Assembly: GCF_010685995.1 (NCBI RefSeq)
Contig: NZ_JAAGWK010000015.1
Coordinates: 62,001-126,000, forward strand
Reading direction: 5' to 3'
DNA from: Goekera deserti
GTDB taxonomy: Bacteria; Actinomycetota; Actinomycetes; Mycobacteriales; Geodermatophilaceae
DNA: 64,000 nucleotides
Position numbers and translations under genes: made by a program. Shown here piece after piece: positions 1 through 64,000 of this stretch (positions within the stretch are counted from its first letter, which is position 1; the number at the start of each line of letters is the position of its first letter). The notes under the pieces are model-generated. The model worked only from the letters and a program-made list of their open reading frames with translations. It did no database searches and was not told the origin of the DNA.

Positions 1-559
1 CGAGCTGGGTGTTCCCCGCCCCGAGGACGTTCTCGTGACGTCACCGCCGGGATATCTGCTCGCCGTCGACGAGCAGGCCGTGGACGTCGGCGCGTTCGTC
101 CAGCTCTTCCGGCGCGGCAGCGCGCACATGGGGCGGGGTGAGCACCAGCAGGCCGAGACGTGCCTCGGCGAGGCACTGGCCCTGTGGCGGGGGCCGGCCT
201 TCGCGGGCATCCCCACCGGCCCTGGCCTGCGGGGGCACATCTCCTACCTGCAGGAGATGCGGCTGGCCGCCCTGGGACTGCACATCCAGGCCCAGCAGGA
301 ACTCGCACGGCATGCCGAGCTCATCCCCCAGCTGCGTTCCCTGGTCGCCGAGTACCCGCTGCACGAAGGCTTCCACGCCCATCTCATCGAGGCTCTCTAC
401 ACCTGCGGACGGCGAGCCGAGGCACTCCAGGCGTACCAGACGCTGTGGCGGGTCCTCGACACCGAACTGGGCGTCGAACCGGCGCCCGACGTCCAGCGAC
501 TGCACCAGCAGGTGCTCCTCGGCGACCGTGAGGTCCTGGCGCACGTCGCGGCCGGCTGA
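1..559 (+). CDS. SARP-family transcriptional activator, C-terminal part (5' end outside the window)
   Basis: The reading frame is open from base 2 and enters at ELGVPRPEDV, just before the strand pair that ends the OmpR-type DNA-binding domain (TSPPGYLLAV). A full bacterial transcriptional activation domain (BTAD, TPR-like) follows and ends in the typical TELGVEPAPDVQRLHQQ. The GTG at 35 is therefore not the true start and the gene is cut by the window edge. SARPs are pathway-specific activators of antibiotic and pigment clusters that bind heptameric direct repeats. This one lies co-directionally upstream of a type II PKS operon whose promoter carries such repeats at 662-690, so it is very probably the cluster activator. 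The gene ends 26 bp before a strong terminator. Confidence 0.88.
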   Translation, partial: ELGVPRPEDVLVTSPPGYLLAVDEQAVDVGAFVQLFRRGSAHMGRGEHQQAETCLGEALALWRGPAFAGIPTGPGLRGHISYLQEMRLAALGLHIQAQQELARHAELIPQLRSLVAEYPLHEGFHAHLIEALYTCGRRAEALQAYQTLWRVLDTELGVEPAPDVQRLHQQVLLGDREVLAHVAAG

Positions 560-584
560 CCGGACGTCACTCTGTCGGCCATTC

Positions 585-622
585 GGGGCCGGTGACCGAT
601 GCGCGCGTCGGTCACCGGCCCC
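585..622 (+). terminator. Intrinsic terminator after the SARP gene
   Basis: A perfect 15-bp stem (585-599 with 608-622) encloses an 8-base loop. It lies 26 bp after the SARP stop codon, with only two T bases just after the stem. It separates regulator transcription from the PKS promoter that follows. Confidence 0.8.
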
Positions 623-661
623 TTGTCGTGCCTGAACCGTCCGACCGTGGTCCAGGCGGCC

Positions 662-705
662 CACGAGCTGTTGTCGAGCCACCGTCGAGCAGCCCCGGGC
701 AGGGT
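662..705 (+). promoter_or_regulatory. SARP-type operator and PKS operon promoter
   Basis: Three heptamers occur at exact 11-bp intervals: CACGAGC at 662-668, GTCGAGC at 673-679 and GTCGAGC at 684-690. SARPs such as DnrI and ActII-ORF4 are known to bind TCGAG-containing heptamers repeated every 11 bp, about 8 bp upstream of the -10 element. Here a -10-like CAGGGT lies at 700-705, 9 bp after the last repeat. The KS-alpha start is at 807. Confidence 0.75.
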
Positions 706-806
706 GTGATCCGTCAGCGAGGAGGCCCCATGCGGGGCGAGAGTCCTCGGCCCGGCGGCGGTTCCGCCGGTGGGAAGAACGACTGTTCGGAAGGCGGAGG
801 TGGCAG

Positions 807-2075
807 ATGACCCGGCGGGTGGTGATCACGGGTCTGGGCGTCCGGGCGCCCGGCGGAGGAGGCACGAAGGGCTTCTGGGACCTCCTCACCTCGGGCCGGA
901 CCGCGACGGGCCGGATATCGTTCTTCGATCCCGCACCCTTCCGGTCGCAAGTGGCCGCCGAGGTGGAATTCGACCCGGCGCTGGAAGGGTTGTCCCCACC
1001 GGAGCAGCGACGGATGGACCGCGCCACGCAGTTCGCCGTCGCCTGCGCGCGGGAGGCGGTGGCCGACAGCGGCTTCGACTTCGGCGCCACGGACCCGGAT
1101 CGGATCGGGGTCGCCCTCGGGAGCGCTGTCGCCTCGGCGACCAGCCTGGAGCGCGAGTACCTGGTCCTCTCGGACAGCGGCAGCCGCTGGCTGGTCGACC
1201 ACGAGAAGGTCTCCCCGCACATGTTCGACTACCTGACTCCGGGGATCATGCCCGCCGAGGTCGCCTGGACCGTCGGGGCCGAGGGCCCGGTCACGATGGT
1301 CTCCAACGGCTGCACGTCGGGTATCGACGCTGTCGGCCACGCCAGTCAACTGATCCGCGCAGGTCGTACCGACGTGATGTTGACCGGTGCCACCGACGCC
1401 CCCATCACCCCGATCGTCGTCGCCTGCTTCGACGCGATCAAGGCGACCACCCCCGACAACGACGACCCGGGACGCGCCTCCCGGCCGTTCGACCGAAACC
1501 GCACCGGGTTCGTGCTGGCCGAAGGGGCGGCGATGTTCGTGCTGGAGGAGCGGGAGAGCGCGCTGCGACGCGGGGCGCACGTGTACGCCGAGGTGGTCGG
1601 CTACGGGACGCGGTGCAACGCATACCACATGACCGGCCTGCGCGCCGACGGCCGGGAGATGGCCGAAGCCATCCGCGTCGCGCTGGACCAGGCCGGGGCG
1701 GCGCCGCAGGAGGTCGACTACATCAACGCGCACGGCTCCGGGACCAAGCAGAACGACCGCCACGAGACCGCTGCTTACAAGCGCAGCCTGGGTGAGCACG
1801 CCTACCGGACGCCGATCAGCTCGATCAAGTCGATGGTGGGTCACTCGCTCGGCGCGATCGGCTCGATCGAGATCGCTGCCTGCGCGCTGGCCATCGAGCA
1901 CGGGATCGTGCCGCCGACGGCGAACCTGCACGAGGCCGACCCCGAGTGCGACCTCGACTACACACCACTGGAAGCGCGTGAGCGACGTGTCCGGACCGTC
2001 TTGACCGTCGGTAGCGGTTTCGGCGGCTTCCAGAGCGCGATGGTCCTGCGGGCGGCCACGGCGGGGTCGAGGTGA
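807..2075 (+). CDS. Type II polyketide synthase ketosynthase alpha (KS-alpha)
   Basis: This 422-residue protein is the condensing subunit of a minimal type II PKS. It elongates a malonyl-derived poly-beta-ketone on the ACP as a heterodimer with the chain length factor encoded next. The catalytic residues sit at the canonical positions: Cys169 in [13 protein letters not shown], His309 in NAHGSGT, Lys341 and His346 in [11 protein letters not shown]. Full length and an intact active site argue for a working enzyme. The ATG is preceded by GGAGG at 6-nt spacing. The gene ends in a 4-bp GTGA overlap with the CLF gene, which indicates translational coupling and equal subunit supply. The product is unknown; spore-pigment-like or other aromatic polyketides are plausible. 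Confidence 0.95.
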
Positions 2076-3295
2076 GCCCCCGGGCCGTGGTCACCGGCAT
2101 CGGACTGGTGGCCCCCAACGGTGTCGGCCTGGAGCGCTTCTGGCAGGCAGTGCTCGACGGCCGCAGCGGGCTGGCCGAGCTCACCCGCTTCGACGCCTCC
2201 GGCTACCCCTGCCGCATCGCCGGGGAGGTCTCGGGGTTCGACCCGGCCGCCCACCTCCCCGGCCGGCTGCTGCCGCAGACCGACGTCTCGACCCAGCTCG
2301 CCCTGGTCGCCGCGGACTGGGCGCTCCAGGACGCCAAGATTGAGCCGGGCACCTACACCGACTACGACATGGCCACGGTCACCAGTACCGCCACCGGCGG
2401 TTTCGACTTCACCCACCGCGAGTTCGACAAGCTGTGGTCCCAGGGGCCCCGCGCGGTGAGTGTCTACGAGTCGTTCGCCTGGTTCTACGCCGTGAACACC
2501 GGTCAGATCTCCATCCGCAACCAGCTGCGGGGGCCCAGCACCGCACTGGTCGCCGAGCAGGCCGGCGGTCTGGACGCGCTGGGGCAGGCATGCCGCACCG
2601 TTCGGCGCGGAACGCCGGTGGTGGTCAGCGGAGGCGTCGACTCCGCCCTCGACCCGTGGGGCTGGGTCTCCCAGCTCGCCGGTGGCCAGGTGAGCCGCGA
2701 GAGCGACCCGTCGCGGGCCTACCTGCCCTTCGACGCCGACGCCGCCGGCTATGTCCCGGGCGAGGGCGGTGCCATCCTGGTGGTCGAGGACGAGGACGGC
2801 GCCCGCCGACGGGGTGCGCACCAGGTGTACGGCGAGCTCGCCGGGCACGCCGCCACGTTCGACCCCCCGCCGGGCTCGCCACGGCCCCCCGGTCTGCGCC
2901 GCGCGGCCCAGGCCGCCCTCGCCGACGCCGGGGTGCGCCCGGAGGAGGTCGACCTGGTCCTCGCCGACGGCGTCGGCGTCGCCCCACTGGATCGGGCCGA
3001 GGCGGAGGCGATCACCTCCCTGTTCGGGCCGCGGGGGGTCCCGGTGTCCGCGCCGAAGGCATTCACCGGTCGGCTGTACGCCGGCGCCGGCCCGGTCGAC
3101 GTCGCGACGGCGTTGCTGGCCATCCGCGACGGCGTCATACCCGCCACCGGAGCGACGGCTCGGGTGCCCGACGAGTACCGCCTGGACCTGGTGCACGGCG
3201 CCCCACGCCCGGCGCCGGTGAGCACCGTGCTGGTGCTCGCCCGTGGACGGCGCGGCTTCAACTCAGCTCTCGTGGTGCGCAGGGCGGACGCCTGA
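2072..3295 (+). CDS. Type II PKS chain length factor (KS-beta)
   Basis: This 407-residue ketosynthase-fold protein is the partner of KS-alpha. The active-site Cys is replaced by Gln163 in [12 protein letters not shown], the hallmark of KS-beta/CLF subunits, which decarboxylate malonyl-ACP for priming and set chain length. The histidine motifs of KS-alpha are also lost. Translation starts at a GTG inside the KS-alpha stop region (GTGA overlap). The gap to the ACP gene is 51 bp. Confidence 0.95.
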
Positions 3296-3346
3296 CCGCG
3301 CACTGCCATCGACGGCGATCACGACGACCACACCGGAGGAGCAACC

Positions 3347-3589
3347 ATGACGATCGACGACCTCAACCGCATCCTCGTCGCCTGCGCGGGCGAGGCCGAC
3401 AGCGGCCCCCTCACCGAGCAGCGCGTGGACACCACCTTCGAGGACCTCGGCTACGACTCGCTGGCCCGCATGGAGACGGCCTCACGGATCGCGGACGAGT
3501 TCGGCCTGTCGATCCCGGACGATCAGGTGATGGAGCTCCGGACGCCGCGCGACGTCCTGGACCTCGTCAACTCGCTCGTCCGCGCCTGA
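3347..3589 (+). CDS. Type II PKS acyl carrier protein
   Basis: An 80-residue acidic carrier protein with the phosphopantetheine attachment serine at Ser38 in LGYDSLARME. The size and motif are typical for type II PKS ACPs. The growing polyketide is tethered here during elongation and cyclisation. GGAGGAG lies 5-7 nt before the ATG. The gene is placed between the CLF and the aromatase/cyclase, the usual order. Confidence 0.95.
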   Translation: MTIDDLNRILVACAGEADSGPLTEQRVDTTFEDLGYDSLARMETASRIADEFGLSIPDDQVMELRTPRDVLDLVNSLVRA

Positions 3590-3602
3590 TCAGGAGGACG
3601 CC

Positions 3603-4544
3603 ATGTCGCAGGCTCTGCCGTCCCGCTCGCTGGTGCACCGCCGGACGGTGACGGCGCCGGCTTCCGAGCTCTACGGGCTGATCGCCGACGTGCGCCGCTG
3701 GCCGGTGATCTTCGAACCGTGCGTGCACGTGCGGCACCTGGAGCAGACCGCACGCAGCGAGCGCTTCCAGCTGTGGGCGCTGGTGAACGGCCAGATCAGC
3801 ACCTGGGTGTCGCGCCGGGTCCTCGACCCGATCGCCCTGCGGGTGGACTTCCGGCAGGAGCGCAGCTCGCCGCCAGTCGCCTCGATGGAGGGTCGCTGGG
3901 AGTTCCACCGCCTCCCTGAAGGCCGGACCGAGATCGTGCTCCGGCACGACTTCGCCGTGCTCGGCGGCGACGAGGACCTCGACGCCATCACCCGGGCGGT
4001 CGACCGGAACAGCGAATCGGAGCTGGCTGCGGTGGCCCGGCTGGCCGAACAGCCCCATCCCATCGGTGACCTCGTGTTCGGCTTCACCGACTCGCTGGAC
4101 CTGACCACGGCCCCGGACGACGCCTACGCCTTCCTCGAACGGTCCGATCGCTGGCCGCAGTGGCTGCCCCACGTGCACCGGGTGGATCTGCGGGAGCAGC
4201 CGGGCGGTGTGCAGGAGATGGAGATGGAGACGGTCACCCGGGACGGTGGGCGCCACGTCACCCGCTCCATCCGGCTGTGCACGCCACCCCGGCTGATCGT
4301 CTACAAGCAGCTGGTCCGGCCGCGCCTGCTGCTCGGGCACAGCGGCAGCTGGGAGGTCGGCGGTGGGACGGTGACCGCCCGGCACACGGTCGCCATCGAC
4401 GTCGCAGCACTGGTCGAGGCGCTCGGCGCTGGAGCCACACTGCAGGACGGGCAAGCCCACCTGCGGGAGGTGCTGGGGGCCAACAGTCGCGGGACCCTCT
4501 CGGTGGCCACGGCTGTGCGGCCGGGCCGGGTGGGGGTCTCGTGA
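3603..4544 (+). CDS. Di-domain polyketide aromatase/cyclase (SRPBCC fold)
   Basis: The 313-residue protein has two tandem SRPBCC (START/Bet v 1-like) domains, roughly residues 8-148 and 155-300. Both begin with the helix-grip pattern in which a short strand is followed by a W-P pair (RRWPVIFEP; DRWPQWLPHV). ActVII- and GrisARO-type di-domain enzymes close and aromatise the first ring of the polyketide. In characterised systems the di-domain form usually acts on C9-reduced chains, yet no ketoreductase gene is visible here; it may lie upstream of the window. An AGGAGG lies close before the ATG, 13 bp after the ACP stop. Confidence 0.9.
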   Translation: MSQALPSRSLVHRRTVTAPASELYGLIADVRRWPVIFEPCVHVRHLEQTARSERFQLWALVNGQISTWVSRRVLDPIALRVDFRQERSSPPVASMEGRWEFHRLPEGRTEIVLRHDFAVLGGDEDLDAITRAVDRNSESELAAVARLAEQPHPIGDLVFGFTDSLDLTTAPDDAYAFLERSDRWPQWLPHVHRVDLREQPGGVQEMEMETVTRDGGRHVTRSIRLCTPPRLIVYKQLVRPRLLLGHSGSWEVGGGTVTARHTVAIDVAALVEALGAGATLQDGQAHLREVLGANSRGTLSVATAVRPGRVGVS

Positions 4545-5458
4545 CGACCGCGCCGCACCCGCTCGCCGCCGTCGCCGAGGTCGCCGACGGCGTGCACGCC
4601 TACGTCCAGGACCCGGGTGGTTGGTGCGTGAGCAACGCCGGCATCGTCACCGGAGACCAGGGCGCCGTGGTGATCGACACCCTGGCCACGCGCAGCCGAG
4701 CCGAGGCCCTCCGGGCCGCGGTGGATCGCGTGTCGGCTGGGCCACGGCGGGTCCTGGTGAATACCCACCACCACGGTGACCACGTCTTCGGCAACGACGT
4801 CTTCGAGCCCACTGCCGTCGTCGTCGCCCACGAGAACGCCGTCGACGAGCTCGTCGAGACCGGTCTGGCGCTCACCGCACTCTGGCCCGAGGTCGCGTGG
4901 GGCGACCCCCGGCTGGTCCTGCCGACCATCACCTTCGACGATCGGATCGCACTGCGCATCGGCGAGCGGCGACTGGAGCTGATCCACGTGGGGCCGGCGC
5001 ACACGTCCAACGACGTCGTGGTCTGGCTGCCGGAGGACCGGGTGCTCTTCGCCGGGGACGTCCTCATGTCCGGCTGCACGCCCTTCTCGCTGATGGGGTC
5101 GGTGGCCGGCACCCTCGCGGCCATCGAGCGGCTGGCCCGGCTGGACCCGGTCACCGTGGTCTGCGGCCACGGCCCGGTCGCCGGCCCGGAGGTGTTGGAA
5201 GCGAACGCGACATACCTGCGCTGGATCCAGGACCTGGCGGCCGCGGGGCGGGCGGCCGGCTGCACGCCGCTGCAGACAGCCCGCGCCACCCCGCTGGGCG
5301 AGTACGGCGAGCTGCTCGATCCCGAGCGGATCGTGGGGAACCTGCACCGCGCCTTCGCCGAACTGGATCCCGATGGTCGGTCCGCGGTGGACGTCCCACA
5401 CGTGTTCGAGGAGATGATCACCTACAACGGTGGTCGACGGCCGACCTGCCTGGCGTGA
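4541..5458 (+). CDS. Metallo-beta-lactamase-fold hydrolase of the PKS operon
   Basis: I place the start at the GTG at 4541, which overlaps the cyclase stop codon by 4 bp (GTGA) and gives 305 residues. The complete metal site is present: H76-x-H78-x-D80-H81 (NTHHHGDH), His154 (GPAHTS), Asp173 (LFAGDV) and His210 (VCGHGP). MBL-fold proteins occur in several type II PKS clusters, where they are thought to release or cyclise the chain. Translational coupling to the cyclase supports such a role, but the substrate is not predictable. No PKS gene follows, and the operon seems to end here, next to degraded mobile DNA. Confidence 0.88.
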   Translation: MTTAPHPLAAVAEVADGVHAYVQDPGGWCVSNAGIVTGDQGAVVIDTLATRSRAEALRAAVDRVSAGPRRVLVNTHHHGDHVFGNDVFEPTAVVVAHENAVDELVETGLALTALWPEVAWGDPRLVLPTITFDDRIALRIGERRLELIHVGPAHTSNDVVVWLPEDRVLFAGDVLMSGCTPFSLMGSVAGTLAAIERLARLDPVTVVCGHGPVAGPEVLEANATYLRWIQDLAAAGRAAGCTPLQTARATPLGEYGELLDPERIVGNLHRAFAELDPDGRSAVDVPHVFEEMITYNGGRRPTCLA

Positions 5459-5510
5459 GATCCCGGCGGCTGGGTGGAGCTCCGGTCACCCGGCTCCGGC
5501 CGGTCCTCGG

Positions 5511-5645
5511 TTAGCTCGGCGGGAGTCCGGCGGGAGTCCGGCGGGCCGGGCCGAGCTGGCCCTGGGCGCGCATGACCAACAGCCCGGTCGCGGCCAGCCC
5601 GAGTGCGCACAGGCAGGTCCAGGTCCACCCGGTCCACCCGGTCAC
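5511..5645 (-). pseudogene. Possible remnant of a small membrane protein
   Basis: On the minus strand a GTG-started frame of 44 residues contains one hydrophobic segment (CLCALGLAATGLLVM) followed by a polar tail and TAA. Upstream, in another frame, a second hydrophobic run (TALVVLLL) suggests a frameshifted two-helix protein. The 3' part overlaps an 11-bp tandem repeat (two and a half copies of CGGCGGGAGTC near 5517-5545). It lies in decayed DNA between the PKS operon and the element remnant. I cannot assign a family. Confidence 0.22.
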
Positions 5646-5719
5646 CGAGCAGCAGCACCACCAGGGCGGTGCCCTGCCTGCACCGCGCGTTCCCGCCGGG
5701 CACCGACAGGGCCACCGAC

Positions 5720-5917
5720 GTCGACGGCCCGGTCGGGCGGCTGCAGCAGCTGCGCAACGGACTTGCCCACCACGAGCACCTGCTGGCTACCGACGTTGCC
5801 GCGCGGTTGGCCGACCTCACCGCCATCGCCGGCTTGATCAGCCCTGACCTGGGTGGACACCTGACTGCGACCAGTCAGGTGTCCACCCTCCTCACTCGAC
5901 GACCAGCGGACACCTGA
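5720..5917 (+). pseudogene. C-terminal fragment of an Abi-like (abortive infection family) protein
   Basis: The frame reads VGRLQQLRNGLAHHEHLL and then AARLADLTAIAGLISPDLG, ending in a TGA. The R-N-x-x-A-H-H-E motif is the conserved C-terminal signature of Abi_2/AbiD-F type proteins (probable HEPN-fold phage-defence proteins). Only about 65 residues remain. The N-terminal two thirds and any start codon are missing, so this is a remnant. It lies beside the integrase remnant, consistent with cargo of a lost mobile element. Confidence 0.5.
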
Positions 5918-5947
5918 AGCCCACCGGCTGAAGCGAGCTGCTCCCGG

Positions 5948-6394
5948 TCAGTCAAACGTTCCGGTCCAATCGGGTTCGTTCTCCAGCAGCACCGGGGGGC
6001 GTGCCCGGTCACCGGTGCAGTCGGTGAACCGGATGCCCGCCGTGATCGTCCCGTTCAGCTGACCGTTCCTCGTGTGCGTGTGGTCTCGGGAGACGCCGCA
6101 GGCGGAGGCGAACTCGTACAGGTCCAGGTTGGGGTCCTCGTGCTTGAGCACCTGGGCGACAACCCAGAACACGTTGGTGCGGACGGCGTCCGTGGCGGTG
6201 GCGTCCAGCTGGTCGTGGCCGGCCGCGTTGGGGTCGTGCTCCCGGCGGTGCCCGGCTCGATCCAGGCGCGTGTGCGCATCCGACCAGTCCTGGTAGCGGA
6301 TCTCGGCGGCGAACTCGCGGGCAAGCCGACTCAGCATGGTGTCCTCCGACAGGACGCTGCGGGCACCTCCGCGACAGAGGTGTTTCAAGAACAA
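5948..6394 (-). CDS. Hypothetical protein of the element remnant
   Basis: The 148-residue frame ends at 5948. The Met at residue 20 (start 6337) may be the real start, because the N-terminal 19 residues overlap the end of the integrase frame. The acidic protein starts LSRLAREFAAEIRYQDWS and ends LLENEPDWTGTFD. It has no hydrophobic segment and I recognise no domain. Lying just downstream of the broken integrase, it is probably part of the same decayed element, and whether it is expressed is unknown. Confidence 0.4.
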   Translation of the reverse strand: MFLKHLCRGGARSVLSEDTMLSRLAREFAAEIRYQDWSDAHTRLDRAGHRREHDPNAAGHDQLDATATDAVRTNVFWVVAQVLKHEDPNLDLYEFASACGVSRDHTHTRNGQLNGTITAGIRFTDCTGDRARPPVLLENEPDWTGTFD

Positions 6395-7030
6395 CGCAGG
6401 GCCTGGGCGAGTGAGTAGGCCGGCGACCGGTCGAGGTTGTGCCGGGTGCGGTCATAGCGCCGTGTGGTCCGAGAGTCCCGATGTCCCCGTGCGTCCTGGA
6501 CGTCTTGGAGCGGGATACCGATAGCCAGGGCCTCGGTGGCGAACCCGTTGCGCAGACTGTGAGGCTTGATCCGGTCAGCTGAGGGGATGCCGGCGGTCTT
6601 GGCCAGACGCTTGATCTGGTCGTAGGCGGTCTTGTAGGCCAATCGGTCGCCGGTGCGGCTGAGGAAGACTGCACCGTTGGTGCGCTGGCCTATCAGCTCG
6701 TCAAGCGCCCGGACGGTCGCCGGTGGCAGCTGCCCGCCCGAGGTGGTCGACCCAGGCATCGACGTGGGGGCGCCTGGCCAGCAGCGGGTGCACCCGGTAC
6801 TCCTCCGGCGCCTCGACGAGGCACCAGCTGCGCCAGGCGGCCAGGTCGGCGGCGTAGGCGGTCTTGGTGTGGGCCAACCTGCGGCCGGTGAGGAAGGCGA
6901 CCACCAGCCGGTCGAAGGGATCGACTGCGGTGCCCGGCACGCGGGCCAGCGCCTCACTGCCGCTGGGGGCCAGTCGCTGGATGGCTGGGGATACAGAGGC
7001 AACACCAAGGCCCGGCTGCAGTTCGGTCAC
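6385..7030 (-). pseudogene. Tyrosine recombinase (integrase) with internal deletion and frameshift
   Basis: The GTG start at 7030 overlaps the preceding frame by GTGA. The first about 95 residues form a SAM-like core-binding domain (FDRLVVAFLTGRRLAHTKTA). The frame is then lost near 6730-6745. The C-terminal catalytic part continues in another frame with KPHSLRNGF (His and Arg of the H-x-x-R box), ARGHRDSRTTRRY (Gly-His and the nucleophile Tyr) and a stop at 6385. The middle region with the first catalytic Arg, normally 100 or more residues, is absent. The gene therefore cannot encode an active recombinase. Confidence 0.75.
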
Positions 7031-7523
7031 GGTGCTTCATTCGCACAGGGGGTCGGGGCGCCGTCGGACAGGTCCAGTTGGGCGAGCAGGTTCTGGCGCG
7101 CCTGCCGTGCGGTGGCATGCCGCTCGGCCCGGTCGCGGTCCAGCTGGGGGCCGTCGTAGGTAGCGACCTTCTGCACTCGGTCGGCCTGGGCAAGGGCCTG
7201 CATGGTTCTGCGGATCTTCTCCAGCTCGCCGACGGCGTGGTGGACCGTTCGCTCGTGCATCCACTGGCGCACCACGAAGACCTTCCAGTCCAGCACCGAT
7301 GGCGTGCTGTGGGTGGCCCCGGAGGAGTCGCTGTAGGTGATCGTGACGTCGTGGCGGTCGGGAAGGTCGTACGTGTCGTCGGCCCGTTCGACGCCGTTGT
7401 CCCAGAAGGTGCGCCACTCTTGTCCCGGTGCCAGGAACGGGATGGTGTCGGGCAGGTGGACGTCCTCGGCCCCGCCGTGCTGGTCGGTGCGTACCAGGGG
7501 TGGGACGCAGGAGATGACGACGT
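7027..7523 (-). pseudogene. 5'-truncated element gene upstream of the integrase
   Basis: The minus-strand frame VVISCVPPLVRTDQHGG, with LPDTIPFLAPGQEWRTFWD, continues to VLDWKVFVVRQWMHERTV and stops at 7027, overlapping the integrase start. Actinobacterial proteins with an N-terminal transmembrane pair and this beta-rich PGQEWRTFWD region are familiar to me as uncharacterised membrane-associated proteins; here the N-terminus is missing. At about 7523 the frame joins directly onto a conjugative ATPase fragment, so a deletion fused two genes. No function is assigned. Confidence 0.5.
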
Positions 7524-7840
7524 CCAGGAGGCCAGCAGGTCGCCCTCGGCGCGGGAGTAGGGGACGACCTCGCGGAGCTTGGCGAGCTCGCCGTGCGGGA
7601 GGCCGCCGGAGATGACCATGCCGGCGCGCTCGACGAACCCGCGGGCCCTGGCCGTGTCGGCGGCATCGGGGAGGGTCAGGTCACTCAAGGTGTGGGTGAT
7701 CATGGCCTGCCCGACACCGCGGTTGCGGTTCAGGCGGGTGAGGGCGTCGACCCGGTCGAGACGTCGACGACCACGGGTGGGTCGCGGCGCATCGGGGTGG
7801 TGGTCTGCTCGGAGAAGATCGCCCCGAAGCGGCCGCCATC
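7524..7840 (-). pseudogene. Fragment of a conjugative-transfer ATPase (VirB4/TraG-like)
   Basis: The sequence reads DGGRFGAIFSEQTTTPMRRD, then after a frameshift near 7757 reads LDALTRLNRNRGVGQAMITH, LSDLTLPDAADTARARGFVE, MVISGGLPHGELAKLREVVP and SRAEGDLLASW. The pattern G-V-G-Q-x-M-x-T-H-T-x-S-D followed by A-R-G-F-V-E-R-x-G-M-V-I is the C-terminal end of ATP-binding transfer proteins of actinobacterial conjugative elements. The Walker motifs and most of the protein are missing, and a frameshift interrupts what is left. Confidence 0.5.
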
Positions 7841-7916
7841 GGGGGCACTCCCGCCCCCCGAGAGGGGGCACTCCCGCCCGCCGCGGCCGCCGATGTCACA
7901 TCCGCGGCCGCGGCGG
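7841..7916. repeat. 15-bp direct repeat and 39-bp palindrome at the element edge
   Basis: GGGGGCACTCCCGCC occurs at 7841-7855 and again at 7864-7878. It runs into a near-perfect palindrome: 13-bp arms at 7878-7890 and 7904-7916 enclose GATGT-C-ACATC, with one C/C mismatch and the centre at 7897. The structure lies between the conjugative remnant and the ECF sigma operon (start 8031). It could be a terminator, a protein-binding site or an end of the former element. Confidence 0.7.
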
Positions 7917-8030
7917 TGCTGTAGGTACATGAAGCTGATCCACCCACCCACCGGGGCGGTCGCGACCGTCCGGGCGGTGCCGGTGGCGCTGCCCGGTGCC
8001 ACGGCACGTCGGGACGAGAGCAGGGAGCGC

Positions 8031-8549
8031 ATGACGGTCCGATCGGTCGACGCCGTCCGCGCCGACCTCGAGGAGGTCTTCCGGCGCGACTACCAGCCGG
8101 TGGTCGCGGTGGCCGCGCGGGTGCTCGGCTCGCGCGACCAGGCCGAGGACGTGGCCCAGGAGGTCTTCCTCTCCTTCAGCCGCTCCACCGTCCCGGCCGC
8201 CGAGGCCCGCGGCTGGCTCGCGGTCGCCGCAGCGCACACCGCACTGAACCTCATCCGGTCCGGACGCCGTCGCGCGTCCCGGGAGGAGACCGCGTTCGCG
8301 GCCCAGCACGACGTCGTGTCCGACGTCGCCGAGACGGTCGTGACCCGCGAGGAGCGCAGCCGGGTCCGCGCGGCGCTCGCGCTCCTGCCCCGCAAGCAGG
8401 CCGTGGCCCTGGTGCTGCGGCACAGCGGGCTGAGCTACGCCGAGGTGGCCGCGGCCCTCGACATGTCCCCCGGCAGCGTCGGCACCACCGTCCGCCGCGC
8501 CGAATCCGCCTTACGCGAGGAGCTGACCCGTCATGCGTCATCCGACTGA
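8031..8549 (+). CDS. ECF-type RNA polymerase sigma factor
   Basis: The 172-residue protein starts at the ATG at 8031, after AGGGAG. Region 2 includes LGSRDQAEDVAQEVFLSF (residues about 40-60). Region 4 is a helix-turn-helix with LPRKQAVALVLRHSGLSYAE and SPGSVGTTVRRAESALREEL. ECF sigma factors direct polymerase to stress promoters and are held by an anti-sigma factor. The next gene starts 17 bp inside this one and encodes a zinc-motif anti-sigma protein, and an ABC exporter follows. The pair probably controls its own operon. Confidence 0.9.
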   Translation: MTVRSVDAVRADLEEVFRRDYQPVVAVAARVLGSRDQAEDVAQEVFLSFSRSTVPAAEARGWLAVAAAHTALNLIRSGRRRASREETAFAAQHDVVSDVAETVVTREERSRVRAALALLPRKQAVALVLRHSGLSYAEVAAALDMSPGSVGTTVRRAESALREELTRHASSD

Positions 8550-9630
8550 GGGCGTGCTGCGCCGGCTGATCGACGAGCCGGCCGGTGTGTCCGACCCCGA
8601 CCGGCGGCACGTCGCCGACTGCGCGCAGTGCCTCAGCGCACTGGCCGCCACCCGCGCGGACGCCGTCGCCGTCGGCGCGGCACTGCAGCCTGCGGCCGGC
8701 AGCGATGCCGACGTGCCCGCCGCCTGGCAGCGGCTCAACGCCGCGCTGCCCACCGCCGCACCGGCTGCCGCCGCGTTCACCCCGGCGCGCCCGGCCCGCG
8801 GCCCGCGGGCCCGGGGGCTGCTGCGCCGCCCCGCGGTGGCGGTCGCCGCGGCCGCCCTGGTGCTGGCCGGTGCCGGTACCGCCGCCGCGAACGACTGGCT
8901 GCCGATCTTCCGCACCGAGCAGATCGCGCCGGTGTCCCTGACCGCCGCGGACCTCGTCTCGCTGCCCGACCTCAGCGCCTACGGCGACCTGGAGGTCAGC
9001 GGTGAGCCCGACCTGCGCGAGGTGCCCGACGCGGCCGCCGCGACCAGCGCCACCGGCCTGGACCTGCCGCAGGTGGCCTTCCTGCCCGACGGCGTCGTCG
9101 GCCGGCCGGAGTTCCAGGTGGGCGACCAGGTGAGCGCCACGTTCACCTACTCCGCGGCGCGGGCCGCCCAGGCCGCCTCCGAGGCGGGGGAGACGGCCCC
9201 GCCGTCCCCGCCCGGCCTGGACGGCAGCCAGGTGCGGATGGTCGCCGGCCCGGGCGTCGCGCAGGTCTGGTCGTCGTCCTCCGGGCTGCCCGCGCTGGTG
9301 GTGGGCACCGCCGTCGCCCCGACGGCGTTCTCCTCCGGGGTGCCGTTCGAGACGCTGCGCGACCACCTGCTGTCGCTGCCCGGCATCCCGGCCGAGCTCG
9401 CCGCCCAGCTGCGCACCTTCACCGCCGACGGCGCCACCCTGCCGCTGCCGGTGCCCGGCGACGAGGTGGAGACCTCGACCGCCGACGTGGGCGGCGTGCA
9501 GGCCACCGTGCTGGCCAGCCGGGACCAGTCGATGGCGGCCGTGGTGTGGGTCGAGGACGGCGTCGTCACCGCCGTGGCCGGCTCGCTGGGCACCGACGAG
9601 CTGCTGTCCGTGGCCCGGGAGCTGCGCTGA
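8533..9630 (+). CDS. Membrane-anchored zinc-type anti-sigma factor with extracytoplasmic domain
   Basis: The 365-residue protein has an H-x-x-x-C-x-x-C motif near the N-terminus (HVADCAQC, residues about 26-33), characteristic of zinc anti-sigma domains. An Ala-rich linker is followed by one transmembrane segment near residues 97-115 (VAVAAAALVLAGAGTAAA) and an outer domain of about 240 residues. The outer domain may sense the signal. The ATG at 8533 overlaps the sigma gene by 17 bp. The downstream ABC genes begin 2 bp after the stop, so the four genes form one operon. Confidence 0.82.
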   Translation: MRHPTEGVLRRLIDEPAGVSDPDRRHVADCAQCLSALAATRADAVAVGAALQPAAGSDADVPAAWQRLNAALPTAAPAAAAFTPARPARGPRARGLLRRPAVAVAAAALVLAGAGTAAANDWLPIFRTEQIAPVSLTAADLVSLPDLSAYGDLEVSGEPDLREVPDAAAATSATGLDLPQVAFLPDGVVGRPEFQVGDQVSATFTYSAARAAQAASEAGETAPPSPPGLDGSQVRMVAGPGVAQVWSSSSGLPALVVGTAVAPTAFSSGVPFETLRDHLLSLPGIPAELAAQLRTFTADGATLPLPVPGDEVETSTADVGGVQATVLASRDQSMAAVVWVEDGVVTAVAGSLGTDELLSVARELR

Positions 9631-9632
9631 CC

Positions 9633-10637
9633 ATGGCCACCGACTCCCTCACCGCCCCGGACGGCGCGGCGCTGCGGGCGGCGTCGGAGCTCGTCTCCGC
9701 ACTGCCGCCCGCACCGGCCGCCTGGTGCTCCGGGCTGCACAAGCGCTACCGCAAGCGCACCGCCGTCGAGGACGTGTCCCTGCAGGTCGGCCGCGGTGAG
9801 GTGGTCGGCCTGCTCGGGCCCAACGGCGCCGGCAAGACCACGGTGATCAAGATGCTGCTCGGCCTGGTGCGCCCGGACGCCGGGGAGGCCATGCTGCTCG
9901 GGCGGCCGTCGGCCGACCCGGCGGCCCGGGCCCGGGTCGGCTACCTGCCCGAGCTGTTCCGCTACCAGCCGTGGCTGAGCGCGGCGGAGGTGCTCGCCCT
10001 GCACGTGCGCCTGGCCGGTGGCGACGTGTCCCGCGCCGAGCAGGCCGAGTGCCTGTCCCTGGTGGGCCTCGGCGGGCGCGCCGCGGACCGAGTCGGCGGG
10101 TTCTCCAAGGGCATGCAGCAGCGCCTGGGCCTGGCCGTCGCGCTGGTGGCCCGGCCGGAGTTCGTGGTGCTGGACGAGCCGACCAGCGCGCTGGACCCGC
10201 TGGGCCGCGCGGACGTGCGCGACATCGTGCTGGAGCTGCGCACCCGCGGCGTCGCGGTGCTGCTCAACTCCCACCTGATCGGCGAGGTCGAGCGGGTCTG
10301 CGACCGGGTGGTCGTGCTGGACCGGGGCCGGGTCGCCGCCTCCGGCACGCTGGCCGAGCTGCTCGGGCAGCGCGAGCTGCGCCTGCAGCTCACCGGGCTG
10401 ACCCCGGCCGCGCAGCAGCGGCTGGCCGCCACCGGGCGGGTGGACACCGACGGCGCCTGGTTGACCGTCGCCGTCCCGGCCGACGACGACGGCACCGCCG
10501 CACCCGACCTGGTGGCCGACCTGGTCGCCCTCGGTGTGCGGGTGCACGCGGTCGAGCCGGTGCGGATCAGCCTGGAGGAGCGCCTGCTCGGCATCCTCCG
10601 GGACGGCGCCGCGAGCCGGGCGGGGGAGCAGTCGTGA
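9633..10637 (+). CDS. ABC exporter ATP-binding protein
   Basis: A 334-residue CcmA/NatA-like ATPase. Walker A is GPNGAGKTT (about residue 70), the signature is FSKGMQQRLGLA, and Walker B is FVVLDEPTSALDP with the H-loop SHLI. After the nucleotide-binding domain there is a C-terminal extension of about 100 residues, as in drug- or bacitracin-type exporters. It energises the permease encoded next, with which it overlaps by GTGA at 10634-10637. The ATG at 9633 is 2 bp after the anti-sigma stop. The substrate is unknown; linkage to a stress sigma factor suggests export of a toxic or envelope compound. Confidence 0.92.
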   Translation: MATDSLTAPDGAALRAASELVSALPPAPAAWCSGLHKRYRKRTAVEDVSLQVGRGEVVGLLGPNGAGKTTVIKMLLGLVRPDAGEAMLLGRPSADPAARARVGYLPELFRYQPWLSAAEVLALHVRLAGGDVSRAEQAECLSLVGLGGRAADRVGGFSKGMQQRLGLAVALVARPEFVVLDEPTSALDPLGRADVRDIVLELRTRGVAVLLNSHLIGEVERVCDRVVVLDRGRVAASGTLAELLGQRELRLQLTGLTPAAQQRLAATGRVDTDGAWLTVAVPADDDGTAAPDLVADLVALGVRVHAVEPVRISLEERLLGILRDGAASRAGEQS

Positions 10638-11539
10638 CCACCTCCGACACCCGGCCGGCGCCCGACCGGCCGGCCCCGCCCGGGGCGAGCACCCTGCGGA
10701 CCGTGCTCACCGTCGCCGCGCTCACCCTGCGCGAGGCGTCCCGGCGGCGGGTGCTGCTGGCGTTGGCGGCGCTCACCGTGGCGCTGCTGGTGCTCAGCGC
10801 GTGGGGCTTCTCCCGGCTCGCCGGTGAGGCGCTCACCAGCGGCGAGGCCCGGCTGACCGCCTCGATCGTGCTCAACCTGGTGATGTTCGGCTTCAGCCTC
10901 GTCGCCGCGCTGGGCACCGCCTTCCTGGCCGGCCCCACGCTGGCCGGGGAGACGGAGTCCGGCATCGCGCTGGCGGTGCTGTCCCGGCCGATCCGCCGCT
11001 CGGCGTTCCTGCTCGGCAAGTGGCTGGGACTGGTCGCGTTCGGCAGCGGGTTCGTCGTCGTCGCCGGGCTGGCCGAGATCCTGGTGGTCCGGGCGACGGT
11101 CGACTACTGGCCGCCCAGCCCGGTCACCGCGCTGGCGCTGCTCGCCGCGCAGACCGCGGTGCTGCTCACGCTCACCGTGCTGCTGGCCACGGCCGTCTCA
11201 CCGATGGCCTCCGGCGTCATCGCGGTCGGCCTGTTCTGCACCACCTGGGTGGCCGGCGTGGTCGGCGCCATCGGCACCGCGCTGGGCAACGACGCCGTCG
11301 CCCAGGTGGGTGCGGTGTCGCGGGTGCTGCTGCCCACCGACGGCCTGTGGCGGGGGGCGATGAACGCCTTCCAGGACCCCTCGGCGATCGTCCAGTTCGG
11401 TGGCGCCGACCAGGGCGCCGGGGCGTTCCCGTTCCTCAGCGTCGCACCGCTGTCCGCGGCCTACCTGGCCTGGTCGGCGGTGTGGGTGCTGATGATCGGG
11501 GGCCTGGCCGCCGCGGCCTACATCCGCAAGGACCTCTGA
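10634..11539 (+). CDS. ABC exporter permease (ABC-2 / NosY type)
   Basis: The protein has 301 residues from the GTG at 10634. About six hydrophobic segments are visible, for example VLLALAALTVALLVLSAWGF, LVMFGFSLVAALGTAFLAG, WLGLVAFGSGFVVVAGLAEI and YLAWSAVWVLMIGGLAAAAY. The motif LAGPTLAGETESGIALAVL followed by SRPIRRSAFLLGKW is typical of NosY/ABC-2 permeases. It pairs with the ATPase encoded upstream. A strong terminator follows the stop codon. Confidence 0.9.
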   Translation: MTTSDTRPAPDRPAPPGASTLRTVLTVAALTLREASRRRVLLALAALTVALLVLSAWGFSRLAGEALTSGEARLTASIVLNLVMFGFSLVAALGTAFLAGPTLAGETESGIALAVLSRPIRRSAFLLGKWLGLVAFGSGFVVVAGLAEILVVRATVDYWPPSPVTALALLAAQTAVLLTLTVLLATAVSPMASGVIAVGLFCTTWVAGVVGAIGTALGNDAVAQVGAVSRVLLPTDGLWRGAMNAFQDPSAIVQFGGADQGAGAFPFLSVAPLSAAYLAWSAVWVLMIGGLAAAAYIRKDL

Positions 11540-11548
11540 GCGGTCGCC

Positions 11549-11586
11549 CGCGACCCGTCGTCCACGCCTCAGGACGACGGGTCGCG
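11549..11586. terminator. Bidirectional terminator
   Basis: Perfect 15-bp stem: 11549-11563 pairs with 11572-11586, loop 8 nt. It lies between the convergent ABC permease and DUF1206 genes and overlaps the last codons of the latter. Confidence 0.75.
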
Positions 11587-12438
11587 GTCGGGGTAGCGGG
11601 CCCGGCCGAGGGCGTAGACCCCGAACGCGGCGAACCCCGCAGCGACCCCGCCCAGCAGCCACGAGCCGCCCGGCACCCCGGCGATGACGGTCAGCGCGCC
11701 GTCCAGGCCGGTGGCGGCGGAGAGGTCGGCGGTGCGGGCGGCCTGCACCAGCAGCACCCCGGCCAGGCCGAACGCGATGCCCTTCGCCACGTAGCCGACC
11801 CGCCCCACCGCCTCGATCCACGGCTCGACCCGGTCGGGGGCGGCGGTGAGGTCGATGTCCTTCATGAAGCCGCCGGTGCACCCGCGCAGCACCGTGTACA
11901 GCCCGACGGCGACCACCCCCACCGCCACCGCGACCACCAGCGCCGTGCCGCCGGGCACCTCCAGGGTCTCCCCGGTCAGCTCGCGCAACCGCTCGTCGGC
12001 CTGGTACTCACCTCCCGCGGCGAACAGCAGCGCGGTGCCGCCGAGTACCGCGTACACCGCCGCCTTGGCCAGGCACTTCGCGCAGACGAACGCCGTGCGT
12101 CTCCAGCGCTCGCGGCTCAGCAGCCCGCGCCACCAGAGCAGCACCTCACCGGCCTGCCACAGCGCGAGGGCCAGCAGCCCCAGCCCGATCAGCCACAGCG
12201 CCACCACCCCGCCCGGGGAGTCCGCGACGGTCTGCAGCGCCCCGGTCTGGTCGGCGTCGGTGCGGTCGCTGCCGCGGGCCAGCTGCAGCGCCAGCCACCC
12301 GATCAGCAGGTGCACCAGCCCGTACGCGACCAGCCCCACCCGCGCCACCGCCTCCAGCACGGGGTGGTCGGTCACCTCCCGGGCGTGCTCGACGACCCGG
12401 TGCACGCGGTCGATCAGGGCACGCGCGGTGGGGGTCAC
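11569..12438 (-). CDS. DUF1206 integral membrane protein
   Basis: The 289-residue protein has three repeats of a two-helix unit, each opening with a G-x-V-A-Y/K-G motif: ARVGLVAYGLVHLLIGWLAL near residue 31, CLAKAAVYAVLGGTALLFAA near 121 and VGRVGYVAKGIAFGLAGVLL near 213. This triple repeat defines DUF1206, a common actinobacterial membrane family of unknown role. The GTG start is the first in the frame. The gene is monocistronic and convergent with the ABC operon. Confidence 0.85.
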   Translation of the reverse strand: MTPTARALIDRVHRVVEHAREVTDHPVLEAVARVGLVAYGLVHLLIGWLALQLARGSDRTDADQTGALQTVADSPGGVVALWLIGLGLLALALWQAGEVLLWWRGLLSRERWRRTAFVCAKCLAKAAVYAVLGGTALLFAAGGEYQADERLRELTGETLEVPGGTALVVAVAVGVVAVGLYTVLRGCTGGFMKDIDLTAAPDRVEPWIEAVGRVGYVAKGIAFGLAGVLLVQAARTADLSAATGLDGALTVIAGVPGGSWLLGGVAAGFAAFGVYALGRARYPDRDPSS

Positions 12439-12513
12439 CGGGCCGATGCTCCGGCACGCGCCCCCACCCCGCTCGTCACCGCCCCCGGGCCGACGCCGTG
12501 CGGGCGGCGGCGC

Positions 12514-13692
12514 TCACGCGGGCGCGGTGCGGCGCAGCTCGCGGCCCAGCCAGGCGGCGAGGGCGACCGGCACGGCGACGAAGGCGCTCAGCGCCGGCAC
12601 GGTGCCGATGGCCGAGCCCAGCCAGGACAGCAGCAGCGGGGTGGCGAAGCCGGCGTAGGCGAAGGCGTAGAAGGCGCTGTTCATCGCGCCCCGGGCGTGC
12701 GGCGGGGCCAGCCGGGCGGTGAGCGTCAGCCCCGCGGTGAGGCACAGCCCGCCACCCCCACCCAGCAGGACGGCGGCCGGCAGCAGCAGCGGCTCGGACC
12801 CGGCCACCACCGCGACCACGTCCAGGGCGGCACCGACGGCGCCCAGCACCATGCCCAGCGGGCCGGCGCCGCGCTCGGCCCGGCGTCCCAGCCGCGCGGT
12901 CACCGCCCCGGCGCCCAGCGCCAGCCCGCCGAGCAGGCCCGCGTAGGCCACCCCGACGCCGCCGGTCACCACCAGCAGCGGCAGCAGCGTGGACGCCACC
13001 GCCGGGAACGCGAACACCCCGACCGCGGTGGGGGCCAGCACCGCCCAGAACGGCCGCCGCGCCTCCCGGGGCAGGCCCAGCGTCATCAGCCGGCCGGGCC
13101 GCCGCTCCAGCACCGTCTCGGGCACCCCGACCAGCGCCACCAGTCCGGCGAGCAGCACGGCGACGTGCACCAGGTAGGGCAGCGTCGTCGGGGCCGGGCC
13201 GTACTGGGCGAGCAGCCCGCTCATCGCCGGCGCGACGGCGAAGCCCGCCGACGTGGACACCGCCCCGCGGGTCGCCGCCGAGCGCTGCCCGTCGGGGCCG
13301 GCGAGCTCCTGCAGCCAGGCGTTCGCCACGGAGAAGACCATCCCGGACACCACGCCCTGCAGCAGCCGGCAGGCGTAGAGCAGCGGCAGGCTCTCCGCGG
13401 CCGGCAGGTAGAGCAGCGACACCAGCCCGGACAGCACGGCGAAGGGCAGCACCACCGCGCGGCGTCCGAACCGGTCCGACGCCGCGCCGGAGACGGTGAG
13501 CGCGGCGATCAGCCCGACCGCGTAGCTGCCGAACACCGCGGTCAGGTCGGCGTCGGACAGGTCGAGGGTCCGCCGGTAGACCAGCAGCAGCGGGGTCGGG
13601 ACGTTGGTGCCCAGGGCCACGGTGAACAGCCCGAACGTGAGGGCGTCCAGCTGCCGTCGGGCCCGGGGACGCCCGGCCGCGGTCTCCGGCAT
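12514..13692 (-). CDS. Major facilitator superfamily transporter
   Basis: The 392-residue protein has 12 predicted membrane segments. MFS motif A (SDRFGRR) follows segment 2, and RLLQGVVSGM (motif B/C region) is in segment 4. The sequence LGLPREARRPFW fits the central cytoplasmic loop. The substrate is unknown; small 12-helix MFS proteins of this kind are often drug or sugar efflux proteins. It is divergent from the secreted 5'-nucleotidase gene, with 112 bp between starts. The ATG at 13692 gives a short polar N-terminus before helix 1. Confidence 0.88.
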   Translation of the reverse strand: MPETAAGRPRARRQLDALTFGLFTVALGTNVPTPLLLVYRRTLDLSDADLTAVFGSYAVGLIAALTVSGAASDRFGRRAVVLPFAVLSGLVSLLYLPAAESLPLLYACRLLQGVVSGMVFSVANAWLQELAGPDGQRSAATRGAVSTSAGFAVAPAMSGLLAQYGPAPTTLPYLVHVAVLLAGLVALVGVPETVLERRPGRLMTLGLPREARRPFWAVLAPTAVGVFAFPAVASTLLPLLVVTGGVGVAYAGLLGGLALGAGAVTARLGRRAERGAGPLGMVLGAVGAALDVVAVVAGSEPLLLPAAVLLGGGGGLCLTAGLTLTARLAPPHARGAMNSAFYAFAYAGFATPLLLSWLGSAIGTVPALSAFVAVPVALAAWLGRELRRTAPA

Positions 13693-13804
13693 CCGCGGAC
13701 GCTACCGCGGGCCGCGCGGCGTTCACCTCCCCGCCACTCGCGCCACACAGCGATCGCTTAGCGTGAGCAAAGACCCACCTGTCTCAGCAGAGGAGCTCCA
13801 CCAC

Positions 13805-15487
13805 ATGAGGCGACGTCCCCTGGCGGCCCTGGCCACCACCGCCTGTCTCTCGGTCGCGATCGCCGCGGCCGCGACCCCCGCGTCCGCGGCGCCGAAGCCG
13901 GCCGGGCCCAAGCCGGTCGACGTGCAGCTGCTCGCGTTCAACGACTTCCACGGCGCCCTCCAGCCGCCCACCGGCTCCGGCGGCGCGGTGAACGGCGTGC
14001 CGGCCGGAGGGCTCGCCTCCTTCGCCACCCACCTCCGGCAGCAGGAGGCGGAGAACAAGAACACGCTGACCATCAGCAACGGCGACCTGATCGGCGGCAG
14101 CCCCTTCCTGTCCGCGCTGTTCCGCGACGAGCCCACCGTGGACGCGATGGACCTGCTCGGCCTGGACGTGGCCACCGTCGGCAACCACGAGTTCGACGAG
14201 GGCGTCGACGAGCTGAGCCGGATCATCGACGGCGGCAGCTGCCACCCGGTCGACGGCTGCCTCGACGGCGACGGCTACGACGGCTCCGACGCCGACTGGC
14301 TGGCTGCCAACGTGGTCGACCGCACCACCGGGGAGCCGATCCGCAGCCCCTACGAGGTCTACAAGTTCCAGGGCGTGCAGGTCGGCGTGATCGGTCTGAC
14401 CCTGGAGTCCACCCCGTCGATCGTGTCGGCCGCCGGCATCGCCGACGTCCGGTTCCTCGACGAGGTCGAGACGATCAACCGCTACGTCGCGGAGCTGCGC
14501 GCCGACGGCGTGGAGTCGATCGTGGTGTCGCTGCACGAGGGCGGCGCCGCCGGTGCCGACCCGAACGGCTGCTCGGCGCCGACCGGGCCGGCCTTCGACA
14601 TCACCCGGGCCATCGACGACGCCGTCGACGTCGTGCTCACCGGCCACTTCCACAACGGGTTCGTGTGCGAGGGGGCCAACGAGGTCGACGGGAAGCTGGT
14701 CACCCAGGCGCTGTCCAACGGCCGGCTGATCACCGACCTCGACCTGAGCATCGACCGGAAGACCGGCGACGTCACCAGCGCCGCGGCCGAGAACGTCGTC
14801 GTCACCCGCGACGTGCCTCTCGACGCCCAGGCGCAGGCCCTGGTCGAGCGGTACGAGGCGATCTCCGAGCCGATCGCGAACGAGGCCGTCGGCCGGGTCA
14901 CCGGGCCGATCGTGCGGGCCCAGGAGCCGCTGTTCGGCAGCCTGGTCGGTGAGTCGCCGCTGGGCAACCTGATCGCCGACTCGCAGCTCGCGGCCACCGA
15001 CGACGAGGCCGGGGCGGTTGCGGCGTTCATGAACCCCGGCGGCGTGCGGGCGGACATCACCTTCCCGTCCTCGGCCGCGGGCGAGGGCGACGGCGTGGTC
15101 ACCTTCGGCGAGGCCTTCACGGTCCAGCCGTTCAACAACCTGCTGACCACGCTGACCCTGACCGGCACGCAGCTCTACGCGGTGCTGGACCAGCAGTTCG
15201 CCGTCGGGCGGGTGCTGGCGCCCTCGGACTCGGTGCGGTACTCCGTCGCCGGTGGCGCCGTGGTGCCCGGTTCGCTGACCATCGCCGGTGCGCCGGTCAC
15301 CGCCGACGGCACCTACCGGATCACGGTGAACAACTTCCTGGCCGGCGGTGGTGACGGCTTCACCGCGCTGACCGCGGGCACCGACGTCGTCAACCAGCCC
15401 GGCTTCGACGTCGACGCCCTGATCGCCTACCTGGCCGGGGACCCGGTCGCCCCGCCGGCGACCGACCGGATCACCGTCACCGGCTGA
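13805..15487 (+). CDS. Secreted bifunctional metallophosphatase / 5'-nucleotidase
   Basis: The 560-residue precursor starts at the ATG at 13805 behind an AGAGGAG. It carries a Sec signal peptide (MRRRPLAAL, hydrophobic core, cleavage at PASA-A near residue 29). The calcineurin-like domain (about 38-310) shows LLAFNDFHG, SNGDLIGGS, VGNHEFDEG and the metal-binding GHFHN. The 5'-nucleotidase C-terminal domain (about 350-520) follows, with NPGGVRADI and NNFLAGGGDGF. UshA/YfkN-type enzymes hydrolyse extracellular nucleotides or cyclic nucleotides to nucleosides and phosphate for salvage. A -10-like TAGCGT lies about 45 bp upstream. The gene is monocistronic. Confidence 0.93.
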   Translation: MRRRPLAALATTACLSVAIAAAATPASAAPKPAGPKPVDVQLLAFNDFHGALQPPTGSGGAVNGVPAGGLASFATHLRQQEAENKNTLTISNGDLIGGSPFLSALFRDEPTVDAMDLLGLDVATVGNHEFDEGVDELSRIIDGGSCHPVDGCLDGDGYDGSDADWLAANVVDRTTGEPIRSPYEVYKFQGVQVGVIGLTLESTPSIVSAAGIADVRFLDEVETINRYVAELRADGVESIVVSLHEGGAAGADPNGCSAPTGPAFDITRAIDDAVDVVLTGHFHNGFVCEGANEVDGKLVTQALSNGRLITDLDLSIDRKTGDVTSAAAENVVVTRDVPLDAQAQALVERYEAISEPIANEAVGRVTGPIVRAQEPLFGSLVGESPLGNLIADSQLAATDDEAGAVAAFMNPGGVRADITFPSSAAGEGDGVVTFGEAFTVQPFNNLLTTLTLTGTQLYAVLDQQFAVGRVLAPSDSVRYSVAGGAVVPGSLTIAGAPVTADGTYRITVNNFLAGGGDGFTALTAGTDVVNQPGFDVDALIAYLAGDPVAPPATDRITVTG

Positions 15488-15503
15488 TCCACCGCCCGGC
15501 ACA

Positions 15504-15542
15504 GCGGGCACCGTCGGTCCCCTGCGGACCGGCGGTGCCCGC
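15504..15542. terminator. Bidirectional terminator
   Basis: A 17-bp stem (15504-15520 with 15526-15542, one G/U pair) with a 5-nt loop lies between the convergent 5'-nucleotidase and MMPL genes. Confidence 0.75.
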
Positions 15543-15551
15543 TGTCGCGTG

Positions 15552-17693
15552 TCAGGCCGGGGTCAGCGGCCGCTCGTCCATCGCGGGTTCCCCGTCCCGG
15601 GCCGCCACGGGCGACGGCTCGACCCGCAGCAGCCGGGCGACCCCGGCGGGCAGCCACCAGTTCCACCGGCCGAACAGGCTGACCAGCGCCGGCACCAGCA
15701 GGGCCCGCACGATCGTGGCGTCGATCAGGATGCCCACGCCCAGCGCCGTCCCCAGGACCTTGATGTCCACGCCCGGGGAGGAGGCCAGGGCGGCGAAGGA
15801 GAAGAACAGGATCAGCGCCGCCGAGGTGACCAGCCGCCCGGTGCGTCCCAGGCCGGTGACCACGGCCTGCGCGGTGCTGCCGGTGTCGTCGTACTCCTCG
15901 CGCATCCGGGCCAGGATGAAGACCTCGTAGTCCATCGACAGGCCGAACAGGAACGCGAAGATGATCACCGGCAGCCAGAAGGTGACGGCGCCGGTGGCCG
16001 ACACCCCGAACACGGCGTCCGAGCCGTTGCCCTCCTGCCAGAACCAGGTCACCGCACCGAACACCGCGGCCAGCGACACCAGGTTCAGCAGCACCGCCTT
16101 GAACGGCAGCAGCAGCGACCGGAACGTGCGCACCAGCAGCAGGAACGTGATCACCGCGATCAGCGCCAGGACGTAGGGGAAGGCGTCGTACACGGCGCGG
16201 AAGTAGTCCTGCACGACCGCGCCGGTGCCGGCGACGCCCACCTCGCCGTCCACCGCGCCCTCCACGGCCACCCGGACGTCGTCCACCACGCCGTTGCTGG
16301 CGCTGTCCACGGTCTCGGCCTCGGGCACGACGTCGACGACGGTCAGCCCGTCCCGCTCGCCGCCGATCGCGGCGGTGCGCACGTCGGGCACCTCGCGGGC
16401 GGCCGCCACGGCCGCGTCGGCCTGGTCGGTGGGCACCAGCACCGCGATCGGGGTGAGTACGCCGGTGCCCACGCCGCCCTGCTCCAGGGTCTGCAGCGCC
16501 TGGAACGCCGGCCCGTTCCGGGTCAGCGAGTCGGTGCCGGCCTGCCCGATCTTCAGCCCGGCGACCGGGGCGATCAGCACGGCCAGCAGCAGCAGCGCGA
16601 CGCCGGTGGCCAGCCCGCGGCGACGCACCACCAGCCGGGCCCAGGCGGACCAACCGCGGGCCGGGGCGGCGTCCTGCCGGATCTTCGGCCAGTCGACCCG
16701 GGGGCCGATCGCGGACAGCAGCGCCGGCAGCAGGGTGAGCACCACGGCCACGCTGACCAGCGGGATGAGCATGCCGCCCAGGCCCATGCTGCGCAGGAAC
16801 GGCACCGGGACGACGACCAGCGCCAGCAGGCTGATCGCCACCGTCACGCCGGAGGCGAGCACCGCGTGCCCGGCGGTCTGCACCGCCACCACCACGGCCT
16901 CGTCGTTGTCGCGCCCGTGCGCCCGCTCCTCCCGCCAGCGGGACACCAGCAGCAGCGAGTAGTCGATCGCCACGCCCAGCCCGACCAGGGCGATGAGGAA
17001 CTGCACGACGAAGCTGACGTCGGTCAGGTACGTCAGCCCCAGCACCAGCAGGAACGTGGTCAGGATGGACACCGCGGCGATCACCAGCGGTACCAGGGCC
17101 AGGAACGACGCGAACACGAACACCAGCACCACCAGTGCACCCACCGCCCCGAGCAGGGTCTCCACGAGCACGCTGGGGCCCTCGGTCTCGCCCCCGGCGG
17201 CCAGCAGCACGTAGGAGGTGAGCCCGGCCTCCAGGCCGGCCGCACCGGCCGCCTGCTGCAGCGCCGGCAGCAGCTGCACCTCCACGCCGGGGCCGAACCC
17301 GGCGGGCAGCGGACCCTGCACCAGGGCGAAGGTGCTGCGCCCGTCGTCGGTGACGAACCGGTCGTCGCCGGTGCTGGCCAGGTCGACCACCCGTGCCTGC
17401 GGCACCGCCGCCCGGACGGCGTCGAACACCCCGGCGACCTCGGCCCGCCGCTCGGCCACCGTCTGGCCCGCCGGCACGGTGAGCACCGGCACCAGCGTGT
17501 CGGCGGTGCTGGCACCGAAGGTCTCGATCAGCTCCCGCTCGGCCTCGTACCCGGGCTGGCCGGGCAGCGAGAAGTCGAAGGTGAGCCGCTCGGTGACCGT
17601 GGCGGCGACGGCGCCGCCGGCCACCATCAGGACCAGCCAGCCCAGGACGACGATCAGCCGGTGACGCAGGACGTGACGGGCGAGGGACTCCAC
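15552..17693 (-). CDS. MMPL-family RND transporter
   Basis: The 713-residue protein has the two-fold MMPL layout: TM1, a large periplasmic-type domain (about 35-160), TM2-6, a loop, TM7, a second outer domain and TM8-12. Both conserved cytoplasmic-side motifs are present: GVAIDYSLLLVSRWREER and GLSMDYEVFILARMREEY. The family exports lipids or drugs using proton motive force, and the two Asp-Tyr pairs are the proton relay. The short polar C-terminus ends in DERPLTPA. Start ATG 17693. The gene is alone, between a terminator and a repeat-rich spacer. Confidence 0.92.
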   Translation of the reverse strand: MESLARHVLRHRLIVVLGWLVLMVAGGAVAATVTERLTFDFSLPGQPGYEAERELIETFGASTADTLVPVLTVPAGQTVAERRAEVAGVFDAVRAAVPQARVVDLASTGDDRFVTDDGRSTFALVQGPLPAGFGPGVEVQLLPALQQAAGAAGLEAGLTSYVLLAAGGETEGPSVLVETLLGAVGALVVLVFVFASFLALVPLVIAAVSILTTFLLVLGLTYLTDVSFVVQFLIALVGLGVAIDYSLLLVSRWREERAHGRDNDEAVVVAVQTAGHAVLASGVTVAISLLALVVVPVPFLRSMGLGGMLIPLVSVAVVLTLLPALLSAIGPRVDWPKIRQDAAPARGWSAWARLVVRRRGLATGVALLLLAVLIAPVAGLKIGQAGTDSLTRNGPAFQALQTLEQGGVGTGVLTPIAVLVPTDQADAAVAAAREVPDVRTAAIGGERDGLTVVDVVPEAETVDSASNGVVDDVRVAVEGAVDGEVGVAGTGAVVQDYFRAVYDAFPYVLALIAVITFLLLVRTFRSLLLPFKAVLLNLVSLAAVFGAVTWFWQEGNGSDAVFGVSATGAVTFWLPVIIFAFLFGLSMDYEVFILARMREEYDDTGSTAQAVVTGLGRTGRLVTSAALILFFSFAALASSPGVDIKVLGTALGVGILIDATIVRALLVPALVSLFGRWNWWLPAGVARLLRVEPSPVAARDGEPAMDERPLTPA

Positions 17694-17781
17694 GACGTGC
17701 TCCCGGGGCAGTGGCGAGCGGATTGCGCCCGATCGCTCGCCGGCAGGCTAGCGGCAGCAGGGGCTCCCGCGGTGTGCCACC

Positions 17782-17884
17782 GACACGGCCACCCCCGGAT
17801 CCGGCACGGCCACCCCCCGGATCCGACGCGGACACCCCCCGGATCCGACACGAACAGCCCGCCAAGATGGCCATCTTGGCGGGC
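17782..17884. repeat. Imperfect tandem repeats and 28-bp perfect palindrome
   Basis: Three imperfect copies of a roughly 24-bp unit (CACGGCCACCCCCGGATCCG-like) run from 17782 to about 17852. They abut a perfect loop-free 28-bp palindrome at 17857-17884, whose half is GCCCGCCAAGATGG. A diverged copy of the palindrome with similar flanking bases occurs at 28023-28048, so this looks like a dispersed genomic repeat. It could act as a terminator between the MMPL promoter side and the methyltransferase remnant. Confidence 0.75.
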
Positions 17885-17917
17885 CGGGCGGGGGAGGGGG
17901 CGGGTGGGGTGGCCGGG

Positions 17918-18453
17918 TCAGCCCGCGGTGGCGGTGACGAAGACGCAGATGCCCTCGCCCTCGTCGGCCCGGTGGCGCTGCCCGATCAGCCGCAGCGCGG
18001 CCATCTGCAGCCGGTGCGCCGGCTGCCGCGCACCGTGGTGGTCGGTGTCGCCGGCGGTGCGGGCGCGCACGTCGCCGAAGCCGGCCCGCCGCACGTGCTC
18101 GGTGAGCATCCGGTCGGGGAGGATCGCGATGTGCCCGGGCTGGTGGTGACGCCGGGCCGAAGATGTGGGGCGCGCCGCGCAGGGACATCCTCAGCTGGGA
18201 GTGCGGGTGGGTCATGTTCGGCGTGCTCACCAACACCCGGTCCCCGGGTCGCGGGAGCGCCCGGATGGAGCGCATCACCTGCCGCGGGTTCCCCACGTGC
18301 TCCAGCGTCTCGACGCCGACCACCATGTCGAAGGGGCCGCGGGTCCGCTCGGTCAGCTGCGGGTGGTCCAGGTCCAGCCGGGCGATCCAGTCCCCGGCGT
18401 ACGAGCGCACGGCCGCCGTCCGCTGGACGGTCTCGAGCGGAGGGGGAGTGTCA
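17918..18453 (-). pseudogene. Frameshifted, N-terminally truncated SAM-dependent methyltransferase
   Basis: The first frame opens just after a TGA near 18456 and reads GPFDMVVGVETLEHVGNPRQ and STPNMTHPHSQLRM up to APHIFG. At about 18150 the reading changes frame and continues RHHQPGHIAILPDRMLTEHV to a stop at 17918. Both halves belong to one class I methyltransferase (post-I, II and III regions). The glycine-rich SAM-binding motif I and the normal start are missing. The gene is therefore probably dead, unless the base at about 18150 is a sequencing error and the N-terminus is elsewhere. Confidence 0.6.
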
Positions 18454-18823
18454 GCCTGTCAGGGGCCGCGGGTCCGGCGATCCGGAGCGGGCGGCAGGGG
18501 TGACGCCGCCGGTGCGGCGCGGGCCGCCCGCCCCGACTCGGGCTAGCATGGGCCCCGGCACCGACCAGGGGATGCCGTCGCCCGTCCGGCGGCGGACCCC
18601 GGGTGCGGTCGCCGTCCCGGCCGTCGGACGACGGTCCTGGCCCGCCGTCCCGGGCGGGCCGTCGGGACCCGGGCACCGGGCCCACGCCGGCCGGTGCCGC
18701 CGGGTCTGAGTCGGTGGAGCAGCCGCACCTGGCGCTCCGCGTGACGACCACCCGCCGGGTGCCGCGCCGCCGTGCGCGGGACCCGGGCGTGGGGACGTGC
18801 CGGGCACAGCAGAGGAGGAGTAC
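18454..18823. other. Intergenic spacer upstream of the SNF2 helicase
   Basis: This 370-bp stretch holds no convincing gene. A TAGCAT -10-like hexamer lies at 18544-18549, and repeated CCGTC/GGACC words form several weak hairpins at 18600-18680. The promoter of the helicase gene probably lies here, implying a long leader. Confidence 0.35.
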
Positions 18824-20947
18824 GTGGCTCGACCAGGCCAGCGCCGGCCCGGCGCCCGCCGTGCCGCCCCGCGGGAGCAGCGGCGCAGCCGCGGGCCCGA
18901 GGACGTCGTGGCGGTGCTCGCCCGGACGGTGCGGGAGGTCGAGGCCGCCGCGCAGCGCGGCCCGGTGACCGCCTCGGCACGCACCAAGTTCCAGGTCGTG
19001 GCCCTGCTGCTGCGCGAGGAGCACGCCCGGGTCCGCGCCGACGGCACCACGGGGGAGACCCGGCGGGCCGAGCAGCTCAAGCGGCTGGACGGGATCGCCA
19101 CCATCCTGGCGCGCACCGCCGTCCGGGACCCTGCCCTGCTGGCCCTGCTCGCCGAGGACGCCGTCGTCTCCGACGCCGCCCGCGCGCTGAAGCAGGAGGT
19201 GCTCCGGTCGGCCGGCATCGAGGCCACCGAGGAGGAGGCCGCGCCGCCGCCGGTCGCCGCGGCACCGGCCGCCCCGGAGAACCGGGTGGTGCCGCAGTCG
19301 GTGGTGTCCCGGCAGATGGCCAACCCGTTCCTCGCCCCGGACTTCTCCGCCGTGCAGGCCCCCGCGAAACCGCGCCGGCTGGCCGGCTGGGAGCTGATCG
19401 GCCCGCTGCTGCGCTCCTTCGAGCGGGCCGGCGGCGGCGACGCGGCGTGCATGCCGCTGCCCTTCCCGACCAGCCGCTTCGTGCCCGACGGGGTGGAGCT
19501 GATGCCGCACCAGGGCCAGTTGGTCGCCGCCGCGGCCGCCGGTCACCGCACGTTCCTGCTGGCCGACGAGCCCGGCCTGGGCAAGACCGCGCAGGCGCTG
19601 CTGGCCGCCGAGGCCGCCACGGCCTACCCGCTGCTGGTCGTCGTCCCGAACGTGGTGAAGACCAACTGGGCGCGCGAGGCCGGCATCTGGACCCCGCACC
19701 GCCGCTCGACGGTGATCCACGGCAACGGCGACACGATCGACGGCTTCGCCGACATCGTCGTCGTCAACTACGAGGTGCTGGACCGGCACGTGGGCTGGCT
19801 GGGCGACTTCGGGTTCCGCGGGATGGTCGTCGACGAGGCGCACTTCATCAAGAACCGGACCTCGCAGCGCTCCCAGCACGTCCTGGAGCTGTCCGAGCGC
19901 ATCCGCACCCGCAACTCCACCGCCCTGCTGATGGCCCTGACCGGCACCCCGCTGATCAACGACATCGAGGACTTCCGGGCGATCTGGCAGTTCCTCGGCT
20001 GGATCGACGACAGCCAGCCGCTGGCCGAGCTGATGAACGCCCTGGAGGACACCGGCCTCACCCCGGCCGACCCCGGCTTCTACCCCGCGGCGCGGCGCTG
20101 CGTGGTCGACCGGGGCATCGTGCGGCGCCGCAAGGTCGACGTCGCCGCCGACATCCCCGCCCGCCGGATCGCCGACCTGCCGGTCGAGCTGGACGGCGCG
20201 GCGGGCCGCTCCATCCGGGCCGCCGAGCGCGACCTGGCCCGGCGGATGGTGGCCCGCTACGAGACGGCGCTGGCCAACCGGCGCTCCGGTGCCGTGGTGG
20301 AGGGCATCGACCACGACCTGGTGCGCACCGTGTCCCGATGGGAGCAGAAGGACGCCGCCGAGGCCTCCAGCGGCGAGAACGTGTTCACCATGATGCGGCG
20401 GATCGGGCAGGCCAAGGCCGGCCTGGCCGCCGACTACGCCGGGCAGCTGGCCCGCAGCGCCGGCAAGGTGGTGTTCTTCGCCAAGCACGTCGACGTGATG
20501 GACGCCGCCGAGGAGACCTTCACCCGGCAGGGCATCCGGTTCTCCTCGATCCGCGGCGACCAGACCTCCAGCGCGCGGCAGCGGAACATCGACGCCTTCG
20601 TCAACGACCCCGAGGTCGCCGTGGCGGTGTGCTCGCTGACCGCGGCCGGGGTGGGGCTGAACCTGCAGGTGGCGTCCAACATCGTGCTCGCCGAGCTGTC
20701 CTGGACCGACGCCGAGCAGACCCAGGCGATCGACCGCAGCCACCGGATCGGCCAGTCCGAGCCGGTCACCGCGTGGCGGATCATCGCCGCGCAGACCATC
20801 GACGCCCGGATCGCCGAGCTGATCGACAGCAAGGCCGGGCTCGCCGCCCGCGCGCTGGACGGCTCGGACGAGGAGGTGTCCAGCTCGGCGGACGTGCAGC
20901 TGGAGGCCCTGGTCGGCCTGCTGACCGAGGAGCTGTCCCGGGCCTGA
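18824..20947 (+). CDS. SNF2-family DEAD/DEAH-box helicase
   Basis: I choose the GTG at 18824 because AGAGGAGGAG ends 4-5 nt before it, giving 707 residues. After a poorly conserved N-terminal region (about 170 residues) come the SNF2 motifs: Walker A DEPGLGKTAQ, DEAH box VVDEAHFIKN, motif III LTGTPLIND, and in the C-terminal helicase lobe SSIRGDQTSSARQ, TAAGVGLNLQ and AIDRSHRIGQSEPV. Such proteins translocate on duplex DNA to remodel nucleoprotein complexes. The bacterial role is undefined, with links to transcription recycling or DNA repair. The DUF2332 gene follows after 18 bp. Confidence 0.9.
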   Translation: MARPGQRRPGARRAAPREQRRSRGPEDVVAVLARTVREVEAAAQRGPVTASARTKFQVVALLLREEHARVRADGTTGETRRAEQLKRLDGIATILARTAVRDPALLALLAEDAVVSDAARALKQEVLRSAGIEATEEEAAPPPVAAAPAAPENRVVPQSVVSRQMANPFLAPDFSAVQAPAKPRRLAGWELIGPLLRSFERAGGGDAACMPLPFPTSRFVPDGVELMPHQGQLVAAAAAGHRTFLLADEPGLGKTAQALLAAEAATAYPLLVVVPNVVKTNWAREAGIWTPHRRSTVIHGNGDTIDGFADIVVVNYEVLDRHVGWLGDFGFRGMVVDEAHFIKNRTSQRSQHVLELSERIRTRNSTALLMALTGTPLINDIEDFRAIWQFLGWIDDSQPLAELMNALEDTGLTPADPGFYPAARRCVVDRGIVRRRKVDVAADIPARRIADLPVELDGAAGRSIRAAERDLARRMVARYETALANRRSGAVVEGIDHDLVRTVSRWEQKDAAEASSGENVFTMMRRIGQAKAGLAADYAGQLARSAGKVVFFAKHVDVMDAAEETFTRQGIRFSSIRGDQTSSARQRNIDAFVNDPEVAVAVCSLTAAGVGLNLQVASNIVLAELSWTDAEQTQAIDRSHRIGQSEPVTAWRIIAAQTIDARIAELIDSKAGLAARALDGSDEEVSSSADVQLEALVGLLTEELSRA

Positions 20948-20965
20948 CCGTCCGGGACGCAGCCG

Positions 20966-22021
20966 ATGGTCACCGCACGCCCGCTCGCCGAGGTGTACCG
21001 GCGCTTCGCGGAGGACGCCGCCGGTACGTCGCCGCTGACCGCGGCCGTGGCGCGCGCCCTGGGCGGGTCGGTGGCGTTGGAGCTCCTGCCGCCGCGCCGG
21101 CGGCAGCCCGCGCTGGTGCTGGCCGCGCTGCACGACCTGGCGCTGGCCGGTCGCGCCCCGGCGCTGGCCGCCGCGTACACCGCCGGGGACGGCGACGCGG
21201 CTGCCCGCGCCGCGCTGGACACGCTGGCCGGGCTGACCGGCGAGGTCGCCGCCCTCGTCGCGCGCCGGCGGCTCGTGACCGTCGAGGCCCAGCGCTGCGC
21301 GGTGCTCGTCCCGGCCGTCGCCGAGGCGGCCCGGCGGGCGGGCGCGGCAGCGGTGGGGCTGGTCGCCGTGGGCAGCCCGGCCGGCTTCGACCTGCACCTG
21401 GACCGGGTGGCCGTCACCTCCGCCGGCCGCATCGCCGGTGACCCGTCGTCCCCGGTGCAGGTGTCGGTGTCGGTGGTGGGCCGGATGCCGGTGCCCGTCC
21501 GCCCGGTGCCCGAGGTGGTGGCCCGGATCGGGGTGGACCGGGAGCCGCTGGACCCCACCGACCCCGACGACGCCCGGTGGCTGCGCGCCTGCGTGCCGCC
21601 GGACCGGCCCGGGCGGCGGGCGGAGCTGGACGCGGAGCTGGCGCTGGGTGCGGGCGCCCCGGTGCTGCTGCTGCGCGGCGACCCGGTGACGCTGCTGGCC
21701 GACGCGGTCGCCCGGGTGCCGGCCGGTGCGCTGCCGGTGGTCACCACGACCTGGGCGCTGTCGACCTGGCCGGCCGCCCGCCGGGTGCGGCTGCTGGACC
21801 GGCTCGCGCAGGCGGCGGCCGGGCGGGCGGTGTCGTGGGTGTCGGTGGAGGGGGTCGGCGTCGCGCCCGGCGTGCCGACGCTGGGGGACCGGCCCGCCTC
21901 CGGTCACAGCATCGTCGGCCTCGTCGAGCTGGACGGCGCCGGGCGCCGCGCCGAGGCCCTGGGGCGCTGCTGGTCGCGCGGCCGCCAGCTGTCCTGGCTG
22001 GCCGTGGAGCCGCCCGGCTGA
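20966..22021 (+). CDS. DUF2332 family protein
   Basis: The 351-residue soluble protein is Ala/Arg-rich with no membrane segment. Family landmarks include SPLTAAVARAL near the N-terminus, the GSPAGFDLHLDR box, VVARIGVDREPLDPTDPDD, and near the C-terminus VVTTTWALSTWP and VSWVSVEGVGVAP. DUF2332 is widespread in actinobacteria and has no known function. It lies 18 bp after the helicase gene and is probably co-transcribed with it. Confidence 0.8.
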   Translation: MVTARPLAEVYRRFAEDAAGTSPLTAAVARALGGSVALELLPPRRRQPALVLAALHDLALAGRAPALAAAYTAGDGDAAARAALDTLAGLTGEVAALVARRRLVTVEAQRCAVLVPAVAEAARRAGAAAVGLVAVGSPAGFDLHLDRVAVTSAGRIAGDPSSPVQVSVSVVGRMPVPVRPVPEVVARIGVDREPLDPTDPDDARWLRACVPPDRPGRRAELDAELALGAGAPVLLLRGDPVTLLADAVARVPAGALPVVTTTWALSTWPAARRVRLLDRLAQAAAGRAVSWVSVEGVGVAPGVPTLGDRPASGHSIVGLVELDGAGRRAEALGRCWSRGRQLSWLAVEPPG

Positions 22022-22149
22022 CCCGGTCCGGCGGCGTCCTGTCGAGTTCGTCCCCCGTCCGCCTGCCGCACACGACCTGCCCGGCTGCGGGCCACCTCCG
22101 GCCGCCAGCGTGGAGCCGTCCGCACACCGGATCTGCCCCTGGGGGAACC

Positions 22150-22641
22150 ATGACCGCCGCCACGAAGAACTCCGCCGCCGCGTCCACCGACGACCACGAG
22201 GACCGTGCCGCCCGGGTGACCGGCCCCGCGCCGCGCACCTCGCTCGACGAGCTCGCCCGCGCCCAGGAGGAGCTGACCCTGGAGATCCGCGGCCTGGTGG
22301 CCCGCCAGGTCCTGGAGCACACCGGCACCGACGACGAGCGCGAGCGCGCCGGCCGGCTGGTCACCCTGGCCCGTGCCGACCTGCTCGGGCAGCTGCGCGA
22401 GCAGGAGCAGGAGCAGGCCCGCCGGCAGCTGGACCAGGCCACGCGCAGCACCGAGGACGCCGTCGACGGCGTCGTGCGCAGCGTCACCACGGTGGTGCGC
22501 TCGCTGGTGCCCGCCGCCCTGGTGCGTCCCGAGGACCTCATCGAGGCCGCCTACACCGTGGCCGACCAGGGCCTGCGGGTCAGCCGCCGGCTCGCCCTCA
22601 GCGTCACCGGCAGCGTGCGCAGCCTGACCACCGGGCTCTGA
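22150..22641 (+). CDS. Hypothetical coiled-coil protein
   Basis: The 163-residue protein starts at the ATG at 22150, behind a GGGGGAA element. A disordered polar N-terminus (about 30 residues) is followed by a long charged helical region (LARAQEELTLEIRGLVARQ; LGQLREQEQEQARRQLDQAT) and a helix rich in Val/Ser (VDGVVRSVTTVVRSLV). There is no signal peptide and I recognise no domain. It may be a small structural or stress protein. A strong hairpin terminator follows. Confidence 0.65.
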   Translation: MTAATKNSAAASTDDHEDRAARVTGPAPRTSLDELARAQEELTLEIRGLVARQVLEHTGTDDERERAGRLVTLARADLLGQLREQEQEQARRQLDQATRSTEDAVDGVVRSVTTVVRSLVPAALVRPEDLIEAAYTVADQGLRVSRRLALSVTGSVRSLTTGL

Positions 22642-22646
22642 CCGGC

Positions 22647-22691
22647 GGCGGGCCGCCCGGCCGGGCACAGACCCGGCCGGGCCGGCCCGCC
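22647..22691. terminator. Bidirectional terminator
   Basis: A very GC-rich hairpin (22647-22665 with 22672-22691, one bulged base, 6-nt loop) lies between the convergent hypothetical gene and the alpha/beta hydrolase gene. Confidence 0.75.
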
Positions 22692-22701
22692 TGCGCCGTC
22701 G

Positions 22702-23625
22702 TCAGGACCGCGCCGGGACGACGGCGAGCCACCGCCGGAGTGCCTGCACCGTCTGCTCCAGGGCCCGCCCGGCGGCGTCCGGCGCGCCGAGCCACAGGTG
22801 GTCGGCGCCCGGGTGCACCACCAGCTCGGCCTCGGCGCCGGCCCGGCGCAGCGCGGTGTGCAGCCGCTCGCTCTGCGCCGCGGGCACCAGCCGGTCACCG
22901 GCGCCGTGCAGCAGCAGCACCGGCGGGGCGCCACCGGTCACGTACGTCAGCGGGCTGGCCCCCGCCGCCCGCTCGGGCGCCTGGGTCAGCGGGGCGCCGA
23001 GCAGCTGGGCCTCGCGGCTGTCCGCGGCAGCGGGGTCGGTGCCGGTGTCGCCGGCCAGACCGGGCAGGTCGCTGGGGGCGTACCAGGCGACGACGCCGGA
23101 CAGCGCCGGCGAGGTGGCCGCGTCGTCGTCCGGGGCGAGGCCCAGGAGCAGGGCGAGGTGCCCGCCGGCGGACTCGCCCCAGGCGGCCACCCGCCGCTCG
23201 TCCACGTCCAGCTCGCCGGACCGGGAGCGCAGCCAGCCGACGGCGGCCCGCACGTCCTCGAGCTGCGCCGGCCAGGTCGCCTCGCCGCTGAGCCGGTAGT
23301 CCGCGCTGGCCACCGCGACGCCGGCGGCGGCGACCGCCTGGAACAGCGAGCTGCCGGGGAAGGCCGGGCCACCGGAATACCGGCTGCCCAGCCGCCAGCC
23401 ACCGCCGTGCAGGAACAGCACGACCGGGTGCGGGCCGTCCCCGGCGGGCAGGTACAGGTCCAGCTCCAGCGGCCGGGCGCCCGGCGGCGAGGCGTACGCC
23501 AGGCCGGTCAGCACCCGGGTGCCGGCGGGGCCGGGCCAGGGCGGCGGCAGCGGCGCGGCGTGCGCGGCGGGCGGCAGCGGCAGCGCGGGTGCGGATGCGG
23601 GTGCCCCCGGGGTGCCGGCGGTCAC
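22702..23625 (-). CDS. Alpha/beta hydrolase (BD-FAE / HSL-like esterase)
   Basis: The 307-residue enzyme starts at a GTG (23625) that overlaps the stop codon of the upstream cupin gene by 4 bp. The oxyanion motif is LFLHGGGWRLGS, the nucleophile elbow is WGESAGGH (Ser in G-x-S-x-G), and the probable acid and base are Asp in HGAGDRLVP and His in GADHLW. The motif set matches small esterases and kynurenine-formamidase-like hydrolases. A Pro/Ala-rich N-terminus of about 35 residues precedes the fold. Coupling to a cupin dioxygenase suggests a shared catabolic step on an aromatic or ester substrate. Confidence 0.88.
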   Translation of the reverse strand: MTAGTPGAPASAPALPLPPAAHAAPLPPPWPGPAGTRVLTGLAYASPPGARPLELDLYLPAGDGPHPVVLFLHGGGWRLGSRYSGGPAFPGSSLFQAVAAAGVAVASADYRLSGEATWPAQLEDVRAAVGWLRSRSGELDVDERRVAAWGESAGGHLALLLGLAPDDDAATSPALSGVVAWYAPSDLPGLAGDTGTDPAAADSREAQLLGAPLTQAPERAAGASPLTYVTGGAPPVLLLHGAGDRLVPAAQSERLHTALRRAGAEAELVVHPGADHLWLGAPDAAGRALEQTVQALRRWLAVVPARS

Positions 23626-24179
23626 GCCGGCGCCGGCCACTCGACGTCGCGCCGGAACTGCATGCGGTGCTGCTGCGCGGCGGCCTGCATGCGCGCGACG
23701 TCGGGCACGAAGGGCGGCTGGTCCCCGGTGGCGTGGTCGGTGGGCGTGCCGATGTGCTGGAAGAACCGCTCGAACCCGCCGGACATCGTGCCGGTCATCC
23801 GGGCGTCCTCGACGACCTGGTAGGCGTGGGCGTACCCGGCCGGCACGAAGCCGAAGTCGCCGGGCGCCAGCAGCTGGGACTGCCGGACGCCCTCGCCGTC
23901 CTCGAAGAACAGCCGGACGAGGCCGGAGAGCACGAAGAACGTCTCGTGCGTGCCGTCGTGCGCGTGCGTGGGGATCACGTCCCCGGCCGGTGACGAGCTG
24001 GTGATGATGCCGAACTGGCCCTGGGTCTCGTCCCCGGACACCAGCACGGTGAACAGGTCGCCGAAGAGCATCGCGTGCTCGCCCTCGCCCCGGCGCAGCA
24101 CGTACGGCACCGGCCGGCCGGGCAGGACGCCCTGCCAGCGCGGACCCCGCGCGGGGTCGAGCAGGTACTCGAAGCTCAT
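23622..24179 (-). CDS. Cupin-domain dioxygenase (quercetin 2,3-dioxygenase-like)
   Basis: The 185-residue protein starts at the ATG at 24179. The cupin core shows THAHDGTHETFFVLSG (cupin motif 1 with two His and a Glu) and GDFGFVPAGYAHAYQ (motif 2, His), enough for one metal site. The C-terminal helix RMQAAAQQHRMQFRRD is charged. The arrangement resembles bacterial quercetin or flavonoid dioxygenases of the cupin type. It is the first gene of a two-gene operon with the hydrolase and is divergent from a LysR regulator. Confidence 0.82.
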   Translation of the reverse strand: MSFEYLLDPARGPRWQGVLPGRPVPYVLRRGEGEHAMLFGDLFTVLVSGDETQGQFGIITSSSPAGDVIPTHAHDGTHETFFVLSGLVRLFFEDGEGVRQSQLLAPGDFGFVPAGYAHAYQVVEDARMTGTMSGGFERFFQHIGTPTDHATGDQPPFVPDVARMQAAAQQHRMQFRRDVEWPAPA

Positions 24180-24265
24180 CGGGACTCCAGCTGGTGCGGG
24201 GGTGGTGGGGGGCCATCGTCGCCGCCGCGGCCCGGCGCGGGCGAGCGGGAAGTCCTGGACGATCA

Positions 24266-24280
24266 TGCGGCTCAGCCGCA
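24266..24280. promoter_or_regulatory. Candidate LysR operator
   Basis: The 15-bp dyad TGCGGCTCAGCCGCA (T-N13-A) lies between the divergent cupin and LysR genes, 10 bp before the LysR GTG. LysR regulators bind T-N11-A-like dyads in such intergenic regions. The site is embedded in flanking GATCA repeats. Confidence 0.5.
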
Positions 24281-24290
24281 CGATCACCGG

Positions 24291-25214
24291 GTGGACCCCA
24301 CCGTGCAGGCCCTGCGCTGCTTCCTCGCCGTCGGCCGGACCCGGCACTTCGCCCGGGCCGCCGCCGAGCTGCACCTGTCGCCGTCGTCGGTGAGCGAGCA
24401 GGTCGCCGGGCTGGAGAAGCAGGTCGGTGCACCGCTGTGCGACCGGACATCGCGCCGGGTGGACCTCACGGCGGTGGGCGCGGCGATGCTGCCGCACGCC
24501 GAGGAGGTCACCGCCGCGCACGGGCGGCTCGTGGCGTGGGCGGCGGCCCGCCGGGAGGGCCGGCTGGGCGACCTGCGGATCGGGTTCCTGGCCGGCGGCA
24601 CCAGCGCGGTGATGACCCCGGTGCTGGAGGCGGCGGTCAACAGGCTGCCCGAGTGGCGGCTGCACCTGCGCCGGCTCGGCTTCCGGGACGCCGTGCCGCT
24701 CCTGCAGGCAGGAGAGGTGGACGTCGCCCTGGCACCGGGCCCGGTCCGGCCGGCCGAGGTCGGGCTGCGTGGCGTCGAGCTGCTGCGCGAGCCGCGGGTG
24801 CTGGTGGTGCCGCAGCGGCACCGGCTGGCGGGGCGGGCCGGCGTGCGGCTGGCCGAGGTGCGCGACGAGGTGTTCATCTGCGCCAGCCCCGGTACCGACG
24901 AGGCCTCCCGCTGGTGGGCCGTCGACCCCCGCCCGGACGGCGGCCCACCCGTCTACGGCCCGCAGGCCCAGGACGTCGACGAGGTGCTGCAACTGGTCGC
25001 CGCGGGGCTCGGCGTCAACATCGCGGCGGCCTCCGCGGCCCGGTACGCGAGCATGCCGGGGGTCGCCTTCGTCCCGCTGGAGGACGTCGAGGACTGCGCG
25101 ATCTGGCTGCTGGTCCGCGCCGGTGACCGGTCACCCGGCGTGGCTGCGTTCGAACGGATCGCTCGTACGAGCGCCGCCGCGCTGCGGGCCCGGGGCGGCT
25201 CGGTCGGCGGATGA
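24291..25214 (+). CDS. LysR-family transcriptional regulator
   Basis: A 307-residue LTTR from the GTG at 24291. The N-terminal winged helix-turn-helix is LRCFLAVGRTRHFARAAAEL and SSVSEQVAGLEKQVG. The effector domain starts near residue 92 with GDLRIGFLAGGTS. Divergent orientation from the cupin-hydrolase operon and the dyad at 24266-24280 indicate that it controls both. The inducer is unknown, probably the substrate of the cupin enzyme. Confidence 0.9.
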   Translation: MDPTVQALRCFLAVGRTRHFARAAAELHLSPSSVSEQVAGLEKQVGAPLCDRTSRRVDLTAVGAAMLPHAEEVTAAHGRLVAWAAARREGRLGDLRIGFLAGGTSAVMTPVLEAAVNRLPEWRLHLRRLGFRDAVPLLQAGEVDVALAPGPVRPAEVGLRGVELLREPRVLVVPQRHRLAGRAGVRLAEVRDEVFICASPGTDEASRWWAVDPRPDGGPPVYGPQAQDVDEVLQLVAAGLGVNIAAASAARYASMPGVAFVPLEDVEDCAIWLLVRAGDRSPGVAAFERIARTSAAALRARGGSVGG

Positions 25215-25587
25215 AGCCCTGCTCCAGGCCCCGGGGGAGGTCAGGAGCGATGAGGGCACATCGACCGGGCGCACCCGCGCTCTGCGCGCCTGCAGCCAGC
25301 GCCCTGACGATGGTCGGGTACCGGGCAGTCCGACGACGAGGGCGAGCTGCAGCGTGGTTCCTGATGTCGCGTCGGTGTCTCCGTGCCCGATACGCGGTTG
25401 CGATAGAGGACGCCTGCGGCTGAGGATGGACATCGTGTACAGATGCGCCGGCTCCGCGAAGCCCTGGTCGCCCCGCTGACGGCGGCGCACCTGGACCTTT
25501 CGTAGGACCCCTGCCCGCCGTTCCGGTCATTGCCGGGCGGCCTCCTCGTGCTGTCCGGCTCCAGAACGAGCCACGCGGAGCAGCACC
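25215..25587. other. Long leader region of the ABC-F gene
   Basis: The 373-bp spacer between LysR and ABC-F is less codon-like than its surroundings. A 70-codon frame (25211-25423) begins with an ATGA overlap at the LysR stop but its composition does not look coding. Inducible ABC-F resistance genes often carry long attenuated leaders with short ORFs. I see no clear terminator/antiterminator pair, only a weak hairpin around 25515-25540. Confidence 0.3.
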
Positions 25588-27281
<1,694 letters not shown>

Positions 27282-27285
<4 letters not shown>

Positions 27286-27535
27286 GCGGCCGGAGAGGCA
27301 CACACCTCCACCGAGGCGGCCTTGCCCGGAGCGCGGTACAGCCGCTGTCGGAGTCGGTCGGCGAGCTGGGTGCGGCGCGATGCTCCACGGTGGTGGTCGG
27401 CCAGCGCCTGACGGGCGGCACCCACGAGCCAGGGGCGGGCTCCCCAGGCTGATCGGGGACGTCGTCCAGGCGATGCCCGGCGAGGATGAAGACCTCGGCC
27501 ATGAGGTCGGCGGCGTCCTGCGCCGTGTTCGTGCG
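27282..27535 (-). pseudogene. ECF sigma factor remnant (region 2 only, frameshifted)
   Basis: The minus strand encodes TAQDAADLMAEVFILAGHRL and DDVPDQPG, then after a one-base shift near 27443 reads ARPWLVGAARQALADHHRGA up to RTQLADRL and a stop at 27282. D-A-A-D-L-x-A-E-V-F and the W-L-x-G-x-A-R block are sigma region 2 of ECF factors related to the one at 44642. Region 4 and the N-terminus are gone. The remnant ends 4 bp inside the end of the ABC-F gene, which may record an insertion or deletion there. Confidence 0.6.
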
Positions 27536-27635
27536 GGGCGTGCTGCGGCCGGCCTCGACGGCCGTGCTCGGCGAGCGCACCTCGTGGCTGCGCCGCCGGC
27601 TGCCTGCCGCCTCGCGCTGAGCCACGCACCCCGCG

Positions 27636-27702
27636 GGTGATCATCCCGGGCCGAGCGGGGGGTCCCGGGCCGGGACACCCCGCCCGGCCCGTGGTGATCA
27701 CC
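27636..27702. repeat. Long imperfect inverted repeat
   Basis: An approximately 33-bp left arm beginning GGTGATCA pairs with a right arm ending TGATCACC, with about four mismatches and almost no loop. It separates the ECF remnant from the small proline-rich ORF. It may be a strong terminator or a dispersed hairpin repeat. Confidence 0.6.
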
Positions 27703-27715
27703 GGGTGGGCGGCGC

Positions 27716-27886
27716 TCAGGCCGGCTCGGGCACGCCGCCCGGGTCGCCGCCGGGGTCGTCCGGCGTCGCCTCGATCGGCGGCGGGGGGAGGGGCTCGGGG
27801 GCGTCGGGCAGCAGCTCCGCCGGGTCGTCGGGGACCGGCTGGTCCGGGTCGATCAAGGGGTCGGGTTCTGGCACGGGCATGACCAT
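27716..27886 (-). CDS. Small proline/aspartate-rich protein (hypothetical)
   Basis: A possible 56-residue protein starting MVMPVPEPDPLIDPDQPVP, strongly acidic and with about one third Pro. Codon third positions are GC as expected for coding in this frame. I see no clear ribosome binding site. Short Pro/Asp-rich proteins of this kind occur in actinobacteria without known function. Chance remains a real alternative. Confidence 0.35.
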   Translation of the reverse strand: MVMPVPEPDPLIDPDQPVPDDPAELLPDAPEPLPPPPIEATPDDPGGDPGGVPEPA

Positions 27887-28022
27887 GCCGGGAGTCAACC
27901 AGCGACCCGCCGGGAGCGCGACGCGCAGCGCGCGCGGCCCGCCCCTGGCCACCGCGGGCGCGCACGGGATGCTGTCCGGGTCGGCCCGCCGGCCGACGGC
28001 GCCCGCATCCGACGACCGGAGC

Positions 28023-28048
28023 CCCGCCGAGATGGCGATCGTGGCGGG
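28023..28048. repeat. Diverged copy of the 17857-17884 palindrome
   Basis: CCCGCCGAGATGGCGATCGTGGCGGG-like sequence: 23 of 26 positions match the palindrome at 17858-17883. Bases to its right (CTGTCCGTGTCCGTTCC) resemble the reverse complement of the left flank of the other copy, so the similarity extends beyond the hairpin. It lies 43 bp before the DAHP synthase start. Confidence 0.6.
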
Positions 28049-28090
28049 CTGTCCGTGTCCGTTCCGTCGTGACCACCCAGGAGGCACCCC

Positions 28091-29308
28091 ATCCCCGCTG
28101 ACCCGTTCCTGGCCGAGGCGACCCGCACGGCCGAGGCCCTGCTGGAGGTGCAGGCCCGGGTCAACGCCCGGATCGGCGCCGAGCTGACCGAGCTGCTGCC
28201 GCAGGTGCAGCAGCGCCTCGGCCTCGCCCCGACCGCCGACGTCGACCTCTCCGGCCTCAGCGACACCCGGATCACCGGCCTCAGCGTCGTCGTCACCCCG
28301 GCCGCGGTCGCCGCCGTGGTGCCGCTGTCCGCGGAGTCCGCCGCCACCACCCGGGCCGGACGGCGGGCCATGACCGACATCGTCACCGGCGCCGACGACC
28401 GGCTGGCCGTCATCGCCGGCCCGTGCTCGGTGCACGACCCCGCGGCCGCGCTGGAGTACGCGGCCTTCCTGGCCCGCATGCGGGGCCGGCACGGTGCGGA
28501 CCTGGAGATCCTGATGCGCACCTACACCGAGAAGCCACGCACCGAGGTGGACTGGAAGGGCTTCGCCTACGACCCGTTCCTGGACGGGTCGAGCCGGATC
28601 AGCGTCGGCCTGGTGGGCACCCGGATGCTGATGTGCCGGATCACCGCCCTCGGCGTCCCGGTCGCGGCCGAGCCGCTGAACGCGCTCACCCCGCAGTACG
28701 TCGACGGGCTGGTCACCTACAACGGCGTCGGTGCCCGCAACGTCACCGACCAGACCGCCCGGGAGCGGGTCTCCGGCTTCTCCGCCGTCGTCGGCTTCAA
28801 GAACTCACCCGAGGGCAGCATCGACGTCGCGGTGCAGGCGGTGCTCACCGCGCGGGCGCCGCACGACTTCCTCGGCGTCGACCACCACGGCGTGAGCGCG
28901 CAGCTGACCACCACCGGCAACGACACCGCCCACGTGATCCTGCGCGGCGGCAAGGACGGGCCGAACTACTCCGCGGCGCACGTCGCCGAGACCAAGCGGG
29001 CACTGGCCGCCCGCGGGCTGCCGGAGGTCGTCGTCGTCGACGCCTCGCACGGCAACAGCCTCAAGGACCACCGGCGCCAGGCCCTCGTGGTGCGCGACCT
29101 GGCCGGCCAGCTCGCCGGCGGTGAGCGCGCGCTGCGCGGGGTGATGATCGAGAGCAACCTGGTGGAGGGCCGGCAGGACCTCGACCGCCGCCACCCCGAG
29201 GCGCTCGTGCACGGCATCAGCGTCACCGACGCCTGCGTCGGCCTGGACACCACCGAGGAGCTGCTGGCCGAGCTGGCCGCCGCGGTCCGGGCGCGCCGGG
29301 AGACCTGA
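28091..29308 (+). CDS. aroG: 3-deoxy-7-phosphoheptulonate synthase, class I (DAHP synthase)
   Basis: It condenses phosphoenolpyruvate and erythrose 4-phosphate to DAHP, the first step of the shikimate pathway to aromatic amino acids. Motifs include VIAGPCSVHDP, RTYTEKPRT, GARNVTDQTARERVSGFSA, VGFKNSPEGS and VDASHGNSLKDH, all of the AroG/F/H type. The frame opens after a TGA at 28070. The only well-placed start is an ATC at 28091, 6 nt after a perfect AGGAGG. The first canonical codon is GTG 28148, which has an SD-like GGAG directly abutting it. With the ATC start the protein has 405 residues. Either an AUC start or a base error is implied. The catalytic domain is intact. Confidence 0.92.
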   Translation: MPADPFLAEATRTAEALLEVQARVNARIGAELTELLPQVQQRLGLAPTADVDLSGLSDTRITGLSVVVTPAAVAAVVPLSAESAATTRAGRRAMTDIVTGADDRLAVIAGPCSVHDPAAALEYAAFLARMRGRHGADLEILMRTYTEKPRTEVDWKGFAYDPFLDGSSRISVGLVGTRMLMCRITALGVPVAAEPLNALTPQYVDGLVTYNGVGARNVTDQTARERVSGFSAVVGFKNSPEGSIDVAVQAVLTARAPHDFLGVDHHGVSAQLTTTGNDTAHVILRGGKDGPNYSAAHVAETKRALAARGLPEVVVVDASHGNSLKDHRRQALVVRDLAGQLAGGERALRGVMIESNLVEGRQDLDRRHPEALVHGISVTDACVGLDTTEELLAELAAAVRARRET

Positions 29309-29317
29309 GCCGGCCGG

Positions 29318-29983
29318 TCAGCCCCGCCGGACGGCGCGCACCACGACGTCGTGCAGCGTCCTCACCGATCCGGGCGGCTGCCGGTCCAGCTCCACGGCGG
29401 TGCGCACCTCCCAGGTGGCGGTGTCCAGCCGGGCGGTGATCGCCGCCGCCGTGGCCGATGCCTCGGCCGGCGGCCGGTCGCCGTGCCCGTGCTGCTGGTG
29501 GCCGTGCTCGGGGGTGCCGGTGTCGTGCGTGTGCAGGTGCCCGACCACCAGCAGCGTGCCGCCGGGGGCCACCCAGCCGGCCAGCCGGTCGTAGAAGTCC
29601 AGCTGCGGCATCGCCGGGTGCGCGTAGTGCGTGGTGACCAGGTCGAAGGCGCCGTCGGGCTCCCAGCTGACCAGGTCGGCCTGCACCCAGCGCACCTGCT
29701 GAGTGACGCCGTCCGCCGCGGCCCGCTCGGCGGCGCGGGCCAGCGCGGTCGCGGAGACGTCGGCCGCGGTGACCTGCCAGCCGTGCGCGGCCAGCCACCG
29801 CGCCTCGGCGCCGGTGCCGCACCCGGCGTCCAGCGCGGTGCCCGGCGCCAGGTCGCCGACCTCCTGCGCCAGATAGGGGTGCGCCGGGGCGGCGTGGGCC
29901 GCCGGGCGGGCGGCGTCCCAGTGCTGCTCCCAGTACGCCCGGTCGAAGGCGTGCTCGGGGGTAGGGCCGTCGTGGACGGTCAT
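29318..29983 (-). CDS. Class I SAM-dependent methyltransferase with His-rich loop
   Basis: The 221-residue protein starts at the ATG at 29983. Motif I is ALDAGCGTGAEARWLA (about residues 50-65), followed by VTAADVSATAL, FDLVTTHYAHPAM and PGGTLLVVGHL. After motif III there is an unusual segment with seven His in about 20 residues (HLHTHDTG, EHGHQQHGHGD). The start resembles tellurite/thiopurine-type methyltransferases (FDRAYWEQHW). The substrate is unknown. It is divergent from the PIG-L gene with 162 bp between starts. Confidence 0.83.
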   Translation of the reverse strand: MTVHDGPTPEHAFDRAYWEQHWDAARPAAHAAPAHPYLAQEVGDLAPGTALDAGCGTGAEARWLAAHGWQVTAADVSATALARAAERAAADGVTQQVRWVQADLVSWEPDGAFDLVTTHYAHPAMPQLDFYDRLAGWVAPGGTLLVVGHLHTHDTGTPEHGHQQHGHGDRPPAEASATAAAITARLDTATWEVRTAVELDRQPPGSVRTLHDVVVRAVRRG

Positions 29984-30132
29984 GTCCGGTCCTCTCGGTC
30001 GGGGTGCCGGCCTACCTTCGCCTGCCGTGGCGCCGACGCGCACACGTCGTTGCCGGAACGGCGAACTCCAGCGGCGCGGGCCGGGGTGGCGCCGGCCACC
30101 TCGCCACCGTCCGGGCGAGCCGCGCCGGACCG

Positions 30133-30138
30133 TAGGCT
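30133..30138 (+). promoter_or_regulatory. -10 element of a leaderless promoter
   Basis: TAGGCT lies 7 nt before the GTG start of the PIG-L gene, and no Shine-Dalgarno sequence precedes that start. A TAnnnT hexamer at this distance is the signature of leaderless actinobacterial mRNAs. Confidence 0.55.
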
Positions 30139-30145
30139 CGTCGCC

Positions 30146-30988
30146 GTGTCGACCCGTCCCCTGACCCTGATGGCCGTGCACGCGCACCCGGACGACGAGG
30201 CCACCGGCACCGGCGGCGTGCTGGCCCGGTACTCCGCCGAGGGCATCCGCACGGTGGTGGTGACCTGCACCGACGGCCGGTGCGGCGACGGGCCGGGCGG
30301 GGTGAAGCTGGGCCAGCCCGGGCACGACGCCGCCCAGGTGGTCGCCGCCCGGCAGGCGGAGCTGGAGGCCAGCTGCGCGGTGCTCGGCGTCGACAGCCTG
30401 GAGCTGCTCGGCTACGCCGACTCCGGGATGACCGGCTGGCCCAGCAATGACGCCCCCGGCTCGTTCTGGTCCACGCCCGTCGAGGAGGCGGCCGCCCGGC
30501 TGGCCGAGCTGATCCGCCGGTACCAGCCCGACGTGGTGGTCACGTACGACGAGAACGGCTTCTACGGCCACCCCGACCACGTGCAGGCCCACCGGGTGAC
30601 CATGGCGGCGGTCGCGACCACCGGCTCGGTGGCCAAGGTCTACTGGACGACGGCGCCGTCCTCGTTCATGGAGAGCTTCGCGGAGATGGCCGCGGCGGGC
30701 GGCATCACGTTCGACGAGCCGGAGCAGGAGATGCCCGAGATCGGCCTGCCCGACGAGGAGATCACCACCTGGGTCGACGTGTCGGCCGAGGTGGGGCGCA
30801 AGCGCCGGGCGCTGGCCGCGCACAGCAGCCAGGAGGACGCCGCCTTCTTCCTGCGCATCCCGGAGGACATGTTCGCCCGGGCCATGGGCACCGAGCACTT
30901 CCTGCGGGTGCACGACACCACCGGCGCCCCGCTGCCGGAGGACGACCTCTTCGCCGGCCTGCGTCCGGCCCCCGCGGACCAGGGATGA
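30146..30988 (+). CDS. PIG-L family zinc deacetylase
   Basis: The 280-residue protein has AVHAHPDDEATGTGGVL at its N-terminus (metal ligands His and Asp-Asp, catalytic Asp) and the third metal ligand in YGHPDHVQAH. It belongs to the LmbE/MshB/Mca family, which deacetylates N-acetyl sugars or cleaves mycothiol conjugates. The residues KLGQPGHD and the C-terminal HSSQEDAAFF match the Mca/MshB-like branch, but assignment to mycothiol chemistry is not certain. The GTG at 30146 is chosen because of the adjacent -10 element. Confidence 0.85.
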   Translation: MSTRPLTLMAVHAHPDDEATGTGGVLARYSAEGIRTVVVTCTDGRCGDGPGGVKLGQPGHDAAQVVAARQAELEASCAVLGVDSLELLGYADSGMTGWPSNDAPGSFWSTPVEEAAARLAELIRRYQPDVVVTYDENGFYGHPDHVQAHRVTMAAVATTGSVAKVYWTTAPSSFMESFAEMAAAGGITFDEPEQEMPEIGLPDEEITTWVDVSAEVGRKRRALAAHSSQEDAAFFLRIPEDMFARAMGTEHFLRVHDTTGAPLPEDDLFAGLRPAPADQG

Positions 30989-31163
30989 CCGCGCGCACCG
31001 GCGACGGCGGTCCCCACCTCTGCCGAGGCGGCGGTGAGCATCCCGGAACACGATCGACACGTGAGCGGGTCGGCCGTTACCGGAGCTTCACGGGCGTGAC
31101 CCGGCGGTGACACCCCGCGCCGATTGACTCCGTCTCGACCCGCAGGACCTGCTGCGGGGCGCG

Positions 31164-31300
31164 TCTAGGGTTCCGTCGCCGGTCACGGTGGGTCTGGTCC
31201 GAGAGATGCAGGCAGGGTCCCGCGTACGCCGCGGCCCTGTCCCACGGCGGGAGAAAAGCCCGGGAGGCCATCAGAGGCCCGGGCCGTGCTGTGCCCTGGC
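31164..31300 (+). promoter_or_regulatory. Guanidine-I riboswitch (ykkC class) with terminator
   Basis: Conserved blocks of the ykkC/guanidine-I aptamer are present in order: TCTAGGGTTCCG (31164-31175), GGTCTGGTCCGAGAG (31191-31205), a variable stem (31211-31240), and ACGGCGGGAGAAAAGCCCGG (31244-31263). The aptamer 3' part, GCCCGGGAGGCC (31258-31269), can also pair with GGCCCGGGC (31276-31284) to form a terminator-like hairpin, so ligand binding would choose between the two folds. The permease ATG follows at 31320. Guanidine-I riboswitches are genetic ON switches for guanidine export or degradation genes, matching the operon downstream. Confidence 0.88.
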
Positions 31301-31319
31301 CCGTACGGGAGGGGCCGGC

Positions 31320-32837
31320 ATGACCGCGCTCTCGGATCCACCCCGCACCGCACCCGACGCCGCCGACGACAGCGACCTGGCCGGATTCGGATACCAGCCG
31401 CAACTGCACCGCAGCATCGGCACCTTCGGCTCCTTCGCCGCCGGGTTCTCCTTCGTCTCCATCCTCACCACGGTGTTCCAGCTGTTCAGCTTTGGGTTCG
31501 ACTTCGGCGGGCCCGCCTTCTTCTGGACCTGGCCGCTGGTGTTCGTGGGCCAGCTGCTGGTGGCGCTCTGCTTCGCCGAGCTGGCCGCTCGCTACCCGAT
31601 CTCCGGCTCCATCTACCAGTGGTCCTCCCGGCTGGGCGGCCGGCTGTGGGGCTGGACCGCGGGCTGGCTGATGCTGGTCGGGCAGGTGGTCACGGTGGCC
31701 GCCGCGGCGATCGCGATGCAGATCGTGCTGCCGGCGATCTGGAGCGGCTTCCAGGTCCTGGACAGCCCCACCGCCAACGCCGTCCTGCTGGGCAGCGGGG
31801 TGCTGGCGGTCACCACCTTGATCAACGCCGTCGGCATCCGGGCGATGTCGGTGATCAACAGCATCGGGGTCACCTGCGAGCTGGTCGGCGTCGCGCTGCT
31901 GTGCGTTGCGCTGTTCTCCAAGGCCGAGCGCGGCCCGGGCGTGGTGCTGGACACCGGCATCGTGGGCGACTCGGGCTACGTGTGGGCGTTCGCGGTCTCC
32001 GCGCTGATGGCCGCCTACGTGATGGTCGGCTTCGACAGCGCCGGTGAGCTGTCCGAGGAGACCCGGGACCCGCGCCGGACGGCGCCTCGGACGATCCTGC
32101 GCGCGCTCGTCGTCTCCGGCATCGGCGGCGCGCTCATGCTGCTCGCCACCCTGATGGCCGCACCCAGCCTCACCGACGGTGCCCTCGGCGACCCCGCCCA
32201 GGGGCTGCCCTCGGTGCTGCTCAGCCGGCTCGGCGAGGACCTGGGGCGGGTCTTCCTGGTGATCGTGGCGATCGCCGTGCTGGTCTGCACGCTGGCCATC
32301 CAGACCGCCACCACCCGGATGATGTTCTCGATGGCCCGCGACCGGGTGCTGCCGTTCTCCGCGGCCCTGGCGAAGGTCAACCGCCGCACCGGCGCACCGA
32401 TCCTGCCCGCCGTCGTCGTCGGCGTGCTGGCCATCGGGCTGCTGGTGCTCAACGTGCACAACGAGTCGGTCTTCCTGGCGCTGACCAGCGTCTGCATCAT
32501 GCTGCTCTACATCGCCTACCTGATGGTGACCGTCCCGCTGCTGCGCCGCCGGCTGCGCGGCGGCTGGGCGCAGGACGACGAGCTGTTCTCCCTCGGCCGG
32601 TGGGGGCTGGCGGTCAACATCGGTGCCGTGGTCTGGGGCACCGCGATGGCGCTGAACCTGGCCTGGCCCCGCGAGGCCGTGTTCGGCACCGAGTGGTACC
32701 TGCAGTTCTTCCCGCAGCTGATGCTCGCCGGTGCCCTGCTGGCCGGGGCGGTGGCCTACGCGGTGCAGCGGGCGCAGGTCCGCCGGGACAGCGCCGTGCT
32801 CGACCCGAGCCCGGCGACCGCGGAGGTGTCCCGGTGA
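31320..32837 (+). CDS. APC-superfamily amino acid/guanidine permease
   Basis: The 505-residue protein has about 12 membrane segments and APC landmarks: IGTFGSFAAGFSFVSILTTV, CFAELAARYPISGSIYQWSS, VGFDSAGELSEETRDPRRTA and MMFSMARDRVLPFSAAL. The N- and C-termini are polar. It is the first gene after the guanidine-I riboswitch and overlaps the next gene by GTGA, so it is probably the guanidine (or guanidino compound) importer of the pathway. APC permeases related to amino-acid/GABA carriers are frequent in ykkC-controlled urea-carboxylase operons. Confidence 0.9.
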   Translation: MTALSDPPRTAPDAADDSDLAGFGYQPQLHRSIGTFGSFAAGFSFVSILTTVFQLFSFGFDFGGPAFFWTWPLVFVGQLLVALCFAELAARYPISGSIYQWSSRLGGRLWGWTAGWLMLVGQVVTVAAAAIAMQIVLPAIWSGFQVLDSPTANAVLLGSGVLAVTTLINAVGIRAMSVINSIGVTCELVGVALLCVALFSKAERGPGVVLDTGIVGDSGYVWAFAVSALMAAYVMVGFDSAGELSEETRDPRRTAPRTILRALVVSGIGGALMLLATLMAAPSLTDGALGDPAQGLPSVLLSRLGEDLGRVFLVIVAIAVLVCTLAIQTATTRMMFSMARDRVLPFSAALAKVNRRTGAPILPAVVVGVLAIGLLVLNVHNESVFLALTSVCIMLLYIAYLMVTVPLLRRRLRGGWAQDDELFSLGRWGLAVNIGAVVWGTAMALNLAWPREAVFGTEWYLQFFPQLMLAGALLAGAVAYAVQRAQVRRDSAVLDPSPATAEVSR

Positions 32838-33538
32838 TCCCGGCCCACGACGTCCCCGCCGGCGCGCACTGGTCGCTGGCCCTGCGGGCGGGCCGGGTGC
32901 TCCGGCTGACCGCCCTGGACGACGGCGCGGTCTGCTCCACGCTGCTGTTCGCCCACCGCGACCCGGTGGACCGGCTGAACGTGCCGGACACCCTCAAGGC
33001 GCAGATGAGCGCCCGGATCACCCCGCCGATGGTGCTGATGAGCGACCGGGGCGCCGCCCTGGCCTCGGTCACCGGCTCGTCGCTTGACTGGCACGACTGC
33101 CTCACCGGGCACTCGCTGGACCGGCACCTGGACCGGCACGCAGCGGTGTCCGGCCCGTCGTCCTACGCCACCGACCGCAACGACTGGCGCCGCTCGGCCC
33201 GGGCCGGGCTGCTGTCCGAGCTGCGCAAGCACGGCCGCGGCCCGGCCGACCTGCACGCCTGCGTGAACCTCTTCGCCAAGGTGGCCATCGGCCCGGACGG
33301 CGGCCTGACGTTCGTGCCCGACCACGCGCACGCCGGGGACTGGGTCACCCTGCGCGCCGAGCAGGACCTGCTGCTGGTGCTCTCCACCGCCCCGCACCCG
33401 CTGGACCCGGCCTGGGCGCCCGGCGCGGTGCGGGCCGAGGTCGAGGCCGGTGCCCCCTACGGGCCCGACGACCCGTCGGTCACCTTCCGACCCGAGAGCG
33501 CCCGCGCCCTCGCCAACGCCGCGGCGGTGCTCGCATGA
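32834..33538 (+). CDS. Urea carboxylase-associated protein 2 (carboxyguanidine deiminase subunit, CgdB-like)
   Basis: The 234-residue DUF1989 protein starts at the GTG at 32834 inside the permease stop. Family features: GAHWSLALRAGRVLRLTAL, DRLNVPDTLKAQ, MLMSDRG-type segment VLMSDRGAALASV, DWHDCLTGHS and NLFAKVAIGPDGGLTF. In other bacteria UAAP1 and UAAP2 (CgdA and CgdB) form a heteromeric zinc deiminase that converts carboxyguanidine to allophanate and ammonia. The Asp-x-x-Asp/His/Cys set (WHDCLTGH) is kept. ATGA overlap with the partner gene at 33535-33538 indicates coupled synthesis. Confidence 0.88.
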   Translation: MIPAHDVPAGAHWSLALRAGRVLRLTALDDGAVCSTLLFAHRDPVDRLNVPDTLKAQMSARITPPMVLMSDRGAALASVTGSSLDWHDCLTGHSLDRHLDRHAAVSGPSSYATDRNDWRRSARAGLLSELRKHGRGPADLHACVNLFAKVAIGPDGGLTFVPDHAHAGDWVTLRAEQDLLLVLSTAPHPLDPAWAPGAVRAEVEAGAPYGPDDPSVTFRPESARALANAAAVLA

Positions 33539-34185
33539 CCACCCTGTCCCTGCCGCTGGTGCCCAGCCCGCTGCTGGAGTCCGACGCCGTCCTGGACGTG
33601 GTGGTGCAGGCCGGGGACGGGTTCCTCGGCCGGGTGCCGGCCGGCGGCTCGTTCCGGATCGTCGACCTGCACGGCAACCAGGCCGCCGACACGCTGTTCT
33701 ACGACGCCGCCGACGTCACCCACCGGTACAGCGCGGTGGACACCATCCGGGAGCAGGGCTCGGTGTACCTGACCGCCGGGTCGACGCTGCTGTCCCAGCA
33801 GCTGGAGCCCCTGGTCACCGTCACCGCCGACACCTGCGGCCGGCACGACACCCTCGGGGGGGCGTGCGCGCAGGAGTCCAACGTCGTGCGCTACGGCATG
33901 CACACCCGGCACCAGCACGCCTGCCGGGAGACGTTCCTGCGGTACGGCGCGGCGGCGGGCATCGGCGCCCGGGAGCTGGCGCCCAACGTCAACTTCTTCA
34001 TGAACGTGCCGCTGACCCCCGACGGCGGCCTCAGCTTCGCCGACGGTCTCTCCGCCCCGGGCCGGTACGTCGAGGTGCGCGCCGAGCGGGACGTGCTGGT
34101 GCTGATCAGCAACTGCCCGCAGCTGAACAACCCCTGCAACGGCTGGGACCCCACCCCGGTGCGGCTGCTGGGGTGGTGGGCGTGA
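33535..34185 (+). CDS. Urea carboxylase-associated protein 1 (carboxyguanidine deiminase subunit, CgdA-like)
   Basis: The 216-residue DUF1989 protein has the UAAP1 pattern: GGSFRIVDLHGNQAADTLFY, HRYSAVDTIREQGSVYLTAG, and the strongly conserved ADTCGRHDTLGGACAQESN, which holds the His/Cys metal ligands. NVNFFMNVPLTPDGG follows. It is the partner of the preceding gene, and both are needed for carboxyguanidine deamination in characterised systems. It overlaps its neighbours by 4 bp on both sides. No residues that I regard as essential are missing. Confidence 0.9.
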   Translation: MTTLSLPLVPSPLLESDAVLDVVVQAGDGFLGRVPAGGSFRIVDLHGNQAADTLFYDAADVTHRYSAVDTIREQGSVYLTAGSTLLSQQLEPLVTVTADTCGRHDTLGGACAQESNVVRYGMHTRHQHACRETFLRYGAAAGIGARELAPNVNFFMNVPLTPDGGLSFADGLSAPGRYVEVRAERDVLVLISNCPQLNNPCNGWDPTPVRLLGWWA

Positions 34186-36209
34186 CCGCGGTGCACCCGG
34201 TCGTGCTGACCGGCACCGTCGAGGTGCTCACCCCCGGCGTGCAGACCAGCGTGCAGGACCTCACCGGTCGCACCGGGCTCTGGGACGTCGGGGTGCCGCC
34301 GTCCGGGGCGTGGGACGACCTGTCCTTCGCGCTGGCCAACCGGGCCGTCGGCAACCCGCCCACCGCGGCCGGGCTGGAGGCGGTGGTCACCGGCCCGCGG
34401 CTGCGCTTCGGTGCCCGCACGCTGGTCTGCCTGGCCGGGGCGGTCGGCTCCGCGACGCTGGACGGCCGGCCGGTGCGCCCCGGCGTGGTCACCGTCGTCC
34501 CGGCCGGTGGCGTGCTGGACATGGGCGCCTGCGGTGCGCCCGGGATGCGCGGCTACCTCGCCGTCGCCGGCGGGATCGCAGTGCCGCAGGAGCTGGGCAG
34601 CCGCGCCACGTTCCTGCTCGGCGGCTTCGGCGGCCTGGGCGGGCGGGCACTGCAGGCCGGTGACGCGCTGCCCGTGGGCCGGGTGGAGAACCTGCAGGCC
34701 CCGATCGACGTCGCCCCGCTGCTGCCCGAGCTGGGCGACAGCTGGACCCTGCGCGTGGTCCCCGGCCCGCACGGGGCACCGGAGCACCTCACCGAGGACG
34801 GCGTCACCGAGCTGTTCGCGGCGAGCTGGACGGTGGACCACCGGGCCGACCGGACCGGCATCCGGTTGCTCGGGCCGGCACCGCGGTGGGCCCGGCAGGA
34901 CGGCGGCGAGGCCGGCCTGCACCCGTCGAACATCCACGACAGCGCCTACCCGGTCGGCGGGATCATGCTCTCCGGTGACACCCCGGTCATCGTGGGGCCG
35001 GACGGGCCGAGCCTGGGCGGGTTCGTCGTCCCGTGCGCGGTGGTGCGGGCCGACCGGTGGCAGCTGGCCCAGCTGCGCCCGGGCGACACGGTGCGGCTGG
35101 TGCCGGTGACCCCGGAGGTCGCCGCCGCGGCGGCCGCCGAGCGCGCCGCGCTGCTCGCCGAGCCGGCCGCCGCGGTGGCGGCGACCTGGGAGGCGGCGCT
35201 GGCCGGCCGCCGGTCCGGTCCGCCGCCGGTGACCGCCGGACCGCCGGTGCGACCGGTGCTCGCCGAGCTGGCCGCCGACGGCCCGCGTCCCGGTGTGACG
35301 GTGCGCGCCTCCGGCGACCACCACCTGCTGCTGGAGGCCGGGCCCGCCCAGCTGGACCTGGACGTGCGGGTGTGGGTGCACCTGCTCGCCCAGCGGCTGC
35401 GCGCGCTGGCGCTGCCGGCGGTGCGCGAGCTGGTCGAGGGTGTCCGCTCGATGCTGGTGCAGGTCGACGAGCGGGCGCTGCCGCTGCCGGTGCTCGCCGA
35501 GCTGCTGGTGCAGCTGGCCGGCGAGGTGCCGGACCCGATGACGGTCACCCTCGACGTGCGCGAGGTGACCCTGCCGATCACGCTGGACCACCCGGCCGCA
35601 CACGAGGCGATGGCCCGGTACGCCCGCTCGGTGCGCCCGGATGCCCCCTGGTGCCCGGACAACGTGGAGTTCATCCGCCGGGTCAACGACCTGGAGCACC
35701 GCGACGACGTGTTCGACGTGGTCACCGCGGCCACCTACCTCGTGGTGGGGCTGGGCGACGTCTACCTGGGGGCACCGGTCGCCGTCCCGATCGACCCGCG
35801 GCACCGGCTGGTCACCACCAAGTACGACCCGGCCCGCACCTGGACGCCGCAGAACGCCGTCGGCATCGGCGGGGTGTACCTCTGCGTGTACGGGATGGAG
35901 GGGCCGGGCGGCTACCAGCTGGTCGGCCGCACCGTGCCCGTCTGGCGGCACGTGCCCGGCTCGACGGCGAAGCCCTGGCTGCTGCGCCAGTTCGACCGGC
36001 TCCGGTTCGCCCCGGTCACGGCCGAGGAGCTGGCCGACCGGCGGGCCGCCGTCGCGGCCGGGGCGGAGGACCTGCAGGTGCGCCCGGCGACGTTCTCCCT
36101 CGCCGAGGTGCGGGCGCTGGAGTCCGCGCACGCCGCGGAGATCGGCACCGTGCGCACCCGGCGCCGGGCCGCCTTCGACGCCGAGCGCGCCCGCTGGGGC
36201 ACCCGGTGA
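34182..36209 (+). CDS. Urea/guanidine carboxylase carboxyltransferase domains only (KipA-KipI type), lacking BC and BCCP
   Basis: The 675-residue protein consists of an AHS2/KipA-like domain (about 8-330: DLTGRTGLWDVGVPPSGAWD, GGIMLSGDTPVIVG) and an AHS1/KipI-like domain (about 375-600: DNVEFIRRVN, YLVVGLGDVYLGAP, PRHRLVTTKYDPARTWTP, GGIGGVYLCVYG-type end). In urea and guanidine carboxylases these lie between an N-terminal biotin carboxylase (about 450 residues) and a C-terminal biotin carrier domain. Here the gene begins precisely at the AHS2 start (GTGA overlap with UAAP1) and stops after FDAERARWGTR, just where the carrier domain would begin. No E-A-M-K-M biotin motif is present. The biotin half must come from elsewhere, or the enzyme works differently, as in 5-oxoprolinase PxpBC. 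Confidence 0.87.
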   Translation: MTAVHPVVLTGTVEVLTPGVQTSVQDLTGRTGLWDVGVPPSGAWDDLSFALANRAVGNPPTAAGLEAVVTGPRLRFGARTLVCLAGAVGSATLDGRPVRPGVVTVVPAGGVLDMGACGAPGMRGYLAVAGGIAVPQELGSRATFLLGGFGGLGGRALQAGDALPVGRVENLQAPIDVAPLLPELGDSWTLRVVPGPHGAPEHLTEDGVTELFAASWTVDHRADRTGIRLLGPAPRWARQDGGEAGLHPSNIHDSAYPVGGIMLSGDTPVIVGPDGPSLGGFVVPCAVVRADRWQLAQLRPGDTVRLVPVTPEVAAAAAAERAALLAEPAAAVAATWEAALAGRRSGPPPVTAGPPVRPVLAELAADGPRPGVTVRASGDHHLLLEAGPAQLDLDVRVWVHLLAQRLRALALPAVRELVEGVRSMLVQVDERALPLPVLAELLVQLAGEVPDPMTVTLDVREVTLPITLDHPAAHEAMARYARSVRPDAPWCPDNVEFIRRVNDLEHRDDVFDVVTAATYLVVGLGDVYLGAPVAVPIDPRHRLVTTKYDPARTWTPQNAVGIGGVYLCVYGMEGPGGYQLVGRTVPVWRHVPGSTAKPWLLRQFDRLRFAPVTAEELADRRAAVAAGAEDLQVRPATFSLAEVRALESAHAAEIGTVRTRRRAAFDAERARWGTR

Positions 36210-37873
36210 CCGCCGTGCAGCCCGACCTGACCCCGGCCGACCTGGACCAGCCGGCCTTCATCCGGGTGCTCACCGCCGACGAGGTGACCGGCCTCGGCCC
36301 GGCGGCGGACGGGCCGCTGGCCGGGCTGCCGTTCGCCGTGAAGGACAACATCGACGTCGCCGGCGTGCCGACCACCGCGGCCTGCCCCTCCCGGGTGGAG
36401 CCCGCGACCGGCTCGGCGACGGCGGTGCAGCGGCTGCTGGACGCCGGCGCGCGACCGGTCGGCAAGACCAACATGGACCAGTTCGCCACCGGCCTGGTCG
36501 GCACCCGGTCGCCCTACGGGGCCTGTCACAGCGTCGCCTCCGCCGCGCACGTCAGCGGCGGCAGCAGCTCGGGCAGCGCGGTGGCGGTGGCCGCGGGCGT
36601 GGTGCCGCTGGCACTGGGCACCGACACCGCCGGCAGCGGCCGGGTGCCGGCGGCGTTCAACGGCCTGGTCGGGATGAAGCCGACCCGGGGGCTGGTGCCC
36701 ACCCGCGGGGTGCTGCCTGCGGCGCCGTCGCTGGACTGCGTCACCACCCTCACCCGCACCGTGGCGCTGGCCCGCACCGCGCTCGGCGTGCTCGCCGGCC
36801 ACGACCCGGCGGACCCGTGGTCCCGCCCCGCGCCGGCCGCGCTGCCCCCCGGGGTGGCCCGCCGGATGCGGGTGGTGGCGGTGCCGGACGGCCCGCTGGA
36901 CCTGGACCCGCCGCACCGCGCGGCGTGGGAGGCGGCGCTGGCGCACGCGGCGACGGTCGCCCGGCTGGTGCCGGTCGACGTCTCGGCGTTCCTGGAGGCG
37001 GCCCAGCTGCTCTACGGCGGGCCGTTCCTCGCCGAGCGGCTGGCCGCGTTCGGGCAGCTGCTGGAACCCGACCACCCCGGCCTGGACCCGGTCGTGCGCC
37101 GGATCGTGCTGGGGGCGCGCCCGATCAGCGGGGCCGACGTGTACCGCGGCCAGCAGCGGCTGGCCGAGCTGCGGGCCGCCGCGCTGCCGGCCTTCCTCGG
37201 CGCCGACGCGCTGCTGCTGCCGGTGACGCCCGGGCACCCGACGCTCGCCGAGGTCGCCGCCGACCCGGTCGGGGTCAACGCCCGGCTGGGCACCTACACC
37301 AACATGGTCAACCTGCTTGACCTGTGCGCGGTCGCGGTGCCGGCCGGCACGCGCGCCGACGGGCTGCCCTTCGGCGTCCAGCTGCTGGCGCCGGCCTTCG
37401 CGGACGGCCCGCTGCTGGACCTGGCCGCGCGGTGGTGCGGGGAACCGGTCGACCAGGTGCCGACCCGCAGCCTGCTGGCCGTCGCCGGCGCCCACCTGAC
37501 CGGGCAGCCGCTCAACCCGCAGCTGGTGGGTCTGGGGGGCCGGCTGCACGCCCGGGCGCGCACCGCGGGCGGGTACCGGATGTACCGGGTGCCGGGTGCG
37601 CTGCCCCGGCCCGGGCTGGTCCGCGGCGCCGGTGGCCCGCCTGCGGGCATCGAGGTCGAGGTGTGGGACCTGCCGGCCGGCGGGCTGGGGGAGCTGCTCC
37701 CGGCGGTGGCCGCGCCGCTGGCGCTGGGACCGGTGGAGCTGGACGACGGCACGGTCGTGCCCGGGTTCCTCACCGACCCCGGCGGCGTCGACGCCACCCA
37801 GGACATCAGCGGCTCCGGCGGCTGGCGGGCCCACCTCGCAGCCCGGATCGCGCGGGGGGCCGCCGACCGGTAG
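36206..37873 (+). CDS. atzF: Allophanate hydrolase
   Basis: The 555-residue protein starts at the GTG at 36206 (GTGA overlap). The amidase-signature triad is intact: Lys46 (AVKDNID), cis-Ser120 (GGSSSGSA) and nucleophile Ser144 (GTDTAGSGRVPA). These spacings match AtzF. The C-terminal domain (about 435-555; LVGLGGRLHARARTAGGYRM; VEVWDLPAGGLGELLPAV) is the AtzF-type second domain. The enzyme splits allophanate into two ammonia and two CO2. It closes the guanidine operon, and a terminator follows 3 bp after the stop. Confidence 0.93.
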   Translation: MTAVQPDLTPADLDQPAFIRVLTADEVTGLGPAADGPLAGLPFAVKDNIDVAGVPTTAACPSRVEPATGSATAVQRLLDAGARPVGKTNMDQFATGLVGTRSPYGACHSVASAAHVSGGSSSGSAVAVAAGVVPLALGTDTAGSGRVPAAFNGLVGMKPTRGLVPTRGVLPAAPSLDCVTTLTRTVALARTALGVLAGHDPADPWSRPAPAALPPGVARRMRVVAVPDGPLDLDPPHRAAWEAALAHAATVARLVPVDVSAFLEAAQLLYGGPFLAERLAAFGQLLEPDHPGLDPVVRRIVLGARPISGADVYRGQQRLAELRAAALPAFLGADALLLPVTPGHPTLAEVAADPVGVNARLGTYTNMVNLLDLCAVAVPAGTRADGLPFGVQLLAPAFADGPLLDLAARWCGEPVDQVPTRSLLAVAGAHLTGQPLNPQLVGLGGRLHARARTAGGYRMYRVPGALPRPGLVRGAGGPPAGIEVEVWDLPAGGLGELLPAVAAPLALGPVELDDGTVVPGFLTDPGGVDATQDISGSGGWRAHLAARIARGAADR

Positions 37874-37875
37874 GA

Positions 37876-37910
37876 CAGGGGGCGGGACGCCGCCGGCCTC
37901 CCGCCCCCTG
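37876..37910 (+). terminator. Terminator of the guanidine operon
   Basis: A perfect 12-bp stem CAGGGGGCGGGA/TCCCGCCCCCTG (37876-37887 with 37899-37910) with an 11-nt loop lies directly after the allophanate hydrolase stop. Confidence 0.8.
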
Positions 37911-37932
37911 CCTCAGAACGCGAGGACCCCCC

Positions 37933-40266
37933 ATGCCCGCCCCGAGCTTCGAGACCGACCCGTGGACGGTCCGCGAGCCGCACCTGGAGCTCGGGACGCT
38001 CGGCGTCGCCGAGTCCGTGTTCAGCCTGTCCAACGGCTACCTGGGCATCCGGGGAACGCTCGACGAGCTCGAGCCGCACGTCAGCCGGGGCACCTACCTC
38101 TCCGGCGTGCACGAGACCCACCCGCTGTCCTATCCCGAGGGCGGCTACGGCCACCCCGAGGAGGGAGAGGCGCTGCTCACCGTGGCCGACGGGACGCCGG
38201 TGCGGCTGCTGGTGGACGGCGTCCCGCTGGACGTGCGGGAGCTGCGGTTCCAGCTGCACGAGCGGACCCTGGACCTGCGCAGCGGCACCCTGGACCGCCG
38301 CGCGCGCTGGACGACGGCGGCGGGCACCACGGTGGAGATGACGTCCCGGCGGCTGGTGTCGCTGCGGGAGCGGTCGATCGCCGCGGTGCGGTACGAGGTG
38401 CGCGCCCTGGACGGGCCCGCGCACGTCGTCGTGCGCTCCGAGCTGGTGGACGGCGAGGCCACGCCCACCGGCGTGGACAACGACGACCCGCGCGTCGCCG
38501 AGCAGCTGGACCACGCCTTCGAGTCGCTGACCCACGAGCGCGCCAGCAGCGGCGGCGCGCTGGCCGCGCGGACCCGGCGCTCGGGCATCACCGTCGCCGC
38601 GGCCGTCGGCCACCGGGTGCAGGGAGGCGCGCTGAGCACCTACGCCGACGTACGGCAGGTTGTGGCCACCGTCGTCGCGTCCCTGGACGCGGGGGAGTCG
38701 GTCACCGTCGTGAAGACCGTGGCGCACACCTGGTCCCACGACGCCGACCCCGGCTCGCTGACCGGGGAGGCGTGGGCCACGGTGGACTCCGCCCTGGACC
38801 TGGGCTGGGACGGTCTGCTGGCCGGCCAGCGGGCGGTGCTCGACGAGCTGTGGGCCACCGCGGACGTCGAGGTCGACGGCGACCCGGAGCTGCAGCAGGC
38901 GCTGCGCTACGGCGTCTTCCGGCTCGCCTGCGCCACGGCCTGCATCTCCGGTGCGCCCGTCGGCGCCAAGGGGCTGACCGGGATCGGGTACAGCGGCCAC
39001 ACCTTCTGGGACGTCGAGGGCTTCGTGCTCCCCGCGCTCACGCTGCTGCGCCCGGACGCCGCGGCCCGGCTGCTGCGCTGGCGTGCGGGCACCCTGGACC
39101 ACGCCCGGGAGCGGGCCCGCACCCTGGGCGTGGCCGGGGCGTCGTTCGCCTGGCGCACCATCAGCGGCCGGGAGGTGTCGGCCTACTGGCCGGCCAGCAC
39201 TGCCGCGGTGCACGTCAACGCCGACATCGCCCGCGCCTTCTGGTTGCACCAGCACGTCACCGGCGACGACGTCGACTCCCTCGGTGGCCTGGAGGTGCTG
39301 GTGGAGACGGCGCGGCTGTGGGCCTGCCTCGGCCACGAGGACGCCGCCGGCGCCTGGCACCTGTTCGGCGTCACCGGGCCCGACGAGTACACCGGCGTCG
39401 TCGACGACAACGTGTTCACCAACCTGATGGCACGGCGGAACCTGCGGTGGGCCGCAGACGCGTGCCGACGGTGGGAGTCGCGGGCGGCCGAGCTGGGCGT
39501 GGACCACGCGGAGATCGCCTCGTGGCGGGCCGCGGCGGACGCGGTGCACGTGCCGTGGGACGAGGGCCTGGGCGTGCACCCGATGAACACCAACTTCACC
39601 TCCTACCGGGAGTGGGACTTCGACGAGTCGCCGGACGCGCCGGCGGTGCAGGAGGAGAACCACTACGCCACGTTCTACCGGCGCCAGGTGCTCAAGCAGG
39701 CCGACCTGGTGCAGGCCCTGTGGTGGTGCCGGCAGGACTTCACCGCCGAGCAGGTGGCCCGCGACCTGGAGTACTACGAGGCGCGCACCGTGCGCGACTC
39801 GTCGCTGTCGGCGTCGATCCAGGCGGTCGTGTGCGCGCAGGCGCAGCACCCCGACCTGGCCCTGCGGTACCTGCGCGAGTGCGCGCTGGTGGACCTGCGC
39901 GACGTGCAGGGCGACACCGCCAAGGGCCTGCACATGGCCGCGGTCGCCGGCTCGTGGCTGGCCCTGGTCGCCGGGCTGGGTGGCCTGCGGGAGGACGGCG
40001 AGGACCTGGAGCTGGCGCCGCTGCTGCCCGCGGCACTGTCCCGGACCGCCTACCACGCGACCTGGCGCGGCCGGCTGCTGCGGGTGCAGACCACCCGGGA
40101 CGGCACCACGGTCACCCTGCTGCGCGGCGAGGGCCCGGTGCCGGTCGTGGTGGACGGCGAGCGGCTGACGGTGACCGGCGACGCCCCGGCGCACGCCCCG
40201 CTGCGGGACCCGGCACCGCTGCTGGCCGAGCCGCGCCAGCCGCCCGGCCACGAGCCGCGGACCTGA
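37933..40266 (+). CDS. Glycoside hydrolase family 65 phosphorylase (maltose/trehalose/kojibiose type)
   Basis: The 777-residue enzyme has the GH65 order: N-terminal beta-sandwich (FSLSNGYLGIRGTLDE), the (alpha/alpha)6 barrel, and a short C-terminal beta domain. Substrate-site motifs are IGYSGHTFWDVEGFVLP and AYWPASTAAVHVN. The catalytic acid is Glu485 in VTGPDEYTG, and the phosphate-binding region appears as SSLSASIQAVV. GH65 enzymes reversibly phosphorolyse alpha-glucosides to beta-glucose 1-phosphate. The exact disaccharide cannot be read from sequence. No phosphoglucomutase is adjacent. An ATG follows GAGGACCC. Confidence 0.92.
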   Translation: MPAPSFETDPWTVREPHLELGTLGVAESVFSLSNGYLGIRGTLDELEPHVSRGTYLSGVHETHPLSYPEGGYGHPEEGEALLTVADGTPVRLLVDGVPLDVRELRFQLHERTLDLRSGTLDRRARWTTAAGTTVEMTSRRLVSLRERSIAAVRYEVRALDGPAHVVVRSELVDGEATPTGVDNDDPRVAEQLDHAFESLTHERASSGGALAARTRRSGITVAAAVGHRVQGGALSTYADVRQVVATVVASLDAGESVTVVKTVAHTWSHDADPGSLTGEAWATVDSALDLGWDGLLAGQRAVLDELWATADVEVDGDPELQQALRYGVFRLACATACISGAPVGAKGLTGIGYSGHTFWDVEGFVLPALTLLRPDAAARLLRWRAGTLDHARERARTLGVAGASFAWRTISGREVSAYWPASTAAVHVNADIARAFWLHQHVTGDDVDSLGGLEVLVETARLWACLGHEDAAGAWHLFGVTGPDEYTGVVDDNVFTNLMARRNLRWAADACRRWESRAAELGVDHAEIASWRAAADAVHVPWDEGLGVHPMNTNFTSYREWDFDESPDAPAVQEENHYATFYRRQVLKQADLVQALWWCRQDFTAEQVARDLEYYEARTVRDSSLSASIQAVVCAQAQHPDLALRYLRECALVDLRDVQGDTAKGLHMAAVAGSWLALVAGLGGLREDGEDLELAPLLPAALSRTAYHATWRGRLLRVQTTRDGTTVTLLRGEGPVPVVVDGERLTVTGDAPAHAPLRDPAPLLAEPRQPPGHEPRT

Positions 40267-40342
40267 GGCCACCGGGTCTGGTCAGCCGGGCCGCGGCGGG
40301 GTGTACTCGACGCCCGAGACCCGTCCAGGAGAGGAGCCACCC

Positions 40343-40654
40343 GTGCAGGTGGTGGTGACAGACGCTGCCGAGCAGCACCGCTACGAGGCCCGCGTCGACG
40401 GCGAGCTGGCGGCGATCGCGGAGTACATCGCGACGCCCGGGCTCGTCGTCATGACGCACACCGAGGTGCTGTCCGGGCACGAGGGCCAGGGCGTCGCGTC
40501 CGAGCTGGTGCGCCAGGCGCTGGAGGACGTGCGCCGGCAGGGGGCCAAGGTGCTGCCGCTGTGCCCGTTCGTGTCCGGCTGGATGCGCCGGCACGACGGG
40601 TACGACGACCTGGAGTACCGCTCACGGACCACGATCACCGCCGCGAGCAGCTGA
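40343..40654 (+). CDS. GNAT-like N-acetyltransferase (YidJ/Gtn10 type)
   Basis: The 103-residue protein starts at the GTG at 40343 after GAGAGGAG. The acetyl-CoA loop is present as LSGHEGQGVASELVRQALE, and the C-terminal LCPFVSGWMRRHDGYDDL is the typical end of the short GNAT group (COG2388). The substrate is unknown. It is a small single gene, convergent with the membrane protein at 40676. Confidence 0.85.
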   Translation: MQVVVTDAAEQHRYEARVDGELAAIAEYIATPGLVVMTHTEVLSGHEGQGVASELVRQALEDVRRQGAKVLPLCPFVSGWMRRHDGYDDLEYRSRTTITAASS

Positions 40655-40675
40655 CCCGGCGAGCGCCCGGGGTCC

Positions 40676-41392
40676 CTACCCCCGGCTGGTCTCGGCGACC
40701 GGCGGCTGCGGGGGAGCGAGCGGCGGCAGCGTGGGTGTCACCGGCGGGGCCATGAGCTCCTGGTAGGCGGTGGTGTGCGCCCGGAGCGCGGAGACCGCGT
40801 CCGCCACGTCGGTGGTCGAGCGGCCGGCCGCGGCCTCCACCTGCTCGGCGTGCCGGACCGCGTCGCAGACGTCGGCGACCGTCGCCAGCCAGGCGCGCGC
40901 CTCTGGTTCCGGGTCGACCGTGCCGGTCGGCCCGGTGGCCAGGGTCAGCTGCCGCAGGCGCTGCTCCAGCCGGCTGCCCTCGGCCTCCAGCGACGGCAAC
41001 AGCCCCGGGACGTCGCCGAGGTGCGCACCGGTGGCCTGGGCGGCGGCCACCTGCCGGCGCAGCCCGTCGCGGGCCCGGGCGACCTCCAGCTGGAGCTCCG
41101 CGGCGGAGCGCCGCTGACCCGGCGGCAGGTGCCGCGCGGCCACCGCGGTGGCGCCCTGCATGCCGATCTCCCGGCCGCGGGTGGCCAGCTCCCGGCCCCG
41201 GGCTGCCAGCGGGCTGCGCCGCACCCGGCGGACCACCAGCCACCCGGCGACCGCCGCGACCAGCAGCAGCACCACGAGCACCCCGCCCAGCACGGCGAGC
41301 ACCGTGGGGTCCAGCGACAGCAGCCAGGTCAGCTCGCCGTCGGCGCGCACGTCGAGGGCGCCGGCGGGGTGGGTCGGCAGGGGGGTGGTCAT
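40676..41392 (-). CDS. Membrane-anchored coiled-coil protein (hypothetical)
   Basis: The 238-residue protein starts at the ATG at 41392, preceded by ACGAGGAG. A short outer segment is followed by one membrane helix near residues 31-53 (VLAVLGGVLVVLLLVAAVAG) and a basic stop-transfer (RRVRRS). The cytoplasmic part is Ala/Arg/Leu-rich and helical (about 70-210), and the tail is Pro-rich (PTLPPLAPPQPP). No known domain is recognised. It may be a scaffold or cell-envelope-associated factor. Confidence 0.7.
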   Translation of the reverse strand: MTTPLPTHPAGALDVRADGELTWLLSLDPTVLAVLGGVLVVLLLVAAVAGWLVVRRVRRSPLAARGRELATRGREIGMQGATAVAARHLPPGQRRSAAELQLEVARARDGLRRQVAAAQATGAHLGDVPGLLPSLEAEGSRLEQRLRQLTLATGPTGTVDPEPEARAWLATVADVCDAVRHAEQVEAAAGRSTTDVADAVSALRAHTTAYQELMAPPVTPTLPPLAPPQPPVAETSRG

Positions 41393-41551
41393 GGGGCTCC
41401 TCGTCGGGGCGGTGTGGCCGGGGCGGTGTGCCGGCTGCCCGGACAACGTCGCCGGTCGGCCTCCCGGTTCCCGTCCGTCGCCTGCGGGATGGACCACCGG
41501 CCCGATCGACCGGTGCCTGCGTCGGCCGACCGCTCCGACGCCCGCCGCGCC

Positions 41552-41914
41552 TCACGCGGCCACGAGCCGCACGACGCTCATCACGGTCGCGGTCACCGGG
41601 ACGGTGATCCACAGCACCCGGCTCAGCCACCCGCGACGGGGGAGCTCACGGGTGCCGTACAGCGCCCACTGCAGCGTCAGGGACAGCGCGAAGCAGAGCA
41701 GCGTGGCCGGGAGTCCGAGCAAGAACGCCATGGGGACCCACCAGTCGTAGCCCGTCGCGCACGCGGAGGCGAAGCAGTCGGGGTCGGGGGTGATCGTGAC
41801 TGACGTGATGGCCAGGGCGACGAGGACCTCCAGCAGCTGGGCCACGAAGTACCGGATCGAGCTCTCCTCCGCGCCGAGGGTGTCGTCGGGTCTCGATGTG
41901 TGCGGAGGCGTCAC
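41552..41914 (-). CDS. Three-helix membrane protein with CX4C motif
   Basis: The 120-residue protein has three hydrophobic segments (FVAQLLEVLVALAITSVTI, MAFLLGLPATLLCFALSLTL, VLWITVPVTATVMSVVRLV). Between the first two lies DCFASAC, a C-x4-C pair that may form an outer disulfide. The protein at 51862-52263 has the same layout with CRSAPC. The family is not recognised. It is separated by 78 bp from the secreted protein gene upstream. Confidence 0.6.
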   Translation of the reverse strand: MTPPHTSRPDDTLGAEESSIRYFVAQLLEVLVALAITSVTITPDPDCFASACATGYDWWVPMAFLLGLPATLLCFALSLTLQWALYGTRELPRRGWLSRVLWITVPVTATVMSVVRLVAA

Positions 41915-41992
41915 CGATGCCGACCTCCTGGAGGACGATCACGGACGGGGGGATCACCGTGCCACACGCTCCGAGACCCGACGAGCCCTCGA

Positions 41993-42535
41993 TCAGGTCG
42001 GCGGGGCGGGGATGGAGAGGGCGCCCTCGGCCTGGGTGGTGCAGGCGGTCGAGTCGGTGCGGTACTCGGGCGTGTCCAGCAGCTCCGCCGGCTGCACCTC
42101 GTACCGAGTGACGTCGCGGCCGGCGGTGCTGCCGAGCGTGTCGTCGTCGGAGTTGACCCGGATCGACCAGCCCCGGTCCCGCAGGCAGTCGACGATGCCG
42201 GCGGTCACCGCGTACTGGTAGGCCTCCGTCGCCGGGTCGACCGGCGGCGTGGTGACCTCCACGCACTCCTGCATGCGTGCCGCGACGCCGGGGTTGTTGG
42301 CCCCGATCGGCGTCAGGCTCTCGCCCTCGTCGGTCTGCTCCACTCGGTAGGGCACGTCGCGGTCGTCGAAGCAGTCGGCGAGGCCCCGCGCCCCCTGGCC
42401 GGCGTAGGGCGCGGAGCCGGTGGCGCCGGGTGCGTCCTCGGCGTGCGCGGTCGTGGCGGCCAGGCCGGCCGCGCCGATTCCGAGGACGGCGAGGGTCAGC
42501 GGCAGGGCGATGCGGGTGCGGCGGGTGGTGGTCAT
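41993..42535 (-). CDS. Secreted protein of the sigma/anti-sigma operon (hypothetical)
   Basis: The 180-residue precursor has a signal peptide (MTTTRRTRIALPL, core LAVLGIGAAGLAAT, AHA-E cleavage near residue 32). The mature part is acidic and has four Cys (ADCFDDRD, MQECVEV, VDCLRDRGW, STACTTQ), suggesting two disulfides. It overlaps the 40-residue ORF by ATGA, so it is the last gene of the operon that begins with the ECF sigma gene at 44512. No family is recognised. Confidence 0.65.
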   Translation of the reverse strand: MTTTRRTRIALPLTLAVLGIGAAGLAATTAHAEDAPGATGSAPYAGQGARGLADCFDDRDVPYRVEQTDEGESLTPIGANNPGVAARMQECVEVTTPPVDPATEAYQYAVTAGIVDCLRDRGWSIRVNSDDDTLGSTAGRDVTRYEVQPAELLDTPEYRTDSTACTTQAEGALSIPAPPT

Positions 42536-42654
42536 CGTCGGGGGTCCTTCGGGTGTGGGGGACGGGTGGGCCGGCGAGGGGGCAGGTGCCGGCGCTCGTG
42601 GGCGTCGTGGACGAGCTGACGTGCGGCGATGAGCAGCGCGGAGTCGGTGCTCAT
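42532..42654 (-). CDS. 40-residue coupled small protein
   Basis: The frame starts at an ATG overlapping the stop of the anti-sigma gene (ATGA, 42651-42654). It ends at a TGA overlapping the ATG of the secreted-protein gene (ATGA, 42532-42535). The peptide begins MSTDSALLIAARQLVHDAHE and is basic and Pro/His/Arg-rich at the C-terminus. Perfect overlaps at both ends are strong evidence that ribosomes pass through it. It may be a true micro-protein or a translational coupler between its neighbours. Confidence 0.55.
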   Translation of the reverse strand: MSTDSALLIAARQLVHDAHERRHLPPRRPTRPPHPKDPRR

Positions 42655-44003
42655 CGCGGTCGGGTCTGGGCGAAGGTGCCGTTCCCGTAGTAAGGGGAGA
42701 GCGGGACGTCGGCGAGCACCTGGCCCGCGGCGTCCAGGAACCGGGCGGTGCGCTCGGAGCCCTCCGCCGGCGCGGTGGACACCCCGCTGTCCAGGTCGTG
42801 GGTCGCGGTCACGTCGCCGGCGGCATCGCGGACCTCGACCCGGGTGGCGCCGGGCGGCCCCAGCAGCAGGCTCGAGACCGTCGTCCCGGACGGGTCGGAC
42901 ACGTCGCAGCGCATCGCCAGGGGGTGGTCGGCCGGGTCGGTGCCGGCCGGGAGGACGGCGAAGGTGCAATAGGTGGCCCGGTCGGCAGGGCGGCCTGGGT
43001 CGGCCGCGGCCCACCCGGCCACGACCGCCGTGGCCCCGGACGGGAAGCGCGCGGCCAGCACGGCGGTGGGCACGGGCCCTGCCGGGCCGGGCAACGAGCC
43101 GGACCACAGCGTCTGCAGCGTGAGGTCGTCCGGCGTGTACCCGGTCGTGCGGACCAGGTCGGCCAGGACGGTCTGGACCAGCGCGCCGGGCGCGGCCGGC
43201 TGGCCGGGTCGGGCGGGCGGGTCCTGTGCGGGCAGCGGGATCTCGGCCGGCAGCGGTTGCCGCAGCGGGGTGCCGCGGTAGACCGTCGTGCCGTCCCGGA
43301 TCACCTGCACGCGGGCGGACACCCCGTAGGCCGACGCGTCCGGCAGGGTCGAGGTGGCCGCACCGTCGGTGGTCACCAGCGGCGCCTGCCGGCGCACCGG
43401 TTCCCCGGCCGCGGTCACCTCCAAGCGCTGCGACACCGACACCTGATCACCGGGGGCGGCGAGGACGACGAGGGTGTCCGGGCTCGGGTCGGTGTCCAGC
43501 CGGAGCACGGGTTCGCTGGCGTCCAGCGGGGCCGGGTCCCCGCTCTGCCTCAGCTCGCCGGGCGATGCCCCGGCCGGCCCGGTGAACCAGGCGCCCAGGG
43601 TCCGCCCGTCCACCCGGGCGACCACCAGCGCGGTGCGCTGCGGGCCGATGTCACCGGCGAAGGCGACCGTCCGGGTCACGTCCTGCACGTCGGCACCCGC
43701 CCAGGGCAGGGCGGCCAGCTGCTGCACCAGTCCGGCGTCCCCGGCGAGGCCGCCGCGCGTCGGACCGGCCAGCACGTCGAGCGTCCGGCCGTCGACCGTG
43801 CGGGTGGGCCCCGGCGGCTGCGGCCCCGGGTCCACCAGCGGCACCGCCAGCAGCGCCGCCGCGGCGAGGACGCCGGCCCCGACCCGGGCACGGCGCCGCG
43901 CCCGGTGCCGGCGCACCACGAGCGCCGGGACGTCGGGCGATCCACCGGGGGCGTCGCCGGCGACGGCGTGCAGCAGCGCCCGGACGTCGTCCTCGGTGCT
44001 CAT
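42651..44003 (-). CDS. Membrane-anchored putative anti-sigma factor
   Basis: The 450-residue protein has a short cytoplasmic N-terminus (MSTEDDVRALLHAVAGDAPG), a basic run (RRHRARRRARVG) and one membrane helix (AGVLAAAALLAVPLV, about residues 43-58). The outer domain has about 390 residues with repeated D-G-R/T-L strands and one Cys pair (TYCTFA, AMRCDVS). It overlaps the upstream ECF sigma gene by ATGA. The position and topology are those of the regulators that pair with SigE-like ECF factors, though no zinc motif is present. The outer domain is of unknown fold. Confidence 0.68.
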   Translation of the reverse strand: MSTEDDVRALLHAVAGDAPGGSPDVPALVVRRHRARRRARVGAGVLAAAALLAVPLVDPGPQPPGPTRTVDGRTLDVLAGPTRGGLAGDAGLVQQLAALPWAGADVQDVTRTVAFAGDIGPQRTALVVARVDGRTLGAWFTGPAGASPGELRQSGDPAPLDASEPVLRLDTDPSPDTLVVLAAPGDQVSVSQRLEVTAAGEPVRRQAPLVTTDGAATSTLPDASAYGVSARVQVIRDGTTVYRGTPLRQPLPAEIPLPAQDPPARPGQPAAPGALVQTVLADLVRTTGYTPDDLTLQTLWSGSLPGPAGPVPTAVLAARFPSGATAVVAGWAAADPGRPADRATYCTFAVLPAGTDPADHPLAMRCDVSDPSGTTVSSLLLGPPGATRVEVRDAAGDVTATHDLDSGVSTAPAEGSERTARFLDAAGQVLADVPLSPYYGNGTFAQTRPR

Positions 44004-44512
44004 CGGGCCCGGTCCGTGCAGTGCGACGGGTCGAGCGCGGCGACGCTCTGCCGCAGCCGGGCCAGACCGCGGGAGGACTGCGTCTTCACCGTGCCGACCG
44101 AGCAGCCCAGCAGTCGGGCGGTCTCGGCCTCGCTGAGGTCCTCGTAGAAGCGCAGGACGACGACGGCACGCATCCGGGGCGGCAGCTGGCGCAGCGCGGC
44201 CATCATCTCCTCCTTCCTGTCGTCCGGGTGGGGGTCGCGCGGGGCGGCCCGGTCGGGCACGTCGCTGACCGGCCGTTCGGTGGCGCTGAGCAGCCGGCGC
44301 CAGCTGGTGTGCGTGTTGACGACCACGCGGCGGGCGAAGGCCAGCGGGCTGACGTCGATCCGGTCCCAGTGCGTGTAGGTCTTCAGCAGTGCCGCCTGGA
44401 CGACGCCCTCGGCGGCGGCGTGCTGACCGGTCACCAGGTAGGCGGTGCGCAGCAGCGCTGCCTGGTGCTGCTGCACGAACGCGGTGAACGCGACCTCACG
44501 CTCCCTGGACAC
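44000..44512 (-). CDS. SigE-family ECF RNA polymerase sigma factor
   Basis: The 170-residue protein starts at the GTG at 44512, 5-6 nt after AGAGGGGGG; an upstream ATG at 44527 is less likely. Region 2 is FVQQHQAALLRTAYLVTGQH and VQAALLKTYTHWDRI, and region 4 is LPPRMRAVVVLRFYEDLSEA with LLGCSVGTVKTQSSRGLARL. This is the SigE/ECF40-like group of actinobacteria. The N-terminal R-E-V-A-F-T-A-F pattern is diagnostic. Its operon runs left; another sigma operon diverges 130 bp away. Confidence 0.9.
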   Translation of the reverse strand: MSREREVAFTAFVQQHQAALLRTAYLVTGQHAAAEGVVQAALLKTYTHWDRIDVSPLAFARRVVVNTHTSWRRLLSATERPVSDVPDRAAPRDPHPDDRKEEMMAALRQLPPRMRAVVVLRFYEDLSEAETARLLGCSVGTVKTQSSRGLARLRQSVAALDPSHCTDRAR

Positions 44513-44641
44513 CCACCCCCCTCTCATCCGGCGCTCAGCTGCCCCTTGGACGCTGCGAGGGGGAGCGGAGGTTGACAGGCTCCAGTAACCGATCGGGCGC
44601 AGCCGGACACTTCTCGGGTGTGGGCATGCTGAGTGGTTCCT

Positions 44642-45190
44642 GTGACTGAGGCCAGCGATGCGACGTTCGACCGGCTGTGGTCCGAGCATGCTGCCGCCGT
44701 CGTGCGGTACGCCCGGGCGCACGTTCTGCCCGACGACGTCGAGGACGTCGTCGCCGAGACGTTCGTGGTGGCCTGGCGACGACTGGACGAGATCCCGGAC
44801 CTCGGCCTCCCGTGGTTGTTGGGTGTCGCGCGCGGGATCAGCGCGAACGCCCGGCGCTCGCGGCGCCGCCAGGGTGCTTTGAACGACCGACTGATGTCCC
44901 TGGGGGAGACCCGGGTGCAGAACACCCCGGAGGACGACTGGCCGCTGTTCCACGACGGCAGCACCATGGCGGCGCTACGCGCCCTGCCCGAGTCCGACCG
45001 CGAACTGCTCACCCTGCTGGCCTGGGACGGCCTGAGCCAGGAAGAAGCCGCCGAGGTGCTCGGCTGCTCGCGCGGTGCCCTCAAGGTGCGCCTGCACCGC
45101 GCTCGTCGCCGGTTCGCACAACTCACCGACGTGGCCCACGAGGTCACCCATGACCGTGATCCCGCCCCACATCTCGGAGGCACCCAGTGA
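44642..45190 (+). CDS. ECF RNA polymerase sigma factor
   Basis: The 182-residue protein is read from the GTG at 44642 (a GTG at 44633 is also possible). Region 2: LPDDVEDVVAETFVVAWRRL and LPWLLGVARGISANARRSRR. Region 4: LPESDRELLTLLAWDGLSQE and VLGCSRGALKVRLHRARRRF. A TTGACA hexamer at 44572 is a candidate -35. It is followed by a coupled membrane protein (GTGA overlap), probably its regulator. It is divergent from the SigE-type operon. Confidence 0.9.
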   Translation: MTEASDATFDRLWSEHAAAVVRYARAHVLPDDVEDVVAETFVVAWRRLDEIPDLGLPWLLGVARGISANARRSRRRQGALNDRLMSLGETRVQNTPEDDWPLFHDGSTMAALRALPESDRELLTLLAWDGLSQEEAAEVLGCSRGALKVRLHRARRRFAQLTDVAHEVTHDRDPAPHLGGTQ

Positions 45191-46338
45191 CCGACGACAT
45201 CGACGCTCGACTCCGCAGGGCCCGACCCGATGACCTGACGGGGGAGTCCATGCAGGCGCTGCTGACCCGGGTCCGAGCGCGTGTGGACGCCGAGCGCCTC
45301 CCGACTCCTCGCCTTCGCAACCGTCGGCTGCGTCCCGGGAACCGGCTCCTGCTGGTCGCCGCTGCGGCAGTGCTCATCACTGCAGTGCCGGTGGTGGTCA
45401 GCGTCGTGGGGCAGGAGGAGGAGGGTGCACCGTCCGGTCTGCCGATCGCCGTCGCCCAGACCGGCGAGCTGTCCTGCGGGGGCGGTTACGCAAGCGTCGT
45501 GGACCCCGCGGCTGCGCAGGTGCGGCTGCTGCCCGACGAGTTGCCCGTCGGGTGGGCCTACACCGAGATCTTCGCCAGACACGAGACATCACAGAGCTGC
45601 GATGCACAGTCCCTCGTCGCCCTCCGGCTCGATCCTGCCGGGGTGGTGACCGGCAGGGTCGCTGTCAGCGGTCCGGTCGATGCGTTCGTCAACGGGCCCG
45701 TCATCGATCGCGACTCCGTGCCCGACAGCGTCTTCGGTCTGCCAGCACGCCGGTTCGACCTGACCCCGGACGCCGACCGGTACGTCGACGCAGAGATCCA
45801 CCGCTGGGTCTGGACAGACAGTGGTGGGCGACAGTGGTCGGCCGAGGTGATCGGCTTCGGGCTGGACGAGGCCCGCCGTCAGTTGTCGGGGGTCTCTATC
45901 GTCGGTGCGGCCGTCGCCTGGGCCCCCGTCGACCCCGGATGGACCCTGGTCCACCTGCGGGCGGGCGCCCCGTACGTCGTCCCGATCGACAGGGTCATCT
46001 GGACGGTCTCGCTCAGCGGCGGTCTCGAAGGGCGCGGGTTCGACGTCTACAGCAACGCCGAACCCCGTCTGCCCGTGGCCGCGAGCGCTTTCATCGGCGA
46101 CCGTCTCACCGAACTCGATGGCAGAGGAGCCGTCATCAGCCCCGCGCGAGGCGGCGAAGCCGACGGGGGAGCGCCGGGATCGCTGCCACTCGTCACCATC
46201 GGCGTGGACATCGAGCCAGGCGTCTCAGCGGTGACCCGCGTAGCGGCGACCGACCTCGCTGGCGTCGAGCAGATCCTCACGTCCCTACGTCAGGTGCCCG
46301 CGGACGACCCGCGGATCAAGCGCTATGGCACCAGCTGA
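45187..46338 (+). CDS. Membrane protein coupled to the ECF sigma factor (putative anti-sigma)
   Basis: The 383-residue protein has a 50-residue cytoplasmic N-terminus (MTDDIDARLRRARPDD; LTRVRARVDAERLP), one membrane helix (RLLLVAAAAVLITAVPVVVSVV, about 53-74) and a large outer domain with two Cys (LSCGGGY, QSCDAQS). It overlaps the sigma gene by GTGA. No HxxxCxxC motif is present, so the sigma-binding part, if any, is of another type. The outer domain is not recognised. Confidence 0.65.
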   Translation: MTDDIDARLRRARPDDLTGESMQALLTRVRARVDAERLPTPRLRNRRLRPGNRLLLVAAAAVLITAVPVVVSVVGQEEEGAPSGLPIAVAQTGELSCGGGYASVVDPAAAQVRLLPDELPVGWAYTEIFARHETSQSCDAQSLVALRLDPAGVVTGRVAVSGPVDAFVNGPVIDRDSVPDSVFGLPARRFDLTPDADRYVDAEIHRWVWTDSGGRQWSAEVIGFGLDEARRQLSGVSIVGAAVAWAPVDPGWTLVHLRAGAPYVVPIDRVIWTVSLSGGLEGRGFDVYSNAEPRLPVAASAFIGDRLTELDGRGAVISPARGGEADGGAPGSLPLVTIGVDIEPGVSAVTRVAATDLAGVEQILTSLRQVPADDPRIKRYGTS

Positions 46339-46420
46339 CCAGCTCGTCGTCGACACCGTCGCGCACACGCCCAGCGCTCGCACCGAACAGGAACGGAACG
46401 CGACTGCAACCCGACAGCGC

Positions 46421-46426
46421 TAGGTT
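46421..46426 (+). promoter_or_regulatory. -10 element of a leaderless promoter
   Basis: TAGGTT ends 7 nt before the ATG of the APC permease gene. No ribosome binding site is present, so transcription probably starts at the ATG. Confidence 0.55.
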
Positions 46427-46433
46427 GTCGTGC

Positions 46434-47879
46434 ATGTCACATCCCGGCACGGAGGGTGTCCTGGCACCCAGCGAGCTCAAGCGCTCCATCACGGCCCGGC
46501 AGCTCTACTTCTACGTCGTCGGGGACGTGCTCGGATCGGGCATCTACGTCCTGATCGGGCTGGTGGCAGCCGCGGTGGGCGGCGCGTTCTGGATGGCGTT
46601 CCTGGCCGGGGTCGCGGTGGCCACGATCACCGGGCTCGCCTACGCCGAGCTGGTGACCAAGTACCCGCAGGCGGCCGGCGCCTCGCTGTACGTGAACAAG
46701 GCGTTCCGGTCACCGGTGCTCACGTTCTTCGTCACCATTTGCATGCTCTCGGCCAACATGGCCGCCGTCGGGTCGCTGGCCTCGGGGTTCGTCCGCTACT
46801 TCGCCGGCGTCGTCGGCATGAGCGAGGACGCCGTCATCCCGACGCTGCTGATCGCCCTGGCGTTCATCACGCTGATCACGGTGATCAACCTGATCGGGAT
46901 CAGCGAGTCCGTCGTGGCCAACGTCGTGATGACGTTCATCGAGCTCAGCGGTCTGCTGCTGATCATGGTCATCGGGGTGATCGCGTTGTTCACGGGCGTC
47001 TCCGAGCCCGGGGTGCTGCTGGAGTTCAGCGGCGAGGGCAGCAAGGCGGTCGCGGTGCTCGCCGGCGTCTCGCTGGCGTTCTTCGCCATGACCGGGTTCG
47101 AGAACGCGGCCAACGTGGCCGAGGAGACGGTCGACCCGTCGCGGGCGTTCCCGCGGGCGCTGATCGGCGGCATGCTCACCGCCGGCACCGTGTACGTGCT
47201 GGTCTCGATCGCGGCGGCGCTGGCCGTGCCGATGGACACGCTGGCCGACAACACGCTGCTCGAGGTCGTCCGGGCCGACCTGCTGCCGATCTCGGTGAGC
47301 GTCATGCTCGTCGTCTTCGGCCTGATCGCGATGGTCGCGATCAGCAACACCACGCTGGTCACCGTCGTCGCCCAGTCCCGGATCCTCTACGGGATGGCGC
47401 GCGAGGACGTGGTGCCCGGGGTGTTCGCCAAGGTGCACCCGACCCGCCGCAGCCCCTACGTGGCGCTGCTGTTCGGTGGCGCGATCGTCGGCGGGCTGCT
47501 GCTGATCGGGGCGCTGATCCAGCTGGGGGGCTCCGACCTCGACATCGTCGACCGGCTCGCCACGATCACCGTGGTGTTCCTGCTGTTCATCTACGCCCTG
47601 GTCATCGTGGCCTGCCTCAAGCTGCGGGGCACCGGGGAGACCCCGGACACCTACCGGGCCAACACCGCGTTGCTGTACCTCGGCATCCTGGGCAACCTGC
47701 TGGTGCTGGGCTACACCGTCGTCGACGACCCGGGGTCGCTGCTGTGGGTGGCCGGGCTGCTCGCCGTCGGTCTGGTGCTGTTCCTGGTGCAGCGGTTCAA
47801 CGGCGGCGCCCGGGACCGGCCGTCGACCGACGGGCCCACCGCCACTGCTGGTACGCCGAACACCGACGAAGGGCGCTGA
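46434..47879 (+). CDS. APC-family amino acid permease
   Basis: The 481-residue protein has 12 membrane segments. Helix 1 carries the substrate-binding break GDVLGSGIYVLIG, followed by AYAELVTKYPQAAGASLYVN and FFAMTGFENAANVAEETVDP, all typical of APC transporters of the cationic/branched amino acid type. The C-terminal tail is polar. The ATG at 46434 sits at the end of a leaderless promoter. The universal stress protein gene follows after 3 bp, so the two are one operon, a common pairing in actinobacteria. Confidence 0.92.
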   Translation: MSHPGTEGVLAPSELKRSITARQLYFYVVGDVLGSGIYVLIGLVAAAVGGAFWMAFLAGVAVATITGLAYAELVTKYPQAAGASLYVNKAFRSPVLTFFVTICMLSANMAAVGSLASGFVRYFAGVVGMSEDAVIPTLLIALAFITLITVINLIGISESVVANVVMTFIELSGLLLIMVIGVIALFTGVSEPGVLLEFSGEGSKAVAVLAGVSLAFFAMTGFENAANVAEETVDPSRAFPRALIGGMLTAGTVYVLVSIAAALAVPMDTLADNTLLEVVRADLLPISVSVMLVVFGLIAMVAISNTTLVTVVAQSRILYGMAREDVVPGVFAKVHPTRRSPYVALLFGGAIVGGLLLIGALIQLGGSDLDIVDRLATITVVFLLFIYALVIVACLKLRGTGETPDTYRANTALLYLGILGNLLVLGYTVVDDPGSLLWVAGLLAVGLVLFLVQRFNGGARDRPSTDGPTATAGTPNTDEGR

Positions 47880-47882
47880 ACC

Positions 47883-48338
47883 GTGCACGTGATCGTGGCG
47901 ACCGACGGGTCCCGGGCCTCCCTGGTCGGGGCCGAGCAGTTCCAGTGGATCGCCGACTCCCGGGAGATCACCGACGTCACCGTGGTGGCGGTGGTGAGCC
48001 CGTACGCGGCGGTGCCGTTCGCCAACGAGCTCACCGAGCGGCGCAACCCGCAGCCGACCGACTTCAGCTTCCGGGAGGAGGCCGAGGCCGCGGTCGGCGT
48101 GGTGGCCGCCGTCTTCCACGGCTGGGGCCCGACCGTCCACCGTCAGGTGCGCAGCGGGTCGCCCGCCGCGGAGATCGTCAAGGCCGCCGAGGAGGCCAGC
48201 GCCGATCTCATCGCCCTGGCGGCCGGGGGTCGCGGGTTGACCTCGACCATCCTGCTGGGCAGCACCGCCTCACGGGTGCAGCACTCCGCGCCCTGCCCGG
48301 TGCTGGTCTGCCGGCCGAAACGGTCCGCGAGCAGCTGA
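47883..48338 (+). CDS. Universal stress protein (UspA domain)
   Basis: The 151-residue protein has the Usp start HVIVATDGSRASLVGAEQF and the ATP-binding pattern G-x2-G-x9-G-S/T in GGRGLTSTILLGSTASRV, then APCPVLVCR. ATP-binding Usp proteins modulate stress responses and sometimes bind transporters. Here the gene follows an amino acid permease by 3 bp, so it may regulate that permease. GTG start. Confidence 0.92.
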   Translation: MHVIVATDGSRASLVGAEQFQWIADSREITDVTVVAVVSPYAAVPFANELTERRNPQPTDFSFREEAEAAVGVVAAVFHGWGPTVHRQVRSGSPAAEIVKAAEEASADLIALAAGGRGLTSTILLGSTASRVQHSAPCPVLVCRPKRSASS

Positions 48339-48354
48339 GCCCCGGCGGCGCGTG

Positions 48355-49053
48355 ATGGCAGGTGCCGAGATGCTGACGGCGGCCGTCGCGACGGTGCGGC
48401 CGGTGCTCTCGGCCGCCGGCTTCCGCAAGCGGAGGCACACCTTCAACCGGACGGTCGAGCCGGGACTCGTCCAGGTGGTCTCCTACCGGCTGCCTCCGCG
48501 GGACCCGCCCGGCTCGACCGAGCCCCCGGTCCCCGTTCCCCGGGGGCTCGCCTTCATGGCCCTGGGCATCTTCGTCGAGGAGGCATGGCGCCTCGACCTC
48601 GGCCGTTTCGGCCCCGACGGCCCGCCCCTCGACAAGTCGTGGGTCAACGACCACGACTGTCAGCTGCGCCGACCGACCGACGGCGTGGGCGACACCCTGG
48701 CGCAGGGCCGGCGCATCGACAACCCGGGCACGGGGCACGCGTGGGTCCGCGACCTGGGCGACGTGTTCGCCTGGTTCGACCGGTTCGGCAGCCGGGCGGC
48801 CATCATCGACGCGTTGGAGGCCGCCCCGGTCGACTCCTACGAGATCGCCGGCTGGGAGTCCGACCGGATGCTCGCCGTCCGCATGAGGTGGGGCGCCGGC
48901 GACCGGCGGCGTGCTCAGGAGCTGTTCGGCGAGTGGGTGCGGAGATGCCGGTCCGAGGCGGCGTCCGCGCCCTGGTTGGTAGGTCATCTCGAGTACCTGT
49001 CCTGGTTCGCCGGTGAGCTGGGGCTGTCCGTCGATGACGACACCCGGCTTTGA
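48355..49053 (+). CDS. DUF4304-like protein
   Basis: The protein has 232 residues from the ATG at 48355 (GTG 48352 and ATG 48370 are alternatives). It opens with VRPVLSAAGFRKRRHTFNRT and then VQVVSYRLPP, the DUF4304 pattern of a helix followed by F-x-K-x-x-x-x-F. The rest is soluble and Trp-rich (RDLGDVFAWFDRFGSRAAII). The function is unknown. It lies 16 bp after the Usp gene and could be read through from that operon. Confidence 0.68.
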   Translation: MAGAEMLTAAVATVRPVLSAAGFRKRRHTFNRTVEPGLVQVVSYRLPPRDPPGSTEPPVPVPRGLAFMALGIFVEEAWRLDLGRFGPDGPPLDKSWVNDHDCQLRRPTDGVGDTLAQGRRIDNPGTGHAWVRDLGDVFAWFDRFGSRAAIIDALEAAPVDSYEIAGWESDRMLAVRMRWGAGDRRRAQELFGEWVRRCRSEAASAPWLVGHLEYLSWFAGELGLSVDDDTRL

Positions 49054-49242
49054 GGGCAGCACCACCGACCGTGCCCGGCTGGTCGTGCTGAGTCCTGGCC
49101 GCGCCGACCGCAGTAACGGGACCATAGCTTTCCGCATGTGAGCGGGCTAGGACTGTGAGGGGGGTCACTACGAGCGGTCGCGCTCCGGCGGCGCCCTGCC
49201 ACCGGGCGACCGCCCGGCGGGACGACCGACCCTGGAGCCCTG

Positions 49243-50487
49243 TTGTCCGGACGCCCAGCACAACAGCACCACGCCCGCCCCCGCGTACACACACCTCGAC
49301 GGCGCGCCGTGCCGCTCGTCGCCGCCCTCGGCCTCGGCCTGGTGACCGGGGGAGCGGTCGCACCGTCCGCCGCCTCCGCCACCGAGGAGCACCACCACGG
49401 CCCCTCGACCAGCGTCGAGCCCTTCGGCACCGCACCGGACGGCACCGAGGTGGAGCGCTGGACGCTGTCCAACGGCGACATCACGATGCGGGTGCTCACC
49501 TGGGGCGGCGTCATCCAGACGCTGGAGGCCCCGGACGCGCACGGCGAGGTGGACAACGTCGTCCTCGGGTTCGAGGACCTGGCCGGCTACGTCGGCGACG
49601 ACGACCCCTACTTCGGCTCGCTGATCGGCCGCTACGGCAACCGCATCGCCGAGGGCCTGTTCACCCTGGACGGCACCGAGTACCAGCTGCCGCTGAACGA
49701 CGGGCCGAACACGCTGCACGGCGGCCCGACCGGGTTCGACGACCGGGTGTGGGAGGCCACCGACGTCTCCGACCACGAGGTGGCCGCGCTGGAGCTGCGC
49801 CTGGTCAGCGCCGACGGCGACGAGGGCTTCCCCGGCACGCTGACCACCACCGTCACCTACACCCTGGACGACGAGTCCCGGCTGTCGGTGCACTACGAGG
49901 CGACCACCGACGCCCCGACCGTGGTCAACCTGACCCAGCACACCTACTGGAACCTGGCCGGTGAGGGCTCCGGGTCGATCTACGACCACGAGCTGCAGAT
50001 CGACGCGAGCGGCTTCACCCCGGTGGACGAGACGCTCATCCCGACCGGGGAGGTCGCCCCCGTCGAGGGCACCCCGTTCGACTTCCGTGAGCCGACCCCG
50101 ATCGGGGAGCGGATCCGGGTGGCCGACCAGCAGCTGCTGTACGGGCAGGGCTACGACCACAACTGGGCCCTGGACCGGGAGGACGACGGCGCCCGGGAGG
50201 GCTCGGACGCCGAGGACGCGCTGGAGGAGGCCGCGGTGCTGCACGACCCGCACAGCGGGCGGACGCTGACCATCCTCACCACGGAGCCGGGGCTGCAGTT
50301 CTACTCCGGCAACTTCCTCGACGGCACGCTGGTGGGCACCGGTGGCGGCGTCTACCGGCAGGGTGACGGGCTGGCGCTGGAGACCCAGCACTTCCCGGAC
50401 TCGCCCAACCAGCCGGCCTTCCCGTCCACCGAGCTGCTCCCGGGCGAGGTCTACGACAGCACCACGGTGTTCGAGCTCTCCGACTGA
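49243..50487 (+). CDS. galM: Secreted aldose 1-epimerase (mutarotase)
   Basis: The 414-residue precursor is read from a TTG at 49243, 8 nt after GGAG. The next option, a GTG at 49309, would remove the Arg-rich start of the signal peptide (TPRRRAVPLVAALGLGLVTG, cleavage near ASA-T). The mature enzyme has GSLIGRYGNRIAEG, LHGGPTGFDDRVWE, the catalytic His in NLTQHTYWNLAGEG and the catalytic Glu in GLALETQHFPDSPNQP. Mutarotases interconvert alpha and beta aldoses. Secretion suggests a role in extracellular sugar use. A perfect terminator follows. Confidence 0.92.
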   Translation: MSGRPAQQHHARPRVHTPRRRAVPLVAALGLGLVTGGAVAPSAASATEEHHHGPSTSVEPFGTAPDGTEVERWTLSNGDITMRVLTWGGVIQTLEAPDAHGEVDNVVLGFEDLAGYVGDDDPYFGSLIGRYGNRIAEGLFTLDGTEYQLPLNDGPNTLHGGPTGFDDRVWEATDVSDHEVAALELRLVSADGDEGFPGTLTTTVTYTLDDESRLSVHYEATTDAPTVVNLTQHTYWNLAGEGSGSIYDHELQIDASGFTPVDETLIPTGEVAPVEGTPFDFREPTPIGERIRVADQQLLYGQGYDHNWALDREDDGAREGSDAEDALEEAAVLHDPHSGRTLTILTTEPGLQFYSGNFLDGTLVGTGGGVYRQGDGLALETQHFPDSPNQPAFPSTELLPGEVYDSTTVFELSD

Positions 50488-50586
50488 GCCCGCACCGATC
50501 CCACGGAGGCCCCGGCCCGCGACGGCGCGCCATCGGATCTCAATGTGGGTCCTGGCGGCCGGAGGCCGCCCGATGTGACCACCACC

Positions 50587-50616
50587 GTGGCCCCGGTCCA
50601 ACGGGACCGGGGCCAC
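50587..50616 (+). terminator. Terminator after the aldose epimerase gene
   Basis: Perfect 13-bp stem GTGGCCCCGGTCC/GGACCGGGGCCAC with loop AACG, 99 bp after the epimerase stop. Confidence 0.8.
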
Positions 50617-50744
50617 GCTGTGTCTGCGGCGCTGGTGCGACGTCGGACGTCGAACTGGCTCCGGCTGTCGCTCTTCCGGCTGAGACCAGCCTGCTCGTGT
50701 GTCGGGCTGGTTGTCCTGATCCGGAGATCGCGCATGCTGTGCGA

Positions 50745-51608
50745 GTGCCCGCCGAGGTGATTCCTGCGTCCGCCCTGGTGGCTCATGTGGAGGCCGATGA
50801 GCCTGAGGGCGTCCTGGCGGCTTTGTCAGAGCTGTCCGACGAGATGCGTGCTGAAGCGTGGGAGGTGCTGCGCCGGCCGCTGTCCGCAGTGCTGGGACCG
50901 GACGACCGTGCCGGGTTCACCGAGGACGGGTGGCAGAGGCACATCCGCACGCGAGCTCTGGTGGCTCTGGCCGTGGGTCCCAGCGACATCGTGCGGCGGG
51001 TGGGCGCGTGGGTCCTCCTGCCGGAGCACCCGTCCGACGTGGACCGCGTGCTGGGGTCCAGGACGCCTCACTGGCGCGGGGAGTTCACTGCGGCGACGCT
51101 GCGCGCTTTCGCGTCTGAGCCGGAGGTCGGGCTGATGGGCCCCTTCTGGTGGGTGTGGTGGCAAGAGCTGCGCCAGCGGGAGCGCAACGGCGTGCTCTGT
51201 TTCGACCCCAGCTCTGCGGACTATCTGGTCATGATGATCCGGGGTCTGCTGTTCAGCGGCTCCATCGTCGACGCCGTGCACGCTGACGCCCAGCTGGCCG
51301 ACCGCGCGATCTGGTCCTTGTTCGAACCGGCGCCAGGCGTGCAAAAGGCACTGTTGGGTGCCGAGCGGTTCTGGGACCGGAGCAACACGTGGCGGATCGC
51401 CCTGGTTCGACTCGCCCTCGCTGGGGTGCTCGACGATGAGCGGCTGGCCGATGCGGCCACCATCGCCGCCGGCGACGAGCGGATGGGCCGCAATCACCGC
51501 GCCTGGTACCGGAAGATCCCCGAGCTGTTGGCCGACCCGAGCCGCATCCCGGAACCCGCCGAGCACGGTGCCCCGCCGGCCGGCAACCAGCTGTACCGGC
51601 TCAGCTGA
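50745..51608 (+). CDS. Hypothetical HEAT-like protein, possibly C-terminally truncated DUF6493 relative
   Basis: About 287 residues from GTG 50745 (other GTGs at 50697, 50739 and 50757 are in frame). The protein is all-helical in appearance, with LVAHVEADEPEGVLAALSEL, RALVALAVGPSDIVRRVGAW and MGPFWWVWWQELRQRERNG. It resembles the N-terminal third of the large repeat proteins called DUF6493, which usually exceed 700 residues, so a shortened gene is possible. I am not sure of the family. Base composition is slightly less GC-rich than its neighbours, suggesting transfer. Confidence 0.6.
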   Translation: MPAEVIPASALVAHVEADEPEGVLAALSELSDEMRAEAWEVLRRPLSAVLGPDDRAGFTEDGWQRHIRTRALVALAVGPSDIVRRVGAWVLLPEHPSDVDRVLGSRTPHWRGEFTAATLRAFASEPEVGLMGPFWWVWWQELRQRERNGVLCFDPSSADYLVMMIRGLLFSGSIVDAVHADAQLADRAIWSLFEPAPGVQKALLGAERFWDRSNTWRIALVRLALAGVLDDERLADAATIAAGDERMGRNHRAWYRKIPELLADPSRIPEPAEHGAPPAGNQLYRLS

Positions 51609-51735
51609 CGCGCCTCAGATCGGGCGGCTCGGACAGCGGCGGGGGCGCGGAGGCGGCAGCATAGAGTGCCTGCACCTCGGCCGGATCGGGCAGCGGGTCG
51701 CCCGCGGTCGCGACGCGCACGTCGAGCTCGGTCAC
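51601..51735 (-). CDS. Possible 44-residue ORF
   Basis: The minus-strand frame from GTG 51735 reads MTELDVRVATAGDPLPDPAE followed by VQALYAAASAPPPLSEPPDL and a stop that overlaps the end of the convergent hypothetical gene. The composition is plausible for an actinobacterial protein start, and the frame may be the N-terminal stub of a broken gene. No ribosome binding site is clear. Confidence 0.28.
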   Translation of the reverse strand: MTELDVRVATAGDPLPDPAEVQALYAAASAPPPLSEPPDLRRVS

Positions 51736-51861
51736 CTGCGCATGCTCGCACCGACGGCCTCCTCGACACCGGAGGGCCACGATGGTGCGCTGCTTCGCCG
51801 GACTGATCCGCCCCGCACAGGCGGGGTCGACGCTGTGGAACGGCCCGGCTGCGGACGGCGG

Positions 51862-52263
51862 CTACGCGGTCGAGCCCAGCTGGCCGATCAGGGACCACGC
51901 GCCGGCCCCCACCGCACACAGGGCCACCGCTCTCACGAGGAGCATGCGCTTCGGCAGTCGGAACGAGCCGGAGGACAAGCGATGGACGACCACCGTCATG
52001 GCGAGGGTGGGCGGCAGTTCCACGAGGAGAGAGAGGACGAACCCGAGGAAGAAGACAGGGAAGGGGTCGGAGAAGCAGGGGGCGCTGCGGCAGGGGGCTC
52101 CGTAGTCCCGAGTCAGCGCGTGGACGGCGGCCTTGGCGAGCAGGTAGCAGATGTGGATGCCCGCGAACGTCCCGATCGTCCCCCAGGGAGAGACACGATC
52201 ATGGCCGTCGGCCATCACCGGCGAGGGCTCCGGGGGCATGGCCGGCCAGGGATCGGGGTTCAC
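51862..52263 (-). CDS. Three-helix membrane protein with CX4C motif
   Basis: The 133-residue protein has a Pro/Met-rich N-terminus (NPDPWPAMPPEPSPVMADG), then helices FAGIHICYLLAKAAVHAL, FFLGFVLSLLVELPPTLAM and MLLVRAVALCAVGAGAWSLI. A C-x4-C pair (CRSAPC) lies between helices 1 and 2, exactly as in the protein at 41552-41914. The two may be distant paralogues. No function is known. GTG start. Confidence 0.58.
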   Translation of the reverse strand: MNPDPWPAMPPEPSPVMADGHDRVSPWGTIGTFAGIHICYLLAKAAVHALTRDYGAPCRSAPCFSDPFPVFFLGFVLSLLVELPPTLAMTVVVHRLSSGSFRLPKRMLLVRAVALCAVGAGAWSLIGQLGSTA

Positions 52264-52551
52264 GGGGCGACCGACGTCCGAGCCCGGCCACGTGGTCGGG
52301 TGGGGATCGGTGGACGCAGCACGGAGTGCACCCGTGCATCAGAGCAGGCCGCCGTGCCCGAGCGCGGCAACCGGTGCGGTCAGCGCCGGGCGACGTACCG
52401 TGGCGCTGTCGCGGTGTGCTCGTGCAACGACACGGGATGACGGGAACCGGCGCCGGCTCCAGTTCGCGCCGTCGCTGCCGATGTGTCCGTGACCAGGTAC
52501 GACGCGCCCCCGGCCGGGTCACGGCCGGCGCCAGATCAGGGAGAACACGCC

Positions 52552-52749
52552 ATGGACTACCTCCGCGAGCTGCAGTCGTCCAAGCCGCTGCTGTTCTGGC
52601 TGCTCGTCGCGGTCGCGTTCTGGGCCGGGTTCCAGCTGCTGCTGTTCGTCGTCGGCCTGGTCATCGGGCCGTTCGGGCTGCCGTCCTGGGCGCCCATCGC
52701 CCTGGTGATCGGCGCCCTGGTCGTCATCGCCCGGCGCCAGCAGCGCTAG
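52552..52749 (+). CDS. Small two-helix membrane protein
   Basis: The 65-residue protein starts at the ATG at 52552 after AGGGAGAA. A short amphipathic start (MDYLRELQSSKPLLF) leads into two membrane helices (WLLVAVAFWAGFQLLLFVVG and PSWAPIALVIGALVVIA) and ends in RRQQR. The hydrophobic pattern and ribosome binding site support a real gene. No family is recognised. Confidence 0.65.
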   Translation: MDYLRELQSSKPLLFWLLVAVAFWAGFQLLLFVVGLVIGPFGLPSWAPIALVIGALVVIARRQQR

Positions 52750-52783
52750 TCCGGCGCCGCCGGCGCGTCCGGTCGGCGCCGGA

Positions 52784-53269
<486 letters not shown>

Positions 53270-53494
53270 TCAGCGCGGGCGCCGCTCCCGCGCCGGCGGC
53301 ACCCTGGGGTCACCGTCGGCACGTCCGGCCGTGCCGACGGTCGCCCCCACGTGCGGGCCGCCGACCCACGCTGCTGCCGGAAAACGGGTGTCGAGCGGTG
53401 GGGCGCCGGGCCTAGCGTCGAGGGCGGCGCTCAGCCGGGTCCCCGCCCGGTGGCGCGCGTCCCCCGACGCACCACCACGAGAGGAGGACCCGAC

Positions 53495-53992
53495 GTGCGG
53501 GCCCTGACCGAGAAGGAGATCCGCCGCTCCTTCGTCAACTGCTCCCGCAGCGAGGCCGCCGGGCTCACCCTGCCCCGCGACCTGGACGACGTGCCCTGGG
53601 AGGACCGCGAGTACCTCGGCTGGCGCGACCCGAAGGCACCGCTGCGCGGCTACGCCGTGCTCTGGCACGACGACGGCCCGGTCGGCATCGCGCTGCGCGC
53701 GGCCGAGAGCAGCATGTCCTCCCGGACGGCGGCGATGTGCCTGCTCTGCCAGAGCACCCTGTCCGGCGGTGAGGTGTCCCTGTTCACCGCCCGCCGCAGT
53801 GGACCCGCCGGGCGCAACGGCGACACCGTGGGGCAGTACATCTGCGCGGACCTGCAGTGCTCGCAGCGGATCCGCAGCGACGTCCCGCCGTGGCTGCGCG
53901 ACCGTGACCCGGCGGAGGTCGTCCCGCAGCTGGCCGGTGACCTGCTCGATCGCATCGGCGCGTTCGTCGGCCACGTGGTCGACGGGCAGTGA
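53495..53992 (+). CDS. FBP-domain (elongation factor G-binding) zinc-finger protein
   Basis: The 165-residue protein starts at the GTG at 53495, 7 nt after GAGGAGG. It matches the FBP_C domain of FusB-type proteins: EIRRSFVNCSRSEA near the start, LGWRDPKAPLRGYAVLW, and a treble-clef zinc finger with CLLCQS and YICADLQCSQRIR (C-x2-C and C-x4-C ligands). FusB family members bind EF-G and free it from the ribosome, giving fusidic acid resistance. Actinobacterial homologues are chromosomal and their role is unclear. A TAGCGT -10 candidate lies near 53413. Confidence 0.85.
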   Translation: MRALTEKEIRRSFVNCSRSEAAGLTLPRDLDDVPWEDREYLGWRDPKAPLRGYAVLWHDDGPVGIALRAAESSMSSRTAAMCLLCQSTLSGGEVSLFTARRSGPAGRNGDTVGQYICADLQCSQRIRSDVPPWLRDRDPAEVVPQLAGDLLDRIGAFVGHVVDGQ

Positions 53993-54055
53993 CCGTCGGC
54001 TGCCGGCCAGGTCCGCGCCGTGGGACCCGGGCACCGGCAGAGGGAGGACCAGCGC

Positions 54056-55195
54056 GTGGACGGTGAACGGATGCTGGTCAACTTCTTCTACGCCCAGCCC
54101 GTCGGGCACGCCATCGAGGCGCTGTACCACGCCCAGGGGCACGCCCTGGCCGTGCCCGGCCGGCAGGTGTCCGTGGCGCTCAACGCGGCGACGGCGACGG
54201 AGCTGGCCGGGTACTGCCCGTTCGTGTCCGCCACCTACCGGATCGAGCACCCGTTCCTGGAGCCGTGCGCCGACTCGGCGTCCCGCCTGGCCGGGCTGCC
54301 GCGCGACTGGGACTGGGTGGTCGACGACACCCGGCGCCACCAGCCCCTGCAGTACGAGCTGTTCCCGGGGATGCGCGACTACTACACGGCGTCCGACACG
54401 CACCTGCGGGCCGCCGTCAGCCGCTCCGTGGTCGGCGCCGAGCGGGCCGGCTACCTCCGGCACCAGCAGCTGCGGCTCGAACTGCCGGCCGACGCCCGGG
54501 CCGCCGCGGTCCGGCGGCTGGACACCGGCCGGGCACCCCGGATCGCGCTGATGCCGGCCGGTTCCAGCGACGCCTCGCTCTACCCGTCCCCGGGTTCGTG
54601 GCTGCTGGTGCTCGACGCGCTGGCCGACGCCTTCCCCGGCGTCCAGATCGCCCTGGTGGGCCGGACGGCGCGCGACGAGCGGACCAGCACCGCCCTGGAC
54701 GCCGACGGCCTGGCGAGGCTGCGGGGGCACCGGTCGGCACCGGTGGACTGCTTCGACCTGCCGCTCGCCGAGCAGCTGGCCGTCGTCGAGGCCTGCGACG
54801 TGTTCCTCGCCCCGCACACCGGGTTCGGCATGGCGGCGCTCGCCGTCGGCACGCCCTGGCTGTCGCTGTCCGGGGGCAGGTGGTTCGAGTACTGGTTCAA
54901 CCACATCCCGTTCCGCTCGTTGCTGCCGGACCCGGACCGGTACCCGAGCTTCACCCAGTTCGACCCGGCGGCGATCGTCGTCGACGGCGACGAGGGGCCA
55001 CGGACGCCGAGCATGACCCGGGCGCGGATCCGCGCGGACCTCGACCGGCTCGTGGCCGCGGCGCGGGAACTGGTGGCCGGCTCGCTGCCCTACGAGCGGG
55101 CCCTGGCGGAGTACTTCTCCGACCTGCGCGACGTGCACGGCGGCGACACCTCGGCGCTGTGGTCGATCGACTTGGTGCACCTCGACCACCTGTGA
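54056..55195 (+). CDS. GT9-like glycosyltransferase (heptosyltransferase-type fold)
   Basis: The protein has 379 residues from the GTG at 54056, behind GGGAGGA. The N-terminal half includes LVNFFYAQPVGHAIEALYHA, a P-x-G-H-x-x-E nucleotide-sugar-fold start. The C-terminal Rossmann lobe shows RIALMPAGSSDASLYPSPGS, IALVGRTARDER, LPLAEQLAVVEACDVFLAPH and TGFGMAALAVGTPWLSLSGG, the GT9 pattern for nucleotide-sugar binding. The acceptor is unknown. It lies 63 bp after the FBP gene. The sequence is moderately diverged, so the activity is inferred. Confidence 0.62.
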   Translation: MDGERMLVNFFYAQPVGHAIEALYHAQGHALAVPGRQVSVALNAATATELAGYCPFVSATYRIEHPFLEPCADSASRLAGLPRDWDWVVDDTRRHQPLQYELFPGMRDYYTASDTHLRAAVSRSVVGAERAGYLRHQQLRLELPADARAAAVRRLDTGRAPRIALMPAGSSDASLYPSPGSWLLVLDALADAFPGVQIALVGRTARDERTSTALDADGLARLRGHRSAPVDCFDLPLAEQLAVVEACDVFLAPHTGFGMAALAVGTPWLSLSGGRWFEYWFNHIPFRSLLPDPDRYPSFTQFDPAAIVVDGDEGPRTPSMTRARIRADLDRLVAAARELVAGSLPYERALAEYFSDLRDVHGGDTSALWSIDLVHLDHL

Positions 55196-55385
55196 CCCCC
55201 GCCGGGCGCGGGGAGACGGCGACCACGGGCGGCCGCGGCTGGAGCAGGGGCGCTGCCGGGTCCACGGCACGGCACACCGAGACGAGGTCCCGCCTGCGTC
55301 CCGTCCCCGCGCTCCGCGCGGTCGCCGTACCGCCCGCACGGTCCCCGACGGGCGTCGGACGGCGGTCGCTGGCAGGGTGCAGGGC

Positions 55386-56291
55386 ATGGCCGACCCCACT
55401 CCCGTCGTCGTCGTCACCGGTGCCAACGGCCTGGTGGGCGCAGCGGTCTGCCGGGCACTCGCCGAGCGGTCCGCCCAGGTGCGCGCCGTCGTCCGCCGCG
55501 CCGGCACGGCGCCGCCGCTGCCCGGGGTCACCGAGCACGTCGGCGACCCGGCCGACGAGGACCTCGCCCGCACGGTCACCACGGGCGCCGACGCCGTGGT
55601 CACCACGGTGCACCCGATGGGCTCCTCCCGGCAGGTGCAGCACCAGGTGGGCGTCGAGGGCACGCAGGTCCTCGCCCGGGCAGCCCGGGACGCCGGCGTC
55701 GGCCGGCTCGTGCACGTGTCCACGGCCGGCATCTACGACCGCTCCGCCGGCATCGGGGACGTCGCCGAGGACGGGGCGCTGCTGCCCGAGGGCAGCGATG
55801 ACTACCCGGACACCAAGCAGGCCGCCGACGCAGCGCTGGCCCGGATCGGCGGCCTGACGACCGTCCTCGTCCGCCCGCCGGCCATCCTGGGTGCCGGCGA
55901 CACGTCGGTCTGGAACACGCTGCGCCCGCGGCAGCTGCGGGACGGGGACCGCCGGAGGAACCCGGCGGAGACGTGGGCCTGGGTGCACGTGGAGGACCTG
56001 GCGTCCTTCCTGGCAGACGTCGCCACCGGTGCCGTCGCGAGCGCCGACGACCCGGACCGGGGTCCGGTGGCCGGCGGCACGACCCCGGTGATCGTGGCGG
56101 GGGAGCCGGCGACGTGGCGGGACTACCTCGGCACGGTCGGCGAGGCACTGGGCGTCGAGGCCGAGTGGACCGACGAGCCGGTCTGGACCGGGCAGCTGCG
56201 CACCGACCGCGTCCGCGCCTGGGGCTGGACGCCGCGGGTGCAGCTCGCCGCCGCGCTGGACGAGCTGCGCCGGGGCCTGGCGGGCACCTGA
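55386..56291 (+). CDS. NAD-dependent epimerase/dehydratase family protein
   Basis: The 301-residue extended SDR starts at the ATG at 55386. The nucleotide-binding motif is VVTGANGLVGAAV, followed by DAVVTTVHPMGSS, VHVSTAGIYDRS and a Y-x-x-x-K catalytic pair in DDYPDTKQAADAAL. LVRPPAILGAGDTSVWNTL and the C-terminal WAWVHVEDLASFLADVA complete the family pattern. Substrate unknown; a sugar-nucleotide or general oxidoreductase is possible. It is a single gene. Confidence 0.87.
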   Translation: MADPTPVVVVTGANGLVGAAVCRALAERSAQVRAVVRRAGTAPPLPGVTEHVGDPADEDLARTVTTGADAVVTTVHPMGSSRQVQHQVGVEGTQVLARAARDAGVGRLVHVSTAGIYDRSAGIGDVAEDGALLPEGSDDYPDTKQAADAALARIGGLTTVLVRPPAILGAGDTSVWNTLRPRQLRDGDRRRNPAETWAWVHVEDLASFLADVATGAVASADDPDRGPVAGGTTPVIVAGEPATWRDYLGTVGEALGVEAEWTDEPVWTGQLRTDRVRAWGWTPRVQLAAALDELRRGLAGT

Positions 56292-56513
56292 CGCCGCACT
56301 GCCGGCGGCCGGGTCCAGGGGTCCTGGCTGGTCCCCGGGGAGTCGGTCCACCGCGGCGACGACCCGCGCCTGCGGGCCCGGCGTGTTCCGCCGGGTCCGG
56401 GACGATCGGCCCGGCTGGACCAGCGTTCGGAGCGCCGGTCGGCCCGGAGAGGCCTGACGCGCAGGCAGACTCCTGGTGTCCGACCCGATGTCCGGCGTCC
56501 TACAGGGGTGCGT

Positions 56514-57452
56514 GTGCGCGAACTGAAGTCCCTCGACCTGAACCTGCTGGTCTCGCTGGACGCGTTGCTGCGGGAACGGAGCGTCACGCGCGCGGCTGAC
56601 CGGCTCGGATTGAGCCAGCCGTCCCTCAGTGCGGCGCTCGCGAAACTGCGCCGGCACTTCAGGGACGAACTCCTCGTCCGCCGGGGCAACCAGTACGAGT
56701 GGACCCCGCTCGCCGTGCAGCTGAACGAGCGGGTGACGGTCGCCCTGGACGGGGCCTCGCGGGTCTTCGCCGTCCAGCCGGACTTCGACCCGTCCACGGC
56801 CGTCCACCAGTACACCCTCCTGTCCTCCGACTACTCCCTGGCCGTCCTCGGGCAGGTGATCGCCGGACTGCTGGCCGAGCGGGCACCCCGCATCAGCGTG
56901 CGCTGGGACCAGGTCACGACGGCGGCGGTCGACGACGCGTCCTCGAGTCTGCGTGCCGTGGACGGTCTCATCGTCCCGCGCGGGTTCATCACCGCAGTCC
57001 CGCACCAGGACCTCTACGTCGACGAGTGGGTGTGCGTGGGGGCGGTCGACAACCCGCTGGTCGGGGACTCCCTGACGTTCGAGGACCTGGGGCGGCTCCC
57101 GTGGGTCCTCACCTTCCACGACCGGACGGCCTACAGCGCACCCGCCCAGCAGATGCGACTGCTCGGCATCGAGCTCAACGTGCAGATGGTGATCCACGGC
57201 TACCTGGCCGTCCCGCACCTGCTGGTCGGCAGCAATCGGTTGGCGCTGCTGCAGGGCCACCTGGCGCGGCAGGTCGCGGGTCCCGGCTCGGGACTGCGCG
57301 TGCTCACGCTGCCGTTCGAGCCGGTGGCCCTGGTCAGCGCCCTGTGGTGGCACCCGATGTACGAGCGCGACCCACAGCACATCTGGCTCAGGTCGCTGCT
57401 CGCCGAGGCCGGCACGCTGCTGACGGCTGCCCAGCACCATCAGATCGACTGA
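56514..57452 (+). CDS. LysR-family regulator (NodD/LeuO-like branch)
   Basis: I choose GTG 56514, 5 nt after AGGGG; GTG 56508 overlaps that element. The 312-residue protein has a typical start LKSLDLNLLVSLDALLRERS, the HTH VTRAADRLGLSQPSLSAALA and an effector domain from about residue 90 (HQYTLLSSDYSLAVLGQVIA). It lies directly upstream and co-directional to a sugar ABC importer, separated by 131 bp with TGATGTTGATCATCA-like dyads near 57452-57466. It probably controls that importer, which is unusual for a LysR protein. Confidence 0.87.
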   Translation: MRELKSLDLNLLVSLDALLRERSVTRAADRLGLSQPSLSAALAKLRRHFRDELLVRRGNQYEWTPLAVQLNERVTVALDGASRVFAVQPDFDPSTAVHQYTLLSSDYSLAVLGQVIAGLLAERAPRISVRWDQVTTAAVDDASSSLRAVDGLIVPRGFITAVPHQDLYVDEWVCVGAVDNPLVGDSLTFEDLGRLPWVLTFHDRTAYSAPAQQMRLLGIELNVQMVIHGYLAVPHLLVGSNRLALLQGHLARQVAGPGSGLRVLTLPFEPVALVSALWWHPMYERDPQHIWLRSLLAEAGTLLTAAQHHQID

Positions 57453-57583
57453 TGTTGATCATCAGCACTTCGATCTACACCGCTGTGCCTCGGATCACTA
57501 CTTTCCGCTCATCGGTCCTGCACCGGTGACAGGACTTCCCCTGCCGCGCTGATCTGGAACGTGGCACTCCCGAGGAGATGACA

Positions 57584-58780
57584 GTGCACAGTCCCATCGT
57601 GCCCGCCCCCCGACTGACTCGGATGCGGAGAGTTCTCGCCGTCCTGGCCGTCGCCGCGCTGGCGACCGCCTGCGGGGCGGGTGAGTCCGCCGACACGGCG
57701 GCCGGCGAGCCGGCCGGCTCGTCCAGCGCCGCGGGCGGCGAGCAGGGCGTCGACGCCCTGCAGGCGTGGTACGACGGGACGGCCGAGCAGCCGCCCACGA
57801 CCTCTCCCGCCCCGGTCGCCGGCAAGGAGGTCTGGGTCGTCACCTGCGCGCAGGCCTCGCTCGGCTGCAAGCTCGGCGGGGACGCCGCCGTCGAGGCGGG
57901 CACGGCGCTGGGCTGGAAGATGGAGGTCTGCGACGGGAAGTTCAACGCCGGCGGCGCCCAGGGCGCCTGCCTGCGCCAGGCGCTGTCCGCCGGAGCAGAC
58001 GGCGTCCTCACCTTCAGCATCGACTGCGCGAACATGCAGCAGGGCCTCATCGAGGCGAGCACCGCGAAGGTCCCCGTCATCAACATCAGCGGCATCGACT
58101 GCGACGACCCGCTGCTCGGCGGGACGGACCCGCTGTTCGCCCACTCCGTGCTGCCGTCGTCGGCCTACCCGGACAACGCCACCTACCTCGAGGCCACCGG
58201 GGAGGCGCGGGCGGACTGGATCATCGCCCAGACCGACGGCAAGGCCAAGATCCTGGCGATGGACTACGAGGGCCAGGCCGGCGCCGCGCACGTCATGAAG
58301 GGCTTCGAGCGAGGCCTGGAGAAGTGCGGTGACTGCGAGGTCGTCACGATCCCGTTCGCCGGGGCCGACATCGCGACCGGCAAGCTGCCGGCCAAGTTCC
58401 AGGCCGCGCTCGTGCAGAACCCGGACGCCAACGCCGCCTACGTCACCTTCGACTCGTTCTTCCTGACCGGCATCTCGCAGACCATCGCCGCGTCGGGCCG
58501 GACGGACCAGCTGGCGGTCATCGGCGGGGAGGCGCTGCCCCCGAACGTCGAGCAGATCGCCGAGGGCTCCGGCGGCCAGGACGCCGCGGTGAGCCTGCCC
58601 TTCGCGTGGAGCAGCTACGGCGCGGTGGACGACCTCAACCGCATCTTCGCCGGTGAGCAGCCCGTCGCGCAGGGCTTCGGGTTCCAGCTCGTCGACGCCG
58701 ACCACGGCATCGAGGGCGGGCAGCTCGTGGAGAAGGTCGACTTCCGCGCCGCCTACCGCGCCGCCTGGGGCGTCTCCTGA
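57584..58780 (+). CDS. Sugar ABC transporter substrate-binding lipoprotein
   Basis: The GAGGAG Shine-Dalgarno sequence at 57572-57577 abuts the ATG at 57578, so the GTG at 57584 is the better start. The lipoprotein signal ends in AALATAC, with Cys as residue 30 counted from the GTG. The mature protein is a periplasmic-binding protein of the RbsB/LacI fold: VWVVTCAQASLGCK, SAGADGVLTFSIDCANMQQG, VPVINISGIDCDDPL, IIAQTDGKAKILAMDYEGQ. Five or more Cys in the mature part may form disulfides. It is encoded with an ATPase and a permease; the substrate is unknown. Confidence 0.88.
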   Translation: MHSPIVPAPRLTRMRRVLAVLAVAALATACGAGESADTAAGEPAGSSSAAGGEQGVDALQAWYDGTAEQPPTTSPAPVAGKEVWVVTCAQASLGCKLGGDAAVEAGTALGWKMEVCDGKFNAGGAQGACLRQALSAGADGVLTFSIDCANMQQGLIEASTAKVPVINISGIDCDDPLLGGTDPLFAHSVLPSSAYPDNATYLEATGEARADWIIAQTDGKAKILAMDYEGQAGAAHVMKGFERGLEKCGDCEVVTIPFAGADIATGKLPAKFQAALVQNPDANAAYVTFDSFFLTGISQTIAASGRTDQLAVIGGEALPPNVEQIAEGSGGQDAAVSLPFAWSSYGAVDDLNRIFAGEQPVAQGFGFQLVDADHGIEGGQLVEKVDFRAAYRAAWGVS

Positions 58781-60336
58781 TGCCCGCGCCGGACGGTGTG
58801 GCCCTGCAGGTGCGGGGGTTGTCCAAGACGTTCCCGGGGACCCGCGCACTGGCGGACGTCTCGCTCACCGTCCGGCGCGGCACCGCCCACGCCCTGCTGG
58901 GCGGCAACGGCTCGGGCAAGTCGACGCTGATCAAGGTGCTTGCCGGCGTCTACACCCCCGACCGGGGGGCCGAGCTGCAGCTGTCCGGGCGGGTCCACGA
59001 CCTCGACCAGTGGTCGCCCATCGCCGCTCGCGACGCCGGGCTGCGGTTCGTGCACCAGGACATCGGCATCGTGGAGCGGATGACCGTCGCGGAGAACCTC
59101 GCCCTCGCGCGCGGCTTCCCCACCGCGGCGGGCGGTCGGGTGGACTGGCGCGCCCTGCGCCGCTACACCCAGGACCTGCTCGACCGCTTCGAGATCTCCG
59201 TCGCCCCGGACGCACCGATGGCCGCGCTGCGCCCCTCGGACCGGACCATGGTGGCCATCGCCCGCGCGCTCCAGGACGACGAGGACGGTGGCGGCGCCGA
59301 CGGTGCGCCGGCGTCCGTGCTCGTGCTCGACGAGCCGACGGCCAGCCTGCCCGAGCACGAGGTCGACGTCCTGCTCGACGCCCTGCGCCGACGGGTGGCC
59401 CGCGGGGCCACGATCCTGTACGTCAGCCACCGGATCCAGGAGGTCCTGTCCCTCACCGACGAGATCACCGTGCTGCGCGACGGCCGGCGCGTGGGCACGG
59501 TCACCACGGCCGACGTCGACGAACGCGCGGTCGTCGAGCTGATCGCCGGACGCCCGGTGGAGTCCCTGTTCCCCGAGCCGGTCGGTCCCGCCGACGACGA
59601 CCCGGCGCTCACGTTGAGCGGTGTCAGCGCCGGCCTGGTGCACGACGTCGACCTGCACGTCCGCAGGGGCGAGATCGTCGGCGTCGCCGGGCTGCTCGGG
59701 TCGGGACGGACCGAGCTGCTCCGTGCGGTCTTCGGTGACCTGCCACTGCGCAGCGGGAGCATCGCGGTGGCCGGGCGACCGGTGGTGCTGCGGTCCCCGC
59801 TCCAGGCGATCGAGGCCGGGCTGGCGTTCGTGCCGGAGGACCGGCGCGCCCACGCCTCGTTCCCCGCCCTCACCGTCCGGGAGAACCTGTCCGCGGCGGT
59901 GCTGCGCACCTACTTCCACCGGCTGGGCAGCCGGCGGGGGCAGGAGGTGCGCGACTCCCAGCAGCTGGTCGACCGGTTCGGCATCAGGACGGCGTCGGTG
60001 GAGACCCCGTTCGACCTGCTGTCCGGCGGCAACCAGCAGAAGACGGTGCTCGCCCGCTGGCTGCGCCGCCGGCCCGCCGTCGTCCTGCTCGACGAGCCCA
60101 CCCAGGGGGTCGACGTCGTCGCGCGGGCCGACATCTACCGGCAGCTGCGCGAGGCAGCCGCCGCCGGGACGGCCGCGGTCGTCGTCGCCTCCGACTTCGA
60201 CGAGCTCGCCCACCTGTGCGACCGCGTCGTGGTCCTGCGCGGCGGTCGACTGGTCGCCGAGGTCTCCGGTCCACAACTCTCCGCCGGCCGGCTCGTCGAG
60301 CTGGCCTACTCCCCAGAACAGGTGATCGGTTCATGA
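58780..60336 (+). CDS. Sugar ABC transporter ATP-binding protein (two NBDs)
   Basis: The 518-residue RbsA/XylG-type protein has two ATPase domains. NBD1: Walker A GGNGSGKST (41-49), Walker B SVLVLDEPTASL; the signature reads LRPSDRTMVAIARAL instead of the usual LS-x-x-x-Q form. An acidic insert (QDDEDGGGADG) precedes Walker B. NBD2: degenerate Walker A GLLGSGRTE, a good signature LSGGNQQKTVLARWL, and VVLLDEPTQGVD. This asymmetric layout is normal in the family. The ATG overlaps the lipoprotein stop by one base, and the gene overlaps the permease by ATGA. Confidence 0.92.
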   Translation: MPAPDGVALQVRGLSKTFPGTRALADVSLTVRRGTAHALLGGNGSGKSTLIKVLAGVYTPDRGAELQLSGRVHDLDQWSPIAARDAGLRFVHQDIGIVERMTVAENLALARGFPTAAGGRVDWRALRRYTQDLLDRFEISVAPDAPMAALRPSDRTMVAIARALQDDEDGGGADGAPASVLVLDEPTASLPEHEVDVLLDALRRRVARGATILYVSHRIQEVLSLTDEITVLRDGRRVGTVTTADVDERAVVELIAGRPVESLFPEPVGPADDDPALTLSGVSAGLVHDVDLHVRRGEIVGVAGLLGSGRTELLRAVFGDLPLRSGSIAVAGRPVVLRSPLQAIEAGLAFVPEDRRAHASFPALTVRENLSAAVLRTYFHRLGSRRGQEVRDSQQLVDRFGIRTASVETPFDLLSGGNQQKTVLARWLRRRPAVVLLDEPTQGVDVVARADIYRQLREAAAAGTAAVVVASDFDELAHLCDRVVVLRGGRLVAEVSGPQLSAGRLVELAYSPEQVIGS

Positions 60337-61367
60337 GCGTTGCCGACGAGAAGATCGCGCCCGGCGAGCAGGAGGCCTCCGCTTCGCCCGCGCGGAGGCG
60401 CCGGCCCTCCGTGCACGACGCCGAGCGGTTCGCGCTGCCCACGCTGCTCGTGCTGCTGCTGGTGGTCTTCTCCCTCATGCCCGAGGGCGGGGACACCTTC
60501 ATCTCGCTGATCAACATCCGCACCGTCCTCAGCGAGCAGTCCGTCGTCACGCTGCTGGTGCTGGCGCTGCTGTTCCCGCTGGTCGCCGGCTACATCGACT
60601 TCTCCGTGGCCGCGGTGGCGACCCTGGCCTCGGTGGGCACCGCCTCGGCGATGTCCGACCACGACCTGCCCGTGCTCGTCGCGGTGCTGGTCGGCATCGC
60701 ACTGGGGCTGCTCGTCGGGCTGGTCAACGGCGTGCTCATCGCGCGGCTGAAGCTCAACGGGTTCATCACCACGCTGGCGATGGCCACGCTGCTGGGCGGG
60801 CTGGTCCAGTGGTACACCGGCTCGGTGGCGATCGTCACCGGGATCTCGCCCAGCCTCACGGCGTTCGGGTCGCTGACCTGGTTCGGCGTGCCCCGCATCC
60901 TCTTCCTGGTCGCGCTGGCCGCCGTCGTCGTCTGGTACGTCCTGACGCAGACGCCGCTGGGCCGTCGGCTCGCCGCGGTCGGGGCGAACCCGCACGCCTC
61001 CCGGCTCGTCGGCGTCGACGTCGAGTCCGTCGCCATGCGCTCGTTCCTCATCGCCGGTGCCGTCGCCGGCCTGGCCGGGGCGATGATCGTGGCCCGCACG
61101 GGCAGCGCCACCGTGGAGGGCAGCACGTCACTGCTGTTCCCCGCCCTCGCCGCGGTCTTCCTGGGCGCCACCGCGATCACGCCGGGCCGGCCCAATGTGC
61201 TGGGTGCCGTCATCGGGGTCCTGTTCGTCGCCTTCAGCGTGAACGGCCTGACCCTCGCCGGGGTGGCGAGCTGGGTGGACCCGGTCTTCAACGGCGCCGC
61301 GCTGCTCGTCGCCATCGGGCTGTCCACCTACCTGTCGCGCAAGCGCGGGATGACGGTCAGCAGGTGA
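60333..61367 (+). CDS. Sugar ABC transporter permease
   Basis: The 344-residue RbsC-like permease starts at the ATG at 60333 (ATGA overlap). A basic N-terminus (ASPARRRRPSVHDAERF) is followed by about nine membrane segments. Family motifs include LVAGYIDFSVAAVATLASV, VNGVLIARLKLNGFITTLAM, RRLAAVGANPHASRLVGVDV and ITPGRPNVLGAVIGVL. It forms a homodimer with the ATPase. The last gene of the importer operon converges with the TetR gene 15 bp away. Confidence 0.92.
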   Translation: MSVADEKIAPGEQEASASPARRRRPSVHDAERFALPTLLVLLLVVFSLMPEGGDTFISLINIRTVLSEQSVVTLLVLALLFPLVAGYIDFSVAAVATLASVGTASAMSDHDLPVLVAVLVGIALGLLVGLVNGVLIARLKLNGFITTLAMATLLGGLVQWYTGSVAIVTGISPSLTAFGSLTWFGVPRILFLVALAAVVVWYVLTQTPLGRRLAAVGANPHASRLVGVDVESVAMRSFLIAGAVAGLAGAMIVARTGSATVEGSTSLLFPALAAVFLGATAITPGRPNVLGAVIGVLFVAFSVNGLTLAGVASWVDPVFNGAALLVAIGLSTYLSRKRGMTVSR

Positions 61368-61382
61368 GCGCCGGGTCCCCGG

Positions 61383-61979
61383 TCAGTCGGCGTCCGGGGC
61401 GGTGACCAGGGCGGCGAGGGCGGGTTCGAGCAGCCGGGTGACGTCCTCGCGGGAGGCGCTCGCCAGGGGTGGGAGCTCCAGCAGGTAGCGCGCGATGGTC
61501 ACGCCCATCAGGCAGGCGTTCAGCACCGCCGCCCGCAGCTCCGCGTCGTCGCCGCCGATCACCCCGGCCATCGTGCTGATCCGGTCGCACATCACGTCGT
61601 CGCGCACGGCGGTCGTCGCGCTGGGGTGGGTGAGACAGTTGCGGGCCAGGGCGAGCGCGGTGTCCCGGCCCTCCTCGTCCTCGAAGCGGTCGAGCACCTC
61701 CTCGATCGCCAGCCGCGGCACGTCGGCAGCCGACGTGCCCGGGCCCCAGACCGGCTCGTCGGGCATCCGGGTCGCGGCCGCGAACAGGGCCTCCTTGGAC
61801 CCGAAGTGCTGCATCACCAGCGCCGGGTCGACCCCGGCGGCCGAGGCCACGCCGCGGATCGTCGTGCGCTCGAACCCGGCGTCGGCGAACTGCTGCCGGG
61901 CCGCTGCCAGGATGGCGGCCTCGCTGCGCTGACGGCGGTCGTCCCGAGTGAGTCGGTGAACATCTGGCGATCCGGGCAT
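61383..61979 (-). CDS. TetR-family transcriptional regulator
   Basis: The protein has 198 residues from the ATG at 61979. HTH: AAILAAARQQFADAGFERTT and VASAAGVDPALVMQHFGSKE. The C-terminal ligand domain is diverse (TALALARNCLTHPSATTAVR). It is divergent from the DHA2 efflux gene with 83 bp between starts, and operator-like dyads lie in between, so it is the probable repressor of the pump. Confidence 0.9.
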   Translation of the reverse strand: MPGSPDVHRLTRDDRRQRSEAAILAAARQQFADAGFERTTIRGVASAAGVDPALVMQHFGSKEALFAAATRMPDEPVWGPGTSAADVPRLAIEEVLDRFEDEEGRDTALALARNCLTHPSATTAVRDDVMCDRISTMAGVIGGDDAELRAAVLNACLMGVTIARYLLELPPLASASREDVTRLLEPALAALVTAPDAD

Positions 61980-61994
61980 GGAATCGACTCTACG

Positions 61995-62034
61995 GCCGTT
62001 GAGCCGTCCGAACCTCATGGTCAACGGCTGTTGA
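61995..62034. promoter_or_regulatory. TetR operator dyads
   Basis: GCCGTTGA (61995-62002) and its complement TCAACGGC (62021-62028) are separated by 18 bp. The second site extends to the perfect 14-bp dyad TCAACGGCTGTTGA (62021-62034). Both lie in the divergent spacer between TetR and the MFS pump. Confidence 0.62.
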
Positions 62035-62062
62035 GTCACACGAACGAAGGGTCGTCCCCGGC

Positions 62063-63586
62063 ATGTCCTCGATCTCCGATCCCGCACGCACGGAGCCCGG
62101 CGCTCCCGTCACCGCACCACCGGTGCCCGGCGGGCGCGACGTCCGCTGGCTCGCCCTCGCCGTGCTCGCGATCAGCCAGCTGATGATCGTGCTCGACGCG
62201 ACCATCGTGAACGTCGCCCTCACCGACATCCGGGACGCCGGCCTCGGTTTCACCGAGGCCAGCCTGCAGTGGGTCGTCAACGGGTACACCCTGGCCTTCG
62301 GCGGGTTCCTGCTCCTCGGTGGCCGGCTGGCCGACCGGTTCGGCCGCCGCCGGCTGTTCATGGCCGGTGCCGTGCTGTTCGCCGTCGCCTCGCTGGTCGG
62401 TGGCCTCGCGCAGAGCGAGGCCATGCTCATCGCCGCCCGCGCCGCGCAGGGCCTCGGCGGTGCCGTCATGGCGCCGGCCGCGCTGTCGCTGCTGACCGTG
62501 GTCTTCCAGGAGGGCCGCGACCGGGACCGTGCCCTGGGCCTGTGGGCCGCCATCTCCGCCGGTGGCGCCGCCGTCGGCCTGATCCTCGGTGGCGTGCTGA
62601 CCGCCAACTTCTCCTGGCGGTGGGTGCTGCTGGTCAACGTGCCGATCGCGCTGGTCGCCGTCCTCGGGGCCCGTGCCTTCGTGCCCGAGAGCAGGGACGA
62701 GTCCGCGGGCAGGTTCGACGTCGCCGGTGCCGTCACGGTCACCGGTGGTCTGGTGGCGCTGGTCTACGGCCTGGTCCGTGGGGCCGAGCTCGGCTGGGCC
62801 CGGACCGAGACCTACCTGGCCTTCGCGGTGGCGGTGGTGCTGCTCGGTTCGTTCGCGGTCATCCAGGCGCGCCGCGAGCACTCGCTGCTGCCGACCCGGC
62901 TGCTGCGCAACCGCAGCGTGCTCGGCGCGGACATCGCGTCGCTGACCATCGGCGCAGCCATGTTCGCCATCTTCTTCTTCCTCGCGATCTACATGGGCGG
63001 CATCCTCGGCTACGGCCCGATCCGCACCGGGCTGGCGTTCCTGCCGATGACCCTCCTCATCGGTGTGGGTGCGGCCATCAGCTCGACGCTCATCGGCCGG
63101 GTCGGCCCCCGCCCGCTGCTGATGGGCGGGACGGCGGTGGCCGCCGCGGGGCTGGCGCTGCTGACCCGCATCGCGCCGGACTCCACCTACGCCGGCACCC
63201 TGCTGCCCGCGCTGTCGCTGGTGGCGCTGGGCATGGGCCTGGCGTTCGTGGCGCTGACCAGCGCCGCGGTCGCCGGGGTGCCCGACGAGGACAGCGGCAT
63301 CGCCTCGGCGATGCTCAATGCCGGCCAGCAGGTCGGCGGCGCGCTGGGCCTGGCCGTGCTCACCGCGGTCAGCACGGCGCGCACGAACTCCATGACCCCC
63401 ACGGTCGCCCCGCAGGACCCGGCGTTCCTGCAGCAGGTCAACGAGGCACTGACGTCGGGCTGGGCGCTGGGCTTCGCGGTGGCCACCGCGATCATGCTGC
63501 TGGCCACCGTGATCACCGGGTTGATGGTGCGGGTCAGCAAGGAGGACGCAGCCGACGCCGCCCGGGGCGGGGTGCACGTCGGCTGA
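62063..63586 (+). CDS. DHA2-family MFS multidrug efflux transporter (EmrB/QacA type)
   Basis: The 507-residue protein has 14 membrane segments. Motif D1 in helix 1 is VLDATIVNVAL, motif A is GGRLADRFGRRRLF, motif B is RAAQGLGGAVMAPAAL, and motif C is GLILGGVLTANFSWRWVLLVN. FAIFFFLAIYMGGILGYGP is in the second half. Such pumps expel lipophilic drugs using the proton gradient. TetR control and a terminator after the stop make a simple inducible efflux unit. Confidence 0.93.
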   Translation: MSSISDPARTEPGAPVTAPPVPGGRDVRWLALAVLAISQLMIVLDATIVNVALTDIRDAGLGFTEASLQWVVNGYTLAFGGFLLLGGRLADRFGRRRLFMAGAVLFAVASLVGGLAQSEAMLIAARAAQGLGGAVMAPAALSLLTVVFQEGRDRDRALGLWAAISAGGAAVGLILGGVLTANFSWRWVLLVNVPIALVAVLGARAFVPESRDESAGRFDVAGAVTVTGGLVALVYGLVRGAELGWARTETYLAFAVAVVLLGSFAVIQARREHSLLPTRLLRNRSVLGADIASLTIGAAMFAIFFFLAIYMGGILGYGPIRTGLAFLPMTLLIGVGAAISSTLIGRVGPRPLLMGGTAVAAAGLALLTRIAPDSTYAGTLLPALSLVALGMGLAFVALTSAAVAGVPDEDSGIASAMLNAGQQVGGALGLAVLTAVSTARTNSMTPTVAPQDPAFLQQVNEALTSGWALGFAVATAIMLLATVITGLMVRVSKEDAADAARGGVHVG

Positions 63587-63597
63587 CCGATCGCACC

Positions 63598-63633
63598 GAC
63601 GGGCCGCGGACCGACACCGGTCCGCGGCCCGTC
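63598..63633. terminator. Bidirectional terminator
   Basis: Perfect 16-bp stem (63598-63613 with 63618-63633), loop ACAC, between the convergent MFS and LysR genes. Confidence 0.82.
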
Positions 63634-63676
63634 GGCGCCGGCACGGCCTCACCTGCCGCCGGCGCCTCGTCGTCCG

Positions 63677-64000
63677 TCAGGGTGCGCCACCCACCGCCGC
63701 GACGACGGCATGGACGGCCGTGCTGGCGTCGGCACTCCTGCGCCACACCGCGTACACCTCCCGGGACGGCGCCGCGGGCACGGTGAGGACGGCGAGCTCC
63801 GGTCCCAGCGGTGGACGGGCCAGCCGCGGGATCATCGCGACCACCGCTCCGGCCGCGACCAGCGACAGCTGGGCCGACACGTCGTCGACGACGTGGCGCA
63901 CCCGCGGGCCGCTCGGTGCGGCCGCGAACAGCCGCCGGAAGGAGGTGTGGCTCCCCGTCCCCACCGGGCTCACCACCCAGGGGTGGGCCGCGAGGTCGCC
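63677..64000 (-). CDS. LysR-family regulator, C-terminal part (cut by the window edge)
   Basis: The minus-strand frame is open from the right edge (GDLAAHPWVVSPVGTGSHTS) to a stop at 63677. Features of the LysR effector domain are VDDVSAQLSLVAAGAVVAMI, P-R-L-A, and VLTVPAAPSREVYAVWRRSA near the end. The DNA-binding domain would lie beyond the window. The regulated gene is not visible. Confidence 0.78.
   Translation of the reverse strand, partial: GDLAAHPWVVSPVGTGSHTSFRRLFAAAPSGPRVRHVVDDVSAQLSLVAAGAVVAMIPRLARPPLGPELAVLTVPAAPSREVYAVWRRSADASTAVHAVVAAVGGAP

Follow-up and report, generated by a model that had tools for sequence, protein, structure and literature searches.

A carboxyltransferase-only relative of guanidine/urea carboxylase behind a Guanidine-I riboswitch in Goekera deserti

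Introduction

Guanidine/urea carboxylases (TIGR02712; K. lactis structures 3va7 and 5i8i) combine a biotin carboxylase (BC), a carboxyltransferase (CT) and a biotin carrier (BCCP) in one chain. Excerpts of PMC11410670 give a simple substrate rule for these enzymes: Asp at a key position marks a guanidine carboxylase and Asn a urea carboxylase. Actinobacteria are known to carry an AmtR-controlled permease-urf1-urf2-urea carboxylase-amidase operon, such as msmeg_2184-2189, whose functions are called speculative and for which missing biotin domains go unmentioned in the excerpted text (PMC4222082). In actinobacterial acyl-CoA carboxylases, AccA3 is described as common to ACCase 4, 5 and 6 (PMC11001197, in excerpt), one BC-BCCP alpha subunit serving several CTs, which in that system are AccD proteins using acyl-CoA. 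A further arrangement is found in PxpBC and in the M. smegmatis pair MSMEG_0435-0436 (3mml, 9yx5), where CT_A_B and CT_C_D are encoded by two genes. Here we analyse a 64,000-nucleotide stretch of the G. deserti genome (the window) in which a CT gene of the guanidine/urea carboxylase type stands without its biotin domains.

Results

The window operon runs permease-UAAP1-UAAP2-CT-allophanate hydrolase, with a Guanidine-I riboswitch ahead of it (Table 1). Consecutive genes overlap by 4 bp at every junction, through GTGA at permease/UAAP1, UAAP2/CT and CT/allophanate hydrolase and ATGA at UAAP1/UAAP2. We placed the permease start at an ATG lying 3' of the riboswitch; extending the frame back to 31188 would make it overlap with the aptamer. 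The permease scores 661.6 bits against TIGR03428 ('permease, urea carboxylase system'), under the cut-off of 740.45. UAAP2 keeps 61 of 64 conserved columns, including all six conserved Cys/His columns. The locus holds the features by which guanidine-carboxylase operons are recognized, namely carboxyguanidine deiminase-type and allophanate hydrolase genes together with a guanidine riboswitch. The gene set is also that of the AmtR-controlled operon, for which GTGA/ATGA overlaps are reported from Kineococcus in the excerpted text (PMC4222082), but the window operon differs in having a guanidine riboswitch. Among the sampled actinobacteria there are also CT-only relatives of the Asp type whose flank contains a TetR-family gene. 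A match to MIR531 at 38517-38577 was far under the gathering score and was dropped as chance.

Table 1 Features of the window operon and of two codons in its CT gene.
Feature	Position	Strand	Details
Guanidine-I riboswitch aptamer	31154..31268	+	Rfam RF00442, 75.6 bits (gathering 63), E 2.4e-12, full model 1-107
APC-type permease, probable guanidine importer	31320..32837	+	PF13520; TIGR03428
UAAP1, carboxyguanidine deiminase-type subunit	32834..33538	+	TIGR03425 213.2 bits, cut-off 205.95
UAAP2, carboxyguanidine deiminase-type subunit	33535..34185	+	TIGR03424 303 bits, cut-off 284.7
CT-only guanidine/urea carboxylase relative (CT subunit without BC and BCCP)	34182..36209	+	GTG start, 675 aa
Codon 262 (ATG, Met)	34965..34967	+	K. 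lactis 1330; Asp in guanidine, Asn in urea carboxylases
Codon 526 (GAC, Asp)	35757..35759	+	K. lactis 1584, conserved CT aspartate, retained
Allophanate hydrolase, amidase + AH_C domain	36206..37873	+	TIGR02713 602.3 bits (cut-off 511.05), PF21986

We confirmed that the CT gene encodes no biotin domain. Pfam finds CT_A_B (residues 36-307) and CT_C_D (373-589) and no other domain, with the halves in the same order as in urea carboxylase. TIGR02712 scores 772.8 bits, below its cut-off of 1303.85, and its alignment is confined to positions 447-1107 of the 1201 in the model, so the N-terminal BC and the C-terminal BCCP are absent; the frame likewise lacks an AMKM-type motif with the biotinylated Lys of a carrier. 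Both the clean loss of BC and BCCP and the 4-bp overlaps flanking the gene had been noted in a first-pass annotation of this DNA, and both hold. What remains has the CT fold. An AlphaFold model (pLDDT 84.9, pTM 0.88) has K. lactis urea amidolyase as its best structural match, with a Z of 40.3 over 626 residues at 36% identity. The bacterial full-length guanidine/urea carboxylases compared are about 46-53% identical, have the same operon partners and share the conserved Asp; the window protein departs from this family in lacking BC and BCCP and in its Met262.

Could the CT core work without biotin? The first-pass annotation had raised an ATP-driven, biotin-independent reaction like that of the PxpBC part of 5-oxoprolinase, and on this reading the CT core would activate guanidine by itself. 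The core is homologous to PxpC and PxpB, and none of the 15 CT-only loci that we compared contains a BC or BCCP match. Nor was a further neighbour gene common to the clade seen in a rough ORF clustering of the flanks of 21 loci (the frames are crude, some clusters consist of shadow frames, and the listing covers genes of at least 70 aa). We nevertheless consider this reading unlikely. The CT protein is far under the cut-offs for PxpC (151.1 versus 500 bits) and PxpB (34.3 versus 145.55 bits) and aligns along the whole CT of urea carboxylase, and Pfam detects nothing in it besides the CT halves. PxpBC acts on a substrate other than that of guanidine carboxylase. Its two genes also run in reverse order and, in the G. 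deserti genome, lie beside a PxpA-like gene in a PxpABC-like cluster on another contig (C48), whereas the CT gene adjoins UAAP2 and allophanate hydrolase and not PxpA (LamB/YcsF-type).

The PxpBC-type pair of M. smegmatis itself points towards a biotin partner. PDB entry 9yx5 (2025) is titled 'Structure of the long chain acyl-CoA carboxylase complex from Mycobacterium smegmatis with MSMEG_0435-MSMEG_0436 bound', and by its chain names it contains AccA3 and both members of the CT_A_B/CT_C_D pair. The window protein is 36% identical to the CT_A_B protein of this pair (from entry 3mml) and 24% to the CT_C_D protein. At the level of title and chain names rather than contacts, 9yx5 offers a precedent only, that of a related CT pair with the AccA3 complex.

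The CT-only form is conserved. Ten further loci from actinobacteria, 64-88% identical, are truncated in the same way, and their neighbours also agree wherever the flank is long enough to show them. The dN/dS of the CT gene is 0.19 against the nearest relative, in line with its operon neighbours (0.19-0.26), and 0.31-0.37 against three more distant relatives. The CT-only form is thus under purifying selection, and clade identity together with low dN/dS rules out a recent deletion. Same-family full-length genes (G007, G015, G040) branch elsewhere in the tree and carry Asp. These results bear out the earlier view that the gene is no random truncation.

Of 252 positions conserved among 70 full-length relatives (two of them cut by a contig end), 192, including D526, are retained by at least 90% of the clade members, and the other 60 are not. 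CT-only and full-length forms can be told apart at ten columns. A degenerate or purely regulatory protein with no enzymatic role would account for the loss of two catalytic domains, and the window clade has more changes at conserved positions than the CT-only Nocardia forms. Given the low dN/dS, the retained Asp526 and an operon conserved in several families, we regard such a protein as very improbable.

The first-pass annotation had treated the CT-only form as a local case, but the form recurs in Actinomycetota. In a 396-genome sample, 10 of 13 Actinomycetota matches are CT-only (9 of 12 if the window is left out). A proteobacterial sample gave 0 of 30; these matches were judged solely by a frame of at least 1201 aa, and one of them is the centre genome, whose gene was already known to be full-length. 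A single clade for all CT-only forms was rejected (p-AU 0.00027) in a tree of 59 rows, in which L108 and 22 randomly chosen rows represented the non-actinobacterial full-length forms and L059, L239 and L244 were placed unsurely. L244, with Ala at the specificity position and no GLGDV motif, was counted as CT-only in the survey and kept apart from the classes. This rejects one origin, and a biotin part lost repeatedly suggests that a ready substitute was at hand. The relatives in the genome contig scan are the best 80 of 578, so CT-only forms may exist outside Actinomycetota too.

Met occupies the specificity position in 11/11 clade loci, in place of the Asp that marks guanidine carboxylases. 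Of 75 distinct full-length genes aligned, 71 have Asp at this position and 4 have Asn. We still consider guanidine the likely substrate, as the first-pass annotation did, because of the riboswitch and the UAAP1/UAAP2 and allophanate hydrolase genes. The Met-type enzymes might instead carboxylate another compound, such as an N-substituted guanidine, as a split biotin-dependent carboxylase whose partner could be the same. Beyond Met262 itself, three UAAP1 residues that never vary among 29 other loci (46 E, 74 R, 82 D) are replaced in 10/10 clade loci. We hold a non-guanidine substrate to be possible but doubtful: a Guanidine-I riboswitch precedes the operon in 10/10 Met-clade loci with enough 5' flank (the window and 9/9 others), and the Vreelandella Gd-I switch is reported, in excerpts of PMC12508155, to be specific for guanidine over methylguanidine. 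All clade rows have also gained acids at 219 (D219) and 419 (E419), which might stand in for the lost Asp. Neither the riboswitch nor Met262 had figured in the first-pass annotation.

We searched 15 CT-only genomes for BC genes with PF02785, fetching 61 places and classifying 60. The first-pass annotation had offered a separate biotin gene as one explanation. No orphan guanidine/urea-type BC-BCCP gene was found in these 15 genomes, some of them small or fragmented (G115, G119, G121, G124), and for these assemblies we reject it. The two clear guanidine/urea-type BCs are both within complete Asn-type enzymes (L223/L232, L195/L233). In ten more BC rows the guanidine/urea-type query leads by a margin of just 2-24 bits, and in one more it draws level; each of these eleven belongs to a long multidomain frame, with 612-1400 aa after the BC. 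The 61st place, a partial BC on L188, is nearest AccA1, and stand-alone BCs that lack a carrier (L169, L177, L178) are confined to two Amycolatopsis genomes.

AccA3-type BC-BCCP genes are present in 13 of the 15 CT-only genomes. The exceptions are G119, which has no complete AccA3, and G124, in which the BC lacking a nearby AccD scores closer to AccA1 (402) than to AccA3 (380). AccA3 is expected in nearly all of Actinomycetota, so finding it in CT-only genomes has little diagnostic value. Free-standing BC-BCCP alpha subunits also occur in Proteobacteria, and the phylum contrast alone therefore does not point to AccA3.

The G. deserti genome has only two complete BC genes, an AccA3-type gene downstream of an AccD5-type gene (contig C17) and an AccA1-type gene between AccD1-type and acyl-CoA dehydrogenase-like genes (C45). 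It also encodes a small stand-alone biotin carrier (C16). AccA1 or this carrier could in principle serve the split enzyme in place of AccA3, both being present in the same genome, but we find this improbable. AccA1-type genes with AccD1 (at least 70% identity) occur in 11/15 CT-only genomes, fewer than for AccA3; only a BC N-domain adjoins the C16 carrier, ATP-grasp and BC C-domain not being found there; and AccA3 is the BC named for 9yx5, with no other BC chain among 60 of the 76 rows of the entry.

Discussion

Together, these observations partly support the interpretation in the first-pass annotation. Among its three explanations, the best fit is a split enzyme that draws on the alpha subunit of a housekeeping acyl-CoA carboxylase. 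A biotin gene of the guanidine/urea type elsewhere is unsupported in the 15 CT-only genomes, and a PxpBC-like reaction is weakened. We think it probable that the window protein is the CT subunit of a two-component biotin-dependent carboxylase whose BC-BCCP is supplied in trans by a stand-alone alpha subunit, AccA3 being the likeliest candidate. The chance that AccA3 feeds the CT and that guanidine itself is the substrate is about even. Guanidine would turn the operon on through the riboswitch, and AccA3, using ATP and bicarbonate, would carboxylate the biotin that it carries. The carboxybiotin could then swing into the CT active site, where guanidine would be carboxylated. UAAP1/UAAP2 would convert the product to allophanate, and allophanate hydrolase would release ammonia and CO2. 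One BC-BCCP alpha subunit serving several CTs is also the logic of the actinobacterial acyl-CoA carboxylases (PMC11001197, in excerpt).

A broader proposal seems to us evenly poised: that Actinobacteria lost the biotin half more than once, with AccA3 feeding the CT (two CT families, nitrogen scavenging coupled to lipid synthesis), and that the Met clade forms a third specificity class, acting on guanidine or a derivative without the Asp and with matching UAAP1 changes. If the AccA3 pairing is correct, guanidine use in many Actinomycetota, a large soil phylum, would depend on an enzyme in two parts whose biotin subunit also serves fatty-acid synthesis, linking nitrogen scavenging to lipid metabolism. 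The MSMEG_0435-0436/AccA3 structure would then be one instance of a wider actinobacterial habit. A rule for finding guanidine degraders that looks for Asp at TIGR02712 position 701, as given in the excerpts of PMC11410670, would reject Met-type operons.

A carboxyltransferase-only protein in a probable guanidine operon

The operon runs from a Guanidine-I riboswitch through genes for an APC permease, the carboxyguanidine deiminase-type subunits UAAP1 and UAAP2, a carboxyltransferase (CT) and an allophanate hydrolase, with a 4-bp overlap at all four gene junctions. The CT protein, P0001, has the Pfam domains CT_A_B and CT_C_D and no others. Its alignment to TIGR02712 covers only 447-1107 of the model's 1201 positions (772.8 bits, against a cut-off of 1303.85), so both the biotin carboxylase (BC) and the biotin carrier (BCCP) are absent. 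Among solved relatives, it is K. lactis urea carboxylase and urea amidolyase that match it almost end to end. The AlphaFold model of P0001 (pLDDT 84.9, pTM 0.88) matches 5i8i with Z 40.3 over 626 residues; the protein scores below the cut-offs for both PxpB and PxpC. Lacking BC, BCCP and the Asp that marks guanidine carboxylases, P0001 is not classed as a member of that family; it would act as the CT part of such an enzyme.

Coordinates of the operon features and of related genes in the same genome and family
Feature	Location	Strand	Remark
Guanidine-I riboswitch	31154-31268		heads operon
CT-only frame (P0001)	34182-36209	+	675 residues
Stand-alone biotin carrier, own genome C16	L130:8658-8957	-	99 aa, SMKM motif
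BC N-terminal domain alone, own genome C16	L130:8989-10377	-
PxpA-PxpB-PxpC cluster, own genome C48	L131:8810-11030
BC, CT_C_D, CT_A_B in a row	L227:8037-11174	-
BC, CT_C_D, CT_A_B in a row	L228:7665-10808	-
BC, CT_C_D, CT_A_B in a row	L229:11-3109	-

Distribution and conservation of the CT-only form

The first-pass annotation held that the missing domains were no random truncation, and a survey of relatives bears it out: the CT-only form is no local accident. Of the best 80 of 578 relatives, 13 have the CT-only form, and every one of them belongs to Actinomycetota. Nine (64-75% identity; Amycolatopsis, Kutzneria, Kribbella, Nocardioides, Actinokineospora and two Frankiales assemblies) group with the window and genome G109 in one clade; the other four (52-54%) come from two Nocardia, one Solirubrobacteraceae and one actinomycetotal assembly. 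All 67 other loci have a BCCP-length tail and a BC-length head, which a contig end cuts in two of them (L069, L079). With flanks of 1 to 10 kb, none of the 15 CT-only loci compared showed a BC or BCCP match. Within the window's own family, five of 112 genomes have one match across the whole CT: it is CT-only in Goekera deserti and G109 (88% identical to each other) and full-length in G007, G015 and G040 (54-55% identity). An evenly drawn sample of 396 actinobacterial genomes gave 13 places in 12 genomes matching at 1e-100 or better, ten CT-only (the window among them) and three full-length, whereas all 30 places in 24 of 299 proteobacterial genomes lay in frames of 1201 aa or more, our proxy for full length (Fisher p 1.5e-7). 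A 59-row tree, with non-actinobacterial full-length rows thinned, rejected the placing of all CT-only forms in a single clade (p-AU 0.00027). One CT-only group, which unites Nocardia with genomes from the window's order, branches within the full-length enzymes of actinobacteria; the clade lies apart, together with an Ile-type CT-only group.

The clade CT is constrained yet diverged. Between the window and G109, dN/dS is 0.19 for CT, 0.19 for UAAP1, 0.26 for UAAP2 and 0.21 for allophanate hydrolase; for CT it is 0.33, 0.31 and 0.37 against clade loci L048, L050 and L053. Comparison of 70 full-length relatives gives 252 conserved positions, 192 of which persist in at least 90% of the clade; individual members retain 201-211, and two CT-only Nocardia 246 and 243.

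A coherent Met-type class

According to the available text of PMC11410670 (Nature 2024), guanidine carboxylases are told from urea carboxylases by Asp at K. lactis position 1330, and Asp at 1584 is also required; that of a review (PMC12186494) assigns Asp to guanidine enzymes and Asn to those acting on urea. The corresponding residues of P0001 are Met262 and Asp526. Met marks the 11 clade loci (12 rows counting P0001 itself), Asp 73 full-length rows (71 distinct genes) and nine CT-only, Ile three CT-only, Asn four full-length, and Ala locus L244. All clade rows gained acids at 219 and 419, which may replace the lost Asp; alternatively, the substrate may differ. The clade keeps 61 of 64 conserved columns in UAAP2 and 18 of 27 in UAAP1, where positions 46, 74 and 82, invariant in 29 other loci, are changed in 10/10 clade loci. 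The riboswitch precedes the operon in all ten clade loci whose flank is long enough (window, L206, L048-L054, L056), L054 scoring barely above threshold (64.2 versus 63) and L055 being uncounted as it starts within UAAP1. Since riboswitch and shared UAAP1 changes accompany Met, this class is a coherent variant. At the same threshold, available flanks yielded no riboswitch in 11 of 13 other CT-only loci (L237 and L243 lay outside the scan) or in five full-length actinobacterial loci.

Six of seven Asp-type CT-only loci with long flanks (L059, L085, L098, L249, L250, L251) have in their flank what we take to be a TetR-family, AmtR-like protein. This agrees with the AmtR operon of M. smegmatis and others, as far as the available text of PMC4222082 describes it. 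TetR-family gene at Asp-type loci versus riboswitch at Met-type loci would amount to two control modes for one pathway. The open-access literature searched yielded no description of CT-only guanidine carboxylases; msmeg_2187 appears as urea amidolyase or urea carboxylase in AmtR/GlnR papers (PMC4222082, PMC3662644, PMC4617892), whose accessible portions do not mention missing biotin domains.

Among side observations, the CT-only relative at L244/L246 (genome G229) lacks the GLGDV motif, has no UAAP match within 1.5 kb and possibly has another function. Three Asn-type (urea) full-length carboxylases (L232, L233, L242) carry AMKL in place of the carrier motif AMKM.

Source of biotin

The first-pass annotation had also offered a separate biotin gene elsewhere. 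We retrieved all 61 PF02785 places of 15 CT-only genomes, typing 60 by best BLAST score and the partial one separately, and found no orphan guanidine/urea-type BC-BCCP among them; clear guanidine/urea-type BC occurred in two genomes, both times within complete Asn-type enzymes. AccA3-type BC is present in 13/15 and AccA1-type BC with AccD1 in 11/15. Only two BC genes of the own genome are complete, one on C17 (AccA3-type) and one on C45 (AccA1-type). Upstream of the former presumably lies an AccD5-type gene, with a birA-like gene on the opposite strand; the latter is flanked by what we take to be AccD1-type and acyl-CoA dehydrogenase-like genes. The small carrier and BC N-domain frame on C16 presumably adjoin sigma/anti-sigma-like genes.

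PDB entry 9yx5 ('Structure of the long chain acyl-CoA carboxylase complex from Mycobacterium smegmatis with MSMEG_0435-MSMEG_0436 bound') lists AccA3 and both 'allophanate hydrolase' subunits, matched by CT_A_B- and CT_C_D-type queries. By its title and chain names, this entry provides a structural precedent for CT-family proteins bound to an AccA3 complex. Because of this precedent we rank AccA3 first, as a fairly likely partner of CT, and consider a biotin-free route improbable.

Genes, riboswitch, missing domains, conservation and BC inventory are the demonstrated part; guanidine is quite probably the substrate. With steps following the available text of PMC12186494, AccA3 would be charged with ATP and bicarbonate, and its carboxybiotin would dock into CT, where guanidine would become carboxyguanidine. 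UAAP1/UAAP2 would deiminate this to allophanate, leaving allophanate hydrolase the last step.

Related clusters occur in the family. The rows of BC, CT_C_D and CT_A_B matches in three other family genomes (L227, L228, L229) look like a split PxpBC-like carboxylase with its own BC, and C48 holds an ordinary-looking 5-oxoprolinase-type cluster. The presence of the PxpC/PxpB-type pair MSMEG_0435-0436 in the AccA3-containing 9yx5 suggests that this pair, too, may be a biotin-linked carboxyltransferase.
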